From contig NZ_JACHNU010000006.1 in the NCBI RefSeq assembly GCF_014199525.1, positions 186,001 through 250,000 of the forward strand: DNA of 64,000 nucleotides. The letters run 5' to 3'. The DNA is from Conexibacter arvalis (GTDB lineage Bacteria > Actinomycetota > Thermoleophilia > Solirubrobacterales > Solirubrobacteraceae). The position numbers were made by a program, and so were the translations under genes. Under the pieces are notes generated by a model. The model was not told the DNA's origin. It ran no database searches and saw only the letters and a list, made by a program, of their open reading frames with translations. This document shows positions 1 to 64,000 of the stretch, one piece after another (the stretch's first letter is position 1; every line of letters starts with the position of its first letter).

Positions 1-83
1 CCCCGGCCGGATAGTCGAGCAGCGCGTGGACACGGCTTGGGATCGGTCGTCGCATCCCGCCCATCTGCCCGCGTCGCGGACGC

Positions 84-452
84 TCAATCGCCGACCGAGC
101 CCGGCGCGGGCCGACCGGCGGGCGCAGCGCCGCCGCGCGCGAGCGCGAGCCCGCCGGCGAGCAGGACGACGCCGGAGGCGAGGAAGGCGAGATCCCAGCC
201 GAGCGGGCCGCCGAGGTCGTCGCGGACGTGGTGGATGCCGAGCAGCTGGTGGTCGATCAGGCCCTCGACGAGGTTGAAGGCGCCCCAGCCGGCCAGCAGC
301 AGGCCGACGTGCACGCGCCACGGCGGTGCGAGCCGGCCCTGCTGCCAGGCGCGCACCGCGAGCGTCGTGCCGGCAACGACGAGCAGCCATGTCGCGACGT
401 GGAAGAAGCCGTCGACGAGCGTGTTCGTCTCCAGGCCCGCGACGGTCGTCAT
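84..452 (-). CDS. DUF2243-type small membrane protein (C-terminal half)
   Basis: This 122-residue protein has several hydrophobic segments and the typical DUF2243 signature NLVEGLIDHQLLGIHHVRD, with conserved histidines near the end of a membrane helix. Family members are integral membrane proteins of unknown function, usually about 150-170 residues with an earlier helix and a second histidine motif. Here the ATG start falls just before the DGFFHVATW segment, so the N-terminal part of the family is missing. Either the protein is a short version, or the start lies further upstream at a non-standard codon, or the gene is degraded. The C-terminus is an Ala/Pro/Gly-rich tail. It runs opposite to the gene starting at 557. 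Confidence 0.6.
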   Translation of the reverse strand: MTTVAGLETNTLVDGFFHVATWLLVVAGTTLAVRAWQQGRLAPPWRVHVGLLLAGWGAFNLVEGLIDHQLLGIHHVRDDLGGPLGWDLAFLASGVVLLAGGLALARGGAAPAGRPAPGSVGD

Positions 453-556
453 CGGGTGCGCGTCGCCGAGACGCGGGCGGTCGGCGTCCGGACCTGCGCG
501 GTCTCCTCGGTGACGCGGCGTGGGGCGCTCGCCGCCGACGGGGGCAGGTGAGCGCC

Positions 557-1057
557 ATGGCCGACCTGCTCGCGATCTATCTCGACGACCAGCTCGCCGC
601 CGGCGTGCTGTGGCGGGAGCTGGCCCGCCGGGCCGCGGGCGCCGAGCGCGGCACGCCGGCCGGTGCGGCGCTCGCGCAGGTCGCGACCGAGATCGCCGAG
701 GACGTCGAGACGTTCGAGCGGATCATGCGGAGGCTCGGGCTGCGACCGGGGCGCGTCAAGCCCGCGCTGGCGATCGCGGCGGAGCGGGTCGGGCGGCTGA
801 AGCTCAACGGCCGCCTGCGCTCGCGCTCCCCGCTGAGCCGCTTCGTCGAGCTCGACGTGCTCGTGATGGGCATCGAGGGCAAGAAGGTCCTCTGGGAGAA
901 CCTCCGCGACGCCGCCGGGCTGGGCCAGCGGCTGCCCGACGTCGACTTCGCGGGGCTCGTCGCGCGCGCCGGCAGACAGCGCGACGCGCTGGAGCCCCAT
1001 CGCCTCGCCGCCGGGCGCGACGCCTTCCAGGCGGACGGGAGCGGCCGCCGCCGTTGA
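557..1057 (+). CDS. Hypothetical all-helical protein, ferritin-like in pattern
   Basis: I do not recognise this 166-residue protein with certainty. It is predicted almost wholly helical, with acidic and basic residues spaced as in four-helix-bundle ferritin-like proteins (for example the DDQLAAGVLWRELARRA and EIAEDVETFERIMRRLGL segments, then ELDVLVMGIEGKKVLWENLRD). No signal peptide or membrane segment is visible, so it is probably cytoplasmic. The ATG start is chosen because the helical pattern begins there, while the longer in-frame extension upstream is low-complexity Arg-rich. Function is unknown. It converges with the metal-transport operon that ends at 1072. Confidence 0.55.
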   Translation: MADLLAIYLDDQLAAGVLWRELARRAAGAERGTPAGAALAQVATEIAEDVETFERIMRRLGLRPGRVKPALAIAAERVGRLKLNGRLRSRSPLSRFVELDVLVMGIEGKKVLWENLRDAAGLGQRLPDVDFAGLVARAGRQRDALEPHRLAAGRDAFQADGSGRRR

Positions 1058-1071
1058 AGCGGGGCCGCCCG

Positions 1072-1986
1072 TCAGCGCGCCGCGTGCGCCTCGGCCAGCG
1101 CCGCGCGGACCTCCCGGCGCCGGCGACGGCGCTGGAGGGCGCGGGCGAGCAGGCCGTACTTCGGCGACAGCACGAGCGCGAGCACGAAGCAGCAGGCGGC
1201 GACGAGGCCCATCGAGCCGGCGATCGAGGCGTCGGCGCGCAGCGCGACCGTGTGGCCGAGGACGGCGCTCAGCCAGCCGATCCCGAGCGTGACGGCGATC
1301 ATCGCCAGCAGGCGGTCACACAGCAGGTAGGCGGCCGCCGCCGGGACGATCAGCATCGTCACGACGAGGATCGCGCCGACCGACTCGAACGCCGTCACCG
1401 CCGTCACCGCGACCGCGATCAGCAGCAGCCGCGACAGCAGCGTCGGGGAGATCCCGATCGTGCGCGAGAACTCCGGGTCGAAGGTCGTCGCCTTCAGCTC
1501 CTTCCACAGCAGCGCCACGAGCGTCGCGTTGGCGAGCACGACCGCGCCGAGCAGCACGATCGAGCGCGCCACCTCGACCGACCCGAACGCCCACACGTCG
1601 AACGGCGCGAAGGCGATCTCGCCGTAGATCGTCGCGTCGAGGTCGAGATGGGCGCCGGAGGCGAACTCGGTCACGCCCAGCACGCCGAGCGCGAACAGCG
1701 CCGGGAAGACGAGCGCGATCGCCGCGTCGCTGGCGACCAGGCGCGTCGATCTGAGCAGGTCGATCCCGATCACGCAGACGACGGCGAAGACGGCCGCGCC
1801 GACGATCACCGGCAGCGGCGCGCGCGTCTCGAACAGCAGGTAGACCGCGACGATGCCGGGCAGCACCGCGTGGCTGACGGCGTCGCTCATCAGCGCGACG
1901 CGGCGCAGCACCAGGAACGGGCCCAGCAGCCCGGCCGCGGTCGCGACGAGGCCGGCGGTGAGGATGATCGTGAGGTCGTCGCTCAT
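1072..1986 (-). CDS. Metal ABC transporter permease (ABC-3 family, TroD-like)
   Basis: This 304-residue inner-membrane permease has eight or nine hydrophobic helices and ABC-3 family hallmarks: GPFLVLRRVALMSDAVSHAVLPG near the N-terminus, WKELKATTFDPEFSRTIG in the cytoplasmic coupling region and VGAILVVTMLIVPAAAAYLL near residues 203-222. ABC-3 permeases move Mn2+, Zn2+ or Fe2+. It is the last gene of a four-gene operon and starts inside the stop codon of the preceding permease (4-base overlap). Unlike that paralogue it has only a short basic tail and no regulatory domain. The two permeases probably form a heterodimer. The metal cannot be read from the sequence alone. Confidence 0.9.
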   Translation of the reverse strand: MSDDLTIILTAGLVATAAGLLGPFLVLRRVALMSDAVSHAVLPGIVAVYLLFETRAPLPVIVGAAVFAVVCVIGIDLLRSTRLVASDAAIALVFPALFALGVLGVTEFASGAHLDLDATIYGEIAFAPFDVWAFGSVEVARSIVLLGAVVLANATLVALLWKELKATTFDPEFSRTIGISPTLLSRLLLIAVAVTAVTAFESVGAILVVTMLIVPAAAAYLLCDRLLAMIAVTLGIGWLSAVLGHTVALRADASIAGSMGLVAACCFVLALVLSPKYGLLARALQRRRRRREVRAALAEAHAAR

Positions 1987-3263
1987 CGCGCCCCCTGCCC
2001 CGCGTCTCCGGCCGCCCCGCCGCCGTCGCCCGCCAGCGCCAGGCGCCGCAGCTCGTCGGCGCAGTCGTCGCCGAGGCTGGCGCGCAGGTCGGTCGGATCG
2101 GGCTCGCGCGCGTCGGGCAGACGCAGCTTCCAGCCGTGCTCCAGCCACGCGCTCCACAGGTCGCGCCGCTCCAGCACCGCGTGCGCCGCGGCCGCGCCCG
2201 ACTCGGTCAGATGGATCCGCTCGCCGTCGCGCGCCAGCATGCCGGCGCGGTCGAGCGCCGACAGCGCCCGCGCGACCTGCCGACGCGGCCGCCCGCTGGC
2301 GAGCGCCAGCTCGCGCGGGGTCGGCGGCGGGCCGGCGTGGATCGTCGTCTCCAGGTCGACGAGCACGCCCTCCACCAGCGCGCGACGGCGGTCGCGGGCG
2401 AGCTTGCGGCCGCGCCACAGCACCCCGCGCCCGGGCGCCAGCAGGACCGTCGCCAGCACGACCGCGAAGCCGACCAGCACGATCACCGGCCCGGTCGGGA
2501 CCTCGGCGCGCGCGGCGATCAGCGCGCCGGCCACGCCGACCGCCGCGCCGATCAGCGCGGCGAGCGGGATCAGCAGCGACAGCCGGTTGCAGAGCTGGCG
2601 CGCGGCGACCGCCGGGACGACGAGCATCGCCACCATCAGGATCGCCCCGACCGTCCGCAGCCCGATCACGACCGCGACGACGAGCAGCATCGTCATGAAG
2701 ATCTCCAGCAGCCGCACCGGCAGGCCGACGGCGCCGGCGAACGCGGGGTCGAACAGCGTCGTCTTGAGCGGCCGGAAGGCGAGCGCGACGACGGCCAGCG
2801 CGACGACGGCCAGCACCGCCATCACGTCGAGGTCGCGCTCCAGCAACCCCGCCGCCTGCCCGAACAGATAGGTGTCGAGGCCGGCCTGGTTGGCGTCGTT
2901 GGTCGAGGCGATGTGGGTCAGCAGCACGATCCCGAGCGAGAAGAAGCTCGACAGCACGACGCCGATCGCCGCGTCCGGGCGGACGCGGCTCGTGCGCTCG
3001 ATCCCGACCATCAGCAGCGCGCCGACCAGCCCGGCCAGCGCGGCGCCGACGAGCAGCGTCGTCGCGTCCTTGGCGCCGGTCGCCAGGAATGCGACGCAGA
3101 CGCCCGGCAGCGCCGCGTGCGCGAGCGCGTCGCCGACGAGGCTGCGCTGGCGCAGGACCGCGAAGACGCCGAGCGCGCCGGCGGCGATCCCCAGCAGCGC
3201 CGCGCCGATCGCGACGACCGCGTCGCTGTAGTTGAGCGGCAGGAGGTCGATCAGCCAGCCCAC
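1983..3263 (-). CDS. Metal ABC permease fused to a C-terminal DtxR-like repressor domain
   Basis: Residues 1-275 are an ABC-3 permease (LRQRSLVGDALAHAALPG near 38-54, RPLKTTLFDPAFAGAVG near 164-180, VGAILMVAMLVVPAVAARQL near 205-224). Residues about 290-405 are soluble and resemble the winged helix and start of the dimerisation domain of DtxR/MntR repressors: TPRELALASGRPRRQVARAL as HTH, then HLTESGAAAAHAVLERRDLWSAWLEH. The same architecture is known from chlamydial YtgC-YtgR, where the repressor half is released by cleavage. The GTG start at 3263 overlaps the ATPase gene by 13 bases. Length is 426 residues against about 290 for a plain permease. A palindrome over the operon promoter (5042-5057) is a candidate site for this domain. 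Whether the protein is cleaved is not visible. Confidence 0.85.
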   Translation of the reverse strand: MGWLIDLLPLNYSDAVVAIGAALLGIAAGALGVFAVLRQRSLVGDALAHAALPGVCVAFLATGAKDATTLLVGAALAGLVGALLMVGIERTSRVRPDAAIGVVLSSFFSLGIVLLTHIASTNDANQAGLDTYLFGQAAGLLERDLDVMAVLAVVALAVVALAFRPLKTTLFDPAFAGAVGLPVRLLEIFMTMLLVVAVVIGLRTVGAILMVAMLVVPAVAARQLCNRLSLLIPLAALIGAAVGVAGALIAARAEVPTGPVIVLVGFAVVLATVLLAPGRGVLWRGRKLARDRRRALVEGVLVDLETTIHAGPPPTPRELALASGRPRRQVARALSALDRAGMLARDGERIHLTESGAAAAHAVLERRDLWSAWLEHGWKLRLPDAREPDPTDLRASLGDDCADELRRLALAGDGGGAAGDAGQGAR

Positions 3264-4063
3264 GAGAGCGCCTCCCCGGCGTCCCGCCCGACCGCGTCGG
3301 CGCCGGCGCCGTAGGCGCGCGCGAGCGTCTCCCTCGTGACGACCTCCGCGACCGGCCCCTCCGCGACCGCGCGCACGTTCAGCAGCAGCGCGTGGTCGAA
3401 GGCGCCGCGGACGGTGCCGAGGTCGTGGTGGACGACGACGATCGAGCGGCCCTCGTCGCGCAGCGCCGCCAGCAGCTCGAGGATGCTCGCCTCGGTGCGC
3501 GCGTCGACCCCCGAGAACGGCTCGTCCATCAGCAGCAGCGGCGCCTGCTGGGCGAGCGCCCGCGCGATGAAGACGCGCTGGCGCTGACCGCCGGAGAGCT
3601 GGCCGATCTGGCGGCCGCGGAAGTCGCCCATGCCGACCCGCTCGAGGCAGTCGTCGACGAGCGCCGCGTCCCTGCGCGGCACCCGCCGGAACCAGCCGGT
3701 CGGCGCGTAGCGGCCCATCTCGACGACCTCGCGGACGGTGATCGGGAAGTCCCAGTCGACCGCGTCGCGCTGCGGGACGTAGGCGACGCGGTCGCGCGCG
3801 GCGCCGACCGGCCTGCCCTCGACAAGCGTCTGGCCGGCGTCGGCGGGGATCAGGCCGAGGGCGGCCTTCAGCAGCGTCGACTTGCCGGCGCCGTTGGGCC
3901 CGACGATCGCCGACAGCCTGCCGGCCGGGAAGCTCGCGTCGACGTCCCACAGCACCGGCCGGGCGCCGTAGGAGACGGTCATGCGGCGGATCTCCAGCGC
4001 GGGCGCCCGGTCGCCAGCGCCGCGGCCGGCGGTCGGCGGCCCTCCGTCCTGGTGCGCGCTCAT
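3251..4063 (-). CDS. Metal ABC transporter ATP-binding protein (TroB-like)
   Basis: This 270-residue cytoplasmic ATPase has all catalytic motifs: Walker A GPNGAGKST at residues 55-63, a Q-loop near YVPQRDAVDWDFP (the WDFP element is typical of metal-transport ATPases), signature LSGGQ at 156-160, Walker B LLLMDEP with D180/E181 and a switch histidine at 212-213. It powers the paired permeases downstream. It starts inside the stop codon of the binding-protein gene and its own end overlaps the next permease. The first 20 residues are a disordered Gly/Pro-rich leader, so a slightly later start is possible. Confidence 0.93.
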   Translation of the reverse strand: MSAHQDGGPPTAGRGAGDRAPALEIRRMTVSYGARPVLWDVDASFPAGRLSAIVGPNGAGKSTLLKAALGLIPADAGQTLVEGRPVGAARDRVAYVPQRDAVDWDFPITVREVVEMGRYAPTGWFRRVPRRDAALVDDCLERVGMGDFRGRQIGQLSGGQRQRVFIARALAQQAPLLLMDEPFSGVDARTEASILELLAALRDEGRSIVVVHHDLGTVRGAFDHALLLNVRAVAEGPVAEVVTRETLARAYGAGADAVGRDAGEALSWAG

Positions 4064-5019
4064 CGCAAGCCCTCCGCGATCGTGTCGGCGTTCGCTCTCA
4101 CCATCCCGACGTAGGTCCCCTCGGGCGTCCCCTCCTCGCCGGCGGCGTCGGTGAACAGCTCGCCGCCGACCCTCGCCTCGGCGCCCTTCCTGCTGGCGGC
4201 GGCGAGCACGGCGTCGATCGTCTGGCGGGGGACGCTCGACTCGATGAAGACGGCCTTGACGCCGCGCTCGGCGATCAGCTCGGCGACCCGTTGGACGTCG
4301 GCGGTCGTCGCCTCGGCGGCGGTCGAGATCCCCTGGATGCCGGCGACCTCGATCCCGTACCGTCTGCCGAGGTACTGGAAGGCGTCGTGCGAGGTGACGA
4401 GGACCCGCCGTCGCTGCGGGATCTCGGCGATGCGGTCGCGCACGTAGCGGTCGAGCGCGTCGAGCTCGCGCTCGTAGGCGGCGAGCCGGTCGCGGTAGCC
4501 GGCGGCGTGGGCCGGGTCCTTCTCGCTGAGCGTGTCGGCGATCGTTCTGGCGACGATCTTCCAGTTGGTCACGTCGAACCAGACGTGCGGATCGTGGTCG
4601 GCGGAGAGGCCGGCGGGCGGATCGAGCAGCTTCGACGCGGGGATGTCGGCGGTGACCGCCTGCGTCGTCTGCCGCTCGGCGAGCTTCTCCAGCAGCTCGC
4701 CCATCTTGCCCTCGAGGTGGAGGCCGCCGTAGAAGATCACGTCGGCGTCGCGCAGGTCCTCGACGTCTCCGGCGCTCGCCTTGTACAGGTGCGGGTCGAC
4801 GCCGGCGCCCATCAGCCCGGTCACCTCGACCCGCTCGCCGCCGATCTCCCGGACGGTGTCGGCGATGAAGTTGGTCGTCGCCGTCACCGCCACCTTCTCG
4901 TCGGCGGGGACGGTCGCGGCCGTGCTCGTGTAGCTCTCCCCCGCGCAGCCGGCGACGCCGATCAGCGCCGCGCTGCTCAGCAATGCCATGAAAGTTGTTC
5001 GAATCGCGCCAAGTCTCAT
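4060..5019 (-). CDS. TroA-like metal-binding lipoprotein of ABC transporter
   Basis: This is the extracytoplasmic solute receptor of the metal transporter, 319 residues. A signal peptide ends in a lipobox with Cys25 (GVAGC). The metal ligands of cluster A-I proteins are recognisable: His77 (DPHLYK), His145 (DPHVWFD), His211 (TSHDAFQYLG) and Asp291. The His-His-His-Asp set, the AHDAF-like motif and FIESSVP near 258-264 match Treponema TroA more closely than PsaA or MntC, which have Glu at the third position. There is no His-rich loop of the ZnuA type. The ATG at 5019 lies only about ten bases from the promoter -10 element, so the message may be nearly leaderless. Confidence 0.9.
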   Translation of the reverse strand: MRLGAIRTTFMALLSSAALIGVAGCAGESYTSTAATVPADEKVAVTATTNFIADTVREIGGERVEVTGLMGAGVDPHLYKASAGDVEDLRDADVIFYGGLHLEGKMGELLEKLAERQTTQAVTADIPASKLLDPPAGLSADHDPHVWFDVTNWKIVARTIADTLSEKDPAHAAGYRDRLAAYERELDALDRYVRDRIAEIPQRRRVLVTSHDAFQYLGRRYGIEVAGIQGISTAAEATTADVQRVAELIAERGVKAVFIESSVPRQTIDAVLAAASRKGAEARVGGELFTDAAGEEGTPEGTYVGMVRANADTIAEGLR

Positions 5020-5027
5020 CGGCGAGG

Positions 5028-5057
5028 AACATAGCATTAAGTTTTGGCTTGCCAAAA
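5028..5057 (-). promoter_or_regulatory. Promoter and metalloregulator operator of the metal ABC operon
   Basis: Reading leftward, a -35-like TTTGGC (5056-5051) is separated by exactly 17 bases from a -10-like TATGTT (5033-5028). The perfect palindrome TTTTGGCTTGCCAAAA (5042-5057) covers the -35 box. Its shape resembles DtxR/MntR-family operators. Occupancy would block RNA polymerase, giving metal-dependent repression of the operon, plausibly by the repressor domain fused to the operon's own permease. The assignment to that regulator is inference. Confidence 0.7.
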
Positions 5058-5108
5058 TCCTCGTCGCGCGAGCGGCCGCCCGGCGCCCTTGGCGCCCGCC
5101 CGCCGGCG

Positions 5109-5157
5109 GCGCATTGGCTTTCTGCGCGTGGTGAGTACACGCAGAAAGCCAATGCGC
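5109..5157. repeat. Dispersed palindromic repeat, copy 1
   Basis: The 15-base arms CGCATTGGCTTTCTG (5110-5124) and CAGAAAGCCAATGCG (5142-5156) are perfect inverted repeats around a 17-base spacer, and one further G-C pair extends the stem. A second copy with identical arms and the same spacer length lies at 62513-62563. The two spacers match best in opposite orientation (about 12 of 17 bases). It sits just upstream of the metal-transport operon promoter. Confidence 0.85.
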
Positions 5158-5300
5158 GGGTGGGCGGGGTGTGGTGCGGGCGGTGCGGGGGCCGACGGCG
5201 GCGCGGCGCGGGGCCGGCGGCGGCGCGGGCGCGGGCGGCGGCGCGGCGCGGGCGCGGGCGGCGCGAGCGCCGGCGGCGGCGCGGCAGCGGGCGCGGGTCG
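5158..5300. other. Low-complexity GC-rich intergenic stretch
   Basis: This 140-base stretch is almost pure G and C in short irregular repeats of GCGCGGGCGCGGGCGGC type. I see no gene, promoter or hairpin of clear function in it. It separates the palindromic repeat from the 3' end of the MarR gene. Confidence 0.5.
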
Positions 5301-5828
5301 CTACGGCGCGAAGTCGCCGGCGCCGGCGCGCAGCTGGCGCAGCGTCGCGGTGACGGCTCTCAGCTCGTCCTGACCGAGTGGGTCGAGGCCGAAGCGGGCG
5401 TCGTTGAGGACGGCGGTGGCGCGCGCGGCGGCGTCGCGGCCGGCGTCGGTGATCGTCGCGAGCGTCGTGCGGCGGTCGCGCGGGTGCCGCGCGCGTGTGA
5501 CGTAGCCGCGTCTCTCGAGGCCGTCGACGAGGTTGGTGACGCTCGTCGGGTGGACCTGCAGCCGCGCGCCGATCTTGCCGAGCGGCAGCGAGCCGGTTCT
5601 GCTCAGGTACAACAGCATCAGCGCCTCGTAGCGCGAGAACGACAGCTCGAACGGCGCGAGCAGCTCGTTCAGCCGCCCGAGCAGCAGCTGCTGGACGCGC
5701 ATCAGCGAGGTGACGGCCATCATCGGCGTCGCCGGCCCGCCGCCCCAATGCTCGCGCCACTGCCGGCCGGCTTCCTCGATCGGGTCGAAAGGCAGCGGAT
5801 CGCTCACGGGGCGGCGAGTCTTGCACAC
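5301..5828 (-). CDS. MarR family transcriptional regulator
   Basis: This 175-residue protein has the MarR winged-helix fold: a helical N-terminal dimerisation part (MMAVTSLMRVQQLLLGRLNELLAPFELSFSRYEALMLLY), recognition region TGSLPLGKIGARLQVHPTSVTNLVDGLERRGYV and the wing motif HPRDRRTTLATITDAG. The ligand and target are unknown. The first codons (MCKTRRP) are doubtful, and a GTG start at 5807 giving VSDPLPFDP is a credible alternative. It is not obviously in an operon: upstream lies a tandem-repeat region and downstream the palindromic repeat. Confidence 0.88.
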   Translation of the reverse strand: MCKTRRPVSDPLPFDPIEEAGRQWREHWGGGPATPMMAVTSLMRVQQLLLGRLNELLAPFELSFSRYEALMLLYLSRTGSLPLGKIGARLQVHPTSVTNLVDGLERRGYVTRARHPRDRRTTLATITDAGRDAAARATAVLNDARFGLDPLGQDELRAVTATLRQLRAGAGDFAP

Positions 5829-5859
5829 GCCACGCCCACCGGCGGGCCCGGGAGCCGCG

Positions 5860-6003
5860 GCGGCGAGCGGGCGAGCGGAGAGCGGGCGAGCGACGAGCGG
5901 GCGAGCGACGAGCGGACGAGCGGACGAGCGGACGAGCGGAGAGCGGACGAGCGACGAGCGGACGAGCGACGAGCGGACGAGCGACGAGCGGACGAGCGGA
6001 CGG
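5860..6003. repeat. Tandem 15-bp repeat array (ACGAGCGG/ACGAGCG)
   Basis: Between the MarR gene and the STAS-like gene lies a run of ACGAGCGG and ACGAGCG blocks alternating with a predominant period of 15 bases, with some AGAGCGG variants on its left side. Copies are nearly identical on the right side, indicating recent slippage. It encodes no recognisable protein on either strand. A related 15/30-bp pattern (GACGAGCAGACC) occurs in the TetR gene at 8520-8650. Confidence 0.75.
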
Positions 6004-6095
6004 CGCGAGTGCGAGCAAGGGCGGCTCGCGCGGCAGCACGCGCGCGGCGCGGCGGGCGTGGTGCGAGGCGGGCGGCGCGCCGCGCGCCGCCCGCC

Positions 6096-6725
6096 TCACG
6101 CGATCGGCTGGGGCGGCCGCGACGCGGGGGCGGCGGCCGGGCCGATCTCGCCGGCCCACTGGCGGCGCCGCAGCTCCCACGTCGCCGGCAGTCCGCCGTC
6201 GAGCGCCCGCGCCAGCTCCAGCCAGCCGAGCGCGTCGTCGAGGTCGCCGGCGACGGCGGCGCGCTCGGCAGCGAGCAGCGAGCGCTCGATCACCTGCCGG
6301 TGACGGGCGCCGGCGTCGACCCGCTCGCCCTCGGGCTCGCCGCCGCGCCAGGCGCGCAGCGCGATCGACGCGTCGACGTAGGAGTCGACCGCCTCGACGT
6401 GCCGCAGGCGCTCGTCGGCGCGGATCGCGCCGCGCAGCTCCTTGGGCTCCCGGACCATCACGACGACCGGCGCGACCGTGTACGGCCAGACGAGCGTCGA
6501 CAGCAGCAGCCGGCGCTGCGGCGCGTCGAGCCGCCCCGCGCCGCGCAGGTCGAGCACGACGCCGCAGCGATCGCCGGCCGGCCGCTCGGCCAGCCAGTCG
6601 CGCAGCGCGTCGCGGGCGGGGCGGTCGAATGCCCCGTCGAGCGCGATCACCGTCGGCCGGCCCAGCATCGCCGCGACCTCTTCCCGCCAACGGCTCACCC
6701 CTCTGCCGTTTGCACTCCTGCTCAC
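6096..6725 (-). CDS. STAS-like domain protein of unknown function
   Basis: This 209-residue protein starts at a GTG with a strong ribosome-binding site (GGAAGGAG, six bases upstream). Residues about 25-125 alternate strands and helices in a STAS-like pattern: PTVIALDGAFDRPARDAL, then GVVLDLRGAGRLDAPQRRLL, then PVVVMVREPKELRG, as in anti-sigma antagonists. The usual phosphorylatable Ser/Thr motif is not clear. A helical C-terminal part follows (HRQVIERSLLAAERAAVAGDLDDALGWLELARAL), reminiscent of one TPR-like pair. It probably binds a partner protein rather than acting as an enzyme. Specific function is unknown. Confidence 0.6.
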   Translation of the reverse strand: MSRSANGRGVSRWREEVAAMLGRPTVIALDGAFDRPARDALRDWLAERPAGDRCGVVLDLRGAGRLDAPQRRLLLSTLVWPYTVAPVVVMVREPKELRGAIRADERLRHVEAVDSYVDASIALRAWRGGEPEGERVDAGARHRQVIERSLLAAERAAVAGDLDDALGWLELARALDGGLPATWELRRRQWAGEIGPAAAPASRPPQPIA

Positions 6726-6910
6726 CGTGATCTCCTTCCGGATCGCAGTCGCCAATAGCTGACCAGAGTTGACGCTCTCGATTGAAGTGCGACCGTCAGA
6801 GTGCTGACGCTCGCCGGGCGCCCGCGACGGGCGGGCGCGGGCTGCTCGGGCGAAGACCGGCTCGCCTCCGAGCAACCCGGCGCGCCGACGCGAGGCGCCG
6901 AGGCGCGCGG

Positions 6911-8335
6911 TCAGGCGCCGCCGGTCGCCCCTCCCCGGCGCGCGACGGCCGGGGCCCGGACGGCGGCAGCGCTCGGCGCGCGGAGCGCGACGACCACGGC
7001 GCCGACGGCGAGCACGGCGGCACCGACCAGCAGCGCGGCGCCGAAGCCGTCGACGAAGGCGGTCGCGTCCATGCCGGGCCCGATCTCGCCGACGCGATCG
7101 GCGAGGACGCTGCCGAGCACGGCGATGCCGAGCGCGCCGCCGACCTCGCGCGCAGCGTCGTTGACGGCCGAGGCGACCCCCTGCTCGGCGTCGGGCAGCG
7201 ACGAGACGATCGCGGTCGTCGCCGGGGTCGTCGCGAGCGCCATCCCGAGCCCGAGCGTCAGCCCGCCCGCGAGCAGGTGCCAGTACGAGGAGCCGGCGTC
7301 CATCGTCGACAGCACGACGAGGCCGACCGCCATCAGGGCGAGGCCGACCGGCCCGACCGGCCGCACGCCGACCCGCTCGACCAGCCGCGGCACGCGCGGC
7401 GCGACGGCGACCATCACGAGCGCCATCGGCGCGAGCGCCGCGCCGGCCTCCAGCGGCGACCAGCCGAGCACGAGCTGGAGGAACTGCAGCAGCACGAAGA
7501 TCAGGCCGAACGCGGCGAAGAACTGCACGAAGACCGACAGCGAACCGGCGCCGAAGCCGCGCAGCAGGAACAGCCGCGGGTCGAGCATCGGCTGCGCCCG
7601 GCGCAGCTCCCAGACGACGAAGGCGGCGCCGAGCGCCAGCGCCGCGGCGAAGCCGCCGACGACGAGCCCGTCGCCCCAGCCGCGCTGCGGACCCTCGATG
7701 AACGCCCACACGAGCGCGGTCAGCGCGAGCGCCGAGAGCGCGCCGCCGAGCGGGTCGAGCGGCTTGCGCTCGTGCCGTTCCCGCGCCGGCACGACTCGCA
7801 CCGTGCCGACGATCGCGACCGCCGCGAGCACGACCGACAGCGCGAAGACCGACGACCAGGCGGCGACCTCCAGCAGCGCGCCGGAGACGAGCAGCCCGAG
7901 CAGCGCGCTGCCGCCGGCGACACCGGCCCACGCGCCGACGGCGCGGTCGCGCTCGCCGGCCGGGAAGGTCGCGGTGACGATCGACAGCGTCGCCGGCATG
8001 ATCAGCGCCGCGCCGAGGCCCATCGCGGCGCGGACCGCGATCAGCGCGCCGGGATCCGACAACGTCGTCGCGACGGCGGCGCCGGCGCCGAAGATCGCGA
8101 GGCCGGCGAGCAGCGTCCGGCGGCGGCCGAAGCGGTCGCCGATCGCGCCGGCCGGCAGCAGCAGCCCGGCGAAGACGAGCGCGTAGGCGTCGACGACCCA
8201 TTGCAGCTGCGTCGGCGTCGCGCCCGTGTCGCGCGCCATGTCGGGCAGCGCGACGTTGAGCGAGGAGACGGCGCTCACGACGGTCGCGAGCGCGAAGCAC
8301 ATCATCACGAGGATCGAACGGCGCTGACCAGCCAT
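6911..8335 (-). CDS. MFS drug-efflux transporter (DHA2-like)
   Basis: This 474-residue membrane protein has 12-14 hydrophobic helices and MFS signatures: motif C-like region and GDRFGRRRTLLAG (motif A) after the second helix, and NVALPDMARDTGATPTQLQWVVDAYAL in the first part, typical of EmrB/LfrA/QacA relatives. Such proteins export toxic compounds using the proton gradient. The ATG has a good ribosome-binding site (GGAAGGAG). The gene is divergent from a TetR repressor at 8507, and the shared intergenic region carries two matching operator-like palindromes, so expression is probably de-repressed by a drug-like ligand. Confidence 0.9.
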   Translation of the reverse strand: MAGQRRSILVMMCFALATVVSAVSSLNVALPDMARDTGATPTQLQWVVDAYALVFAGLLLPAGAIGDRFGRRRTLLAGLAIFGAGAAVATTLSDPGALIAVRAAMGLGAALIMPATLSIVTATFPAGERDRAVGAWAGVAGGSALLGLLVSGALLEVAAWSSVFALSVVLAAVAIVGTVRVVPARERHERKPLDPLGGALSALALTALVWAFIEGPQRGWGDGLVVGGFAAALALGAAFVVWELRRAQPMLDPRLFLLRGFGAGSLSVFVQFFAAFGLIFVLLQFLQLVLGWSPLEAGAALAPMALVMVAVAPRVPRLVERVGVRPVGPVGLALMAVGLVVLSTMDAGSSYWHLLAGGLTLGLGMALATTPATTAIVSSLPDAEQGVASAVNDAAREVGGALGIAVLGSVLADRVGEIGPGMDATAFVDGFGAALLVGAAVLAVGAVVVALRAPSAAAVRAPAVARRGGATGGA

Positions 8336-8374
8336 CGCTGCGCTCCTTCCACCGCCTCGACCCCCTCGACTCGG

Positions 8375-8423
8375 GACCTCTGTCATCGAGCTGTCGCTGA
8401 GCGACAGGTGGATGACAGAGGTC
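8375..8423. repeat. 49-bp nested palindrome in the MFS/TetR intergenic region
   Basis: Outer arms GACCTCTGTCATC (8375-8387) and GATGACAGAGGTC (8411-8423) enclose an inner hairpin CTGTCGC-TGA-GCGACAG (8391-8407). Both arm pairs are perfect, so the strand could fold into a long interrupted hairpin. Its position in the 5' leader of the MFS gene allows an RNA role (attenuation, stability) or a DNA-binding role. It may also be a relative in form of the other roughly 50-bp palindromes in this window, though sequences differ. Confidence 0.7.
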
Positions 8424-8449
8424 CGGCTCGGGGTGGCGGGACGCTTGAG

Positions 8450-8512
8450 TTTCAACGGGTGTTGAAATCTCACGGTGGCAGGTCGTGGTGTAGATTTCAA
8501 CGGGCGATGAAA
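8450..8512. promoter_or_regulatory. Two TetR operator-like palindromes
   Basis: TTTCAACGGGTGTTGAAA (8450-8467) is a perfect inverted repeat with a GGGT centre. TTTCAACGGGCGATGAAA (8495-8512) shares 15 of its 18 bases and overlaps the ATG of the TetR gene. Two spaced copies of one 18-bp site between divergent repressor and efflux genes are the standard arrangement for autoregulation and control of the transporter. Confidence 0.75.
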
Positions 8513-9247
8513 AGACGGTCGGAGAGCAGACCGGCGCCGGCGAGCAGACCGACGCGGACGGGCACGCAGACGCCGGCGAGCAGACCAACGCGGACGAGCA
8601 GACCGGCGCCGGCGAGCAGACCGACGCGGACGAGCAGACCGGCGCCAACCGGCGCCGGCGCGGCGCGTGCGGGGGCGCGGCGGCGGGGGCCGCGCGGGGA
8701 CGGGGCGCGGGAGGCGATCCTGGCGGCGGCACGGGAGCAGTTCGCGGCGCGGGGCCTCGACGGGGCGACGATGCGGGCGATCGCGGCTGCGGCCGGCGTC
8801 GACGTGGCGCTCGTCTCGTACTACTTCGGCTCGAAGGCCGACCTGTTCGTCGCCTCGCTGCAGCTGCCCGTCAACCCCGCCGACGTGATCGACGGGCTGC
8901 TCGCCGACGGCACGGACGGGCTCGGCGAGCGGCTCGTCACGCGGCTGATCGCCGTCTGGGACGAGCCGGCGAGCGGCGGCCCGCTCGCCGACGTCCTGCG
9001 CTCGGCCGCGCCGCAGTTCGAGCTGCTGCGCGGCTTCCTCCAGCAGCAGATCGTCGCCCGGCTCGCGCGCGCGCTCGACGACCCCGACGCGGAGCTGCGC
9101 GCGACCGCCGTCGCCTCGCAGGTGCTCGGGCTGCTGCTGTCGCGCTACGTGCTGAGAGTCGAGCCGCTCGCCTCCGCCCCGCCGGAGCGCGTCGTCGCGC
9201 TCGTCGGGCCGACGCTCCAGCGCTACTTCGACGGCGAGATCGGCTGA
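8507..9247 (+). CDS. TetR family regulator with repetitive N-terminal extension
   Basis: The TetR DNA-binding domain is at residues about 66-115 (AREAILAAAREQFAARGLDGATMRAIAAAAGVDVALVSYYFGSKADLF), followed by a helical ligand-binding domain of about 130 residues. The first 60 residues are unusual: RPAPASRPTRTSRPAP-type repeats encoded by near-identical 30-base units. The extension is basic and disordered. Initiation inside it, after the repeats, cannot be excluded, but the ATG at 8507 coincides with an operator copy. It likely represses itself and the divergent MFS exporter gene. Confidence 0.85.
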   Translation: MKRRSESRPAPASRPTRTGTQTPASRPTRTSRPAPASRPTRTSRPAPTGAGAARAGARRRGPRGDGAREAILAAAREQFAARGLDGATMRAIAAAAGVDVALVSYYFGSKADLFVASLQLPVNPADVIDGLLADGTDGLGERLVTRLIAVWDEPASGGPLADVLRSAAPQFELLRGFLQQQIVARLARALDDPDAELRATAVASQVLGLLLSRYVLRVEPLASAPPERVVALVGPTLQRYFDGEIG

Positions 9248-9272
9248 GCGCGACGCGGCGGGCGGGCGGGCG

Positions 9273-9300
9273 GCGCGGCCGGCCGGTGCCGGCGCCGCGC
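9273..9300. terminator. Possible bidirectional hairpin between convergent genes
   Basis: GCGCGGC (9273-9279) pairs with GCCGCGC (9294-9300) around a GC-rich centre that can pair further. There is no T-run, as is common in this genome. It lies between the ends of the TetR gene and the convergent hypothetical gene. Confidence 0.4.
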
Positions 9301-9305
9301 GCCCG

Positions 9306-9914
9306 CTACCTGCAGCGCTCGGGCGCGACGTGGCGCTCGAGCGCGACCGCGAGCCGTCCGATCCGCTCGCGATCGCAGCAGTCCCAGCGCGCCTGCGGCG
9401 ACAGGGTCGCCTGCTCGGTGACGTGGCGGACGAGCTGGCCGTCGGCGTCGCGGAAGCTGCCGATCACGCGGCCGACCGGCGTCGCGCCCCACGCCTCGTG
9501 GCAGTCGGTGCAGCGCAGCGCCGCGGCGAGCGCCGGGAAGCCGGCAGCGACCGGCAGGCAGCGCGCGTAGAGCTCGGCCAGCTCGACGTCGGCGACACCG
9601 GCCGACAGCGCCGCCTCGGCCTCCAGCTGCAGCGTCCGCAGGCGCAGCTCGACCTCGCCGCGCGGCAGCCCCTCGGCGCGGGTGCGCAGCTGCTCGACGC
9701 GGTCGCCGAGCTCCTCGACCGCCTCCAGCAGCTCGGCGACCTGCTCCTCCGACAGCACCAGCGCCGAGGTCGCGCTCAGCTCGGGGTCGACGCCGCGCAC
9801 CAGCGCCAGCGCGTGCAGCAGCGCGACCTCGGTGCCGCGGAGCCGCTCGGCGACCTCCACCCACCGCGCGGTCGCGCCGATCTCGTACGTCTCTTCATCG
9901 CTCACCGCGGGCAT
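9306..9914 (-). CDS. Hypothetical protein with coiled coil and Cys pairs
   Basis: I do not recognise this 202-residue protein. A central region (EEQVAELLEAVEELGDRVEQLRTRAEG) should form a coiled coil. The C-terminal third has clustered cysteines: CTDC followed by HEAWG, then WDCCDRERIG and a final Cys near the C-terminus, which could bind a metal or form disulfides. There is no signal peptide or membrane helix. The ATG at 9914 is chosen because the region before it (SGTDYRTVYHYREDC) overlaps what looks like promoter sequence. It is divergent from the PadR-ABC operon across about 170 bases. Confidence 0.6.
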   Translation of the reverse strand: MPAVSDEETYEIGATARWVEVAERLRGTEVALLHALALVRGVDPELSATSALVLSEEQVAELLEAVEELGDRVEQLRTRAEGLPRGEVELRLRTLQLEAEAALSAGVADVELAELYARCLPVAAGFPALAAALRCTDCHEAWGATPVGRVIGSFRDADGQLVRHVTEQATLSPQARWDCCDRERIGRLAVALERHVAPERCR

Positions 9915-10087
9915 GCTGGCGCAATCTTCCCGATAATGGTAGACCGTGCGGTAGTCCGTCCCGGACCATCCCCCTTGCAGCGGGGATGACGTTCGCAATA
10001 GTGTGAACGGAACGCGACCGTTTCTGGGGCGGTCGCTGCCGCTGGGCAGGAGGGATCCGGGAGCGCGCCAATGGGGGTGGGAGGTCG

Positions 10088-10621
10088 GTGAGGTCGAATG
10101 TGAGCGGCGCGGTGCTGAGCCTCGTGATCGAGCGGCCGAGCGTCGGCGCGAGCGTCTGCCGCCGCTTCGAGGCGCGCTACCGCGGGCTGCTCGGATCCGG
10201 CCGCCAGCACATCTACGACGCGTTGATGCGGCTCGTCAGGGACGGGCTGCTCGAGCGCGTCCCGCGCGAGCTGTTCGACGAGCTCGCCGACGAGGACGCG
10301 CGCGGCGCGATCACCGACGGCTACCGCGCGACGGCGGCCGGGGCGCGCGCCTACCGCGGCTGGCTGACCGAGCCGATCGAGCCCTCGAAGCTGTCGCGCC
10401 AGGAGACGCTGATCCGGCTCGCCTCGACGCAACCGAACGACCGCGCGACGGCGCTCGCGCTGATCGACCGCTACGAGCAGGTGATCCTGCGCCTGATGCA
10501 GGGGACGCCGCTCGAGGTCGGGAACGTGATGGACGAGCTGGTCGCCGACGAGCGGACCGACTTCGCGCAGGCCGAGCTGCGCTGGATCGCGCGGACCCGC
10601 GACAAGCTCGGCGACGGCTGA
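10088..10621 (+). CDS. PadR family transcriptional regulator
   Basis: This 177-residue protein has an N-terminal PadR winged helix (AVLSLVIERPSVGASVCRRFEARY, then SGRQHIYDALMRLVRDGLLERV) and a C-terminal helical domain ending in ELRWIARTRDKL, as in PadR-s2 proteins. PadR regulators often control neighbouring ABC exporters. The GTG start follows a strong GGGAGG site. Its stop overlaps the ATG of the next gene by one base, so it is the first gene of a four-gene operon with two ATPases and an FtsX-type permease, which it probably regulates. Confidence 0.85.
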   Translation: MRSNVSGAVLSLVIERPSVGASVCRRFEARYRGLLGSGRQHIYDALMRLVRDGLLERVPRELFDELADEDARGAITDGYRATAAGARAYRGWLTEPIEPSKLSRQETLIRLASTQPNDRATALALIDRYEQVILRLMQGTPLEVGNVMDELVADERTDFAQAELRWIARTRDKLGDG

Positions 10622-11382
10622 TGGCCGCGCTGCTCGAGCTCGACGGCGTCACGCAGCGGTACCCGCGCGGCGCCCGCGGCCGGCACGAGCGGGTCGCGCT
10701 GCGCGACCTCTCGCTCGCGCTCGGCGCCGGCGAGCTCGTCGGCGTCTGGGGGACGCGCCACTCCGGCCGCTCGACGCTGACGCTCCTCGCCGCCGGGATC
10801 GTGCGGCCGAGCGAGGGCGCCGTCCGCTTCGACGGCGTCGACCTCGCGCGGCGGCCGATGCTCGGCCTCCGCGGCGGGATCGGCTGGTGCGACAGGGCGT
10901 TCGACCCGGTGATGGCGGCGACCGTCGTCGAGCACGTCGCGGCGCCGCTGCTGAGCGGCGACGTCTCCAACCGCGCCGCGGAGCGCACCGCGATCGACCG
11001 GCTCGAGCGCGTCGGCGCCGCCGGTCTCGCCGAGCTCGAGCCCGACGAGCTGGACGCCGCCGAGACGACGCGCGTCGCGATCGCGCGGGCGATCGTCACG
11101 CGGCCGCGGCTGCTGGTCGTCGACGAGCCGACGACCGGCGTGCGCGCGACGCAGGAGCGGCCGCTGCTGAGCGTGCTCCATGCGCTCGCGCGCGAGGAGG
11201 GCGTCGCGGTGCTGATGACCGCCGACGACGCCGCTGCGCTCGCCGGCGTCGACCGCGCGCTGTCGCTCAGCGGCGGCCTCCTGCGCGGCGCCGCCGACGG
11301 TCCGGCCGGCGACCCGTCCGCGGGCGCGCCGGAGCCGGCCGACGGCCGCGTCGTGCCGCTGCGTGCGCGGGAGGCGCGCTGA
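10621..11382 (+). CDS. Degenerate ABC ATPase subunit
   Basis: This 253-residue protein has the overall ABC ATPase fold, but its Walker A is GTRHSGRST (residues 44-52), with the catalytic lysine replaced by Arg50. The signature LSGGQ is replaced by ELDAAETTRV (about 143-152). Walker B is intact (LLVVDEP, D168/E169). The switch region reads MTADDA instead of a His-containing loop. It is therefore probably weakly active or inactive. The gene is directly followed by an intact paralogue (11382), so the two may form an asymmetric ATPase pair or this one may be regulatory. The tail is disordered and Pro/Ala-rich. Confidence 0.8.
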   Translation: MAALLELDGVTQRYPRGARGRHERVALRDLSLALGAGELVGVWGTRHSGRSTLTLLAAGIVRPSEGAVRFDGVDLARRPMLGLRGGIGWCDRAFDPVMAATVVEHVAAPLLSGDVSNRAAERTAIDRLERVGAAGLAELEPDELDAAETTRVAIARAIVTRPRLLVVDEPTTGVRATQERPLLSVLHALAREEGVAVLMTADDAAALAGVDRALSLSGGLLRGAADGPAGDPSAGAPEPADGRVVPLRAREAR

Positions 11383-12098
11383 TGCTCGAGCTCGACCGCG
11401 TCGTCAAGCACTACCGCTCCGGCGGCGAGGTCGTGCGCGCCGTCGACGACGTGACGCTGACGGTCGCCGGCGGCGAGATGGTCGCGCTCTACGGGCCGAG
11501 CGGCTCGGGCAAGACGACGCTGCTGCAGCTCGCCGCGGCGCTGCTTACGCCCGACGCCGGCAGCGTCCGCTTCGACGGCCGCGACGTCGGCGCCTTCGGC
11601 GGCGACGAGGCCGACGACTACCGCCGCCTCGACGTCGGCTTCGTCTTCCAGGAGATCGAGCTGTGGCGAGGCGTCTCCGCGCAGGAGAACGCCGCGCTGA
11701 AGCTCGTCGCCGACCCGGTGCCGTGGAAGCAGGCGCGCAAGCAGGCGGCCCGCTGGCTCGAGCGGGTCGGCCTCGGCCACAAGCTCGACGAGGTCCCCGA
11801 GCACCTCTCCGGCGGCGAGCGGCAGCGGGTCGCGATCGCGACCGCGCTGGCGAACGAGCCGCGGCTGATCCTCGCCGACGAGCCGACCGGCAGCCTCGAC
11901 AGCAGACGCGGTCGCGACGTGCTCGAGCTGCTGCGCGCGATCGCCCGCGAGCGCGGCGCGGCCGTCCTGCTGGTCACCCACGACCCGCAGGCGGCCGAGA
12001 TCGCCGACCGCGTCCACACGCTCCGCGACGGCATGCTGCTGTCCGAGGCCCCGGAACCGCCCCTCCCCGCCCGGCGGGCGCTCGACGCCGCCTCCTGA
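11382..12098 (+). CDS. ABC transporter ATPase (MacB/LolD type)
   Basis: This intact 238-residue ATPase has Walker A GPSGSGKTT at residues 38-46, Q-loop FVFQEIELW, signature LSGGERQRV, Walker B LILADEPTGSLD and switch histidine in VTHDP. ADEPTGxLD is typical of MacB/LolD/FtsE-type ATPases that couple to FtsX-fold permeases, which agrees with the next gene. Start and stop codons overlap both neighbours (ATGA-type), indicating translational coupling. Likely role: powering an extracytoplasmic mechanotransmission or lipid/peptide export complex. Confidence 0.92.
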   Translation: MLELDRVVKHYRSGGEVVRAVDDVTLTVAGGEMVALYGPSGSGKTTLLQLAAALLTPDAGSVRFDGRDVGAFGGDEADDYRRLDVGFVFQEIELWRGVSAQENAALKLVADPVPWKQARKQAARWLERVGLGHKLDEVPEHLSGGERQRVAIATALANEPRLILADEPTGSLDSRRGRDVLELLRAIARERGAAVLLVTHDPQAAEIADRVHTLRDGMLLSEAPEPPLPARRALDAAS

Positions 12099-14695
12099 TG
12101 CGCCTCGGCACGCTCCCCCGCGGCGCCGGCCGCCTCGTCCAGTTCTACCTCCGCCGGCTGCGCCGCCAGTGGCCGCAGGAGCTGCTCGCGGGCGCCGGCA
12201 TCGCGATCGGCGTCGCGCTCGTCTTCGCGGTGCTCGTCTCCAACAGCAGCATCACCGGCTCGGCGCGCGAGGTCGTCGAGGGGATCACCGGCAACGCCAG
12301 CATCCAGCTCGCCGCCCGCGGCGGCAGCGGCTTCGACCAAGCGACGGTCGAGCGGGTCCGCGCGCTGCCCGGCGTCAGAGAGGCGGCGCCGCTGCTGGAG
12401 CAGCGCGCGACCGTCGCGCACGGCGGCCGGCGCGCGGCGGTCCAGCTGATCGGCGTCGACGACCGCCTCCCCCGCTTCGGCGGCGTCGCCGCCCGCAACT
12501 ACCAGCTCGGCGGGCTCGTCCTGCAGCCGGGCCTGATCCTGCCGCGGCGGATCGCCGACGAGCTGGCGATCCCGGCCGCGGCCGACGGGACGCCGCTGCC
12601 GCGGATCGCGGTCGACGTGCGCGGCCGGCGGACGGCGACGATCGCGACGGCGGTCGTCGGGCCGGCGATGATCGGCCCGCTCGCCGACTCGATCCTCGTC
12701 GTCGCCTCCCTCCCCTACGCCCAGCGCCTGACGGGGCTGGAGGGCCGCGTCACGCGCGTGCTGGTCGAGCCGCTGCCGGGCCGCGAGCAGCAGGTCCGCG
12801 CCGGCCTGGAGGCGGTCGCCGACGGCCGCCTCTACGTCGGCGGCGTCGACGACGAGACGCGGCTGCTCGAGCAGGCGACGGGGCCGATCGACCAGGCGAC
12901 CGGCCTGTTCGCCGCGATCGGCGCCTTCGTCGGGCTGCTGTTCGCCTTCAACGCGATGCTGCTGACCGTGCCGGAGCGGCGCCGCTTCGTCGCCACCCTG
13001 CGCAAGCTCGGCTACCGCCGTGCGCGGATCGTCCAGATCCTTGGCTTCCAGGCGGTCGCGCTCGGCGCCGTCGCCTCGCTCGCCGGGCTCGCCGGCGGCT
13101 ATCTGCTCGCTCGCACGGTGCTGAGCGACACGCCCAGCTACCTGACCTTCGCCTTCCCGATCGGCATCCGCACGATCGTGCCGGCCGGCGTCGTCGCCGC
13201 CGCCTTCGCCGGCGGCGTCGTCGCCACCTGCCTCGCGGCCGCGCAGCCGCTCGCCGACCTGCGCCGCGGCCGGCCGATCGACGTCGCCGCCTCCGAGCGC
13301 GGCGAGCAGGGGCAGGCGCTCGGCCCGCGCGCGCAGCGCACGCTCGCGTTCGTCGCCGCCGCGCTCGTCGCGGTCGGGACGCTGCTCGCGCTGCTCGTTC
13401 CCGGGCTGACGCTCATCGGCGCCGGGGCGCTCGCGGCCGCGACCGTGCTCGCGGTGCCGGCCGCGCTCGCGCTCGCGCTGCGGCTCGGCGACGTCGCCGC
13501 CCGCCGCATGCAGCGCGACGGACCGGGCGGGCGCGGGAACATGCTGCTGGTCGCCGTCCGCGAGCTGCGCGCGACCACGATCCGCTCGCTCGCGCTGGCG
13601 GCGACCGGTGCCGTCGCGATCTTCGGCAGCGTCGCGATCGAAGGCGCCCACAGCAACCTCGTCACCGGCCTCGACCGCAACTTCGCCGACTACCTCGACG
13701 GCGCCGACCTGTGGGTCACGACCGGCGGCGACGAGAACAGCCTCACGACGCAGGCGTTCGACGGCGGCGCCGCGCTGCGGCGGGCGCGGGCGGTGCCGGG
13801 CGTCGCCGCCGTGCGCCCCTACCACGGCGGGATGCTCGACCTCGACGACCGCCGCGCGTGGGTGATCGGCCGCCCCGCCGAGGACCGCTCGCTGATCCCG
13901 CGCAGCCAGCTGCTGGAGGGCGACCTCGAGCGCGCGAACGGGCAGCTGCGCGCCGGCGGCGCGGTCGCGCTGTCGAAGGCGATCGCGGACAGCCTTGGCG
14001 CCGGCCTCGGCGACGCCGTGGCGCTGCCGACGCCGTCGGGGCCGAGACGGTTCCGCGTCGCGGCGATCGTGACGAACCTTGGCTGGGGGCCGGGCGCGAT
14101 CGTGATGCGCGCCGCCGACTACCGCCGCGCCTGGCGCAGCGACGACCCGACCGCGTTCGAGGTCGACCTGAGAACCGGCGCCGACGTCGCGACGACGAGA
14201 GGGGCGCTGGAGCGGGCGCTGGCGCAGCCGGCGCTGCGGGTCCAGACGACGGCCGAGCGCGAGGCGCAGTTCCAGGCGCTGGCGCGGCAGGGGCTGGAGC
14301 GGCTGACCGACATCTCGACGCTCGCGCTGATCGCCGCCGCGCTCGCGATGGCCGCCGCGATGGGCGCGGGGATCTTCCAGCGCCGCGTCACCTTCAGCCG
14401 CCGCCGGATCCAGGGCTACCGGCCGGCGAAGCTGCGCCGGATCCTGCTCTACGAGGCGACCCTGATCCTTGGCACCGGCTGCCTCGCCGGCGCGCTGCTG
14501 GGCGCCTACGGCCACCTGCTCGCCAACCGCTTCCTGCAGGACACGACCGGCTACCCGGCGCCGTTCGCGCTCGCGCTGCCGCAGACGGTCGCGACCTGCC
14601 TGCTGGTGCTGCTGGTCGCGCTCGCGCTGACCTCGGTCCCGGGCTGGCTCGTCTCCCGCACGCCGCCCCAGGTCGGGCTCGAGACGGGGACGTGA
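12098..14695 (+). CDS. FtsX-like permease with two FtsX domains
   Basis: This 865-residue membrane protein has an N-terminal helix (near residues 29-51), a large extracytoplasmic domain, then a three-helix FtsX module (about 265-420). A repeat of the same order follows: helices near 425-475, a second external domain, and a final FtsX module (about 735-855). The coupling segment RRRFVATLRKLGYRRARIVQIL and its second copy RRRIQGYRPAKLRRILLYEA are typical of the cytoplasmic contact to MacB-type ATPases. Substrate is unknown. Last gene of the PadR-ABC-ABC-FtsX operon. Confidence 0.88.
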   Translation: MRLGTLPRGAGRLVQFYLRRLRRQWPQELLAGAGIAIGVALVFAVLVSNSSITGSAREVVEGITGNASIQLAARGGSGFDQATVERVRALPGVREAAPLLEQRATVAHGGRRAAVQLIGVDDRLPRFGGVAARNYQLGGLVLQPGLILPRRIADELAIPAAADGTPLPRIAVDVRGRRTATIATAVVGPAMIGPLADSILVVASLPYAQRLTGLEGRVTRVLVEPLPGREQQVRAGLEAVADGRLYVGGVDDETRLLEQATGPIDQATGLFAAIGAFVGLLFAFNAMLLTVPERRRFVATLRKLGYRRARIVQILGFQAVALGAVASLAGLAGGYLLARTVLSDTPSYLTFAFPIGIRTIVPAGVVAAAFAGGVVATCLAAAQPLADLRRGRPIDVAASERGEQGQALGPRAQRTLAFVAAALVAVGTLLALLVPGLTLIGAGALAAATVLAVPAALALALRLGDVAARRMQRDGPGGRGNMLLVAVRELRATTIRSLALAATGAVAIFGSVAIEGAHSNLVTGLDRNFADYLDGADLWVTTGGDENSLTTQAFDGGAALRRARAVPGVAAVRPYHGGMLDLDDRRAWVIGRPAEDRSLIPRSQLLEGDLERANGQLRAGGAVALSKAIADSLGAGLGDAVALPTPSGPRRFRVAAIVTNLGWGPGAIVMRAADYRRAWRSDDPTAFEVDLRTGADVATTRGALERALAQPALRVQTTAEREAQFQALARQGLERLTDISTLALIAAALAMAAAMGAGIFQRRVTFSRRRIQGYRPAKLRRILLYEATLILGTGCLAGALLGAYGHLLANRFLQDTTGYPAPFALALPQTVATCLLVLLVALALTSVPGWLVSRTPPQVGLETGT

Positions 14696-14710
14696 CGGCG
14701 GCGGCTCCGC

Positions 14711-15571
14711 TCAGCGCTTGGTCGTCATGACCGGCGTGCCGGGCGGGACGTTGCGCGCCATCCAGTTGACCGGACGGTTGTCGATGCGGATGCAGCCGTG
14801 CGAGCGGGCGCTGCCGAGCGGGTCCTTGAAGCTGTCGCCGGCGCGGCCGTGGATCGCGACCCGTCCCGGCCCGCCGCCGTAGCTGAACAGCACGTTGGAG
14901 AGGCTCGTCAGCGACAGCGCCCATGGGCCGAGGAAGGCGCGCGGGTTCGGCTGGCGGTTGCGCTCGTAGATCGCCGCGAGGCCCAGCGGCGTCGGCGTCC
15001 GCTGTCTCCCGACGACGGCGCGCGTGCGCAGCACCCGCCGGCCGTTGCGGAAGACCGTGACGGTGCGGGAGCGGACACCGATCTCGACCCAGTAGGGCGA
15101 GTAGCCGATCGTCACGTGGTCGCGCGGTATCCAGCCGGTCGTGCCGTTGGGCCGCACCGGCAGCAGCACCTTGACCCACTCGACGCCGTCGCGGACGGCG
15201 GCGTCGAGCACGAGCAGGATCTGCGACTGCCCCGACCACGCGGTCGCGGTGCCGACGCGCCGGCCCTTGCGAGGCTTGTCGAGCGCCGCGCGGGCGAAGG
15301 CCGGCGCGACGATCCGCGCGACCGTCGCCCCTCGCGCCCGCGACGGCGGCGAGACGCGCAGCGGCGGCTCCTCATCGACGGCCTCGCCCTCGTCGTCCGC
15401 CTCCGTGTCCTCGCCGTCGTCGACCGACGCGGCGGCCGCGAGCGGCGGCGTGATCGGCTCGCGCGGCGTCGGCGGCGCGGCAGCGGCGACGGCCGCCGCC
15501 GGCGCGGCGGCGACCGCGGCCGCGGCGACGGCGAAGATCGTCAACAGCAGGGAGATCGTCCGTGACCTCAT
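14711..15571 (-). CDS. L,D-transpeptidase (YkuD/ErfK domain), exported
   Basis: This 286-residue exported enzyme has a signal peptide (residues 1-32), a disordered acidic linker (50-70), an SH3-like region (about 85-155) and a C-terminal YkuD domain. The catalytic motif is complete: His241 (AIHGRAG) and SHGCIR with Cys260. The enzyme makes 3-3 cross-links in peptidoglycan or attaches proteins, outside the membrane. It stands alone on the minus strand, 15 bases from the end of the convergent permease gene, with no visible terminator between. Confidence 0.92.
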   Translation of the reverse strand: MRSRTISLLLTIFAVAAAAVAAAPAAAVAAAAPPTPREPITPPLAAAASVDDGEDTEADDEGEAVDEEPPLRVSPPSRARGATVARIVAPAFARAALDKPRKGRRVGTATAWSGQSQILLVLDAAVRDGVEWVKVLLPVRPNGTTGWIPRDHVTIGYSPYWVEIGVRSRTVTVFRNGRRVLRTRAVVGRQRTPTPLGLAAIYERNRQPNPRAFLGPWALSLTSLSNVLFSYGGGPGRVAIHGRAGDSFKDPLGSARSHGCIRIDNRPVNWMARNVPPGTPVMTTKR

Positions 15572-15623
15572 CGCGCGAAACGTTACCGGTCGCTCCGGCT
15601 CGCAGCCCGCCGGTCGCCGGCGA

Positions 15624-16727
15624 TCACCGCGGTGAATTGACGCGCCGCTTCGCCGCCGCGAGCGCGAGGATCGGCCGCAGCACGAGCGGGTTCAGCGCCG
15701 CGACGACCTGCCGGGCCGCGGGTCGCGCATAGGCGCCGTGCGCGCCGGCGGCGGACAGGTAGAAGCCGGCGACGCCGATCGCGATCACGCGATGGCGGCG
15801 GCGGTGGCGGAGCCCGGCCGTCGCGGCGACGCCGTCGGCCGCAATCGCCGCGAGCCGCTCGGCGGCGGTGCCGGCGGAGTCGTAGTAGCCGACGTAGCTG
15901 TGCGCGCCGGTGCGGCGGTCGGCGTCGTAGTCGATCAGGCTGTCGAGCAGCGTCGCGAGCGCGCAGATCGACGGGAAGTAGGCGGCGTCGAGCCGGCGCG
16001 CCTCCGCCGTCGTCACGCGCGGGTCGGCGGCGGCCGCGAACAGCGCGTGGACCGACAGCGAGGCGGCGGCCCCGGCGGTCAGCTCCCACCACGCGTAGCC
16101 GCGGTCGTCGGGGAGGAGCGTCGCCGCCCATTCGCGCAGCTGGCCCGGGCCGCGCGAGGCGACCGCGTGCGTGCGCGACTGGGCGCCGCCGCAGCGCGCC
16201 GCGGCCGCCACCGCCAGCGGCCGCACGACGTCGGCGCTGGGGAGCCGCGCGAGCGCGGCGCGACAGGCGGCGGCGAGGTCGTCGAGGTAGCCGCCGTCGC
16301 CCTCACCGGCGCCGACGGGATGGGCCGCGTAGTAGGGCTCGGGCGCGAGCGCCGGGTCGAGCGCGACCTGCAGCGCCCGGAACAGCTGCAGCCCGTTGGC
16401 GAGCTGGTCGTCGGCCGGCTCCTCGGAGACCGCGTCGAGGTAGTCGAACATCACCGCGAAGGCGACGGCCAGCTCGACGAGCGGCGCGACGTGCCGGCGC
16501 GGCGCGGTGACCGCGAAGACGGCCGCCGCGTGCGCGTGCAACTGCTCGTCGCGCAGCTTCTCGACCGCCGTCGCTCGCAACGCGGGGTCGGCGATCCGCT
16601 CGGCCCGTGCATGCCAGCGGCGCAGCTGGCGGCGCACCCGCCACGAGATCGACAGGTAGTACCGGCCGACGACGGCGACCATCGCGCCCGCGTCGCGCAC
16701 GTCTCTCATGAACGCAGAAGTTTGCAT
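15624..16727 (-). CDS. DUF2600 family protein (tetraprenyl-beta-curcumene synthase-like)
   Basis: This 367-residue protein belongs to the DUF2600/YtpB family. The motif FDYLDAVSEE lies near residues 93-102 and a second acidic motif SLIDYDADRRTG near 258-269, both in long helices, with WWELTAGAAASLS between. The characterised member, Bacillus YtpB, is a large terpene cyclase acting on tetraprenyl diphosphate without the usual DDxxD motif. Hydrophobic C-terminal helices could associate with the membrane. No prenyltransferase or squalene-hopene gene is nearby, so the substrate is open. Confidence 0.8.
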   Translation of the reverse strand: MQTSAFMRDVRDAGAMVAVVGRYYLSISWRVRRQLRRWHARAERIADPALRATAVEKLRDEQLHAHAAAVFAVTAPRRHVAPLVELAVAFAVMFDYLDAVSEEPADDQLANGLQLFRALQVALDPALAPEPYYAAHPVGAGEGDGGYLDDLAAACRAALARLPSADVVRPLAVAAAARCGGAQSRTHAVASRGPGQLREWAATLLPDDRGYAWWELTAGAAASLSVHALFAAAADPRVTTAEARRLDAAYFPSICALATLLDSLIDYDADRRTGAHSYVGYYDSAGTAAERLAAIAADGVAATAGLRHRRRHRVIAIGVAGFYLSAAGAHGAYARPAARQVVAALNPLVLRPILALAAAKRRVNSPR

Positions 16728-16927
16728 ACGCCCATGTTCGCGTCGCGCTCACCTCCGCGGGGGGAATGATCCCCGCTGGACCGTGGATCGGCCTGCAGGA
16801 GCGGGCATGTGCGGCGCGCCGGAGTTCAGGGCGCGGGGCGGGCGGGCGCGGGCGCGCGATACGGGCGCACGGGCGCGGGCGCGCGGGGCGGTCCCGGGCG
16901 CGCGGGGGCCGGGCGTGCCCTGCGCCG
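16728..16927. other. GC-rich low-complexity intergenic region
   Basis: This 200-base stretch between a lipoprotein gene and the DUF2600 gene contains promoter space for the latter (16728-16790) and then about 120 bases of GGGCGCGGGCGCGC-type irregular repeats. No gene or RNA is evident. Confidence 0.4.
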
Positions 16928-17644
16928 CTATCCGCTCGCGCGCGGCAGCCTGATGCGCACCGGGCCGTGGTCGGTCAGGCCGATCGTCAGGACGCTGTCG
17001 TCGGGGAAGACGGCCTCGACCTGCGCGAGCAGGCCGTCGTCGGCGTCGACCCACCAGGTCGTGTTGCCGTCGGCGCCGTAGCGGTAGACGTCGACCGCTC
17101 TGTCGTCGAGCGTCTCGTGGCGCAGGAGCCGGGCGTCCTGGTCCTTGATGTTGGTCGTGTTGTCGATCGTCTCCGCCGACAGCAGGTTGATGAAGCGGAT
17201 CGCCGCGTGGACCGGGTCGCCGTCGGGGTCGGGCGCCTGCGCGACGTAGCTGCGGGATCCCGGCTCCGCCTGCGCGCGGACCGATTCGCGCGTCCACGCG
17301 TAGCGGCGCTCCTGGCCCTGCGGGTCGCGCAGCGTCATCTCGCCGCGACCGTCTCTGAAGTCGACGCGCCCCTCGACGACGACGGTCGCGCCGTGGACGG
17401 GGATCGAGCCGGCGATCGTCGCGCCGCCCCGCTGCCAGTTCTGCTGGAGCACGCGCGCGAGCACGAGCGCCTGCTCGTCGGTCACCGGTCTGCCGGAGGC
17501 CGCCAAGGTGGCCGTCGTCGCGACGCCCTCCCCCGTGCGAGCCCCGTCACCGTCGCCGGAGGAGCCGCCGCAGCCGGCGGCGAGGAGCGCGCAGCAGATG
17601 AGCGCCGCGAGCGCGGCGGGGGCACGTCGCGCCGCGACGCTCAT
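16928..17644 (-). CDS. Lipoprotein of unknown function
   Basis: This 238-residue exported lipoprotein has a lipobox LLAAGC with the lipid-bearing Cys25. The mature part is mostly beta-strand and ends with repeated strands (VDVYRYGADGNTTWWVDADDGLLAQVEAVFPDDSVLTIGL), a pattern seen in LolA/LppX-like beta-barrel carriers, though I cannot assign it to a family. It starts inside the stop codon of the beta-helix gene (ATGA), so it is the third gene of an operon with the DyP peroxidase. It may serve the same extracytoplasmic process. Confidence 0.65.
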   Translation of the reverse strand: MSVAARRAPAALAALICCALLAAGCGGSSGDGDGARTGEGVATTATLAASGRPVTDEQALVLARVLQQNWQRGGATIAGSIPVHGATVVVEGRVDFRDGRGEMTLRDPQGQERRYAWTRESVRAQAEPGSRSYVAQAPDPDGDPVHAAIRFINLLSAETIDNTTNIKDQDARLLRHETLDDRAVDVYRYGADGNTTWWVDADDGLLAQVEAVFPDDSVLTIGLTDHGPVRIRLPRASG

Positions 17645-18900
17645 CTGCCGGCCTCCGGGCGCCCGACCGCCGGCGCGGCCGGCGCGGTGCGGGCTCTCGG
17701 CATGTTCGGCTGCGCCGGCGGCGCCGGCACGGTGCGGTAGTCGACCTGCGGCGGCACCGCGATCCGCGGCAGCCTGCCGACGCCGATCGCCTCCGCCTCG
17801 CCGCAGCGCGTCGCCCGTTCGAGGCCCGCCGGCGAGCTGGTGCGCGGCCGGTTGCCGGAGAAGCAGTTGCCGCCGGTCGTCCCGTTCGTCTGCAGCGCCA
17901 GGTCGAGGCGGTTGCCGGCGAGGCGGTTGTCCTCGATCCGGTTGCCCTCCGCGGTGTACGTGTCGCTGTCAAGCACGACGATCCCGACGGCCCGATGGCC
18001 GCGGACGCGGTTGCCGCGCACGACGTTCTCGCGCCCGCCGTTGATCACGATGCCGGCGCCGAAGCCCTGCGAGCCGCGCGGCGCGCCCTTGTCCTGGTTG
18101 TCGAACACGTCGTTGTCCTCGATCGTCATCTCCACCTGCGGCGCGGCGCGCTCCTTCGTCAGCGAGTTGACCTGGATGCCGACGCGGTTGCGGCGCGTGA
18201 GGTTGTCGCGCACGACGACGTCGCCGCCGGCGTTGGTGAACTCCAGGCCGACGTGGTTGAGCTCGGTGACGCTGTCGGTCACGAGCGCGTTGCACGGCTT
18301 GCAGCGGCCGAGGTAGATGCCGCTGTCGGGATGGCCGGAGGCGTAGACGTGGTCGAAGCGCCCGTGCTGGACCCCGAAGGCGTAGACGCCGTAGAGCCCG
18401 TTGTCGTAGGCGGTCAGGTACGACCCGCGCCACCCCTGCGTGTAGCGGCCCTCGGCGGCGTAGGCGCCGTCGGTGAACCAGACGACGCCGTTGACCTGGT
18501 AGTTGCGGACGGTCAGGTTCTCGACCGCGACGCCGCCGGCGGAGACCTTGATCCCGTCGGCCAGCTCGTGTCTGCCGTCGAGGATCACCTTGTTGCGGTC
18601 GGCGCCGCGGATCACCACGTCGGGATGCTCCTCGTCGACCTCGACCGCCTCGTGGTAGACGCCGGGCGCGATCAGCACGAGGTCGCCGGGCCGGCTCGCG
18701 TCGACGGCCGCCTGGATCGTCGCGTAGCTCGACGGGACGTTGAGGACGCGGCCGCTCGCCGCGGTCGCGCGCTCGGTCGCCGGCGGCGGCGCCGCGGCGG
18801 TCGGGGCGGCGGTCGTGCCGGCGTCGTCGCCGTCGCCGCTTCCGCATCCGGCGACGACGAGGGCGGCGATCAGCGCGATCAACGGGCCGATTCGGGTCAA
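17641..18900 (-). CDS. Exported parallel beta-helix lipoprotein (NosD/pectate-lyase-like repeats)
   Basis: This 419-residue protein begins with a lipoprotein signal (ALVVAGC) and a disordered Ala/Thr/Pro linker. It then has a right-handed parallel beta-helix: VPSSYATIQAAVDASRPGDLVLIAPGVYHEAV is the classic opening, followed by repeats such as VAVENLTVRNYQVNG, VVVRDNLTRRNRVGIQV, MTIEDNDVFDN and NVVRGNRVRGHRAVGIVV. A CKPC pair occurs near the middle. Such proteins bind or cleave polysaccharides or hold metal sites (NosD). The TTG start at 18900 overlaps the stop of the peroxidase gene (TTGA) behind a GGAG sequence. It is co-transcribed with the peroxidase and a small lipoprotein. Confidence 0.78.
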   Translation of the reverse strand: MTRIGPLIALIAALVVAGCGSGDGDDAGTTAAPTAAAPPPATERATAASGRVLNVPSSYATIQAAVDASRPGDLVLIAPGVYHEAVEVDEEHPDVVIRGADRNKVILDGRHELADGIKVSAGGVAVENLTVRNYQVNGVVWFTDGAYAAEGRYTQGWRGSYLTAYDNGLYGVYAFGVQHGRFDHVYASGHPDSGIYLGRCKPCNALVTDSVTELNHVGLEFTNAGGDVVVRDNLTRRNRVGIQVNSLTKERAAPQVEMTIEDNDVFDNQDKGAPRGSQGFGAGIVINGGRENVVRGNRVRGHRAVGIVVLDSDTYTAEGNRIEDNRLAGNRLDLALQTNGTTGGNCFSGNRPRTSSPAGLERATRCGEAEAIGVGRLPRIAVPPQVDYRTVPAPPAQPNMPRARTAPAAPAVGRPEAGR

Positions 18901-20081
18901 CTCAGGAGCTCCTCTCCGATGTGCTCGCCCCGTCCGGGCGCCGGCGGGACCGCGTAGATGCCGCCGGCGGTGTGGACGAGGTAGCGGTGCAGCTCGTCGT
19001 CGCGCAGCATCCGCGCGAGCATCGGCGCGACCTGGCGGGCCGGGTCGGCCGCGAAGCAGACGAACGCCATGCCGGCGTCCTGCTCGCCGTCCGCGGTCGC
19101 GCCGTCGTCGTAGTTGTAGGCGCGGCGCAGGATCCGCGCGCCGTCGTTGGCGTCGGGATGGGCGAGCCGGACGTGCGAGCGCGGCGGCGCCGCGGCGAGC
19201 GCCAGCGGCGTCGTCTCCCCGCCTCCGGTCAGCGGCCCGCCGCTCGCCTTGCGGCGGCCGATCGCCCGCTCCTGGACGTCGAGCGGGCTGCGGTCCCACG
19301 CCTGCATCCGCATCCGCACGCGGCGGTAGACGAGGTAGGTGCCGCCGGCGAGCGGCCCGCCGGCCGGCAGCCACACGTGCCGCACAAGCGCGGCGGCGTC
19401 GTCGGGCGCCGGGTTGACGGTCCCGTCCTTGAAGCCGAAGAGGTTGCGCGGCGTGCCGCCGGCGGCTGGCCGCGAGAGGAAGCCGTGCTGGGTCCACCGG
19501 CGCCGGGCGATCCCGAGCGCGGCGTTCGTCAGCTGGTGGACGGCGTGGAAGACGACCTGGCGGTCCTCCCCGCGCACCTGCAGCAGCAGGTCGCCGCCGC
19601 CGCGAGCCCGGTCGAGCGCCGCCTCGCCCGGCAGCGGCGTCGCGAGCCCGGCCGGGCGGCGCTGGGCGAAGCCGTAGCGATCGTCGAACAGCGAGGCGCC
19701 GAAGCCGACGGTGATCGTGAGGCCGGCGCCGTCGAGGCCGGCCCGCTCGCCGGTGTCGTGCCCGGTCGACGCCGCGCCGACGCCGGCGTCGGCCGCGCCG
19801 TCGCGCGCGCCCCCGCACAGCGCGACGATCAGCGCCGTCCAGTCGCGCAGCAGCCGCGGGACGTCGGCGCGGTCGGGCGTGTGGAGGTCGAAGGCGGCGA
19901 GCGTCAGGTGGGCCTGCGGCGGCGTCGCGATCCCCGCCTGCCGCGCGCCGTCGAACGGTCGCGCCGGCGGCCGCGCCTCCGACCGCGCGCCGCCGGCGAA
20001 GTGGATCGCCCCGCCGCCCGCGAGCGCGCCGACGGCGACGCCCGCCAGCGCCTCGCGCCGACTCACGCGCGGCGCGCGCAC
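18897..20081 (-). CDS. Tat-exported DyP-type heme peroxidase (EfeB-like)
   Basis: This 394-residue protein has a Tat signal at the N-terminus (VSRREALAGVAVGALAGG) and the DyP fold. The hallmark NLFGFKDGT is at residues about 213-221 (catalytic Asp219), with SHVRLAHPDANDG containing the heme-ligand region near the C-terminal third. DyP peroxidases oxidise diverse substrates with peroxide, and EfeB relatives release or oxidise iron outside the membrane. No efeU or efeO is adjacent. Instead a beta-helix lipoprotein and another lipoprotein follow in the same operon. The GTG start at 20081 is chosen for its GAAGGAAGG site and position just before the Tat motif. Confidence 0.87.
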   Translation of the reverse strand: MRAPRVSRREALAGVAVGALAGGGAIHFAGGARSEARPPARPFDGARQAGIATPPQAHLTLAAFDLHTPDRADVPRLLRDWTALIVALCGGARDGAADAGVGAASTGHDTGERAGLDGAGLTITVGFGASLFDDRYGFAQRRPAGLATPLPGEAALDRARGGGDLLLQVRGEDRQVVFHAVHQLTNAALGIARRRWTQHGFLSRPAAGGTPRNLFGFKDGTVNPAPDDAAALVRHVWLPAGGPLAGGTYLVYRRVRMRMQAWDRSPLDVQERAIGRRKASGGPLTGGGETTPLALAAAPPRSHVRLAHPDANDGARILRRAYNYDDGATADGEQDAGMAFVCFAADPARQVAPMLARMLRDDELHRYLVHTAGGIYAVPPAPGRGEHIGEELLS

Positions 20082-20136
20082 GCGCCTTCCTTCGTCCCTG
20101 CCGGGGCCATCCGACGCGACGGTACCTGGCCGGACC

Positions 20137-21729
20137 TCATCTTCCAAAGGACCGCGAAACGGCTGCGACCTTCGAGGGAGGCCCGCCCCTCGCGGCACGC
20201 CGGACGGCCGTCGCGCGCCGATGCATGAGCGCGATCAGCTGCGCGCGCGACCGCACGCCGCACTTGACCATCACGCGCGTCATGTGCGCCTTGACCGTCG
20301 CCTCCGCGATCCCGAGCGCGGCGGCGATCTCCGCGTTGGTCGCCCCGTCGGCGGAGCGGCGCGCGACCTCCCACTCGCGCACCGTCAGGCCTGCGCGCGG
20401 GACGCCGGCCGGAGGCGCCGGCGGGCGGGCATGGGCGCGCAGCAGCAGCGGCTCGGCCGCCGCCTCGACCAGCGGCTGCAGCCCGAGCAGCTCGGCGACC
20501 GCGCGCTCCCGCAGGCAGTCGGAGCGGCGTGCTCGCGCGATCCACACGAGCCCGGCGGCCCGTCCGTGCACGCGCACGACGAGGACGAGCGGCGCCGACC
20601 ACCCCGCGCCGGCGGCGAGGCCGTCGATCCGGTCGGCACGGGGATGGACGGCCTCCGCCGTCGCCACGTCCCACGTCTGCGGCTGGCGCGCGAGATCGCG
20701 GACGAACTCCGGCGCGAACAGCGCCGCGTGGAGCATGCGCGCACGCTCGCCGGCCGGTCCGCCGGCGGAGGCGTCCGCGAACGCGACCTCGCCGCGCACG
20801 ACGGCGCCCCGGCCCGAGAGGGCGGCGTAGCCGCCGACGACGCCGTCGATCCGCTCGCGCGACCACCGCAGCAGCGCTTCGAGCAGCCGCTCGGCGGTCG
20901 CGGCGTCCTCCTGCGGGGTCTGCCACGGCGGCTGGGCGGCGGGCGCGAGGCGCCGCGTCACGTCCCGCCGCGTCCGCGCACCGAGCTTGAGCAGGATCTT
21001 GCGGGTGTGCGACTTCACCGTCTCGATCCCGACGTGCAGCGCACGGGCGATCTCGGCGTTCGTCGCGCCGTCGGCGATCATGCGCGCGACCTCGCGCTCG
21101 CGGGCGGTCAGCGCCGCCACGAGCCGGTTCTCGCCGAGGACGTCGCTCGTCGCCTCGACGTAGGCATGCTCGACCAGCGGCTGGAGCGCGTCGAGCACGG
21201 CCAGCTGGCGCGGCGTCCAGCCGCGGCTCCGCAGCGACCGCCACAGCGTGATGCCGCCGACCAGCCTGCCCTCGGCGCGCACCAGCAGACGGGCGTCGTT
21301 GACGACCCCGATCCGCCGGTAGGCGGCGGCGAGCTCGGGCCGGCGCGCGACGGCGAGCGGGAGCCCGCCGACGTCGTCGAGGGTCGCGGTTCCCCGGCCG
21401 CTCGCGGACAGCGCCGCCGGGGCGAGCGGGTCGAGATCGCGCAGCGCATGCTTCCAGCGGGCGACCGCCGCCACCGCGGTCGGCGGTGAGACCGGCATCC
21501 AGACGATCGAACGCCGCAGCTCGCCGGCCGCGCCGGTGGTGAAGAAGGTCGCCGCCTCGGGGCCCAGCTGCCGCGCGACCGCGTCGAGCGCGACGGCGGC
21601 CGCCGCGCCGGAGGGGCTCTCGAGCCGGGCGTCGGCCGCATGCACGACATGCGGCAGCCCGCTGCCCGTCCCCTCCGGGCCTCCGCCCGACCGCGCCGCG
21701 GCGCCGCCGGGCGCGCCCCCATCCGCCAT
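20137..21729 (-). CDS. LuxR-family regulator with two HTH domains (tandem duplication)
   Basis: This 530-residue protein consists of two similar halves. Each has a GAF-like or otherwise alpha/beta sensor region followed by a LuxR/NarL HTH. HTH 1 spans about residues 207-261 (LTAREREVARMIADGATNAEIARALHVG then ETVKSHTRKILLKLGARTR). HTH 2 is at about 448-502 (LTVREWEVARRSADGATNAEIAAALGIA then ATVKAHMTRVMVKCGVRSR). The shared ADGATNAEIA segment shows the halves are paralogous. No receiver phosphorylation site is visible. One polypeptide may act as a built-in dimer. It lies upstream of the peroxidase operon on the same strand and 140 bases from a second LuxR regulator. Confidence 0.82.
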   Translation of the reverse strand: MADGGAPGGAAARSGGGPEGTGSGLPHVVHAADARLESPSGAAAAVALDAVARQLGPEAATFFTTGAAGELRRSIVWMPVSPPTAVAAVARWKHALRDLDPLAPAALSASGRGTATLDDVGGLPLAVARRPELAAAYRRIGVVNDARLLVRAEGRLVGGITLWRSLRSRGWTPRQLAVLDALQPLVEHAYVEATSDVLGENRLVAALTAREREVARMIADGATNAEIARALHVGIETVKSHTRKILLKLGARTRRDVTRRLAPAAQPPWQTPQEDAATAERLLEALLRWSRERIDGVVGGYAALSGRGAVVRGEVAFADASAGGPAGERARMLHAALFAPEFVRDLARQPQTWDVATAEAVHPRADRIDGLAAGAGWSAPLVLVVRVHGRAAGLVWIARARRSDCLRERAVAELLGLQPLVEAAAEPLLLRAHARPPAPPAGVPRAGLTVREWEVARRSADGATNAEIAAALGIAEATVKAHMTRVMVKCGVRSRAQLIALMHRRATAVRRAARGGPPSKVAAVSRSFGR

Positions 21730-21871
21730 GCGCGTCCCGTCCCTTCGTCTTGTCGAGCGCGCTGCCCGTGACGGATGCGGATTCCCTGCCGACGCCGCCA
21801 CGGAAGGGCCCTCCCGCTGTCGCGGGACGGTACCGGACACGACAGTCGGACAGCGACTCCGATTCACGTTT

Positions 21872-24148
21872 TCACCTGGGTGAATTCGCGCCCGGCGCGG
21901 CGCCCTCGACGGCGGTGGGCCGGTCGGCGATCTCGCCGCGCACCGGGTCGAGCAGGCCGCGGGCGCGCGCGACCGCGACCGCCTCCGCGCGCGAGCCGAC
22001 GCCGAGCCGGCGGTAGATGCGCCGCAGGTGCGTTCCGACCGTGTCGGAGGAGAGGTAGAGGGCGGCGGCGATCTGGCGGCGACTCAGCTCGCTGGGCAGC
22101 AGCGCGAGCACCCGCCGCTCGGCTCTCGTCGGGCTGGTCCCGAGCAGCTCGTCGCCGTCGCGCGCCAGCGCCGCCTCTACGGCCGCGAGCCGCGGCTCGA
22201 CGATGCCGGCGTCGAGGTGGTCGTCGACGATCGCGCGGGCGGCGGCGGCGCTCTCGCGCGCGGCGCAGCGCTCCCCGCGGTCGAGCTCCAGCTCGGCGCG
22301 CAGCAGCAGCGTCAGGGCGTCGTGGAGCGAGCCGGGGACCCGGCGCGTCAGCCGCGCGGCCCGTGCGAGCTCGCGCTCGGCGTCGGCGCGCAGGCCCGCG
22401 GCGCGCGCGACGGCGGCGACCGCCTGGTGGACGTAGGCGTGGTCGAGCGCCGGCGCCTCGCCGCGGACGTGGGCGAGCGCCGCGCCGGCGTGGGCGAGCG
22501 CCCGCTCCTCCCTGCGGTCGTCGACGGCGACGAGTGCGAGCGTCGCCAGCGCCCACCCCCGGTGGCGGCCGGCCGTCGCGTCGAGATGGGCCTCCAGCAG
22601 CGACCGCGCCGCGCCGCTCTCACCGGCGAACCAGAGCGCCATGCCGAGGTTCGCCGCGATCGCCGCGCGCGCGGGCAGCGGCTGTTCGCGGACGCGCGCG
22701 AACAGCGCTCGCCCGCGCTGCACCGACTCGGCGACGCGGCCGAAGAACGGCAGCGTGAGGCAGCGCTCGACCAGCGCCTCGACGCCGGGCGCGTCTGAGC
22801 GGTCGCGCAGCGCGCGGAAGCCGGCGTCCAGCTCCGCCGGCGAGAGGGCGCCGTCGAGGCCGCCGGCGAGCAGCCCGAGCGCCCGGCAGTAGGGGCCGAA
22901 CTCGCCCCGCTCCGGCGGGATCGCGTCGATCAGCCGCCGCACCGTCGCGTAGCGGCGCGCGCGCATGAGCGTCTCGCCGTGGCGGTGGACGAGGGCCGCG
23001 GCGGCACGGCCGTCGCCGGCGGCGCCGGCATGGGCGATCGCCTCCTCGACGCGGCCGCTCGCATCCAGCCAGCGCGACGCGCGCAGGTGCAGCGCGCCGA
23101 CGAGCTGCGGCTCCCGCGCGTGCAGCTCCCGCCGCAGCAGCTGCGCGAGCAGCCGGTCGCAGCGGAGCGACCCGCCGGCGCCGTCGTGGTCGGCGTCGGG
23201 CTCGGGGTTGCTCGCGACCAGGTTGGAGCGGCGCGCACGCTCGAGCAGCTCGCCCGCGGCGGGGGCGTCGAGCACGGCGGCGCAGAGCGACGCGTCGAGC
23301 CGCGCGAGGATCGAGGTGCGACGCAGGAAGGTGCGCAGCTCCGGGTCGAGCTGGTCGAGCAGCTCCTCGCCGAGATACGCGTCGACGTCGGCGCGGGAGC
23401 GCGCGAGCGCCTGCCGGAAGCGCGCGTCGTCGGGCTCTGGCGGCAGCGAGTCGGCGACCAGCGCCAGGCCGGCCGGCCAGCCGCCGACGCGCTCCTCGAC
23501 GGCCGCGAGCTGCTCGCGGCTCAGCGCGAGCCTGAGCGCGCCGTTCAGCAGCCGCTCGCTCTCCGCCGGCCGGAAGGCGAGCGTCCGCGGCCCGACCTCG
23601 GTCACCGTCCCCGCCGCCCGCCGCCGCGCAAGCCGCAGCGGCGGCGCCGACCGCGTCGCGACGACGACGCGCGCGCCGGGCGGGAGCGCGTCGATCAGCG
23701 CCTCCAGGAGGCGATGGCAGGCCGGCGCGCGCACGTGCTGCAGGTCGTCGAGGACGAGCGCGAAGCCGTCGGCCGACGCGGCCGCCTCCAGCCCGTCGAG
23801 CAGACGCGGCAGCACCTCCTCGAACGGGTCGGCGTCGTCGCGCAGCGCGCGCTGCGCCTCGACCGCCGCCTCCGTCTCGACCGTGCCGAGCGCCGCCGCG
23901 AGGTGCGCGAGCAGCCGTCGCGGGTCGTCGTCGCCGGCGTCGAGCGACAGCCACGCCGTCGGCTGGTCCGCCGACTCGACCCACTGCGCGAGCGCGGTCG
24001 TCTTCCCGCAGCCGGCCGGCGCGCAGACGACCGTCAACGGCCGGCCGCCGCCGGCGTCCAGCGATCTCGTCACGCGGCGCCGCGCGATCGTCCGGCGGTG
24101 CGGGCGCGGCACCCGCAGCTTGGCCTGGGTGAGGAGCGGGAAGGTCAT
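21872..24148 (-). CDS. MalT-like LuxR-family ATP-dependent regulator
   Basis: This 758-residue protein has the STAND/MalT layout: N-terminal P-loop NTPase with Walker A APAGCGKTT (residues 43-51), Walker B region FALVLDDLQHV, ARC-like regions with GWPAGLALVADSL, a long TPR-like helical middle (about 370-670) and a C-terminal LuxR HTH (about 690-745: TRAERRVLALLPSELSRRQIAAALYLSSDTVGTHLRRIYRRLGV). Such proteins bind a small ligand and ATP, oligomerise and activate transcription. The target is unknown. It is divergent from the large surface-protein gene at 24434, which is a candidate target by position. Confidence 0.88.
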   Translation of the reverse strand: MTFPLLTQAKLRVPRPHRRTIARRRVTRSLDAGGGRPLTVVCAPAGCGKTTALAQWVESADQPTAWLSLDAGDDDPRRLLAHLAAALGTVETEAAVEAQRALRDDADPFEEVLPRLLDGLEAAASADGFALVLDDLQHVRAPACHRLLEALIDALPPGARVVVATRSAPPLRLARRRAAGTVTEVGPRTLAFRPAESERLLNGALRLALSREQLAAVEERVGGWPAGLALVADSLPPEPDDARFRQALARSRADVDAYLGEELLDQLDPELRTFLRRTSILARLDASLCAAVLDAPAAGELLERARRSNLVASNPEPDADHDGAGGSLRCDRLLAQLLRRELHAREPQLVGALHLRASRWLDASGRVEEAIAHAGAAGDGRAAAALVHRHGETLMRARRYATVRRLIDAIPPERGEFGPYCRALGLLAGGLDGALSPAELDAGFRALRDRSDAPGVEALVERCLTLPFFGRVAESVQRGRALFARVREQPLPARAAIAANLGMALWFAGESGAARSLLEAHLDATAGRHRGWALATLALVAVDDRREERALAHAGAALAHVRGEAPALDHAYVHQAVAAVARAAGLRADAERELARAARLTRRVPGSLHDALTLLLRAELELDRGERCAARESAAAARAIVDDHLDAGIVEPRLAAVEAALARDGDELLGTSPTRAERRVLALLPSELSRRQIAAALYLSSDTVGTHLRRIYRRLGVGSRAEAVAVARARGLLDPVRGEIADRPTAVEGAAPGANSPR

Positions 24149-24433
24149 CTCGCGGGCACGTCGCGGGTTCGGTACCCCGCGCCCCCCTCCGAGCGGCGAG
24201 CCGTGCAGCATCGCCCGTCGAAACCCTGGTCAATGCTGTGCGACCGGGATTCGGCTGCGACCTCCGAGGGGCGACCTTCGGGTGATTGTCGTCCCGACCC
24301 GTTGCGCTCGTCGTCGTTGTGCCGATACCTGATCCGCATCGACAGTCCCTGACCAGAGGGAGACCAAGGGTGCAGTCAGGCACGATCACGCGGCACGCCT
24401 GCGATGGCGGCCGCCGGCAACGGAAGGGGGCCC
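24149..24433. promoter_or_regulatory. Divergent intergenic region between MalT-like regulator and surface protein
   Basis: No gene is visible in these 285 bases. They hold the promoters of two divergent genes. A 19-base stretch CGGCTGCGACCTCCGAGGG near 24251 matches, with one difference, CGGCTGCGACCTTCGAGGG near 20160 at the 3' end of the other LuxR gene. The surface-protein start at 24434 has a strong GGAAGGGGG site. Confidence 0.45.
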
Positions 24434-27400
24434 ATGCGCCCATCGACGGATAGGCGACGGACCGCCCGCTCGCGGATGCGCGACGGCGCCGATGCCGTGC
24501 TGCGCGCACGGCGGCGCACGCTCGTGCCCCTGGCCGCCGCGGCGGCCGTGCTGGTGCTGCCGGGCGTCGCCGGGGCGGCGACGGTCAGCGGCACGGCGTT
24601 CGAGGACTTCAACGACAACGGCGTGCGCGACAGCGCACCGGTCTTCGACGCCGGTGTCGGCGGGATCGCCGTCACCGCCTACGGCCCCGGCGGCGCCGTG
24701 CTGGCCAGCAGCACGACGGCCGCCGACGGCAGCTACAGCCTCAACGTCCCCGATCCGGCCGCGCGCGTCCGGCTCGAGTTCACCGGCCTGCCGGCCGGCT
24801 ATCAGCCGGCGCGCCATGGCGCGAGATCGGGCACGACCGTCCAGTTCGTCGACCTCTCCGGCGGCGACGCGACCGGGATCGACGTCGGCGTGCTGCAGCC
24901 GGCCAACTTCTGCCAGGACAATCCGCAGCTGGCGGTCGCCTGCATGCAGTTCGGCGCGCGCGACGGCGATCACGCCGGCGACACCGCGTTGCGACTGGTC
25001 GCCGACGCGACCGCCGACAACGAACCGCCGGTCGGCGGCGGCTCGCAGGGCAGACTGCCCGGCGAGGTCGCGGGCGCGACCTACGCGCAGATCGGCTCGG
25101 TCTTCGGCGTCGCCAACGTGCAGGGCAGCGGCTTCGCCTACTCCTCGGCGTACACGAAGCGCCACGCCGACTGGGGCCCGGGCGGCGCCGGCGCGATCTA
25201 CCGCACCGATGTCGGCCAGGCCAACGCGGGCACCCCGAACGCCACGCTCTTCTTCGACGTCAACTCCCTCCCGAGCAGACCGGCCGGGAGCGCGACGCGC
25301 GGGACGAACGGCTGGGTCCGCGACAGCGACTCCTTCGACGCGGTCGGCACCACCGGCCTCGGCAACCTCGTCGCCAACGGCGACGGCTCGGCGCTCTTCA
25401 CGGTCGGCCTCGGCAGCCGCGAGCTGATCCAGGTCCCGATCCCGGCCGACGGCTCCACGCCGACGGGCGCGAGAACGTTCGCGATCCCGAGCCCGTGCGC
25501 GGTGCCCGGCGACGCTCGCCCGATGGGCCTCGGCTTCGACAAGCCCGGCAACGTCCTCTACGTCGGCGGCGTCTGCTCGGAGGCGAGCAGAGGCGATCCG
25601 GCGCCGAGAGCGGCGAGCGCCGACCTGTCGATCTACGTCTACGCGTTCGATCCGGCGACCGGGACGTTCAGCTCCGCGCCGGTCCTCGACGTGCCGCTGC
25701 CGGCCGACCGGCTCTGCACCTGGCGCTCGGCCGCGAGACCGTTCCCCGACCCCGCGTGCGGCGTCGCGAGCGCGACCTGGCATCCGTGGACGAGAACGTT
25801 CACGGCGACGCCGAGCTACGCCCAGCCGATGCTCTCCGACATCGCCATCGTCGGCGACGATCTCGTGCTCGGCTTCCGCGACCGCTGGCCCGATCAGATC
25901 GGGGCGAACTCACTGTCGCCTGACGGCAGCACGGCCGAGAACGGCGTCCAGTCCGGCTACGCGCTGCGCGCCTGCGCCAGCGGCGGCGGCTTCGCGCTGG
26001 AGAGCAACGGCGTCTGCGGCGACGTGACCGCCGGCGGCTGGCGCGGCATCGCCGACGTCGGCCCCGGCGACGGCCTCTTCTACTGGGACCAGGACTACAA
26101 CCACAACCCGGTCGTGCCGCCGCAGGGCGCGCACGACTACACCGGCGTCGGCGGCCTGCTCCAGATCCCGGGCGCGGTCTCGCTGCGCCAGACGGCACAG
26201 GACGCGGCGAACGTCTGCCCGGCGGGCATGGCGACCAACACCTGCCCGACGGCCGAGGGCCCGAACTCGTCCGCCGGCGTGCTGTACCTCAGCAACAGCG
26301 ACGGCTCGCGCGACAAGGGCTACAACCTCTACACCCAGGACGGCACCAGCCCAGCGACTGCGACCTTCGGCAAGTCCAACGGCCTCGGCGACCTCGAGGC
26401 GCTCTGCGACGCGGCACCGATCGAGATCGGCAACTACGTCTGGTTCGACGCCAATCGCGACGGCGTGCAGGATCCCGACGAGACGCCCGTCGCCGACGTC
26501 GTGGTCGAGCTGCTGGACGCTGCCGGCAACGTGATCGCGACGACGAGAACCGACGCCAGCGGCCAGTACTGGTTCGACGAGTCCAACGTGCCGGGCGCGA
26601 TCCAGCCGCACACCGACTACACGGTGCGGATCCCGCTCGACCAGCCGGCGCTCGAGGGCTGGACGCCGACCGCCGACCACACCAGCGACGCGCTGCGCGA
26701 CTCCAACGGCGTCGTGTCGGGCCGCTACGTGATCGACCCGCTCAGAACGGGCGCGGCCGGCCACAACGACCACACGCACGACTTCGGCTTCTTCTGGTTC
26801 AACGTCTCGATCAGAAAGGCCGTCTCGTCGCCGACCGCGAAGATCGGCGACACGATCACGTACACGCTGACAGCCAGAAACGACGGGCCGTCGTGGGCGA
26901 CCGACGTGGTCGTCACCGACACCCTGCCCAGACAGCTCGAGCTGACGGGCGCGACGACCAGCCAGGGCACCTGCACGACGGCCGGCAACGCGCTCCGCTG
27001 CGAGCTCGGCACGCTGCGGCCGGGTCAGGTCGAGACGGTCACCGTGACCGCGGTCGTGCACAGATCGGGCACGATCGTCAACACCGCGGTGATCAGATCG
27101 CCGGGTGACAGAGACCCGAGCGACAACGAGGATCCCGAGGAGGTCAGAGTCCCTGAGCCCGACCTCTCGATCGTGAAGAGAGCGTCGGCCGCGACGGTCC
27201 AGCTCGGCCAGACGTTCACGTACACGCTGACGGCGAGAAACAACGGCCCGGGCGTGGCGAGAGACGTCGTCGTGCGAGACCGAGTGCCCGCGCAGCTGGC
27301 GGTCGTCTCGACGAGAACGCCGGTCGGCACGTGCGCGACCAGCCGCGCGACGGTCAGATGCGAGCTGGGCGCACTGGCCGAGGGTCAGGCGGTCCCGGTC

Positions 27401-27931
27401 ACGATCACCGTCCGCGCGGTCAGAACGGGCAGAACGGTGAACGTCGGCATCGTCGAGGTGCCGCCGACGCCGGAGGAGCCCAACCCGCCGAGAGACCCGA
27501 ACCCGAGAAACGACAGAGACGCGGCGAGAGTCGTCGTCAGAAGAGTCACGCTCGGGCTCACCAAGACGGTCAACCGCAGAGTGTTGCGGGCCGGCCAGCG
27601 CGCGACCTTCACGATCAAGGTCCGCAACCCGAGCCGCAGAGCGACGCTGCGCAACGTGCGCACGTGCGATCGCCTGCCGGCCGGGCTGGCGTTCGTGAAG
27701 GCGACGCCGAAGGCGAAGCTCAGCAAGGGCCGCTACTGCTGGACGGCCAAGACACTCAAGCCGCGCCAGAGCAAGGCGTACCGCATCACCGTGCGGGCGC
27801 TCAACGGCTCGGGCGGCAAGCGCGTCAACCGCGCCACGGCGACCGCCCGTGACGCGAACACCAGACGGGCCAAGCGCGCCGTCCGCGTCATCGGCGGCGC
27901 CGTCAGCCCGGCAGGAGGCGTCACCGGGTAG
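24434..27931 (+). CDS. Large secreted SdrD/DUF11 repeat surface protein
   Basis: This 1165-residue protein has a long signal peptide (cleavage after about VLVLPGVAGAA), an SdrD B-like domain (VSGTAFEDFNDNGVRDSAPVFDAGVGG, about residues 50-150), a large central domain of about 500 residues with paired cysteines, and a second B-like domain (NYVWFDANRDGVQDPDE, with Asp-rich calcium-binding pattern). Then come two clear DUF11 repeats (SIRKAVSSPTAKIGDTITYTLTARNDGP and SIVKRASAATVQLGQTFTYTLTARNNGP) and a third degenerate one with a Lys/Arg-rich end. There is no LPxTG or transmembrane anchor, so it is probably secreted or held by charge. Arginine codons in the DUF11 part are mostly AGA, unusual for this GC content. 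Confidence 0.85.
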   Translation: MRPSTDRRRTARSRMRDGADAVLRARRRTLVPLAAAAAVLVLPGVAGAATVSGTAFEDFNDNGVRDSAPVFDAGVGGIAVTAYGPGGAVLASSTTAADGSYSLNVPDPAARVRLEFTGLPAGYQPARHGARSGTTVQFVDLSGGDATGIDVGVLQPANFCQDNPQLAVACMQFGARDGDHAGDTALRLVADATADNEPPVGGGSQGRLPGEVAGATYAQIGSVFGVANVQGSGFAYSSAYTKRHADWGPGGAGAIYRTDVGQANAGTPNATLFFDVNSLPSRPAGSATRGTNGWVRDSDSFDAVGTTGLGNLVANGDGSALFTVGLGSRELIQVPIPADGSTPTGARTFAIPSPCAVPGDARPMGLGFDKPGNVLYVGGVCSEASRGDPAPRAASADLSIYVYAFDPATGTFSSAPVLDVPLPADRLCTWRSAARPFPDPACGVASATWHPWTRTFTATPSYAQPMLSDIAIVGDDLVLGFRDRWPDQIGANSLSPDGSTAENGVQSGYALRACASGGGFALESNGVCGDVTAGGWRGIADVGPGDGLFYWDQDYNHNPVVPPQGAHDYTGVGGLLQIPGAVSLRQTAQDAANVCPAGMATNTCPTAEGPNSSAGVLYLSNSDGSRDKGYNLYTQDGTSPATATFGKSNGLGDLEALCDAAPIEIGNYVWFDANRDGVQDPDETPVADVVVELLDAAGNVIATTRTDASGQYWFDESNVPGAIQPHTDYTVRIPLDQPALEGWTPTADHTSDALRDSNGVVSGRYVIDPLRTGAAGHNDHTHDFGFFWFNVSIRKAVSSPTAKIGDTITYTLTARNDGPSWATDVVVTDTLPRQLELTGATTSQGTCTTAGNALRCELGTLRPGQVETVTVTAVVHRSGTIVNTAVIRSPGDRDPSDNEDPEEVRVPEPDLSIVKRASAATVQLGQTFTYTLTARNNGPGVARDVVVRDRVPAQLAVVSTRTPVGTCATSRATVRCELGALAEGQAVPVTITVRAVRTGRTVNVGIVEVPPTPEEPNPPRDPNPRNDRDAARVVVRRVTLGLTKTVNRRVLRAGQRATFTIKVRNPSRRATLRNVRTCDRLPAGLAFVKATPKAKLSKGRYCWTAKTLKPRQSKAYRITVRALNGSGGKRVNRATATARDANTRRAKRAVRVIGGAVSPAGGVTG

Positions 27932-27962
27932 CGCCGCCGACCCGAGGACGATCGCAGCATCG

Positions 27963-27994
27963 AACCGGCCGGGCTCGCGAGAGCCCGGCCGGTT
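27963..27994 (+). terminator. Rho-independent-type terminator hairpin of the surface-protein gene
   Basis: AACCGGCCGGGCTC (27963-27976) pairs perfectly with GAGCCCGGCCGGTT (27981-27994) around GCGA, followed by a short T stretch. It lies 31 bases after the stop codon. Confidence 0.85.
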
Positions 27995-28118
27995 TGCGTT
28001 CCGGGGCCGTCGCGCCGTCCTCGTCGGCTCGTTCGCGGCGGGGGCGCCGCCTGCGCCCCGCGCGCCGCCCGCCGTCGCGGACGCCGGGCGCGCCGCGGCG
28101 CGGGTACGCTGCGACGCC

Positions 28119-29285
28119 GTGGAACCGACCGCCGACCTCGACGCGCCGCCGCTGATCCCCGAGCACGGCCGGCTGCGGACGCGTCTCGCCGTCGCCGGCG
28201 CCGACCTGGCGCTGCGGGCGACGCTGCTCCTCAGCCCGCGGCCGGGAGCGCTGCTCGTGCGGCGCGTCTTCGCCGCAGGCGGCGCGCGGACGGCGGCGGC
28301 GCTCGCGCGGCACGCGCCGGACGGGGTCGAGACGGTGCGCGACGAGCGCTACGGCGACGGGCCCGACGCGGTGCTCGACCTCCACCGCCCCGCCGGCGCG
28401 GAGGGGCCGCTGCCGACGGTCGTCTGGATCCACGGCGGCGGCTGGGTCGGCGGCTCCAAGGCGGAGCTGGCCGGCTGGTGCGCGCTGCTGGCGAGCCGCG
28501 GCTGCGCCGTCGCCGCGCCGCGCTACTCGCTCGCCCCCGAGGCGCGCTACCCGACCCCGCTGCGGCAGACGATGGAGGCGCTCGCCCACCTGCGCCGCCA
28601 CGCCGACCGGCTCGGCCTCGACCCCTCCCGGTTCGCGCTCGCCGGCGACTCGGCCGGCGCCCAGATCGCCGCGCAGGCGGCCGCGCTCGTGACGACGCCC
28701 GGCTACGCGGAGGCGGTCGGCGTCGCGCCGACGATCGCGCCCGAGGATTTGCGCGCCGTCGTGCTCGCCTGCGGCCCCTACGACCTCGCCGCGCTCGACG
28801 CCGGCGGCGGGGGCGGCGCGAGCGCCAGCGGCGGCGGTGGTGGACACGGCGCGAGCGGCGACGGCGCGAGCCGCGACGGCGGGAGCGCGCACGCCGTCAG
28901 CGGCGGCGGGCTGGCCGACGGGGCGACCGCGCGTCGGCTCGTGCGCGCGGTGCTGTGGGCCTACTTCGGCGACCGCCGTTACGCCGAGAGCCGGCGCTTC
29001 GCGGCCGCGTCGGTCGCCGACCACGTCACGGCCGCGTTCCCGCCGGCGCTGCTGACGGTCGGCAACGCCGACCCGCTGCGCCCCCACTCCGAGCTGCTCG
29101 CCGCGCGGCTGCGCGACGCCGGCGCGGAGGTCGAGACGCTCTTCTTCCCCGCCGACCGCACGCCCCCGCTCGGCCACGAGTACCAGTTCGACCTCGACGG
29201 CGCGGCGGGCCGGGAGTTCCTCGCCCGCCTCACGGCCTTCCTCGACCACCGCCTCGCGCCGGCGGCGCGCTCCGACGCCGGCTGA
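28119..29285 (+). CDS. Alpha/beta hydrolase, hormone-sensitive-lipase family (esterase)
   Basis: This 388-residue hydrolase has the HSL-family oxyanion motif IHGGGWVGGSK, the nucleophile elbow GDSAGAQ (catalytic Ser) and LTVGNADPLRPHS carrying the acid, with the catalytic His expected in GHEYQF. An inserted Gly/Ser/Ala-rich loop (DAGGGGGASASGGGGGHGAS, about residues 228-268) interrupts the cap side and is probably a repeat expansion. The start is a GTG at 28119; earlier in-frame codons are low-complexity and overlap the upstream terminator. It acts on short acyl esters, substrate unknown. It converges and overlaps by 56 bases with the minus-strand esterase gene. Confidence 0.85.
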   Translation: MEPTADLDAPPLIPEHGRLRTRLAVAGADLALRATLLLSPRPGALLVRRVFAAGGARTAAALARHAPDGVETVRDERYGDGPDAVLDLHRPAGAEGPLPTVVWIHGGGWVGGSKAELAGWCALLASRGCAVAAPRYSLAPEARYPTPLRQTMEALAHLRRHADRLGLDPSRFALAGDSAGAQIAAQAAALVTTPGYAEAVGVAPTIAPEDLRAVVLACGPYDLAALDAGGGGGASASGGGGGHGASGDGASRDGGSAHAVSGGGLADGATARRLVRAVLWAYFGDRRYAESRRFAAASVADHVTAAFPPALLTVGNADPLRPHSELLAARLRDAGAEVETLFFPADRTPPLGHEYQFDLDGAAGREFLARLTAFLDHRLAPAARSDAG

Positions 29286-30198
29286 CGGCGTCGTCGCGAC
29301 CTGGCGCCCGGCGCTCGACTCCGCGCTGCCGCGCTGCGAGCACGTCCGCGAAGAACCGGCGCACGGGGTCGAGGATCGCGAAGCCGTCGTGGCCGACGCC
29401 CGGCACGACGTCGCGGCGGACCCGCACGCCGTGGCGCTCGAGGCTGGCGCCGAGCGCCGCGATGCGGTCGAGGCGGGTCCTGCCGGCGCGCTCGGAGCCG
29501 GGCATCCACAGCCCGTCGCCGGGGCGCAGCGTGATCTCCCACGTCTCGGTGTCCTCGGCGCCGATCACCGTCTGCACCGGCACCTCGCGGATGCGCGCCA
29601 AGTCGACCCGCTTGCCGAACTGCGCGTCGACGTCGCGCACGCCCACCCACCAGTCGAGCTCCGGGTCGAGCAGCGTCACGACGCCCGGGGCGCCGATCGA
29701 AGCGCCGAGCAGCCGCTCGGGGTGCAGGTAGAGGAAGCGGTGGACGAAATGGCCGCCGCCGGAGAAGCCGTGCATCAGGAAGCGGTCGGCGTCGACCCGG
29801 TAGAGCGCCGCGATCTCGTCGACCAGCGCCAGGAGCAGCTCGTCGAAGCGGATCCCGCGGTAGTCGAGCCATTTGTAGTTGTTGACCTCGCCAGGCTCCT
29901 CGATGCCCGCCGGGAACAGCGGCGCGAGCACGATGCAGCCGTGACGCTCGCCGAACTCGGCGAAGCGGTCGCGATAGCCCTCCGCGCGGCGCTCGGTCCC
30001 GTGGACGACGACCGCGAGCGCGTACCGGCGGTCGCTCCTCTCGTAGTCGCTCGGCACGTAGGCGCACCACGCGATGCGCTGGTCGGCACGCGCGGCGAAG
30101 ACCGACGTGTGGCCGAGCTGGTAGTAGCCTGGCCCGCCCTCGACGGGGTAGACCTGCGGCCGCGGCGGCGCCGCGGCGTCGTCGGCAATCTCGCTCAC
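29230..30198 (-). CDS. Alpha/beta hydrolase (feruloyl esterase/PHB depolymerase-like)
   Basis: This 322-residue cytoplasmic hydrolase has nucleophile motif HGFSGGGHFVHRFLYLHP (Ser in GFSGGG), acid region VQTVIGAEDTETWE and the catalytic His in VPGVGHDGF. The central VVVHGTERRAEGYRDRF resembles the family of polyhydroxybutyrate depolymerases and feruloyl esterases. No signal peptide. The GTG start overlaps the stop of the C45 acyltransferase gene (GTGA), so it is the last gene of the leftward operon running from the binding protein through the deacetylase-like and C45 genes. It may hydrolyse an ester in the same substrate. Confidence 0.8.
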   Translation of the reverse strand: MSEIADDAAAPPRPQVYPVEGGPGYYQLGHTSVFAARADQRIAWCAYVPSDYERSDRRYALAVVVHGTERRAEGYRDRFAEFGERHGCIVLAPLFPAGIEEPGEVNNYKWLDYRGIRFDELLLALVDEIAALYRVDADRFLMHGFSGGGHFVHRFLYLHPERLLGASIGAPGVVTLLDPELDWWVGVRDVDAQFGKRVDLARIREVPVQTVIGAEDTETWEITLRPGDGLWMPGSERAGRTRLDRIAALGASLERHGVRVRRDVVPGVGHDGFAILDPVRRFFADVLAARQRGVERRAPGRDDAVSRRRSAPPARGGGRGRP

Positions 30199-31247
30199 GG
30201 AGCCTCCACCTCCACGTACGGCACGTCGCACGGCGGCCCCCACGCCACCCACATCCGGCGGCGGGCCGGGATCGCGATCACGCTCGCGACCGTCGCGTAG
30301 TCGATCTCGTCGTCCTCGCGGAGGTGGCAGACGGCGTCCGGCGCGCCGGTGCGGTCACGCAGGATCTCCGCGACCGCCTCGACCGAGACCTCCGTGGGCG
30401 TCAGCGCCTCGAGCCGCTCGCCGATGCGGGCGTAGCGTGCCCGCGAGTTGCGCAGCCAGGCCGTTCCGGCCCGTTCCTGCGCGGCCAGCTCGGGCGCGAC
30501 GACGTGGTTGGTGTGCCACAGGAACCGTCCCTCCGACTCGACCCGCGCGAGCCCGTCCGGCGTCGTCTCGACCATCGTCGCTCCACCGGGGTCGGCGACG
30601 AGCAGGTTGCGCGACGCGGCGCGTCTCGTCGCCGCGACGGCGTCGATCGCGCCGGCACGGTCGCGCTCGGCGAGCGCGACCCGCGACAACAGATAGCGGG
30701 GCAGCCCGACCCGCCAGCCGGGCGCGTGGATGAAGTTGGCGAAGACGGCGACGCCGGCCGCGTTGATGCCGCACTGGCCGATCTGCCCGGCCGGCGTCAG
30801 CGTCAGCAGCGCCGGCCGTCCCGGCTCGCGCCGCTCCAGCAGCACCATCAGCTCGCGGTAGGCGGGCGGAAGGTCGAGGTTCTGGGCGACGATCAGCTCG
30901 CCGTCGGCGCCCCGTGCCGCGAGCGAGCTGCACTCCGGCGTCGGCGCGGCCAGCTCGGCCCGCAGCTGGAGGACCCACGCGAGCTCGCGTGCGATCCCCG
31001 CGCCCCGTGCGACGCCGTCGACCTCCTCCGCCAGCTCCGGCCGCTGCGCGGCGACCGCGTCGCGGTAGGCGAGGGCGCGGCGCTCAGCCTCTCCCTGCCC
31101 GACGCCCTCGCGCGCCAGCCGTGCGAGCACCGTCTCGACGTGGCGCGCGATCCCGGTCGCCGCCGCCTCGCCGTGGGCGCGCCCGCCGGCCGCGGCCGCC
31201 CCGTTCGCGACGATCCGCGGCGGCGCGACGGCCGCGCCGCTCAGCAC
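30195..31247 (-). CDS. C45-family acyltransferase/amide hydrolase, copy 2
   Basis: This 350-residue protein belongs to the Ntn-hydrolase family C45 (isopenicillin N acyltransferase, acid ceramidase-related). The likely autoprocessing nucleophile is Cys106 in TPECSSLAA. LIVAQNLDL and QIGQCGINAAGVAVFANF match the conserved core, and SRNLLVADPGGATMVETTP the later strand. Such enzymes form or cleave amide bonds of fatty-acyl or aryl-acyl amines after self-cleavage before the Cys. It has no signal peptide. The GTG start at 31247 lies inside the preceding paralogue (overlap 7 bases). The pair probably arose by duplication. Confidence 0.83.
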   Translation of the reverse strand: MLSGAAVAPPRIVANGAAAAGGRAHGEAAATGIARHVETVLARLAREGVGQGEAERRALAYRDAVAAQRPELAEEVDGVARGAGIARELAWVLQLRAELAAPTPECSSLAARGADGELIVAQNLDLPPAYRELMVLLERREPGRPALLTLTPAGQIGQCGINAAGVAVFANFIHAPGWRVGLPRYLLSRVALAERDRAGAIDAVAATRRAASRNLLVADPGGATMVETTPDGLARVESEGRFLWHTNHVVAPELAAQERAGTAWLRNSRARYARIGERLEALTPTEVSVEAVAEILRDRTGAPDAVCHLREDDEIDYATVASVIAIPARRRMWVAWGPPCDVPYVEVEAP

Positions 31248-32338
31248 GGCGCGCACACCGCCGCGCGGTGCCGGTCGAGAGCGACGTCGAGGTAGGGCCG
31301 CTCGCAGGGGTTGCCGTCCGCGATCCACAGCTGGCGCGCGGTCAGGTCGATCACCGTCGACGCGAGCGTCCGGCTGCGCGGCTGCGGGCCGTCGTCGCGC
31401 AGGTGCCTGCAGATGGAGTCGGGATGGCCGACGTGGTCGCGCAGCGCGCGCATCAGGTCCTCGACGGCGACCGGACCGGTCGCGCCGAGCTGCATCTGCA
31501 TCCGCGACTCGCGGTAGAACGAGTCGGGCATCAGCGAGCGGTAGGTGTCGACCACGCACGGGGCGTGGAAGTGGTTGGCGTGCACGAGCAGGCCGTTGCA
31601 GGGGGCATGCGGGTGTTCCTCCCGAGGGGTCGCCTCGATGTCGACCGGCCCGTCCTGGGCCGAGGCGAGCAGGTAGTTGTTCGAGACCGCGCGCGGGGTG
31701 CCGGCGATCGCGGCGACCGCGTCGGCGAGGCTGCGCGCGTGCAGGATCCGGCGTGCGATCACCGCCAGCGGGACGCCGCCCGCGCGCCGATCGCGGTCGG
31801 ACTCGAGGAAGTTGCCGACCGCGCCGACGCCGGCGGAGTTGCATCCTGCGCGGGCGAGCTGGCCGGCCTCGTGGAGCGAGACGACCTCGAAGCCGTCGGC
31901 GTCGACCGAGCGCAGGAGCACCACGACGGACGCCGCCTCGTCGAGCCAGTCCCAGTTCTGGCCGAGCAGCACGTGGCCCTCGGCGGAGCGCTGCGCGAGC
32001 ACGCCGACGGTCGTGCACTCGTGCGCCGGTGCCGGATAGAGCAGCTCCGTGCGGCAGTTGAGCGCGGCGACCGCCGCCAGCGGCTGGCCGGCGCCCTCGG
32101 CGATCCCGCGCAGCTCCTCCAGCGCGTCGCGGTCGTAGGCGCCGATCGTCGGCACGACCGCCTCGGCCCTCCGCAGCGCCTCTCGCCAGCCGAGCCCCGC
32201 GAGCGAGCGGAAGCGCTCCTCGTACAGGCGCAGGTTGCGCTCGATCAGCGTCCCCGTCGCCGCGCCGTACTGGCGGCCGCGCTCGCGGGGGTCGCCGACC
32301 GCTGTGACGATCGGATAGGCGAAGCGCTCAGCCCCCAC
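31241..32338 (-). CDS. C45-family acyltransferase/amide hydrolase, copy 1
   Basis: This 365-residue paralogue of the next gene has nucleophile Cys108 in APAHECTTVGV, core LLGQNWDWLDEA and QLARAGCNSAGVGAVGNFL, then AVSNNYLLASAQDGPVDIEATP. AHECTT is typical of the penicillin V/6-APA acyltransferase branch. Both copies keep the Cys and the Asn/Gly-rich core, so both should be active but may differ in acyl group. The GTG start at 32338 overlaps the deacetylase-like gene by 11 bases, showing tight co-translation. The operon context suggests N-acyl amide breakdown rather than antibiotic synthesis. Confidence 0.85.
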   Translation of the reverse strand: MGAERFAYPIVTAVGDPRERGRQYGAATGTLIERNLRLYEERFRSLAGLGWREALRRAEAVVPTIGAYDRDALEELRGIAEGAGQPLAAVAALNCRTELLYPAPAHECTTVGVLAQRSAEGHVLLGQNWDWLDEAASVVVLLRSVDADGFEVVSLHEAGQLARAGCNSAGVGAVGNFLESDRDRRAGGVPLAVIARRILHARSLADAVAAIAGTPRAVSNNYLLASAQDGPVDIEATPREEHPHAPCNGLLVHANHFHAPCVVDTYRSLMPDSFYRESRMQMQLGATGPVAVEDLMRALRDHVGHPDSICRHLRDDGPQPRSRTLASTVIDLTARQLWIADGNPCERPYLDVALDRHRAAVCAPC

Positions 32339-33188
32339 CGCCGGCCTCCCCCAGCTCAGCCGCGGCGTGCGCCGCGACCTCGCCGGCCGTCGCGATCCAG
32401 ATCTCGTGCGCGCGCAGGTGCGCGAGGAAGCCGTCGAGGAAGCGCAGCCGACCAGGGCGCCCGACGATCTGCGGGTGCATCATCGGCACGAGCAGGCCGC
32501 CGAGCTCGTGGATGCCGGCGAGCTCCTCGTCCCAGATCTCGCGCACCTCCCCGTTGGTCGCCATCTTCTTCGTCCAATGGGCGGCGCTGAACCACCAGTG
32601 CGCCGCGTCGTCGAGCAGGTACGACGTCGGCAGCTCGACGATCTGCGTCCCCGGATGGAGGTACGGATGGACGTCGTCGCTGTGGTTGGAGGAGTGGCGG
32701 AACCCGAGCGCGTCGAGCTGCTGGACCAGCTCGACGCCGAAGTCGGCCGACGGCGAGCGGTAGCCGGAGACTGGCCGGCCGCCGATCCGCTCCAGCAGCT
32801 CGCGCGTGCGGGCGAGGTCGTCGACGTGCTGGTCGGGCCGCATGCTCGCCGGCGCGGCGTGCGTCCAGCCATGGACCGCCAGCTCGTGGCCGTCGGCCGC
32901 GATCGCCTCCACGCGCCCGCGATGGTGCAGCGCGACCTCGCCGACGACGTAGAAGGTCGCGCGCAGCTCGTGCCGCGCGAGCAGCTCGAGCAGCAGCGGG
33001 ACCCCGCGCCGCGCGCCGTACGCGCCCATCGACAAGACGCACGGGCGCCCGGCGTTGAGCGGGTCGTGCGCGACCCAGACCGACTCAGCGTCGAAGTCGA
33101 AGGTCAGCGCGGCCGCGCTGCGCGCGCCGCCTGGCCAGCGCACGGCCGGGTCGCGGTCGTCGTCGGGGCGCATGGAGGCGTACGTCAT
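32328..33188 (-). CDS. Polysaccharide-deacetylase-fold hydrolase (PuuE/amide-hydrolase type)
   Basis: This 286-residue protein has the NodB fold: TFDFDAES with metal/catalytic Asp31-Asp33, HGWTH with His106 and His110, then YRSPSADFG and the late MMHPQIVGRPGRL motif. The TFDFDxE start and the MMHP end are typical of cytoplasmic PuuE-like members that open allantoin or other cyclic amides, not of exported chitin deacetylases, and no signal peptide is present. It lies between the binding-protein gene and the two C45 genes on one strand with at most two bases between genes. Confidence 0.85.
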   Translation of the reverse strand: MTYASMRPDDDRDPAVRWPGGARSAAALTFDFDAESVWVAHDPLNAGRPCVLSMGAYGARRGVPLLLELLARHELRATFYVVGEVALHHRGRVEAIAADGHELAVHGWTHAAPASMRPDQHVDDLARTRELLERIGGRPVSGYRSPSADFGVELVQQLDALGFRHSSNHSDDVHPYLHPGTQIVELPTSYLLDDAAHWWFSAAHWTKKMATNGEVREIWDEELAGIHELGGLLVPMMHPQIVGRPGRLRFLDGFLAHLRAHEIWIATAGEVAAHAAAELGEAGGGG

Positions 33189-33189
33189 C

Positions 33190-34875
33190 TCACGGTGCCC
33201 CGAGATGGGCCGCCCACGGCGAGTTGAGGTAGGCGAGCGTTCGCGGCGCGCCGGTGATCCGGTCGCTCTGGAAGAGCGTCGGCGACGGCGTCACTAGCGG
33301 GATCCACGGCAGGTCCTCGGCGATCAGCCGCTGCGCCTCCACGCCGATCCGGGCCCGCTCCTCCTCGTCGGCGGTCGCGCGCGCTCTCGCCAGCAGTCTC
33401 GTCACCTGGGGGTTGTCGTAGCCGCCGTAGTTGGTGACGCCGCCCGGGGTCGCCATCGCCGTGTAGATCAACAGCGGCTCGGCGGCGTGGTCGAAACTGT
33501 TGGTGATCAGCATGTCGATCCCTCTGCGCGCGTCCCTGTTGCCGAACAGCTCGCCGTACTGATCGGCGGGCAGCTGGCGGACCTCGACGTCGAGGCCGGC
33601 CTCCTTCGCGCTCTCGGCGATCACTGACGCCTCCTCGATCGCCGCCGGGACGGTGCTCGTCGCGAGCACGATCGGGCGTTCCTGCCTGCCGGCCTGCTCG
33701 GCCAGCCTTCTGGCGCCCTCGACGTCGCGGCCGGTCGCCAGCTGCTCGTAGGCGTCGGCCCAGATGTCGCGCGCGTAGCCCCAGAAGCCGGGCGTCGCGG
33801 TCGCGTACAGCGGGGTCGCCGCGCCCTGCCAGATCGCGCTGACGAGGCCATCGCGGTCGATCGCCTTCGACAGCGCCTGGCGACGCTCGCGGCTGGCGAG
33901 CGGGCCGTCGGTCATGTTCAGCACCGCGATGTTCGCGGTCCGCAGCGTCTGCGTGTCGTCGCCGATCGACAGCGTCCCGTTGGTCGCCGCTCTGAGGCTC
34001 GGGATCAGCGACGGCGTGATGCCGAAGCCGCCGTCGAAGGAACCGGCGGCGAAGCCCTGGCTGACGGTCGTCGCGTCCTGCGGCCAGACGAATCTCAGCC
34101 GCTTCAGCCGCGGCCGCAGCTCGGGGTCCCAGTAGCCGGGGTCGGCTCTCAGCGTCAGGTCGGTCGAGCCGTTCCAGCTGTCGAGCTGGAACGGGCCCGA
34201 GCACATCACGCCGACGTCGGGGGTGCCGAAGCGGTCGCCGGCTCTCTCGGTGAAGGCCTTCTCGATCACGGCCGCGCCGAGCGAGCCGAGTCGCGCGTGG
34301 AAGGTGTAGTCGGGCCGCTTGAGGCGGATCGTCACCTCGCGCGGACCGGTCGCCCTGATCGAGGCGACGTTGAGGTAGGGCGTGCGGTAGAAGGAGGCGA
34401 GCGCCGGGTCGAGGTTGCGCTCGAGGCTGAAGACGACGTCCTCGGCCGTGACCGGTCTACCGTTCCAGAACCTCGCCTCCTCGCGCAGCTCGTAGACCCA
34501 GGTGCGCGGGTCGGGGTTGCTCCAGGAGGCGGCGAGGCCCGGCTCGAGTCTGTAGTCGGCGGTCGTGCGCAGCAGCGACTCGCACATGTTGCCGATGATC
34601 TGGTCCTCGGGGTAGTCGTCGAGCTTGATCGGGTCGAGCGTGTACGGCGCCCGGTAGTAGACCCACCAGGTCGCCGAGTCGAGCGGCCGGGTCCCGCGCG
34701 GCGTCGCCGCCGCCTGGGCGGAGCCGGCGGCGCCGTTGCCGGCGGTCGTCGCGGCGGTCGCGCCGCCGCCGCTCTCCCCTCCGCCGCCGCATCCGGCGAT
34801 CGCCGCCGCCGCCACCGCGGCGGCGAGCGCCGTCGCGCGGCCGGCTCCGCCACGCGTCCTCAACAACCCGAGCAT
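33190..34875 (-). CDS. ABC transporter substrate-binding lipoprotein (peptide/oligopeptide type, SBP_bac_5)
   Basis: This 561-residue receptor has a lipoprotein signal (AAAIAGCGGGG, lipobox Cys) and a family-5 solute-binding domain: DPIKLDDYPEDQIIGNMCESLL, LEPGLAASWSNPDPRTWVYELREEARFWNGRPVTAEDVVFSLERNLDP and RRQALSKAIDRDGLVSAIWQG are classical. It captures the substrate for the divergently encoded DppBCDF transporter. The ATG at 34875 has an AGGG site five bases upstream, and a GTG at 34887 is the alternative. Arginine is often encoded by AGA. It heads the leftward catabolic operon. Confidence 0.92.
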   Translation of the reverse strand: MLGLLRTRGGAGRATALAAAVAAAAIAGCGGGGESGGGATAATTAGNGAAGSAQAAATPRGTRPLDSATWWVYYRAPYTLDPIKLDDYPEDQIIGNMCESLLRTTADYRLEPGLAASWSNPDPRTWVYELREEARFWNGRPVTAEDVVFSLERNLDPALASFYRTPYLNVASIRATGPREVTIRLKRPDYTFHARLGSLGAAVIEKAFTERAGDRFGTPDVGVMCSGPFQLDSWNGSTDLTLRADPGYWDPELRPRLKRLRFVWPQDATTVSQGFAAGSFDGGFGITPSLIPSLRAATNGTLSIGDDTQTLRTANIAVLNMTDGPLASRERRQALSKAIDRDGLVSAIWQGAATPLYATATPGFWGYARDIWADAYEQLATGRDVEGARRLAEQAGRQERPIVLATSTVPAAIEEASVIAESAKEAGLDVEVRQLPADQYGELFGNRDARRGIDMLITNSFDHAAEPLLIYTAMATPGGVTNYGGYDNPQVTRLLARARATADEEERARIGVEAQRLIAEDLPWIPLVTPSPTLFQSDRITGAPRTLAYLNSPWAAHLGAP

Positions 34876-34887
34876 CTCTTCCCTCAC

Positions 34888-34987
34888 GTCTCCAATCGAC
34901 TGTACTGAACAGCTGTTCTAATCCTGAATCGCACAGTTGTCAAGGATTCGTTGCTGATATCCACGACTTCTGTCATCTTGTTCAGCA
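34888..34987. promoter_or_regulatory. Divergent promoter region with inverted repeats
   Basis: The AT-richer 100 bases between the binding-protein gene and dppB contain the perfect 12-base palindrome GAACAGCTGTTC (34907-34918) and, 60 bases on, the spaced half-sites GTTCA and TGAAC (34980-34998) reaching into the dppB start. The shared GAAC/GTTC half-site suggests one regulator for both operons, most simply the TetR protein encoded at 38728. Confidence 0.6.
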
Positions 34988-36013
34988 GTGACTGTGAACG
35001 TGGAGAGAAACCTGTCACCGCCGGGAGTCGACCTTGGACGATTCCCGTCGCGGGGGCGTGCCCGCGCGCTCGCGCTCGCGCGCCATCTCGGGGGCCTCGT
35101 GGCGCTGCTGCTCGCCTCGAGCGTCGTCGTCTTCTTGAGCCTCCAGCTCGCGCCGGGCAGCCCCGAGTCGGTGCTGTTCGGCCAGCAGCAGGTACCCGAC
35201 GCGGTGCGCGAGGCCGTGCGCGCGCGCTACCACCTCGACGACCCGGTGCCGCTCCAGTACCTCAACTGGCTCGCCGGCGTGCTGCAGGGCGACTTCGGCG
35301 TCTCGATCGCCTACCAGCAGCCGGTCTCGACGCGGATCGGCGACGCGGCCGCGACGACCGTGCTGCTCGCCGGCTACGCGCTCGTGCTGATCCTGCTCGT
35401 CGGGGTCGGCCTCGGCGCGCTGGCGGCGCTTCGCCCCGGCCGCGTCGACGGCCTCGTGACGCTCCTGACCGGCGTCGCGGTCGCGACGCCGACCTTCGTC
35501 GCCGCGACGCTGCTGCTGTCGTACTTCGCCGTCGAGCTCGGCTGGTTCCCCGTCTACGGCCCCGGCACGGGGCTGCTCGACCGGCTGTGGCACCTGACGC
35601 TGCCGGCGGTCGCGCTGACGATCTGGGCGGCGTCGTTCGTCGCCCGCGTGACGCGCGCGGCGATGCGCGAGCAGCTCGCCGGCGAGCACGTCGAGACGGC
35701 GCGCGCCCGCGGGCTGGCCGAGCGCCATGTGATCCGCCGCCACGTCTTCCGCAACGCGCTCGTGCCGATCACGACCGTCGCCGGCCTCCAGGCCGCCGGC
35801 CTGATCGTCGGCACCGTCGTCGTCGACCAGATCTTCCAGCTCGGCGGCCTCGGCCAGCTGCTCGTGACCGCCGTCAACCAGTCGGACTTCCCGATGGTCC
35901 AGGCGATCTGCCTCCTGCTGGTCTGTGCGTTCGTGCTCGTCAACACCGGCGTCGACCTGCTCTACCGCGTCCTCGACCCGCGCCTGCGCGCGGCGGCGGG
36001 AGCGCGGCGATGA
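34988..36013 (+). CDS. dppB: ABC peptide transporter permease (DppB-like)
   Basis: This 341-residue inner-membrane permease has six helices. After the first helix come the DppB-type LAPGSPESVLFG and YHLDDPVPLQYLNWLAGVLQGDFGVSI segments. The EAA coupling loop is EHVETARARGLAERHVIRRHVFRNALVPI. It forms the channel with the next gene's product. The GTG start at 34988 is uncertain because two further in-frame GTG codons follow within 12 bases. First gene of a rightward six-gene operon. Confidence 0.92.
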   Translation: MTVNVERNLSPPGVDLGRFPSRGRARALALARHLGGLVALLLASSVVVFLSLQLAPGSPESVLFGQQQVPDAVREAVRARYHLDDPVPLQYLNWLAGVLQGDFGVSIAYQQPVSTRIGDAAATTVLLAGYALVLILLVGVGLGALAALRPGRVDGLVTLLTGVAVATPTFVAATLLLSYFAVELGWFPVYGPGTGLLDRLWHLTLPAVALTIWAASFVARVTRAAMREQLAGEHVETARARGLAERHVIRRHVFRNALVPITTVAGLQAAGLIVGTVVVDQIFQLGGLGQLLVTAVNQSDFPMVQAICLLLVCAFVLVNTGVDLLYRVLDPRLRAAAGARR

Positions 36014-36885
36014 ACGCGCTCGCCCTGCGCCGCCGCCCGCTCGCGGCCACCTCCGACGGCGGCGCCGCCCCGCTGCGGCTCGGCACCGGCGCGAAGGTCG
36101 CGCTCGCCGTCGTGGCGCTGCTCGCGCTCGTCGCGTTGCTGGCGCCGGTGATCGCCCCCTACGACCCGGACAAGCAGGACCTGCTCAACATCCACGCCGG
36201 CCCGTCGGCCGACCACCTGCTCGGCACCGACCAGCTCGGCCGCGACATCCTCTCGCGCCTGATCTGGGGTGCGCGGCCGAGCCTCGCCGGGCCGCTCGTG
36301 GTCGTGCTCGCCGCGACGGCGGTCGGCGTCCCGCTGGCGCTCGCCGCCGGCTGGTGGGGCGGCGCCGTCGACACCGTCGTCGGCCGCGCGCTCGACCTGC
36401 TGTTCGCCTTCCCGGGCATCCTGCTCGCCGTCCTCGCGGTCGCGATGTTCGGCTCGGGGATGGTCCCGTGCGTGATCGCGCTCGCGATCGCGTTCGTGCC
36501 GCTGATCGCGCGCGTGACCCGCAGCGCGGTGCTCGGCGTGCGCGGCGCGCCGTACATCGCCGCGGCCGAGGTCGTCGGGGTGCCGACGGCCCGCATCTGG
36601 CTGCGCCACCTGCTGCCGAACGTCGCCCCGATCGTGATCGCGCAGGCGACGGTCGCCTTCGGCTACGCGCTGATCGACCTCGCGGTGCTGTCGTTCCTCG
36701 GCTTCGGCGTCCAGGGCACGACCCCCGACTGGGGGATGATGGTCAACGCGCAGCAGAGCATCGTCCAGGGCCACCCGGACCAGGCGGTCTGGGCCGGCGT
36801 GCTGATCGTCGTCGCGGTCTCGGCGGTCAGCTATCTGGGGACCCATCTGACCGACCGCCACCACCGCGACGGGAGGGACGCGTGA
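36010..36885 (+). CDS. dppC: ABC peptide transporter permease (DppC-like)
   Basis: This 291-residue permease partners DppB. It has an N-terminal helix, the family motif HLLGTDQLGRDILSRLIWGARPSL, five further helices and the EAA loop APYIAAAEVVGVPTARIWLRHLLPNVAPIV. The C-terminal PDWGMMVNAQQSIVQGHPDQAVWAGVLI region is typical of DppC/OppC. It overlaps dppB by four bases (ATGA) and is followed by dppD with a GTGA overlap. Confidence 0.93.
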   Translation: MNALALRRRPLAATSDGGAAPLRLGTGAKVALAVVALLALVALLAPVIAPYDPDKQDLLNIHAGPSADHLLGTDQLGRDILSRLIWGARPSLAGPLVVVLAATAVGVPLALAAGWWGGAVDTVVGRALDLLFAFPGILLAVLAVAMFGSGMVPCVIALAIAFVPLIARVTRSAVLGVRGAPYIAAAEVVGVPTARIWLRHLLPNVAPIVIAQATVAFGYALIDLAVLSFLGFGVQGTTPDWGMMVNAQQSIVQGHPDQAVWAGVLIVVAVSAVSYLGTHLTDRHHRDGRDA

Positions 36886-37883
36886 GCGAGCCGCTGCTGG
36901 AGGTCCGCGACCTCTCGATGACGATCGGCGGCCGTCGCCGGCGCCGCACGATCCTGCGCGACGTCTCGCTGCGGCTCGACGCCGGGCGGACGCTCGGCCT
37001 CGTCGGCGAGTCGGGCTCCGGCAAGTCGATGACGGCGCGCTCGATCCTGCGACTGTTGCCGGCCGGGGCGCGCACGGAGGGGACCGTCCGCTTCGACGGC
37101 GCCTCGCTGCCCGACCTCTCCCCCGCGCAGCTGCGCAGGGTGCGCGCCCACGAGATCGCGATGGTCTTCCAGGACCCGCGCGCGCACGTCAATCCCGTCC
37201 GCACGATCGGCGACTTCCTGACCGAGGCGCTCGTGCTCAACGACGGCGTCGCCGCCGCCGAGGCTCGCGACCGTGCCCGCGCCGGGCTCGCCGACGTCGG
37301 CCTCTCCGAGCCCGATCGGCGGCTCGACCAGCATCCGCACGAGCTCTCCGGTGGCATGCTCCAGCGCGTCATGATCGCCGCCGCGCTGCTCGCCCGCCCT
37401 CGCCTCCTGCTGGCGGACGAGCCGACGACGGCGCTCGACGTCACGACCCAGTCGGAGGTGATGGCGATCGTCGACGAGCTGCGGCGCGAGCTCGGCACCG
37501 CGATGCTGTTCATCACCCACGACCTCGAGCTGGCGGCCGCCGTCTGCGACGAGCTGGCGGTGATGTACGCCGGCGAGATCGTCGAGCGCGCGCCGGCCGC
37601 GCAGCTCGTCTCCTCGCCGCGGCACCCGTACACCGCCGCGCTGCTGGCGGCGCGGCCGAGCGTCGAGCGTCGGCGAGCGCGGATGGCCACCGTCGGCGGC
37701 CGGCCGATCGCCGCCTACGAGGCCGGCTCCGGCTGCTCCTTCGCGCCGCGCTGCCCCCACGCCGAGGAGCGCTGCCGCACGGCGCAGGCGCTGCGGCCGC
37801 TCGGCACCGCCGAGGTCCGCTGCTGTCGCGCCGAGGAGCTCGAGACGGCCGCCGCAGAGCGCGGCGAGGAGGCCGTCCGATGA
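36882..37883 (+). CDS. dppD: ABC peptide transporter ATPase (DppD-like)
   Basis: This 333-residue ATPase has Walker A GESGSGKS, Q-loop MVFQDPRAHVNP, signature LSGGMLQRV, Walker B LLLADEPTTALDVT and switch His in ITHDLE. Its C-terminal oligopeptide-transporter extension carries four cysteines (SGCSFAPRCPHAEERCRTAQ) that in homologues bind a [4Fe-4S] cluster. It pairs with the next ATPase as a heterodimer. Confidence 0.93.
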   Translation: MSEPLLEVRDLSMTIGGRRRRRTILRDVSLRLDAGRTLGLVGESGSGKSMTARSILRLLPAGARTEGTVRFDGASLPDLSPAQLRRVRAHEIAMVFQDPRAHVNPVRTIGDFLTEALVLNDGVAAAEARDRARAGLADVGLSEPDRRLDQHPHELSGGMLQRVMIAAALLARPRLLLADEPTTALDVTTQSEVMAIVDELRRELGTAMLFITHDLELAAAVCDELAVMYAGEIVERAPAAQLVSSPRHPYTAALLAARPSVERRRARMATVGGRPIAAYEAGSGCSFAPRCPHAEERCRTAQALRPLGTAEVRCCRAEELETAAAERGEEAVR

Positions 37884-38740
37884 GCGCGGTCGTCGCGGAG
37901 GGCCTGCGCAAGGTCTACGACGTGCGCGACGCCGACGGACGCCGCCGTCCCTTCGCCGCCGTCGCCGGCGCGAGCTTCACGGTCGAGCGCGGCGGCTCGC
38001 TCGGGATCGTCGGCGAGTCCGGGTCGGGCAAGACGACGCTCGCGCGGATGCTCGCCGGCCTGGAGCCGCCCAGCGGCGGGCGGCTCGAGGTCTGCGGCCG
38101 CGAGCGCACGGGCGTCTCGCCCGGGGCGAGCGAGCGGCGGCGGCGCGCCCGCGAGCTGCAGATCGTCTTCCAGGACCCGTACACGTCGCTCAACCCCCGC
38201 CACACGGTCGCGACCTGCCTCGACGAGGTGCTGCGCGTCCACCTCGACGACCCGTCGCGAGAGCGGCGGGCGGAGCGGGTGCTCGAGCTGCTCGCCCAGG
38301 TCGGCCTCGACGAGCGCCACGCCCGGTCGCGGCCGCGGGCGCTCTCCGGCGGTCAGCGCCAGCGGGTCGCGATCGCCCGCGCGTTGGCGGCGAGCCCGGA
38401 GGTGATCGTCCTCGACGAGGCGGTCTCGGCGCTCGACGTCTCGATCCAGGCGCAGATCCTCGACCTGCTCGACGAGATCCGCGCGCGGACCAAGACGACC
38501 TACCTGTTCATCTCGCACGACCTCGGCGTCGTGCGCCAGGTGACCGACGAGCTGATCGTGATGCGCGGCGGCGAGATCGTCGAGCGCGGAGCGACCGCGG
38601 CGGTGCTCGACGCGCCGCGTCACCCGTACACGCAGCTGCTGCGGCGGAGCGTGCCGGGACCGGGCTGGAGACCGCGGCGACGGAGCGCGGAGCGCGCCGC
38701 CGCGACGAACGAGAGAGGGGACCACGGATGGGACGCGTGA
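37880..38740 (+). CDS. dppF: ABC peptide transporter ATPase (DppF-like)
   Basis: This 286-residue ATPase has Walker A GESGSGKTT, Q-loop IVFQDPYTSLNPRHTV, signature LSGGQRQRV, Walker B VIVLDEAVSALDVSIQ and switch His in ISHDLG. DEAVSALDVS is typical of DppF/OppF. It lacks the cysteine-rich tail of its partner and ends in a basic segment. Its end overlaps the TetR gene by 13 bases, tying the regulator to the operon. Confidence 0.92.
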   Translation: MSAVVAEGLRKVYDVRDADGRRRPFAAVAGASFTVERGGSLGIVGESGSGKTTLARMLAGLEPPSGGRLEVCGRERTGVSPGASERRRRARELQIVFQDPYTSLNPRHTVATCLDEVLRVHLDDPSRERRAERVLELLAQVGLDERHARSRPRALSGGQRQRVAIARALAASPEVIVLDEAVSALDVSIQAQILDLLDEIRARTKTTYLFISHDLGVVRQVTDELIVMRGGEIVERGATAAVLDAPRHPYTQLLRRSVPGPGWRPRRRSAERAAATNERGDHGWDA

Positions 38741-39390
38741 GCTCGAACCAGCGCGGCGCGGCGCGCCGGCTGGCGCTGATCGAGGCGACGCGGATCGCGC
38801 TGCTGGAGCGGGGCAGCGCCGGCGTGCGCGTGCGCGACGTCGCGGAGGAGGCCGGGATCTCGCCGAGCGCGATCCTCTACCACTATCCGAGCTTCGACGA
38901 CCTCGTCGTCGCGGCGATCGCGCACGGTCTCGACGGGCTGCACCTGCGCCGCACGCGCGCGGTCGACAGCCACGGCGAGCCGGCCGCGCGCCTGCTCGCG
39001 ACCGTCGACGCCTGCCTCGCGAGCGACCGCGACGACGAGGAGGTGCGGCTGCTGTCGCTCGCGGCGGCGCAGGCCGACGAGAGCTTCACGCTGCGGGCGC
39101 TGCTCGGTTCGGCGATCGACCGCGCGACGTTCACCTACCAATCGATCCTCGAGACCGGCGCGGCGACCGGCATCTTCCGGCTGAGCGACGGAAGCCTCGC
39201 GGTCGCGCGCAACCTCGCGGCGCTCGAGTACGCCTACGGGCAGATGATCGTCAACGAGATCCCCGGCTTCGACCATGCCACCGCGCTGACGCAGATGCTC
39301 GCCTACGTCGCCGGCGCGACCGGCGCGCGGCTGTCGCCGGCGGCCGAGCGGCGCGACGGGCTCGGCGCGGCCGAGGACGACGGGCGGTGA
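38728..39390 (+). CDS. TetR family regulator of the transporter cluster
   Basis: This 220-residue protein has a TetR HTH at residues about 13-60 (RRLALIEATRIALLERGSAGVRVRDVAEEAGISPSAILYHYPSFDDL), BetI-like in sequence, and a helical ligand-binding domain (TLRALLGSAIDRATFTYQSILETG). It is co-translated with dppF upstream and the amidohydrolase downstream. It is the only regulator in the cluster and so the best candidate to bind the GAACAGCTGTTC palindrome at 34907-34918. Confidence 0.88.
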   Translation: MGRVSSNQRGAARRLALIEATRIALLERGSAGVRVRDVAEEAGISPSAILYHYPSFDDLVVAAIAHGLDGLHLRRTRAVDSHGEPAARLLATVDACLASDRDDEEVRLLSLAAAQADESFTLRALLGSAIDRATFTYQSILETGAATGIFRLSDGSLAVARNLAALEYAYGQMIVNEIPGFDHATALTQMLAYVAGATGARLSPAAERRDGLGAAEDDGR

Positions 39391-41006
39391 GCGGCGCCGG
39401 CCGCGGGGCGACCGTCGCGCTCGTCGGCGGCCGCGTCCGCACGCTCGACCCGCGGCGCCCGGCGGCCGAGGCGGTCGCGTTGCGCGACGGCGCGATCGCC
39501 GCGGTCGGCGACGAGCGCGCGGTGCGTGCCGCGTGCGGCCCGGCGACGGAGCTGGTCGACCTCGGCGGAGCGACGGTCGTGCCCGGCCTGATCGACGGCC
39601 ATCAGCATCCGCTCGAGTGGGGCGGCCGCGCGGCGCGCGGCGCCGACCTCGCCGGGATCGAGACGCTCGAGCAGCTGCTCGCGGCGCTGCGCGCGGAGCG
39701 GGAGCGGGTCGGCCGCGACGGCTGGGTGCGCGGCTGGGGCCTCCCGTACGAGCCGTTCGCGGGCGGCACGATCGCCGCGGAGCTGATCGAGGAGGCGGTC
39801 GGCGGCGCGCCGACGGCGCTGATGTTCTGCGACCTGCATACGCTGCTCGCCACCCGCGCGGCGCTCGCGGCGGCGGGGATCGACGGGCCGCGCGCCTTCC
39901 CCGACGCCTCCGAGATCGTCTGCGCCGACGGCGTGCCGACCGGCGAGCTGCGCGAGCCTGCGGCCTACGAGCTGGTGCTGGCGGCCTCGCCCCAGCCGAC
40001 GGCGGCCGAGCTGCGCGACGAGATCGCCGCGCGCCTCCAGCGGCTCCACGCGCTCGGCCTGACCGCCGTGCACGTGATGGACGGCAGCCCGTCGACCTAC
40101 CGGCTGCTGGCGGAGCTCGAGGACGAGGGCCGGTTGACGATGCGGCTGTCGGTCCCGCTGTGGCAGACGCCCGAGCAGGACGAGGCGACGGTCGCCGAGC
40201 ACCTCGCGCTGCGCGACGCCGGAGGCGCTCTGTGGCGCGGCGGCGTGGCGAAGTTCTTCGCCGACGGCGTGATCGACACCGGCACCGCGTGGCTGCTGGA
40301 GCCGGACGCCCACGGCGACGGTCGCGAGCCGCTGTGGCCCGACCCGGCGCGCTACGCCGAGCGGGTCGCGCGCTTCGCGGGCGCCGGCTTCCAGTGCGTG
40401 ACGCACGCCGTCGGCGACGGCGCCGTGCGGGCCGCGCTCGACGCCTACGCGCGGGCCCCCGCGGCGCCGGGCGTGCTGCACCGGATCGAGCATCTCGAGA
40501 CGCTCGCCGACGACGACCTCGCCGCGCTCGCCTGCCGCCCCGTGGTCGCGTCGATGCAGCCGCTGCACATGCAGTGGCGGCGACCGGACGGCGGCGACTC
40601 GTGGACGGCGCGGCTGGGCGCCGAGCGCGCCGCGCGCGCCTTCCGCACGCGCGACCTGATCGACGCCGGCGCCCGGGTCGTGCTCGGCTCCGACTGGCCG
40701 GTCGCCAACGACGACCCGCGCGTCGGCATGGCGTGGGCGCGGCTGCGCCGCCCGCCCGGCGAGCCCGGCCATCCGCCGTTCGAGCCGGCGCAGCGCCTGA
40801 GCGCCGAAGAGGCGCTGGCGGGGTACACGCGCTGGGCGGCCGAGGTCGAGCACGGCCTGCCGCCGGGCGGCGTCGTCGCCCCCGGCATGCGGGCCGACCT
40901 GACCGCGTTCGCCGAAGATCCGGTCGACTGCCCGGCCGACGAGCTGGCCGCGCTCCCCGTGACGCTGACGGTCGTCGACGGGAAGGTCGTCCACCGCGCG
41001 GGATGA
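39387..41006 (+). CDS. YtcJ-like metal-dependent amidohydrolase
   Basis: This 539-residue enzyme of the amidohydrolase superfamily (Amidohydro_3, YtcJ/NfdA-like) has metal ligands in VPGLIDGHQHPLEWGG (HxH-type, here H-Q-H), the VAKFFADGVIDTGTAWL strand, CVTHAVGDGAVRAALDAY, HRIEHLE and the terminal GSDWPVANDDP. Related enzymes deformylate N-substituted formamides or cleave other amides in the cytoplasm. The GTG start overlaps the TetR stop (GTGA). As the last gene of the transporter operon it likely acts on the imported compound. Confidence 0.88.
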   Translation: MSGAGRGATVALVGGRVRTLDPRRPAAEAVALRDGAIAAVGDERAVRAACGPATELVDLGGATVVPGLIDGHQHPLEWGGRAARGADLAGIETLEQLLAALRAERERVGRDGWVRGWGLPYEPFAGGTIAAELIEEAVGGAPTALMFCDLHTLLATRAALAAAGIDGPRAFPDASEIVCADGVPTGELREPAAYELVLAASPQPTAAELRDEIAARLQRLHALGLTAVHVMDGSPSTYRLLAELEDEGRLTMRLSVPLWQTPEQDEATVAEHLALRDAGGALWRGGVAKFFADGVIDTGTAWLLEPDAHGDGREPLWPDPARYAERVARFAGAGFQCVTHAVGDGAVRAALDAYARAPAAPGVLHRIEHLETLADDDLAALACRPVVASMQPLHMQWRRPDGGDSWTARLGAERAARAFRTRDLIDAGARVVLGSDWPVANDDPRVGMAWARLRRPPGEPGHPPFEPAQRLSAEEALAGYTRWAAEVEHGLPPGGVVAPGMRADLTAFAEDPVDCPADELAALPVTLTVVDGKVVHRAG

Positions 41007-41030
41007 GCGGCCTGCGGCCTGCCCGCCGCG

Positions 41031-41894
41031 TCACCGCTCGCGCCGGCCGCAGCATGCGTCGCCGCACGCCAGCAGCCGCTCCAGCGCCTCCGTCAGCGCG
41101 TCGACGAAGCGGTCGCGGGCGGCCGCGTCGAGCAGGTCGAGCGAGAGGTACGGGTTGAGGTCCTCCAGCTCGACCAGCAGCAGCTCGCCGTCGGGCGCGC
41201 GGCAGGCGTCGACGCGCTGGATGCCGTGCTCGAGCCCGTTCCAGTCGACGAAGCGACGGGCGAAGCGCAGGTCGGCGTCGCTCGGCTCGTAGCGCTCCAG
41301 CGCCCAGCGCCGCTCCGGGTCGGGCGCGTAGAGCGCGTACTGGAAGACGTCGTCGACGAAGTAGAACGAGACCTCGTAGCGGAAGTCGACGCGCGGCTGG
41401 ACGAGCACGTCGCCGAAGGCGAGCGCGTCGAGCCGCTCGCGGCCGACGACCTCCAGGCCGATCGAGTCGGCGCCGAGCTTCGGCTTGACGACGTACTGGT
41501 CGACGTCCGGCAGGCGGTCGAGCCGCTCGCGCCGGTCGACGGTCGGGATCACCGGGAAGCCGGCGGCGGTGAGGTCGAGCAGGTACTGCTTGCCCGCCAT
41601 GTCGCCCCTGCCCGCCAGCTGGTTGTAGACGCGCGCCCCGCGCGCGAGCGCCGCGGCCGCGAACGCCGCGTGCTCGCGCGCGTAGCCGAGCACCGGCCCG
41701 CTGTTGCGCACGAGCACCGCGTCGAAGCGGTCGAGCAGGCCGAGCGCGTCGCGCGGGTCGCAGGTCGCCAGCCGGAACCGCTCGCGCAGCCGCGCGGCGA
41801 GGAAGATGTCCTCGTCGCAGTAGCGCCGGCCGCGCGCCTGGTAGGCGTGGTCGGTGACGAGCAGCAGGCTGGGACGGTCCGGCACCGCGCCCAC
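41031..41894 (-). CDS. ATP-grasp-like protein of unknown substrate
   Basis: This 287-residue protein resembles ATP-grasp ligases of the RimK/glutathione-synthetase type in layout: a Rossmann-like N-terminus (SLLLVTDHAYQARGRRYCDEDIFLAARL), a central part with KPKLGADSIGLEVV as nucleotide-binding strand, and the metal/catalytic end VELEDLNPYLSLDLL. Two cysteine pairs end the protein. It could join an amino acid or peptide to a carboxylate, but substrate is unknown. The start is GTG at 41894, with a second GTG nine bases on. It stands alone, convergent with the amidohydrolase gene. Confidence 0.72.
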   Translation of the reverse strand: MGAVPDRPSLLLVTDHAYQARGRRYCDEDIFLAARLRERFRLATCDPRDALGLLDRFDAVLVRNSGPVLGYAREHAAFAAAALARGARVYNQLAGRGDMAGKQYLLDLTAAGFPVIPTVDRRERLDRLPDVDQYVVKPKLGADSIGLEVVGRERLDALAFGDVLVQPRVDFRYEVSFYFVDDVFQYALYAPDPERRWALERYEPSDADLRFARRFVDWNGLEHGIQRVDACRAPDGELLLVELEDLNPYLSLDLLDAAARDRFVDALTEALERLLACGDACCGRRER

Positions 41895-41933
41895 GCTAAC
41901 GCGCGAGCGCGGTGCCGCGTCGGCCGGCGTCGG

Positions 41934-44123
41934 TCAGGCGGGGGTGCGCTCGCGGTCGCGCCGCTCGGCGCTCTCCTCCTGCCCGTCGACGCTCTCGACC
42001 AGATGGCCCTCCAGCGAGACGTTCGGCATCACGCGGTCGAGCCAGCCCGGCAGCCACCAGGCGCGGTCGCCGAGCAGCGTGACGACCGCGGGCGCGATCA
42101 CCAGCCGCACGACGAGCACGTCGATCAGGACGGCGAGGCCGAGGCCGAGGCCCATCATCTTCGCGACGACCTGGTCCTGGGTGACGAAGGCGAGGAAGAC
42201 CGACGCCATGATCAGGCCGGCGAAGAGGATCACCTTGCCGATCCGCGAGACGCCGTGGACGACGCTCGCGCGCGGCGAGTCGCCCTCGTTGTACGCCTCG
42301 TGGATCCGCGACAGCAGGAAGACGTTGTAGTCCATGCTCAAGCCGAAGAGGATCGCGAAGATCATCACCGGGATGAACGAGACGATCGGGACGCCGGTGT
42401 CGGCGCCGATCAGGCTCGCGCCGATCCCCTCCTGGAAGACCGCCACGACGACGCCGTAGGCGGCGAGCACCGACAGCAGGTTGAAGGCGGCCGAGACGAG
42501 CGGGATCCAGAGCGAGCGGAAGGCCGCCATCAGCAGCAGCACCGAGAGGCCGATCACGACCGCGATGAAGACCGGCAGGCGGCTGGAGACCTTCGCCGAG
42601 AAGTCCTCGAAGCCGGCCGTGTTGCCGCCGATGTAGACCTTCAGCGGCGTGTCGGCGACCGCGGCGGGGATCGTCTCGTCGCGCATCAGCTTCAGCAGGT
42701 CGCTGGTCTTGGAGTCCTGCGGGGCGGTCGTCGGCACGGCCGTGATCGTCGCCATCTCGCCGTCCTCGCTGACCATCGCCGGCATGACGGCGGCGACGCC
42801 GGGCAGCGCGCCGACGGCCTGCTCGACTCTCGCCAGCTGCGCTCTCGTCGCCGGGTCGCCGCTCGGGATGTCGACGGCGAGCAGGAACGGCCCGTTGGAG
42901 CCGGGGCCGAAGCCCTCGCTCAGCTTGTCGTAGGCGATCCGCTGCGTTCTGGAGGTCGGCTGGTTGCCGTCGTCGGGCTGGCCGAGCCGCATCTGCGTGA
43001 CGGGGATCGCGAAGACGAGCAGCAGCGCGACGCCGGCCGCGATCGACAGCCACGGCTTGGCGGTGATCAGCTGCCCCCAGCGGGCGAATGCCGCCGACGG
43101 CTGGACGTGGGCGGGCTTCTTCGGCTTCAGGCGCTTCGCCAGCGCGCCGATCATGATCGGCAGGATCGTGATCGCGGAGACGACGACGGCCGCGATGCCG
43201 ATCGCCGCGCCGATGCCCATCTTGCCGATCATCGGGATGCCGATCACGAGCAGGCCGGCGATCGCGACCATCACGATCAGGCCGGCGGCGACGACCGAGG
43301 CGCCGGCCGTCGCGGCCGCCTTCGCGGAGGCGTCGCGGACGCTGTCGCCGGCGGCGACCTGCTCGCGGTAGCGGCCGATGATCAGCAGCGCGTAGTCGAT
43401 CCCGGCGCCGAGGCCGAGCATGATCGCGATCGTCGTCGCGAACTCGGGCAGGCCGAGCGGCTTGGCGAGCGCCATCAGCAGGATCTGCCCGAGCATCACG
43501 CCGAGCAGCGCGCCGAACAGCGTCGCGGCCATCGCCGCGGCCGAGCGGAACAGCAGCGTCAGCAGGACGATCGCGATCGCGATGCCGATCAGCTCGCCGA
43601 CCGGCGCCTCCATCTCCTGCGCCAGGTCGACGACGACGCCGCGCATCGAGACGTCGACGCCGCCGGCCTCGGCTCCGCGCGCGGCCGCCTCGAGCGCCTC
43701 GCCGTCCTCCTTCTCGACGTCGGTGACCTCGATGTCGTAGCGGACCGAGACGTTCGCGATCCGCCCGTCTCTGGAGAGCGCGCCGCCGGCGGCGAACGGG
43801 TCGGAGACCGCCTCGACGTGCTCGAGCCCCCTGATCTCGCCGAGCGCCTGCTCGACCGCCGCCCTCCGTCCCGGGTCTCTCAGCGACCCCTCCTCGACGC
43901 TGAAGACGACCGAGGCGTCGGCGCCGGCGAATGCGGGGCTGTGAGCCTTGAAGAGGTCGAGCGCCTGCTGGGTCTCGGTCCCCGGGATGCCGAAGTCGTC
44001 GGCGGCTCTGCCGCCGGTCCCGGCCGCCACGCCGAGCAGCAGGACCACGGCGAGCGCGGCGGCGAGGCTGCGCTTCCAGTGGTGGGTGAGCACGCGCGCG
44101 ATGCGGGCGAGAAGTGCGGACAT
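41934..44123 (-). CDS. MMPL-type RND transporter
   Basis: This 729-residue membrane protein has two MMPL repeats, each with a helix, a large external domain and five helices. Conserved membrane segments include GLGAGIDYALLIIGRYREQVAAG and ILFGLSMDYNVFLLSRIHEAY, both with the Asp-Tyr proton-relay pair typical of MmpL/HpnN proteins. Family members export lipids or drugs with the proton gradient. AGA arginine codons are frequent. The divergent TetR gene and an inverted repeat in between suggest ligand-controlled expression. Confidence 0.92.
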   Translation of the reverse strand: MSALLARIARVLTHHWKRSLAAALAVVLLLGVAAGTGGRAADDFGIPGTETQQALDLFKAHSPAFAGADASVVFSVEEGSLRDPGRRAAVEQALGEIRGLEHVEAVSDPFAAGGALSRDGRIANVSVRYDIEVTDVEKEDGEALEAAARGAEAGGVDVSMRGVVVDLAQEMEAPVGELIGIAIAIVLLTLLFRSAAAMAATLFGALLGVMLGQILLMALAKPLGLPEFATTIAIMLGLGAGIDYALLIIGRYREQVAAGDSVRDASAKAAATAGASVVAAGLIVMVAIAGLLVIGIPMIGKMGIGAAIGIAAVVVSAITILPIMIGALAKRLKPKKPAHVQPSAAFARWGQLITAKPWLSIAAGVALLLVFAIPVTQMRLGQPDDGNQPTSRTQRIAYDKLSEGFGPGSNGPFLLAVDIPSGDPATRAQLARVEQAVGALPGVAAVMPAMVSEDGEMATITAVPTTAPQDSKTSDLLKLMRDETIPAAVADTPLKVYIGGNTAGFEDFSAKVSSRLPVFIAVVIGLSVLLLMAAFRSLWIPLVSAAFNLLSVLAAYGVVVAVFQEGIGASLIGADTGVPIVSFIPVMIFAILFGLSMDYNVFLLSRIHEAYNEGDSPRASVVHGVSRIGKVILFAGLIMASVFLAFVTQDQVVAKMMGLGLGLAVLIDVLVVRLVIAPAVVTLLGDRAWWLPGWLDRVMPNVSLEGHLVESVDGQEESAERRDRERTPA

Positions 44124-44163
44124 GAGGGCTCCGTCGGGTCGGTCGGGAGGCGCGGACGGGGGA

Positions 44164-44224
44164 ATAATACAGGTGCTTGCATCTTTTCCATGCATGCGGA
44201 TCTGCTGCGCGCGCAAAAGTGCGC
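44164..44224. promoter_or_regulatory. MMPL promoter and TetR operator candidates
   Basis: Reading leftward, a -10-like TATTAT lies at 44169-44164. Upstream of it, TGCAT-CTTTTCC-ATGCA (44178-44194) is an inverted repeat where the -35 should be, and GCGCA-AAAG-TGCGC (44211-44224) is a second one closer to the TetR gene. Either could be the operator for the divergent TetR regulator. Confidence 0.5.
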
Positions 44225-44253
44225 TATGTCGCATTCCTGCTACGCTCGCCGCC

Positions 44254-44862
44254 ATGAGCACGGGTGAGCTGGGACTGCGCGAGCGCAAGAAGGCGAGAAC
44301 GCGCCGAGCGATCGTCCGGGCGGCGCTGGAGCTGACGCTGGAGCAGGGCTTCGCGGCTGCGACGATCCCCCAGATCGCGGAGCGCGCGGACGTCGCGCCG
44401 CGCACCGTCTCGCTCTACTTCCCGCACAAGGAGGAGATCGTCTTCGACGCCGCCGACGCCCCGATCGAGCGCCTCGCCGACCGGCTCTCCGACGGCGACG
44501 GCGACCTCGTCGACCGCCTCAGCGACTGGATCGCCGACCAGGCCGCCCGCATCGACGAGGACGACGAGATCGAGCGCCTGCGCCATCGCGCGATCGCGAC
44601 CGACCCCGACCTGCGGATGCGCGACCGGCTGCTGATGGAGGCGGCCGAGGAGCGGATCGCGGCGGCCGTCGCGGCCGAGCTGGGCTCGCGGCCGGACGCC
44701 GTCGGCCCGCGCGTCTTCGCGACCGCGACGCTCGGCATCCTCGCGACCCTCCGCAGCGCCTTCGTCGCCGCCGGGCCCGACGACGGCCGCGCCGCCGCGG
44801 AGCTGACCCGCGGCCTCGCCTTCCTGCGCGGCGGCCTCGCCGCGCTGCGCGAGAGCGGCTGA
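44254..44862 (+). CDS. TetR family regulator divergent from MMPL
   Basis: This 202-residue protein has a standard TetR HTH at residues about 10-57 (RKKARTRRAIVRAALELTLEQGFAAATIPQIAERADVAPRTVSLYFPHKEEI) and an acidic linker (SDGDGDLVDRLSDWIADQAARIDEDDEIE) leading to the ligand-binding helices. The ATG has a weak ribosome-binding site. By position it represses itself and the MMPL exporter. It converges with the quinone oxidoreductase gene. Confidence 0.88.
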   Translation: MSTGELGLRERKKARTRRAIVRAALELTLEQGFAAATIPQIAERADVAPRTVSLYFPHKEEIVFDAADAPIERLADRLSDGDGDLVDRLSDWIADQAARIDEDDEIERLRHRAIATDPDLRMRDRLLMEAAEERIAAAVAAELGSRPDAVGPRVFATATLGILATLRSAFVAAGPDDGRAAAELTRGLAFLRGGLAALRESG

Positions 44863-44870
44863 GCGACCGC

Positions 44871-44890
44871 CGCGCCGCAATCACGGCGCG
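44871..44890. terminator. Possible bidirectional hairpin terminator
   Basis: CGCGCCG (44871-44877) and CGGCGCG (44884-44890) form a seven-pair stem with a six-base loop between the convergent TetR and oxidoreductase genes. No T-run is present, so the call is tentative. Confidence 0.4.
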
Positions 44891-44908
44891 CCCGGGGCGC
44901 GCTGACCG

Positions 44909-45835
44909 CTACGGCACGAGCACGACCTTGCCGCGCAGCTCGCCGGCCTCGCTGCGGCGATGGACCTCGGCGAGCTCGCTCAGCGGCAGCGACTCCGCCC
45001 AGTCGACGGCGAGCGCGCCGGCGTCGACGAGCGCCACCAGCTCGGCCAGCTGCGCGCGATCGTTGCGGGCGACGAAGTGCGTCGTCTCGACGCCGGCGCC
45101 GCGCGGCGTCTCGACCGGCGTCGCGATCGAGACGGCGCGCCCGCCCGGCCGCACGAGCGCGACGAGCGCGGCCGCCGCGGCGGGGTCGATCGGCGCCAGG
45201 TTGAGCAGCACGTCGACCGGGCCGCGGACGGCGTCCGCGACGGCGACGGCGGTGTAGTCGACCAGCTCGTCGGCGCCCTGCCCCCGGACGGCGTCGGCGC
45301 TGCGGGGACTGGCGGTCGCGATCACGTGGGCGCCGCGCCGCTTGGCGAGCTGCACGACGAAGCCGCCGACGCCGCCGCCGGCGCCGTTGACGAGCACCCG
45401 CTCCCGGGCCGCGACGCGCCCGTGCTCGACGACCGCCTGCCACGCGGTCAGGCCGGCGACCGGGAGCGCAGCCGCCGCCTCCAGCGGGATCGACGACGGC
45501 GCGGCGGCGAACAGCTCGGCCGAGGCGGCGACGTACTCGGCGGCCGCCCCGCCGGCGTCGAGCCGCCCGACGACGCGGTCGCCGACCGAGAAGCGACCTC
45601 CGGCGCCCGCGCCGAGCGCCTCGACCGTCCCCGCGACGTCCCAGCCGAGCGCATACGGCAGCCGCGTCGCGATCACGTCGCGCAGCCAGCCGGCGCGCAG
45701 CGCCGCCTCGCTGGGGTTGAACGACGTAGCGGCGACGCGCACCAGCAGCTCGCCGGGCCCAGGCACCGGCCGCGGCAGGTCGTCGATGCGGATGACGGAG
45801 GGATCTCCGTGCCGGTGGATGCGCGCTGATCTCAT
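44909..45835 (-). CDS. NADPH:quinone oxidoreductase-like MDR enzyme
   Basis: This 308-residue zinc-free medium-chain dehydrogenase has SFNPSEAALRAGW, LGWDVAGTVEALG and the nucleotide-binding motif VNGAGGGVGGFVVQLAKRRGA (residues about 149-169). The structural-zinc cysteines are absent, as in quinone oxidoreductase/enoyl reductase-like members. It uses NADPH to reduce quinones or enones in the cytoplasm. It is divergent from an AraC regulator across a 90-base gap, a common arrangement for such redox genes. Confidence 0.9.
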   Translation of the reverse strand: MRSARIHRHGDPSVIRIDDLPRPVPGPGELLVRVAATSFNPSEAALRAGWLRDVIATRLPYALGWDVAGTVEALGAGAGGRFSVGDRVVGRLDAGGAAAEYVAASAELFAAAPSSIPLEAAAALPVAGLTAWQAVVEHGRVAARERVLVNGAGGGVGGFVVQLAKRRGAHVIATASPRSADAVRGQGADELVDYTAVAVADAVRGPVDVLLNLAPIDPAAAAALVALVRPGGRAVSIATPVETPRGAGVETTHFVARNDRAQLAELVALVDAGALAVDWAESLPLSELAEVHRRSEAGELRGKVVLVP

Positions 45836-45925
45836 GCCTGGACCGTATGGACCGACCCGAGGACGATCAATGGCTTTTCGTCTCGATTCGATGTCCGAGC
45901 GTCTCCGCCCGATACGATCGCGCGC

Positions 45926-46855
45926 GTGGACCCGCTGAGCGACGTGATCGCGCTGATGCGCACCGGCGAGGCGCGCTCGGCGCGCGTCGAGTGGCACGCG
46001 CCGTGGAGCCAGCGGTTCCGCTCGGTGCCGGGTTCGGCCGGCTTCCAGGTGATCCTCCAGGGCAGCTGTTGGCTGCTGCGTCCCGATGCGCCCGCCCTGC
46101 CGCTCGGCGTCGGCGACATCGTGTTCGTGCCGCGCGGGGCCGGCCACACGCTCGCCGACGACCCGCTGACGAGCGCGACCGCGCCGGCCTGCGACCCCGA
46201 CGACCCGGGCGCCGCCCAGCGCCACGCCGCCGCGATCGTCGGCGACGACGGCGGCGCCCGGCCGGCGACGGTGACGCTCTGCGGCGCCTACCGACTCGAT
46301 CCCGAGCGCGCCCACCCGCTGCTCGACGACCTGCCCGAGGTCGTCCACCTGCCCGCCCGCGTCGGCGACCGCCCCGAGCTGCGCGCCGCCGTGGAGCTGC
46401 TGGGCGCGGAGCTGGAGCGGCCGCGACCCGGCATCGACGCGATCGTCCCCGCGCTGCTCGACACGCTCCTGCTCTACATCCTGCGCGCCTGGCTCGACGA
46501 CGCGCCCCCGCGCGGGCGCGACGGCGGCTGGGCGGCGGCGCTCGCCGACCCGCCGGTCGCAGCCGCCCTGCACGCCGTCCACCGCGATCCCGCACGGCCG
46601 TGGACGGTCGCGACGCTCGCCGCCGAGGCCGGGCTGTCGCGCGCGCCGTTCGCGCGACGGTTCGCCGCGCTCGTCGGCCAGCCGCCGGCGAGCTACCTGA
46701 CCTGGTGGCGGATGACGATCGCCGCGCGCCTGCTGGAGGAGTCCGACGCCCCGCTGAGCGCCGTCGCCGCCCGCGTCGGCTACGGCTCCGAGTACGCCTT
46801 CGCGAAGGCGTTCAAGCGCCGCCACGGGATCTCACCCGGGCGCTACCGGCGGTGA
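45926..46855 (+). CDS. AraC family regulator with N-terminal cupin domain
   Basis: This 309-residue protein has an N-terminal cupin sensor (Cupin_6 type: GFQVILQGSCWLLRPDAPALPLGVGDIVFVPRGAGHTL) and a C-terminal double HTH AraC domain (TVATLAAEAGLSRAPFARRFAALVGQPPASYLTWWRMTIAARLL, then VAARVGYGSEYAFAKAFKRRHGISPGRYR). The start is a GTG. It is divergent from the quinone oxidoreductase and probably controls it, a pairing often seen for reactive-compound responses. Confidence 0.9.
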   Translation: MDPLSDVIALMRTGEARSARVEWHAPWSQRFRSVPGSAGFQVILQGSCWLLRPDAPALPLGVGDIVFVPRGAGHTLADDPLTSATAPACDPDDPGAAQRHAAAIVGDDGGARPATVTLCGAYRLDPERAHPLLDDLPEVVHLPARVGDRPELRAAVELLGAELERPRPGIDAIVPALLDTLLLYILRAWLDDAPPRGRDGGWAAALADPPVAAALHAVHRDPARPWTVATLAAEAGLSRAPFARRFAALVGQPPASYLTWWRMTIAARLLEESDAPLSAVAARVGYGSEYAFAKAFKRRHGISPGRYRR

Positions 46856-46957
46856 CCGCCCGCCGCCGGCGCCGTCCGTGCGAGCGGCGCAGCGTCAGGA
46901 GGATCGGCGGACGGCGCATGGTAGACAGAGGGGTATGGTCGGTCGCGAGCAGCATCC

Positions 46958-48649
46958 TTGACGGCGACGCGTCGTCTCCGCACATGGCGGCGCCCGGCGC
47001 TGCTCGCGCTCGCCGCCGTCGCCGGCCTGCTCGTCGCACTCGCGGCGCTCGCGCTCGTCGTGCGGCTGCTGCATGACGGCGAGGCGCTGCCAGGGACGGA
47101 GATCGCCGGGATCTCGGCCTCCGGCATGTCGGGCGACGAGCTGCGCAGGAGGCTGGCCGCGGCGACCGACCCGCAGCGGCCGCTGGTCGTCGTCGCCGGC
47201 GAGCGGACGTTGCGGATCCGCCCCGCGCGCGCCGGCTACGCCGTCGACCTCGACGGGTCGGTCGAGCGGGCGCTCGACGCCGGCCGCGGCGGCGCGCTCG
47301 GCGGACTCCCGGCGACGCTGAAGGGGCTGGTCGCGAGCCGCGACGTCGCGCTCGCGGCGACGGTCGACCCGAGCGCGCTCGACCGCGCGGTCGCGTCGCT
47401 CGCGCGCCGGGTCGACCGCCCCTCCTTCCCCGGCAGGCTGGAGATATCCGACGACGGCACGCGGGTCGACGCCGAGCCGCCGCGCGCGGGCCGCAGACTC
47501 GACCGCGCCCAGCTGCGCGAACGGCTGCGGGCGGCGATGCTCGGCCGCGCGCCCGGCCCGGTGCGGGTCGCGGTGCGCGAGCGCCCGGTCGTCTCGGCCG
47601 CCGAGGTCGACGACGTGGTCGCCGACGCGGAGCTGCTGCTGAGCAGACCGCTCGTGCTCGCGGGCGGCGGCGAGCCGCTGCCGCTGGAGCCGGCGAGGCT
47701 CGCCGGCGTGCTCGTGCTGGAGCCGCTCGACGGCGGCCGTCGCGTCCGCCTCGGCGTCGACGACGAGCAGCTCTCCGCGCTCGTCGCGCGCGTCGCCGAG
47801 CAGCGCGACCGGCCGCCGCGCGACGCGCGCGTCGAGGCCCCCGCGCGGGCGACGACCGTCGACGGCAAGGGCGACCTGACGTGGAGACCGCAGCCGGCCG
47901 ACGTGAGCGTCGAGCCGGCCGCCGCCGGGCGGACCGTCGACCGGGAGGCGCTGAGCAGGTCGATCGCGCGCGCCGTCCACAGCGGCTCCCACCGCGCGAG
48001 GCTCCCGGTCGAGCGCGCGGAGCCGCAGGTCACGACGGCGCAGGCGCGCGAGGTCTCGCACCTGATCGGCACCTTCACGACCTACTACGAGGGCGGCCAG
48101 CCGCGCGTGACGAACATCCGCACGATGGCGGCGACGGTCGACGGGACGCGCGTCGCCCCCGGCGAGCGGTTCTCGCTCAACGGCGTCGTCGGCGAGCGGA
48201 CCCGCGCGAAGGGCTACGTCCCGGCGCCGTTCATCGCCGACGGCAGACTGGTGCCGTCGGTCGGCGGCGGCGTCTCGCAGTTCGCGACGACGATCTACAA
48301 CGCGGCCTTCTTCGCCGGCCTCCAGCTCGACACCAGCCAGCCGCACAGCCTCTACATCGACCGCTATCCGCCCGGCCGTGAGGCGACGCTCAACTACCCC
48401 GACATCGACCTCGCCTGGACCAACGACACCGGCGCGCCGGTGCTCGTGCGCGCCTCCGCCGACGAGACGTCGGTCACCGTCAGCCTCTACGGGAACAACG
48501 GCGGGCGCACCGTCACCGCCGAGACCGGCAGCCGCCGTCCGGTCCCCGGCGGCGACTTCGCGATCGACGTCACGCGGGTCGTCAGATACGGCGACGGCCG
48601 CACCGACCGCTCGACGCGCACGACGACCTACGACCTGCTCGACGAGTAG
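46958..48649 (+). CDS. VanW family protein with peptidoglycan-binding-like N-terminal domains
   Basis: This 563-residue membrane-anchored protein has an N-terminal helix (residues about 14-38), two beta-rich PG_binding_4/YoaR-like domains (GEALPGTEIAGISASGMSGDEL onward) and a C-terminal VanW domain: ITNxRTMAAT-like VTNIRTMAATVDGTRVAPGERFSLN, VGERTRAKGY, VGGGVSQFATTIYNAAFFAGLQ and RYPPGREATL. The family is linked to glycopeptide-resistance clusters, but biochemical function is unclear. The TTG start at 46958 is uncertain: it overlaps the stop of an eight-codon reading frame starting at 46935 (TTGA). Confidence 0.85.
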   Translation: MTATRRLRTWRRPALLALAAVAGLLVALAALALVVRLLHDGEALPGTEIAGISASGMSGDELRRRLAAATDPQRPLVVVAGERTLRIRPARAGYAVDLDGSVERALDAGRGGALGGLPATLKGLVASRDVALAATVDPSALDRAVASLARRVDRPSFPGRLEISDDGTRVDAEPPRAGRRLDRAQLRERLRAAMLGRAPGPVRVAVRERPVVSAAEVDDVVADAELLLSRPLVLAGGGEPLPLEPARLAGVLVLEPLDGGRRVRLGVDDEQLSALVARVAEQRDRPPRDARVEAPARATTVDGKGDLTWRPQPADVSVEPAAAGRTVDREALSRSIARAVHSGSHRARLPVERAEPQVTTAQAREVSHLIGTFTTYYEGGQPRVTNIRTMAATVDGTRVAPGERFSLNGVVGERTRAKGYVPAPFIADGRLVPSVGGGVSQFATTIYNAAFFAGLQLDTSQPHSLYIDRYPPGREATLNYPDIDLAWTNDTGAPVLVRASADETSVTVSLYGNNGGRTVTAETGSRRPVPGGDFAIDVTRVVRYGDGRTDRSTRTTTYDLLDE

Positions 48650-48654
48650 CGCAC

Positions 48655-48682
48655 AGAGGGCCCCGCCGGAGCGGGGCCCTCT
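48655..48682. terminator. Bidirectional terminator between VanW and katG
   Basis: A perfect 12-pair stem, AGAGGGCCCCGC (48655-48666) with GCGGGGCCCTCT (48671-48682), closes a CGGA tetraloop. It lies between the convergent stops at 48649 and 48716 and can serve both genes. Confidence 0.85.
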
Positions 48683-48715
48683 CATCGCGATCGGGTCGGC
48701 CGGGTCGGCTCGTCC

Positions 48716-51475
<2,760 letters not shown>

Positions 51476-51476
51476 T

Positions 51477-51503
51477 CAAACTATGGATCGTGTCAAGAGT
51501 TTG
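51477..51503. promoter_or_regulatory. Inverted repeat upstream of the Fur/katG operon
   Basis: CAAACT (51477-51482) and AGTTTG (51498-51503) are inverted around a 15-base spacer immediately upstream of the Fur start. The region is markedly AT-richer than the surroundings. It is a candidate Fur-type operator, although the spacing is longer than in classical Fur boxes. Confidence 0.45.
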
Positions 51504-51535
51504 TCTCGCACCAGAGACGGCGCGTTCGCGACCAC

Positions 51536-51548
51536 GATTTGACAAATC
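51536..51548. promoter_or_regulatory. ArsR-family operator/promoter candidate
   Basis: GATTTG-A-CAAATC is a perfect inverted repeat with a single central base. It overlaps a -35-like TTGACA (51539-51544), and a weak -10-like CACGAT follows at 18 bases, close to the GTG start at 51575, so the message could be almost leaderless. Binding of the ArsR product here would be autorepression. Confidence 0.5.
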
Positions 51549-51574
51549 AGTTTTCCGAATGGCACGATCGGCCC

Positions 51575-52081
51575 GTGTCGACCGCCCGCCTCGCGATCTC
51601 GCCGCTGCGCCGCACGCTGCTCGAGCGGCTGCGCGAGCCCGCCTCGGCGACCGAGCTGGCCGGCGAGCTCGGCCTCGGCCGCCAGCGCGTCAACTACCAC
51701 CTGCGCGAGCTGGAGCGGGCCGGGCTGGTCGAGCTGGTCGAGGAGCGGCGGCGGCGCGGCTGCGTCGAGCGCGTCCTGCAGGCGCGCGAGGCGACCAGCG
51801 ACCGCGACGCGGCCGAGCACCTGATCGTCGCCGCCGCCGATCTCGTCCGCGACGTCAGCCGCATGCAGGAGGCGGCCGCCGCGGCCGGCAGACGGCTGCT
51901 GACGTTCACGCTGGAGAGTGAGGTGCGGCTCGCCGAGCCGGCCGACGTCAGCCGGCTCGGCGACGCGCTCGCGGCCGCGGTCGGCGAGGTGCTGGCGCGC
52001 TTCGACGCTCCTGCCGGCAGGAGCTACCGGATCGTCGCGGGCGGCCACCCGGCCCCCGCCCGAGGAGAGGCAGAGGGATGA
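51575..52081 (+). CDS. ArsR family winged-helix regulator
   Basis: This 168-residue protein has an ArsR-type winged helix at the N-terminus (LAISPLRRTLLERLREPASATELAGELGLGRQRVNYHLRELERAGLVELVEERRRRGCVERVLQA). The helical remainder has no cysteine metal site. Proteins of this kind coupled to SRPBCC/AHSA1 genes are common in actinobacteria. The GTG start follows the palindromic promoter. Its end overlaps the next gene (ATGA), so both are made together. Confidence 0.87.
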   Translation: MSTARLAISPLRRTLLERLREPASATELAGELGLGRQRVNYHLRELERAGLVELVEERRRRGCVERVLQAREATSDRDAAEHLIVAAADLVRDVSRMQEAAAAAGRRLLTFTLESEVRLAEPADVSRLGDALAAAVGEVLARFDAPAGRSYRIVAGGHPAPARGEAEG

Positions 52082-52638
52082 CCGACGCAGACCCCGTCGT
52101 CGTCGAGCTGACGATCGCCGCCCCCGCCGCCGAGGTGTGGCGGGCGCTGCGAGACCCTGCCGAGCTGCGCCGCTGGCACGGCTGGGATTACGACCAGCTC
52201 GACGCGGAGATCCGGGCGATCTACCTCGACGACGTCACCGCCGACGCCGAGGCGCTGACGCTCGACACCCACGGCGGCGGCCGCTTCGAGCTGGAGCCGG
52301 CCGGCGAGCGGAAGACGGTCGTGCGGCTGACGCGCGCCGCCCCCGCGGGCGCGGCGAGCTGGGACGGGATCTACGACGAGGTCAACGAGGGCTGGACGAC
52401 CTTCCTCCAGCAGCTGCGCTGCTACCTCGAGCGCCACCGCGGCCGCGAGCGGCGCAGCGCGAAGGTCGAGCGGCCCGCGGCCCTCCCCGCCGGCGAGCCG
52501 TGGTTCCGCTCCCAGCACCAGGAGGGCGTCGTGACCGCGGAGGGCGCGCTCGTGATCCGCGCCAGAGGCCACTCGGTCCTCAACGCGTGGGCGACCGACG
52601 CCGAGACGTTCGCCGCGCTCGCGGCGCGGCTCGGCTGA
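52078..52638 (+). CDS. SRPBCC/AHSA1-domain protein
   Basis: This 186-residue protein has the START-like SRPBCC fold of the AHSA1 family: VVVELTIAAPAAEVWRALRDPAELRRWHGWDYDQL at the N-terminus, a central beta part (GGGRFELEPAGERKTVVRLTRA) and the closing GWTTFLQQLRCYLERH helix. A further 60-residue region follows, which is longer than usual. The family binds small hydrophobic ligands, and function is unknown. Paired with the ArsR regulator in a two-gene operon. Confidence 0.83.
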   Translation: MTDADPVVVELTIAAPAAEVWRALRDPAELRRWHGWDYDQLDAEIRAIYLDDVTADAEALTLDTHGGGRFELEPAGERKTVVRLTRAAPAGAASWDGIYDEVNEGWTTFLQQLRCYLERHRGRERRSAKVERPAALPAGEPWFRSQHQEGVVTAEGALVIRARGHSVLNAWATDAETFAALAARLG

Positions 52639-52671
52639 GCGTCGCGGGGCGGCATTTCCGCGCCCGGCGGC

Positions 52672-54066
52672 TCAGCGCGGCAGCGCGCGCTCGACCGCGA
52701 GGCTGATGCGGCGGACGGCCTCGCTCCAGCCGCGCGCGGCGGCGCCGCCGCCGCGGCGCAGCACCGCGCGCCGGCGGGACTCCAGCCGGCGGCCGTGCGG
52801 AGGCGCGCCGGGGACGTCCTCGACCGTCAGCGCGCCGCGCGCCATCCGCGCGACCGCGAGGTCGTCGCGGGCCGACGCCTTGCCGGCCTCGACCCACGCG
52901 TAGCGGAAGGCGAGCCCGCCGGCGAGGTAGAGCGCGCTCGCGACGTGGTGGGCGCGCGGCCCGAGCGGTCTGCGCACGAGCCGCAGCAGCAGGCCGGTCG
53001 TCACCGCCCCTCTCGCGAGCTTGAAGAGAAGGCCGGGCCGCCCGGCCGTCATCGCCGCGGCGGCATGTCTCAGCCTGCGCTCGTTCAGCGACGAGAGGCC
53101 CAGCTCGGTCAGCATCGCGCCGGTCTCCAGCGTGCCGAGCGCGAGGCGCGTCGGGTGGCCCTCCGGCAGGCCGCGCGCGACGAGCACGAGGCGGGTCGCC
53201 GCCGCGCCGGTCGCGGTCGCGGTCGAGACGAAGATCGGGCCGAGCAGCAGCCGGCTGCGCGCCCACAGCGGCACCGCCGTCGCCGCCAGCAGCACGCCGG
53301 TGTAGGAGCCGAGATAGCCGCCGACGACGGCGGTCGCGCCGCCGAGCGCGCGCGCCGTCCGGCGCAGCCCCAGCAGGTCGGCGCCGACCGCGGCCCCGTC
53401 GAGCGCCGAGAAGGCGACCAGCGCCCACGCCCCCAGGTTCATCGGGGAGCGCGGCTTGACGATCCGCAGCATGTTGAGGAAGCGCGCCGGGCGGCCGAGG
53501 TCGGCGATCAGCAGCAGCGGCGCCGGCCCGACGGCGCCGAGCGCGACGGCGCGCGCGGTCCGCGCGGAGCGCTCGTCGCCGGCGGCGTCGCAGGCGAGTG
53601 CGACGAACGAGGCGCCGGAGGCGACGCCGCCGAGCCAGAAGTAGAGCGGCACCTCCCAGGTCCACACCGGCGGCTTCATCACCGGGCCCTGGACCGTCTC
53701 CGGCATCGGCGCGGCGCGGCCGCGGCGGTTGGCCTCCGCGACCTCGCCGGGCTGCGGCTCGACGCGGTAGGCGGTGTCGTCGCGGCCGAACAGGAACGAC
53801 CAGGCGGCGTCGCCCCAGCCGCGCCGTGCGAGCGCGACCTCGCCGGCCGGGGAGGCGCGCTCCCACGCGGCCGGCTCGCCGCGCGTGCCGACGGCGGGGG
53901 TCATGTCGCGCTCCCCCGCTCCGGCATGCTCGCGCGCCAGTGCGCGCTCGCGTCCGCCGCTGGTCGCCGGCGGCTCGTGCTCAGGCCGCACGGCGGGCGG
54001 CGGCGGCGTCGCGTCGAGCGGCCCCTCGGGGCGCTCGGCCGGGCGGTCGCGCCGATCGTCGCTCAT
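52672..54066 (-). CDS. nrfD: Formate dehydrogenase membrane anchor (NrfD/PsrC family)
   Basis: This 464-residue protein has a 130-residue soluble N-terminal region (disordered, then WGDAAWSFLFGRDDTAYRVEP) and an NrfD-type membrane domain beginning WEVPLYFWLGGVASGASFVAL with IADLGRPARFLNMLRIVKPRSPMNLGAWAL, the quinone-site signature. There are about eight helices. It anchors the FdhAB electron-transfer unit and exchanges electrons with the quinone pool. The ATG overlaps the beta-subunit stop (ATGA). Most respiratory formate dehydrogenases use a di-heme gamma subunit instead, so an NrfD partner is a distinguishing trait. Confidence 0.87.
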   Translation of the reverse strand: MSDDRRDRPAERPEGPLDATPPPPAVRPEHEPPATSGGRERALAREHAGAGERDMTPAVGTRGEPAAWERASPAGEVALARRGWGDAAWSFLFGRDDTAYRVEPQPGEVAEANRRGRAAPMPETVQGPVMKPPVWTWEVPLYFWLGGVASGASFVALACDAAGDERSARTARAVALGAVGPAPLLLIADLGRPARFLNMLRIVKPRSPMNLGAWALVAFSALDGAAVGADLLGLRRTARALGGATAVVGGYLGSYTGVLLAATAVPLWARSRLLLGPIFVSTATATGAAATRLVLVARGLPEGHPTRLALGTLETGAMLTELGLSSLNERRLRHAAAAMTAGRPGLLFKLARGAVTTGLLLRLVRRPLGPRAHHVASALYLAGGLAFRYAWVEAGKASARDDLAVARMARGALTVEDVPGAPPHGRRLESRRRAVLRRGGGAAARGWSEAVRRISLAVERALPR

Positions 54067-55223
54067 CGCGCCCTCCTCGCGCCGCGCCGCCGCGCGCGCC
54101 GGCCGCCGCGCCGCGGCTCCGGACTGGCGGCCCGCCGCGCCGCGCGCACGAAGGCGGCGGCGGCGAGCCCGGCCGCCGCGAGGCCGGCGCTGACGGCCGC
54201 GGCCGTCGCGGGGACGACGTTCTGCTGGATCGGCGAGTCGGCGTGCGCCGGCAGGCCGTAGCGCTCGGGCGGCTCGGTCAGCAGGAAGAAGGCGCCGAGG
54301 CCGCCGGCGAGCTGGCGCTCGGGCTCGTCGCCGGCGCCGTAGAGGTACGCGCCGTCGATCCCGCGCCGGCGCAGCGCCGCGACCCGCCCGGAGGCGATCT
54401 CGACCAGCTCGTCGTAGGGGGCGAACTGGATCGAGTCGGTCGGGCACGCCTTCGCGCAGGCCGGCTCCAGGCCGTCCTGCAGGCGGTCGTAGCAGAGCGT
54501 GCACTTGGCGGCGCGGCCGTCCTCGGGGTCGCGGTCGACGACGCCGAACGGGCACGCCGGGACGCAGTAGCCGCAGCCGTTGCAGACGTCGGGCTGCAGC
54601 ACGACGGTGTCGAACTCGGTGCGGATCAGCGCGCCGGTCGGGCAGGCGTCGAGGCAGCCGGCGTTGGTGCAGTGCTTGCAGACGTCGGACATGAAGATCC
54701 AGTCGCCCATCCGCGCGACCGCCTCGTCGACGTCGACGTGGCCGTCGCCGTCGCGGTCCTCGGCGACCGCGACGAGGTCGGGCAGCTCCTCGGCCCGCAC
54801 GCCGCCGCCGGCGCTCGCCAGCTCCGCCGGCGAGGGCCGTCTGCCGCCGCCGGCGGCCGGGATCGCCGGGACGTGGCCGCCGTCGCCGGCCGCGATCGCG
54901 GCGGCCGCCTCGGCGCGCAGCTGCGGGCTGGGCTCGAGCAGCTCGACGAAGCGGACGTGGCGCCACGTGCTGCCCGACAGCTCGCCGGTGTGGTCGTAGG
55001 AGGCGCCCTTGCGGAACTGCGCGCCGTCGGCCGGCAGGTCGTTCCACTGCTTGCAGGCGACCTCGCAGGCCTTGCAGCCGATGCAGACGGTCGTGTCGGT
55101 GAAGAAGCCCATCCGGCGGGCGCCCTCGCGATGGAGCGCGACCTCGGTCGGCGGCGCCGAGGTGGCGGTGCGGGCCTCCGAGCCGGTTCCTCCGACCGCG
55201 GGCGAGACCGCGTGCCGAGTCAT
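54063..55223 (-). CDS. Formate dehydrogenase iron-sulfur (beta) subunit with EF-hand loop
   Basis: This 386-residue electron-transfer subunit has cysteine sets for four [4Fe-4S] clusters: C47/C50/C53/C57, C182/C185/C190/C194, C214/C217/C220/C224 and a last group including C241/C244/C256/C260. A single hydrophobic helix near the C-terminus (about 338-360) resembles the anchor of FdnH, followed by a very basic tail. Between the first and second cluster groups lies an insert of about 70 residues containing DRDGDGHVDVDE (156-167), a textbook EF-hand calcium loop. It passes electrons from FdhA to the NrfD anchor. Start overlaps fdhA (ATGA). Confidence 0.9.
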   Translation of the reverse strand: MTRHAVSPAVGGTGSEARTATSAPPTEVALHREGARRMGFFTDTTVCIGCKACEVACKQWNDLPADGAQFRKGASYDHTGELSGSTWRHVRFVELLEPSPQLRAEAAAAIAAGDGGHVPAIPAAGGGRRPSPAELASAGGGVRAEELPDLVAVAEDRDGDGHVDVDEAVARMGDWIFMSDVCKHCTNAGCLDACPTGALIRTEFDTVVLQPDVCNGCGYCVPACPFGVVDRDPEDGRAAKCTLCYDRLQDGLEPACAKACPTDSIQFAPYDELVEIASGRVAALRRRGIDGAYLYGAGDEPERQLAGGLGAFFLLTEPPERYGLPAHADSPIQQNVVPATAAAVSAGLAAAGLAAAAFVRAARRAASPEPRRGGRRARRRGARRAR

Positions 55224-58200
55224 TCGGCCGCCTCCTTGGGCTCCTCGGCGCTGGGATCGTCGGCGTTGGTCGGGACCGGCGGGCGGGGCGGCGCCGCCCC
55301 GACGAGGCGGGTCGTCGTCGGCCGCGAGCGGCGGCCGGCGCGGACGTCGCAGGAGAACGCCTTCGACTCCTGGATCGAGACGTTCGGGTCGCCGGAGATC
55401 AGGCCGAGGTCGTTGGTCGAGTCGCCCGGGAGCGGCCCGCCGTAGCCCCAGTGCCACGGCAGCGCGATCTGGTGCAGCGGGCGCCCGTCGACCCGCAGCG
55501 GCTTGATCCGGTCGGTGACGTGGGCGCGCGCCTCGATCTCGGCGCGCTCGGTCACGATCGTCATCCAGCCGCCGTCCTCGATGCCGCGGTCGGCGGCGAT
55601 CACCGGGTCGATCTCGGCGAACATCTCCGGCTGCAGCTCGGCCAGCCACGGCAGCCAGCGGCTCATGCCGCCGGCGGTGTGGTGCTCGGTCAGGCGGAAG
55701 CTGGTCGCGACGAGCGGGAAGCGCGGGTCGCTGGTCGGGTTGATCGGGTTCTCGGCGCGCTGCCAGCGGATCCCGGTCGGGTTGGAGGAGAGCTGCGGGT
55801 AGAGCAGGTTCTCGACCGGCGACTCGATCGGCTCGTAGTGGGTCGGGAGCGGGCCGTCGTTGAGCCCGCTCGGCGCGTACAGCCAGGCGCGCCCGTCGGC
55901 CATCATCATGAACGGCTCGGCGCCCGAGATCGCGTCCATCCCGCGCGCACCCTCCGGCGGCCGGTAGTCGGGCCGCTTGTCGGGCTGGAAGTCGGGCACG
56001 TCGTAGCCGCCCCATCTGCCGGCCTCCTCGTCCCACCAGACGAAGCGCTTGCGCTCCGACCACGGTCTGCCGTCCGGATCGGCCGAGGCGCGGTTGTAGA
56101 GCGTGCGGCGGTTGGCCGGCCATGCCCACGCCCACTCCGGCGAGACCCAGCCGCCGGCGGGGTCGTCGATGGCGCCGGGGTCGCGCCGCCTCGCCTGGTT
56201 GACCCCGTCGGCGAAGATGCCGGCGTAGATCCAGCAGCCGCAGGCGGTCGTGCCGTCGGCCTTCAGCTCGTTGAACGTCGAGACCGGGCGCCCGTCGGCG
56301 ACGTCGTAGCCGTTGATCTCCTTCAGCACCGCCTCGACGTCGGGCTCGCGCGTCGGGCCGTGCTCGGGGTAGTCCCATCTGAGGTTGGCGATCGGCCAGT
56401 CGCGCTCGCGTCTGGAGCCGGCGTAGCGGGCGATCACGCGCTTGGCGAGGTGGTGCATGAACCACAGCTCGCTGCGCGCGTCGCCGGGCGGGTCGAGCGC
56501 CTTGTCGCGGAACTGGACGAGCCGCTGGGTGTTGGTGAAGCAGCCCTCCTTCTCGACGTGGGTCGCCGCCGGCATCAGGAAGACCTCGGTCGCGATCTCC
56601 TCCGTGCGCAGCTCGCCCGATCTGACCTCGGGGCTGTCGCGCCAGAAGCTGGCCGTCTCGATCTCGGCGAGGTCGCGCACCACCAGCCATCTCAATCTCG
56701 CCAGCGCCCGCCGCTGCAGCCCGGCGTGCTGGGAGCCGACCGCCGGGTTCTGGCCCATCACGAAGAAGCCGTCGAGGCCGCCGTCGAGCGCCCGCATCGT
56801 CGTCGCGAAGTGCGAGTGGTTGCCGCTGATCTTCGGCAGCCGCGGGAAGCCGTAGTCGTTCTCCGCTCTCGCGGCGTCGCCGAACCACGCCTTCAGCAGC
56901 GAGACGGCGTACTTGTCGAAGTTCGACCACCAGCCGCGCAGCGCGCCGTTGCTCGTTATGTAGCCCTCCAGCGTGAGGTCGTCGGCCCTCGATCTCGGCA
57001 TCGGCAGGTAGCCGGGCAGCAGGTCGTAGAGCGTCGGGATGTCGGTCGAGCCCTGGATCGAGGCGTGGCCGCGCAGCGCGAGGATGCCGCTGCCGGGGCG
57101 TCCGAAGTTGCCGAGCAGCAGCTGCAGGATCGAGGCGGCGCGGATCATCTGCACGCCGGCGGTGTGCTGCGTCCAGCCGACCGCGTAGCAGAAGGCGGTC
57201 GTGCGCTCGCGGCCGGAGTTCTCCACCAGCGCGTCGGCGACCGCGAGGAAGTCCTCGTGCGAGATGCCGCAGATGCGCTCGACCATCTCGGGTGTGTAGC
57301 GGGCGTAGTGGCGCTTCAGCAGCTGGAAGACGCAGCGCGGGTGCTGGAGCGTCTCGTCGCGCTTGAACTCGCCCGCGTGCATGCCGCTCTTGCCCTCGAA
57401 CGCCTGGGTCGAGTGCTCGCGCACGCCCGCTGCCGCGGCGACCTCGCCGCCCTCGTACGCCCACGTGCTGCGGTCGTAGGTGCCGGTCTCGGGATCCCAG
57501 CCGGAGAAGAGCCCGCCGAGCTCCTCGGCGTCCTGGAACTGCTCGCCGACGATCGCGGATGCGTTGGTGTAGTGGAGGACGTACTCCCTGAAGTACGACT
57601 CGGTCTCCAGCACGTGCCGGATCAGCCCGCCGAGGAAGGCGATGTCGGTGCCGGCGCGGATCGCGACGTGGCGGTCAGCGAGCTGGCTGGTGCGCGAGAA
57701 GCGCGGGTCGACGTGGATCACTCTCGCGCCGCGCTCCTTGGCCTTCATCACCCAACGGAAGCCGACCGGATGCGCCTCCGCCATCGAGGAGCCCTCGATC
57801 AGGATGCAGTCGGCGTGCTGGAGGTCCTGCAGGAAGGTCGTGGCGCCGCCGCGACCGAGCGAGGTCCCCAGACCGGGGACCGTGGAGCTGTGTCATATGC
57901 GCGCCTGGTTCTCGATCTGCACGGCGCCCATCGCGGTGAACAGCTTCTTGATGAGGTAGTTCTCCTCGTTGTCGAGCGTCGCGCCGCCAAGGTGGGCGAA
58001 CCCGAGCGTGCGGTCGACCCTTCTGCCGTAGTGGTCCTCGTCCTGCCAGCCGGCCTCGCGGGCGGCGATCAGCCGGTCGGCGATCATGTCCATCGCCCGC
58101 TCCAGCTCGAGCTCCTCCCACTCGGTCCCGCCCGGCCGCCGGTATCTGACCTTCGTCAGCCGGCCGGGCTGCTGCACGAGCTGCCGCGAGGCGGCGCCCT

Positions 58201-58471
58201 TCGGGCAGAGCGTGCCCTGGTTGATCGGCGAGCGCGGGTTGCCCTCGATGTCGACCAGTCTGCCGCCGCGGGTGTAGACGACCTGGCCGCAGCCGACCGC
58301 GCAGTAGGGGCAGACCGACTCGGTCGCTCTCAGCCCCGCGATCCGCGCGCCGGCCTCGCGGGTCGCCGGCGAGAGCGCCGACTCGCCCATCCCCCAGTCG
58401 AGCGCGCGCCCAACGAGCGGGAGGCGCCGCAGGCGCTCGAAGGAGCCGGGTCGTGCGCCGGTGTCGGCCAT
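55220..58471 (-). CDS. fdnG: Selenocysteine-containing formate dehydrogenase catalytic subunit
   Basis: This 1083-residue molybdo/tungsto-enzyme oxidises formate to CO2. It reads in one frame from the ATG at 58471 to the stop at 55220 if the internal TGA at 57895-57893 is decoded as selenocysteine (residue 193). Evidence: [4Fe-4S] cysteines C54, C57, C61 and C89 with K91 lie before it. NQARI-U-HSSTVPGLGTSLGRGG around it matches NQARV-U-HGPTVASLAPTFGRGA of E. coli FdnG, as does AEAHPVGFRWVMKAKERGARVIHVDPRF after it. A SECIS hairpin and full selABCD set are present. Unlike FdnG there is no Tat signal peptide, so it should face the cytoplasm. It leads the fdhABC-type operon and is divergent from a formate channel gene. 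Confidence 0.95.
57863..57895 (-). promoter_or_regulatory. Selenocysteine UGA codon and SECIS hairpin
   Basis: In the fdhA message the UGA (57895-57893) is followed after 11 bases by stem GGTCCCC (57881-57875), loop GGTCT (57874-57870) and stem GGGGACC (57869-57863). The 11-base spacing and the GGUCU loop are identical to the E. coli fdhF SECIS, where the loop G and U contact SelB. The E. coli bulged U in the stem is absent here because the seven pairs are perfect. Confidence 0.92.
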
Positions 58472-58594
58472 CGCGATCGGCGTACCCGCTCCGCGGCGCG
58501 CGCACACCGGCGGTGCGCGAGTGGGCGGGCGCGTAGGCGCGCCAGATCCCGGGTACGGGCCGCGCACACCAGCCCTTCGTCCCGGGAGCGACCG
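58472..58594. promoter_or_regulatory. Divergent promoter region between fdhA and the formate channel
   Basis: These 123 bases separate the two divergent starts. They include CGCGCAC-ACCGGCG-GTGCGCG, an inverted repeat near 58498-58518, and a related CGCGCAC near 58562. No clear -10/-35 pair stands out. The repeat is a candidate regulator site shared by both directions. Confidence 0.4.
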
Positions 58595-59413
58595 ATGCCG
58601 TTCAAGAGCCCGCCCGAGATCGCCAGAGCCGGCGTCGCGACCGGCGCCTCGAAGGCGGCGCTGCCGCTCGACAAGGCGCTCGTCGCGGGCTTCCTCGCCG
58701 GCGCGTACATCGCCTTCGCCGGTCTCGTCGCGATCGTCGTCTCGGCCGGGATGGACCCCGAGACGTGGGGCGGCGTCCAGACGCTGGTGACCGGCACGGT
58801 CTTCGTGCTCGGCCTCGTGCTGGTCGTCGTCGCGGGATCGGAGCTGCTGACGGGCAACATGGCGCTCGTCCCGCTGAGCGGGCTCGGCGGCAGAGCGCAG
58901 GTCGACAGGATCGGCCTGAACCTCCTGTGGGTGCTGATCGGCAACCTGCTCGGGTCGCTGTTCGTCGCCTACTTCCTCGCGGTCAGAACCGGCGTCGTGA
59001 CGGCCGAGGCCCCGCTGAGACGGCTCGCCGAGATCGCGAACGGGAAGGCGCACGCCGAGAGCGAATGGCAGGTCTTCCTGCGCGCGGTCGGCTGCAACTG
59101 GCTCGTCTGCCTCGCCGTCTGGATGGCGCTCGCCGCCGAGGACGTCGCCGGCAAGGTGCTGGCGATCTTCTTCCCGATCATGGCCTTCGTCGCCATGGGC
59201 TTCGACCACGTCGTCGCGAACATGTTCTTCCTGCCGGCCGCGATCTTCGCCGACGTCCCCGGCATCGGCTGGGGCGACACGCTCGGCAACTGGCTGTTCG
59301 CCCTGCTCGGCAACTTCGTCGGCGCCTTCCTCTTCGTGACGCTGTCGTACTGGTACCTGTACGTCCGCGGCACCGACCGCCGCCCACCCGACCGGGCGAG
59401 CGAGAGGGCGTGA
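58595..59413 (+). CDS. Formate/nitrite transporter family channel (FocA/FdhC-like)
   Basis: This 272-residue membrane protein has six helices and the FNT family signatures: GFLAGAYIAFAGLVAIVV, AGSELLTGNMALVPLS (omega-loop region), VGCNWLVCLAVWMA (pore His replaced at the expected third-helix position by the family's NWLVC segment) and MGFDHVVANMFFLPAAIF containing the central His of FEHSIANMF-type motifs. Pentameric FNT channels move formate or nitrite. Position beside the formate dehydrogenase argues for formate import to, or export from, a cytoplasm-facing enzyme. ATG at 58595 with a GGGAG site. Confidence 0.92.
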   Translation: MPFKSPPEIARAGVATGASKAALPLDKALVAGFLAGAYIAFAGLVAIVVSAGMDPETWGGVQTLVTGTVFVLGLVLVVVAGSELLTGNMALVPLSGLGGRAQVDRIGLNLLWVLIGNLLGSLFVAYFLAVRTGVVTAEAPLRRLAEIANGKAHAESEWQVFLRAVGCNWLVCLAVWMALAAEDVAGKVLAIFFPIMAFVAMGFDHVVANMFFLPAAIFADVPGIGWGDTLGNWLFALLGNFVGAFLFVTLSYWYLYVRGTDRRPPDRASERA

Positions 59414-59466
59414 GGGGCGGGGCGGCGAAGCATGCCTCCGCCGACCCCGGGGTAGACGAGATCGCA

Positions 59467-60519
59467 GTGACCGCAGCCAGCTCTCCGTCGACCGCCGCGG
59501 CGCCGCCGCTGACCTCGCTCGCCGCCGGCGCCGGGTGCGGGTGCAAGCTGCCGGCGGCGGAGCTGCTGCCGATCGTGCGGCGGCTGCCGACTCAGCAGGA
59601 TGAGCGGTTGCTTGTGGGGTCGGCGACGAGCGATGACGCGGCGGTCTTCCGGGTCCGTGACGACTTGGCGCTGGTGCAGACGATCGACTTCTTCACGCCG
59701 TTGGTCGACGATCCGTTCGACTTCGGGCGGATCGCGGCGGCGAACGCCTTCTCGGACGTCTATGCGATGGGCGGGACGCCGGTGACGGCGCTGAACGTCG
59801 TCGCCTATCCGCTGAGATCGCTCGGCGGCGAGACGTTGGCGGAGATCCTGCGCGGCGGGCTGGCGGTCGCCGAGGAGGCGGGCGCGGTGATCGCGGGCGG
59901 CCATTCGATCGACGACGCGGAGCCGAAGTACGGGTTGGCGGTGACGGGGGTCGTCGATCCGGGACGGGTGCTGTCGAACGCGGGGGCGCGGGCCGGCGAC
60001 GCGCTCGTGCTGACCAAGCCGCTCGGCGTCGGGGCCGTCGTGGCGGCGCGCAAGCGCGGCGCGGTCGACGACGCGCTGCTGGCGCGGGCGGTCGCGACGA
60101 TGACGGAGCTGAACGCCGCCGCCTCGCGTGCGGCGCTGGAGGCCGGGGCGCGGGCGGCGACCGACGTGACCGGGTTCGGACTGCTCGGCCACCTCCACCA
60201 CCTCTGCCGCGAGAGCGGGCTGGCCGCTGACCTGGAGGCCGCGGCGGTGCCGGCGCTCGACGGCGTGCAGGCGCTCCTCTCCGGCGGCGATGAGGAGGCG
60301 CCGGGCCGTTCCGGCGGCGCGCGCCGCAACGCGGCGTGGGCGGAGGGCTTCGCGACCTTCGATGGCGGCGTGCCGGCGTGGCGGCGGCGGCTCGTCACCG
60401 ACGCGACGACCTCCGGCGGCCTGCTGATCGCGCTCCCGGCGGACGCGGCGGCGCGGGTGCCCGGTCCGGTGGTCGGGACGCTGCGGGCGGGGCCGCCCGG
60501 GACGATCCGCGTGCGCTGA
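59467..60519 (+). CDS. selD: Selenophosphate synthetase
   Basis: This 350-residue enzyme makes selenophosphate from selenide and ATP. The catalytic GAGCGCK motif is present with Cys24, Cys26 and Lys27; the active position is Cys, not Sec, so this enzyme can be made without the Sec machinery. Further signatures: TSDDAAVFRV, DFFTPLVDDPFDFGRIAAANAFSDVYAMGG and TDVTGFGLLGHLHHL. The GTG at 59467 is the only start that precedes the motif after the upstream channel gene. Thirty-three bases separate it from selC, so selDCBA is probably one transcription unit. Confidence 0.95.
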   Translation: MTAASSPSTAAAPPLTSLAAGAGCGCKLPAAELLPIVRRLPTQQDERLLVGSATSDDAAVFRVRDDLALVQTIDFFTPLVDDPFDFGRIAAANAFSDVYAMGGTPVTALNVVAYPLRSLGGETLAEILRGGLAVAEEAGAVIAGGHSIDDAEPKYGLAVTGVVDPGRVLSNAGARAGDALVLTKPLGVGAVVAARKRGAVDDALLARAVATMTELNAAASRAALEAGARAATDVTGFGLLGHLHHLCRESGLAADLEAAAVPALDGVQALLSGGDEEAPGRSGGARRNAAWAEGFATFDGGVPAWRRRLVTDATTSGGLLIALPADAAARVPGPVVGTLRAGPPGTIRVR

Positions 60520-60552
60520 GCCGATGGCAGAGGGCGCGTCGAATTTCACCGT

Positions 60553-60644
60553 GGAGCGGCCCGGGGCCGGTGCCCCGAACGGCCTTCAAAGCCGTCGGCG
60601 GCGCGCTCTCCGCGCCGGGAAGGTTCGACTCCTTCGCCGCTCCG
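60553..60644 (+). tRNA. selC: tRNA-Sec (anticodon TCA)
   Basis: A complete 92-base tRNA-Sec folds as follows: acceptor stem of 8 pairs (GGAGCGGC 60553-60560 with GCCGCTCC 60636-60643), discriminator G60644, six-pair D stem CGGGGC/GCCCCG (60562-60567, 60572-60577) with a four-base loop, anticodon stem ACGGC/GCCGT (60579-60583, 60591-60595) with loop CTTCAAA containing TCA at 60586-60588, a long variable arm (60596-60618), and a five-pair T stem GAAGG/CCTTC with loop TTCGACT (60624-60630). The 8/5 acceptor-T helix and six-pair D stem are diagnostic of bacterial tRNA-Sec. CCA is not encoded. Confidence 0.97.
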
Positions 60645-60900
60645 TCACCGAAGCCGCGCCGCTCGGGCGCGGGGCGGGACGGCTCCGGCGCCGCTCCGCC
60701 GCCGAGGCCGCGCCGCTGGGGCACGGGGCGGGACGGCTCCGGCGCCGCTCCGCCGCCGAGGCCATGCCGCTCAGGCGCGGGACGGGGCGGCTCCTTCGCA
60801 GCTCCGTCGCCGATGCCATGCCGCTCAGGCGCGGGGCGGGGCGGCGCGCTCGCCGCTCGCTCGGCAGGGCCGCCTCGCCCGGGCGCGGGGCGTCGGGGCT
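60622..60900 (+). repeat. 54-bp tandem repeats derived from the tRNA-Sec 3' end
   Basis: Units begin near 60622 (the tRNA T loop and acceptor itself, with five extra bases), 60681, 60735, 60789 and about 60843 (diverged). Each contains a CTCC-TTCGC-GCTCCGTC-like core followed by CGAGGCC, CGCCGCT and GGGGCGGG blocks. The period of 54 bases is constant for the inner copies. They fill the gap between selC and selB and encode nothing recognisable. Confidence 0.8.
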
Positions 60901-60921
60901 GGGGACCGGGACGGGCGTGCG

Positions 60922-62496
60922 ATGGGACGGTCGGCCGGACCGCTGACGCTCGGCACCGCCGGGCACGTCGACCACGGCAAGACGACGCTCGTCGCCGCGT
61001 TGACCGGGGTCGATACCGACCGGCTGCCGGAGGAGAAGGCGCGGGGGCTGACGATCGCGCTCGGCTACGCGCCGCTGCGGCTGCCGTCGGGCAGGGCGGT
61101 GTCGCTCGTCGACGTGCCCGGCCACGAGCGGTTCGTGCGCACGATGGTCGCCGGCGCGACCGGCGTCGACGCCTTCCTGATGGTCGTCGCGGCCGACGAC
61201 GGCGTGATGCCGCAGACGATCGAGCATGCCGAGGTCCTGCGCGCGCTCGACGTCGGCGCCGGGGTCGTCGCGGTCACGAAGGCCGACGTCGCCGACCCGG
61301 CGCCGGCCGTCGAGGAGGCGCGCGAGCTGCTGCCGCGGTGCGAGATCGTCGCCGTCTCGGCCCGCACCGGCGCGGGGCTGGACGAGCTGCGGGCCGCGCT
61401 CGACCGCGCCGTCGCGCCCCTGACAAGCCGCGGCGAGGCGACCGGTCCGGCGCGGCTTCACGTCGACCGCGCCTTCACCGTCGTCGGGCGGGGGACGGTC
61501 GTGACCGGGACGCTGTGGTCGGGTGCGGTCGCGGTCGGCGACGAGCTGGAGATCGCGCCGCGCGGAGCGGCCGCGCGCGTGCGCGGCGTCGAGGTTCACG
61601 ACCGTCCGGTCGAGCGGGCGCGGGCCGGCCAGCGGGTCGCGCTCAACCTCGCCGGCGTGCGCGTGAGCGAGGTCGCGCGCGGCGACGTGCTCGCCCCGCC
61701 CGGCGCGCTGCGCCCGACGACGATCCTCGACTGCGCACTCGCCCTGCGCGACGCGCGCCACAACGAGCGCGTCCAGGCCCACCACGGCACCCGCGACGCC
61801 CCCGCCCGCCTCGCGCAGCTCAGCGACGACGGCCTCTGGCAGCTGCGGCTGGAGCGCCCGCTGCTCGCCTGCGACCGCGACCGCCTCGTCGTCCGCCGCC
61901 TCTCCCCACCCGACACCCTTGGCGGCGGCATCGTCCTCGACGCCGCCGCCGGCCGCCACGGCCGCCGCCCCGAGATCCTCACCCGCCTCCGCGCCCTCCG
62001 CGACGGCCGCCCCGAGCCCAAGCCCGCGGCCCGCCCCGAGCCGCGAACTCCGGTCGTTTCTCCCCCTCAGCGGGGTACAAACGACCGGAGTTCGACCGGA
62101 CGCCCGCGCTCGGAGCCGTCGGAGAGCCTCGGCGCGCCGCTCGACCCCGCGGCGCAGGCGCTCGCCGAGCGGCTCCGCGCGGCCGGGGCGCAACTGCTCT
62201 CCGAAGCGCAGATGGCCGACGAGCGGGCGGCGCTGCGCGCGCTGCGGGAGGCCGGCGTGGCGGTGCGGGTCAGCGGACGGCTCTACGGCCACGCCGACGT
62301 CGTCGCCGACATGCGCAACCGAATCGTCGCGCTGCTCGAGCGCGACGGCGAAACGACCCTGGCCAGCGTCCGCGACGCGCTCGGCATCTCGCGCAAGGGC
62401 GCCCAAGCCTTCCTCGAGCACCTCGACGCCACCCGCGTCACCCGCCGCCTCCCCGACGACCGCCGCATCCTCTTCCAACCCCGAACCCGCACATGA
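60922..62496 (+). CDS. selB: Selenocysteine-specific translation elongation factor
   Basis: This 524-residue GTPase delivers Sec-tRNA to the ribosome at SECIS-marked UGA codons. G1 motif GHVDHGKT is at residues 14-21, G3 DVPGHE at 63-68, and TKAD serves as G4. EF-Tu-like domains follow ([21 protein letters not shown]), then domain 3 and a C-terminal winged-helix part (about 420-520: [35 protein letters not shown]) that binds SECIS RNA. It is about 90 residues shorter than E. coli SelB, apparently with fewer winged helices. Residues 375-391 come from an inserted palindrome. The ATG has a poor ribosome-binding site and follows the tandem repeats. Confidence 0.95.
62044..62094. repeat. 51-bp palindromic element inside selB
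   Basis: The 16-base arms CGAACTCCGGTCGTTT (62044-62059) and AAACGACCGGAGTTCG (62079-62094) flank a 19-base centre with its own CCCC/GGGG pairing. The length of 51 bases equals 17 codons, so it is read through in frame ([16 protein letters not shown]) and lies in the linker before the winged-helix domains. Confidence 0.85.
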
Positions 62497-62512
62497 CCGA
62501 CCCCCGACACGC

Positions 62513-62563
62513 GGCGCATTGGCTTTCTGCACGTACTCAGCACGCCCAGAAAGCCAATGCGCC
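62513..62563. repeat. Dispersed palindromic repeat, copy 2
   Basis: GGCGCATTGGCTTTCTG (62513-62529) and its exact complement CAGAAAGCCAATGCGCC (62547-62563) surround a 17-base spacer. The inner 15 bases of each arm are identical to the copy at 5109-5157, and the spacer resembles that copy's spacer read on the other strand. It fills the short gap between selB and selA. Confidence 0.85.
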
Positions 62564-62578
62564 ACAGCAGCACCCGCG

Positions 62579-64000
62579 ATGACCACCGACCCGGACCTCC
62601 AAACCCGCCTCCGCGCCCTCCCCGCCGTCGACCGCCTCGCTGCCGCGATCGCCGGCGGCGCGACGGGCGCGGGCGGCGCGGTGGGCGCGGGCGGCGCGAC
62701 GGGCGCGGGCGGCGCGACGGGCGCGGGCGGCGCGACGGGCGCGGGCGGCGCGACGGGCGCGGGCGGCGCGACGGGCGCGGGCGGCACGGTGGGCGCGACG
62801 GGCGCGGACGGCGCGGTGGGCGCGACGGGCGAGGGCGGCGCGACGGGCGAGGGCGGCGCGACGGGCGCGGCGTCGATGGCCGAGGCGGTTGCGGCGGCGC
62901 GGGCGGTGCTGGACGAGCGGCGGGCCGAGCTGATCGGCGGCGCGCGGGACGAGGTCGATCTCGTCGCGCGGGGGCGCGAGCGGCTGCGGCCGACGCTGCG
63001 GCGCGTGCTGAACGGGACCGGCGTGATCGTCCACACCAACCTCGGACGCGCGCCGCTCGCCGACACGGCCGCCGCCGCGGTCGCCGACGCGGCGCGCGGC
63101 TACGCGAACGTCGAGCTGGAGCTCGACGAGGGCCGGCGCGGCAGCCGCCACGACCACGTCACCGCGCTGCTGCGCGAGCTCACCGGCGCCGAAGACGCGA
63201 TCGCCGTCAACAACGGCGCCGGCGCCGCCCTCCTCGCCCTCGCCACCCTCGCCGCACCGCCCCACACCACTCCCCTCCCCAGCCCGACCGCACCCCCGTC
63301 CCACACCACCTCCCGGGCGGTCGCGGTCTCGCGGGGGCAGCTGGTCGAGATCGGCGGCGGGTTTCGGGTGCCTGACGTGCTCGCGCAGGCTGGGGTGCGG
63401 ATGGTCGAGGTCGGGACGACCAACCGCACCCGGCTCGCCGACTACGAGCAGGCGCTCGCGCCGGTCGCGGCCGGCGGCGGGGGCGCGAGCGCGATCCTGC
63501 GCGTCCACCAATCGAACTTCCGCACCGTCGGCTTCGTCGAGGAGGTCGCGATCGAGGCCCTCTGCGGGCTCGGGGTCCCGGTCGTCGACGACCTCGGCTC
63601 CGGCGCGCTCGCCACCGGTATCGACGCGCTCGCCGACGAGCCGCCGGTCGCCCGCTCGGTCGCCGCCGGCGCCGCGCTCGTCTGCTTCAGCGGCGACAAG
63701 CTGCTCGGCGGACCCCAGGCCGGCATCCTCCTCGGCAGAGCATGGGCGATCGACGCCTGCCGCCGCCACCCGCTCGCCCGCGCGCTGCGCATCGGCCGCC
63801 TCCCGCTCGCCGCGCTCGCCGCGACGCTCGCCCTCTACCGCGACCCCGCCCGCGCCCGCCGCGACGTCCCCGTCCTCGCGATGCTCGACCTCCCACCCAC
63901 CACCCTCCGCGCCCGCGCCGAACGCCTCGCCGCCGCCGCCCGCGAAGCCGGCGCGAGTGGCGCCTCCGACATCGAAGCGACCATCACGCGCCCCGACTCG
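62579..64000 (+). CDS. selA: L-seryl-tRNA(Sec) selenium transferase (3' end outside window)
   Basis: This PLP enzyme converts seryl-tRNA-Sec to selenocysteyl-tRNA-Sec. 474 codons are visible and the reading frame is open to the window end. Start region LRALPAVDRLAAAI matches the family's N-terminal tRNA-binding domain. VLNGTGVIVHTNLGRAPL, VGTTNRTRLADYEQAL and LRVHQSNFRTVGF follow, and the PLP lysine is Lys374 in CFSGDKLLGGPQAGILLG. Residues about 26-98 are an insertion of GGATGA-type repeats that splits the N-terminal domain from MAEAVAAARAVLDERRAEL. A second insert-like stretch (PPHTTPLPSPTAPPSHTT) follows near 223-240. The ATG lies 15 bases after the palindromic repeat. Confidence 0.95.
   Translation, partial: MTTDPDLQTRLRALPAVDRLAAAIAGGATGAGGAVGAGGATGAGGATGAGGATGAGGATGAGGATGAGGTVGATGADGAVGATGEGGATGEGGATGAASMAEAVAAARAVLDERRAELIGGARDEVDLVARGRERLRPTLRRVLNGTGVIVHTNLGRAPLADTAAAAVADAARGYANVELELDEGRRGSRHDHVTALLRELTGAEDAIAVNNGAGAALLALATLAAPPHTTPLPSPTAPPSHTTSRAVAVSRGQLVEIGGGFRVPDVLAQAGVRMVEVGTTNRTRLADYEQALAPVAAGGGGASAILRVHQSNFRTVGFVEEVAIEALCGLGVPVVDDLGSGALATGIDALADEPPVARSVAAGAALVCFSGDKLLGGPQAGILLGRAWAIDACRRHPLARALRIGRLPLAALAATLALYRDPARARRDVPVLAMLDLPPTTLRARAERLAAAAREAGASGASDIEATITRPDS
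62655..62868 (+). repeat. 18-bp tandem repeat within selA
   Basis: About a dozen units of GGCGGCGCGACGGGCGCG, some changed to GTG or GAG variants, encode GGATGA repeats. The unit is a multiple of three, so copy-number change keeps the reading frame. Identical neighbouring units in the left half suggest recent expansion. Confidence 0.85.

What the first reader, a model, noticed from the sequence alone, without database searches (positions are those of the whole stretch)
20137..21729. One regulator with two complete sensor-LuxR HTH halves
Both HTHs retain the TNAEIA recognition-helix region and come from an internal duplication. A covalent tandem may bind two half-sites as a monomer or bridge two promoters. 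The near-identical ADGATNAEIA stretch suggests selection or recent conversion between halves.
Basis: partly seen in the sequence, partly recalled or inferred. Interest (0 to 1): 0.5.

Follow-up and report, generated by a model that had tools for sequence, protein, structure and literature searches.

The report
Fused double LuxR-type gene regulator
One soil-bacterium protein carries two complete copies of a sensor-plus-DNA-binding switch that normally works as two separate molecules, an unusual but understandable variant of a very common regulator family.

Summary
The minus-strand ORF 21729->20137 (530 aa) is sensor-HTH-sensor-HTH, with both HTHs over the GerE (LuxR-family) cut-off. It is not an assembly or annotation accident: the same genome (genus Conexibacter, inferred) carries a second, full-length tandem gene 48% identical, so the tandem predates that gene duplication. 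These are the only 2 double-GerE frames among the genome's 55 GerE matches. No tandem turned up in 6 congeners, nor in the family, order, class and phylum samples searched. Predicted folds of each half match whole quorum-sensing LuxR receptors (RhlR, SdiA, CviR): a GAF-like sensor plus GerE.

Parts of the reading do not hold. TNAEIA is not the recognition helix. The shared ADGATNAEIA block is family consensus, and codon comparison gives no sign of gene conversion. The recognition helices differ consistently between halves. "Internal duplication" is unproven: N and C halves form separate clades inside a family of single-unit regulators, and fusion of two neighbouring paralogues fits equally well.

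Best mechanism (inferred): a covalent pseudo-dimer in which two diverged LuxR units read an asymmetric pair of half-sites. New variant of a known kind; function untested.

The parts
20137..21729 (-). Tandem LuxR-type regulator gene (P0001, 530 aa): sensor-HTH-sensor-HTH
   Evidence: translation; GerE twice; codon-position GC; paralogue
21130..21639 (-). N-terminal GAF-like sensor (residues about 31-200)
   Evidence: AlphaFold model; GAF matches Z up to 13.7; RhlR/SdiA/CviR
20950..21114 (-). First GerE HTH (residues 206-260)
   Evidence: 59.2 bits; DNA-bound LiaR 4wu4 Z 12.3, rmsd 1.8
20905..20946 (-). Short linker between the halves (residues 262-275)
   Evidence: low-confidence stretch; low conservation between paralogues (7 of 19 over residues 261-280)
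20410..20904 (-). Second GAF-like sensor (residues about 276-440), diverged
   Evidence: AlphaFold of C half (mean pLDDT 82.6); GAF Z up to 12.1
20227..20391 (-). Second GerE HTH (residues 447-501)
   Evidence: 65.4 bits; DNA-bound LiaR 4wul Z 11.8, rmsd 1.0 and NarL 1je8 Z 11.8
21872..24148 (-). Upstream co-directional LAL/MalT-like STAND-LuxR regulator (P0002 plus its first residues), 142 bp before the tandem gene; neighbour, not part of the tandem
   Evidence: AAA_22 and GerE
18897..20081 (-). Downstream co-directional Dyp-type peroxidase with twin-arginine-like leader, about 55 bp after the tandem gene; candidate target (inference)
   Evidence: Dyp_perox_N/C; gap sequence

Best explanation
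The gene encodes a one-component LuxR-family transcription regulator that is a natural covalent pseudo-dimer. Two complete units, each a GAF-like ligand sensor followed by a GerE HTH, are joined by a short linker. Shown by sequence and predicted fold: both units are complete and both HTHs are conserved; the tandem is older than its duplication in this genome; the two units have diverged and each kept its own recognition-helix pattern. Inferred: the two sensors pair within one chain as LuxR receptors normally do between two chains, and the two HTHs together read a composite, asymmetric operator; the N sensor is the likelier ligand binder and the C sensor may be a partner or a second input. The unit probably arose when two neighbouring paralogous luxR-type genes fused, or by duplication within one gene.
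For: Two GerE domains over the cut-off. A second tandem paralogue, 48% identical over the full length: N1-N3 51%, C1-C3 45%, while N and C halves align only over their last 52-118 aa. Between paralogues the HTHs are the best-kept parts (N 34 of 55, C 37 of 55) against sensors (80 of 167; 61 of 157). Recognition helices: TVKSHTR and TVKTHVR in the two N halves, TVKAHMT and TVKSHLT in the two C halves. Each half folds as sensor plus HTH; best PDB matches of each are whole LuxR receptors: RhlR, SdiA, CviR, QscR. Single-unit relatives exist, including two adjacent same-strand genes in G152.
Against: No oligomer or DNA complex was modelled; in the full-length model the C sensor was poorly predicted (pLDDT about 40-50), and the good C-half model used an alignment with N-type and single-unit rows, which may lend it their fold. 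No operator was found: the two tandem genes' upstream regions share no 8-mer and show only weak inverted repeats. The C sensors have a changed D-P motif. Only two tandem sequences exist, both in one genome, so conservation rests on one comparison.
Confidence: 0.5

Rival explanations
1. Two tandem molecules dimerise, N unit with N unit and C unit with C unit, giving a four-HTH complex that bridges or loops two separate operators.
For: Each half by itself looks like a complete LuxR receptor, and such receptors act as homodimers (established knowledge). Distinct recognition helices would give two different sites.
Against: No pair of candidate sites was seen upstream (a weak test). Nothing computed here favours homotypic over intramolecular pairing.
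Confidence: 0.25
2. Only one HTH reads DNA; the other unit is a regulatory or dimerisation module derived from a once complete regulator.
For: C sensors diverged more (61 of 157 identical between paralogues against 80 of 167 for N) and lost the D-P motif. The last helix of the N HTH is more charged than in single-unit relatives (alignments).
Against: Both HTHs are the best conserved parts of the protein, keep TVKxH, and superpose on DNA-bound GerE domains.
Confidence: 0.2
3. Frameshift, misassembly or a chance read-through of two neighbouring genes.
For: Adjacent single-unit genes do occur (G152).
Against: One open frame with steady codon bias, and an independent full-length tandem paralogue at another locus.
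Confidence: 0.02

Closest known systems
Quorum-sensing LuxR receptors (RhlR, SdiA, CviR, QscR, TraR)
   Same: Sensor with GAF-like alpha/beta fold followed by GerE HTH; Foldseek best hits of either half span the whole receptor.
   Different: Two units in one chain; sensor not over the Pfam Autoind_bind cut-off; the AHL-contact motif is not retained as such; no evidence for an AHL ligand.
LuxR solos / single-unit actinobacterial LuxR regulators (G150-G152, G194 proteins)
   Same: Nearest homologues; N half 37% identical to P0004.
   Different: One sensor and one HTH each, about 250-280 aa.
Tandem luxR gene pairs (luxR-luxR-luxI of sphingomonads, PMC4288048, passages read)
   Same: Two related LuxR units side by side and diverged (about 50% pairwise identity there).
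   Different: Separate genes; here one polypeptide and no luxI found.
LAL/MalT-type regulators
   Same: Share the GerE domain; one lies directly upstream (P0002).
   Different: No ATPase domain in the tandem protein.

Membership tests
LuxR (GerE, PF00196) superfamily | GerE HTH over the curated cut-off | tested here: met
   Two domains, 59.2 and 65.4 bits against 23.5; whole protein 114.5 bits
Quorum-sensing (AHL-type) LuxR receptors | Sensor domain PF03472 Autoind_bind over cut-off | tested here: not met
   No match in P0001; among 16 aligned proteins one matched at all, and P0004 reached 20.0 bits, below the 23-bit cut-off
Quorum-sensing (AHL-type) LuxR receptors | GAF-like sensor plus GerE arrangement of the solved receptors | tested here: met
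   Best Foldseek matches RhlR, SdiA, CviR for N half (E 1.4e-6) and C half (E 1.1e-7), on predicted models
Quorum-sensing (AHL-type) LuxR receptors | WYDPWG ligand-pocket motif (PMC4414361, passages read) | tested here: inconclusive
   N1 has W92 and D100-P101, N3 has D-L, C1 P-E, C3 D-L; spacing differs and no residue-level alignment to a solved receptor was obtained
Quorum-sensing (AHL-type) LuxR receptors | LuxI-type synthase in the genome | tested here: inconclusive
   No PF00765 match, but no control genome rang either
NarL/FixJ response regulators | Receiver domain | tested here: not met
   No receiver family among the matches
Natural single-chain LuxR dimer (proposed kind) | Monomer occupies an operator with both HTHs | not testable with these tools
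   Needs biochemistry

The most novel reading that the evidence does not exclude
A natural single-chain LuxR heterodimer: two non-equivalent sensors and two non-equivalent HTHs in fixed 1:1 ratio, working as a two-input regulator on asymmetric operators, and kept long enough to be duplicated within one genome.
Probability: 0.35. Interest if true: 0.6.

Novelty: new variant of a known kind. Interest (0 to 1): 0.36.

Why it matters
LuxR-type regulators normally need two identical chains and so read symmetric sites. A covalent pair of unlike units would be a natural test of how ligand binding, dimerisation and half-site choice are coupled, and a ready-made scaffold for asymmetric operators. It also gives a case for how fused regulators arise from neighbouring paralogues. 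The wider claim depends on function, which is untested; two genes in one genome make it a curiosity until more are found.

Tried and rejected
Gene conversion between halves: rejected on codon comparison and because the block is consensus (the 130 GerE domains used there were fetched for likeness to the query, so the 0.24% of pairs matching 10 of 10 in that block, and 1.7% in any block, are not a neutral sample). An unrelated LAL-like ORF (L050) carries the same ADGATNAEIA.

Internal duplication as the only origin: not decided. Trees of 15 and 21 rows put N halves and C halves each in a clade at full or near-full support, with their mutual position open; holding all four together costs 1.53 log units, p-AU 0.324.

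Shared operator upstream of both tandems: no common 8-mer. Ligand from the neighbourhood: the window gene sits between a LAL regulator and a Dyp peroxidase, the paralogue beside LysR- and PucR-type regulators and, beyond the LysR gene, an aminotransferase; nothing shared. Sensor-only profile against PDB sequences: no meaningful hit. LuxI search: no match, control silent. Plasmids and phages: 33 and 3 records with a match, 0 covering 80% of the query. Genome-contig scan: 4 loci, none a tandem. In the structure table for the full-length model the listed Z rows are mostly phytochrome GAF domains; that shows fold, not light sensing.

Limits of the distribution searches: in the larger samples only 3 to 19 candidates per genome were scored, and class and phylum were samples, so a rare or distant tandem could be missed. 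Tandems of unrelated sensor types were not searched for outside the own genome.

Full report
What is there. On the minus strand, 21729 to 20137 is one ORF of 530 aa. Codon-position GC shows coding bias from about 21687 onward and not in the upstream extension to 21867, so the ATG at 21729 is the likely start; AAGGGACGGGA stands just before it (sequence). Pfam finds GerE twice.

Is it more than chance? The two halves align at 43% over 113 aa, E 4e-17. In the whole genome (5.2 Mb, 18 contigs) 55 GerE matches were found; only two open frames carry two of them. The second is P0003, G000:C1:123599-125044 (L002:1501-2946), 48% identical to P0001 over the length; the stop reported inside its match is simply its own end. 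N1 matches N3 (51%) and C1 matches C3 (45%) far better than N matches C, so the tandem existed before the gene was duplicated.

Distribution. With the two-tandem profile, 0 of 6 other congeneric genomes had a match spanning both HTHs (one of the six had no match at E 1e-12). In the family (146 genomes including the own), 2 others matched at E 1e-25; in the order (232), 3 others at 1e-20; in class and phylum samples (399 and 396), 10 and 5 others at 1e-15. All listed matches outside the own genome cover one half or only an HTH. After all fetching, 193 GerE-bearing ORFs in 173 loci (redundant copies included) held no double frame except copies of these two genes. The genus is inferred as Conexibacter: congener G003 is a single contig of 6,359,369 bp, the length printed for C. 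woesei in PMC3035278 (passages read).

Relatives. Single-unit proteins of about 250-280 aa with the same sensor occur in G150, G151 and G152 (one genus of the same family) and G194 (same order). G152 has two of them side by side on one strand (G152:C79:88744-89409 and 87868-88572), and G150 has three within about 8 kb, not adjacent. Trees place N and C halves as two strongly supported clades within this family; whether they are sisters is open (p-AU 0.324). So internal duplication and fusion of paralogues are both alive. In the distant G661, a LAL-like gene lies directly upstream of a single-unit relative on the same strand (L169), as LAL gene P0002 lies upstream of the tandem here; a lead only (L169's upstream gene is named LAL-like by eye; it did not match the P0002 ATPase part, the stretch held being cut).

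Fold. AlphaFold with 16 sequences: N sensor mostly pLDDT 80-90, both HTHs above 90, C sensor poor. The C half by itself, with 17 sequences, reached mean pLDDT 82.6, though its alignment holds N-type and single-unit rows. Foldseek: full-length model, where the N half is the confident sensor, RhlR E 1.4e-6 with SdiA, CviR, QscR, LasR, TraR below; C half, CviR E 1.1e-7 and the same set. VIA-align: sensors match GAF domains at Z up to 13.7 and 12.1; HTHs match DNA-bound LiaR and, for the C half, NarL. By sequence alone the sensor of P0001 matches no sensor family in Pfam; one relative, P0004, reaches 20.0 bits on Autoind_bind (cut-off 23), and one of 16 aligned members matches GAF. I therefore describe the halves as working like LuxR receptors and do not file them as AHL receptors.

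From recall of NarL, the recognition helix of GerE is the TVKxH helix and TNAEIA belongs to the helix before it. The recognition helices differ: TVKSHTR (N1), TVKTHVR (N3), TVKAHMT (C1), TVKSHLT (C3). The difference at the last position shown (R in both N, T in both C) has persisted since before the paralogues split; this argues for two kept, unlike DNA-reading surfaces. The ADGATNAEIA identity is family consensus: 19 of 130 distinct GerE domains hold TNAEIA and 3 of 130 the full block, the third in an unrelated protein. Codon identity at shared residues is 20 of 28 against 17.4 expected (P 0.18), overall DNA identity 107 of 165 against 101 expected (P 0.08), longest identical run 12 nt against 14 expected: no sign of conversion.

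Constraint. Between paralogues the HTHs keep 34 of 55 (N) and 37 of 55 (C) residues; sensors 80 of 167 (N) and 61 of 157 (C); the linker region 7 of 19. The Asp of the sensor's D-P motif is present in N1, N3, C3 and 11 of 13 single-unit rows, absent in C1; the Pro after it is absent in N3, C1 and C3 (alignment-dependent). The register of the profile match to RhlR (profile 70 at RhlR 76) would put this Asp near the AHL-contacting Asp of receptors; inference.

Mechanism. LuxR receptors pair through sensor and HTH and read twofold sites (established). With a linker of about 14 residues, the two units can plausibly pair within one chain, and the differing recognition helices predict an asymmetric composite site. 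None of this was tested. Homotypic dimers of tandems (bridging) and a single working HTH remain possible. Neighbours: LAL regulator 142 bp upstream, Dyp peroxidase about 55 bp downstream, all co-directional, so the peroxidase is a candidate target; the paralogue's neighbours differ.

Literature. Six full-text searches of the open PMC library for double, tandem or fused LuxR/GerE proteins listed no paper that by title and abstract start is about such a protein; the nearest is the tandem luxR gene pairs of sphingomonads (PMC4288048, passages). A census of actinobacterial LuxR architectures (PMC3466318) holds neither 'two HTH' nor 'tandem' in its main text (term search and passages). Subscription papers and domain-architecture databases were not searched, so rarity in print is not absence.

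Verdict. Real, unusual, coherent with known kinds; new variant, moderate interest.

Noticed in passing
60553-60644 (+): ARAGORN calls a selenocysteine tRNA (anticodon tca) in the window; the genome may make selenoproteins, so in-frame TGA codons nearby deserve care.
   Followed up: no
L169 (G661), 1441-2643 and 2475-3776, minus strand: In a distant actinobacterial genome a LAL-like LuxR gene lies directly upstream of a single-unit relative of the tandem, the same order as in the window.
   Followed up: no
L127 (G152:C79), 7839-8681 and 8721-9560, minus strand: Two adjacent co-directional single-unit paralogues, a possible picture of the state before fusion.
   Followed up: partly
24404-27931 (+): Large repeat protein with SdrD_B and three DUF11 stretches, divergent from the LAL regulator gene; a likely surface protein.
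   Followed up: no
L133 8600-11211: The paralogue tandem gene is followed closely by a PucR-type regulator gene and preceded by a divergent LysR-type gene.
   Followed up: partly
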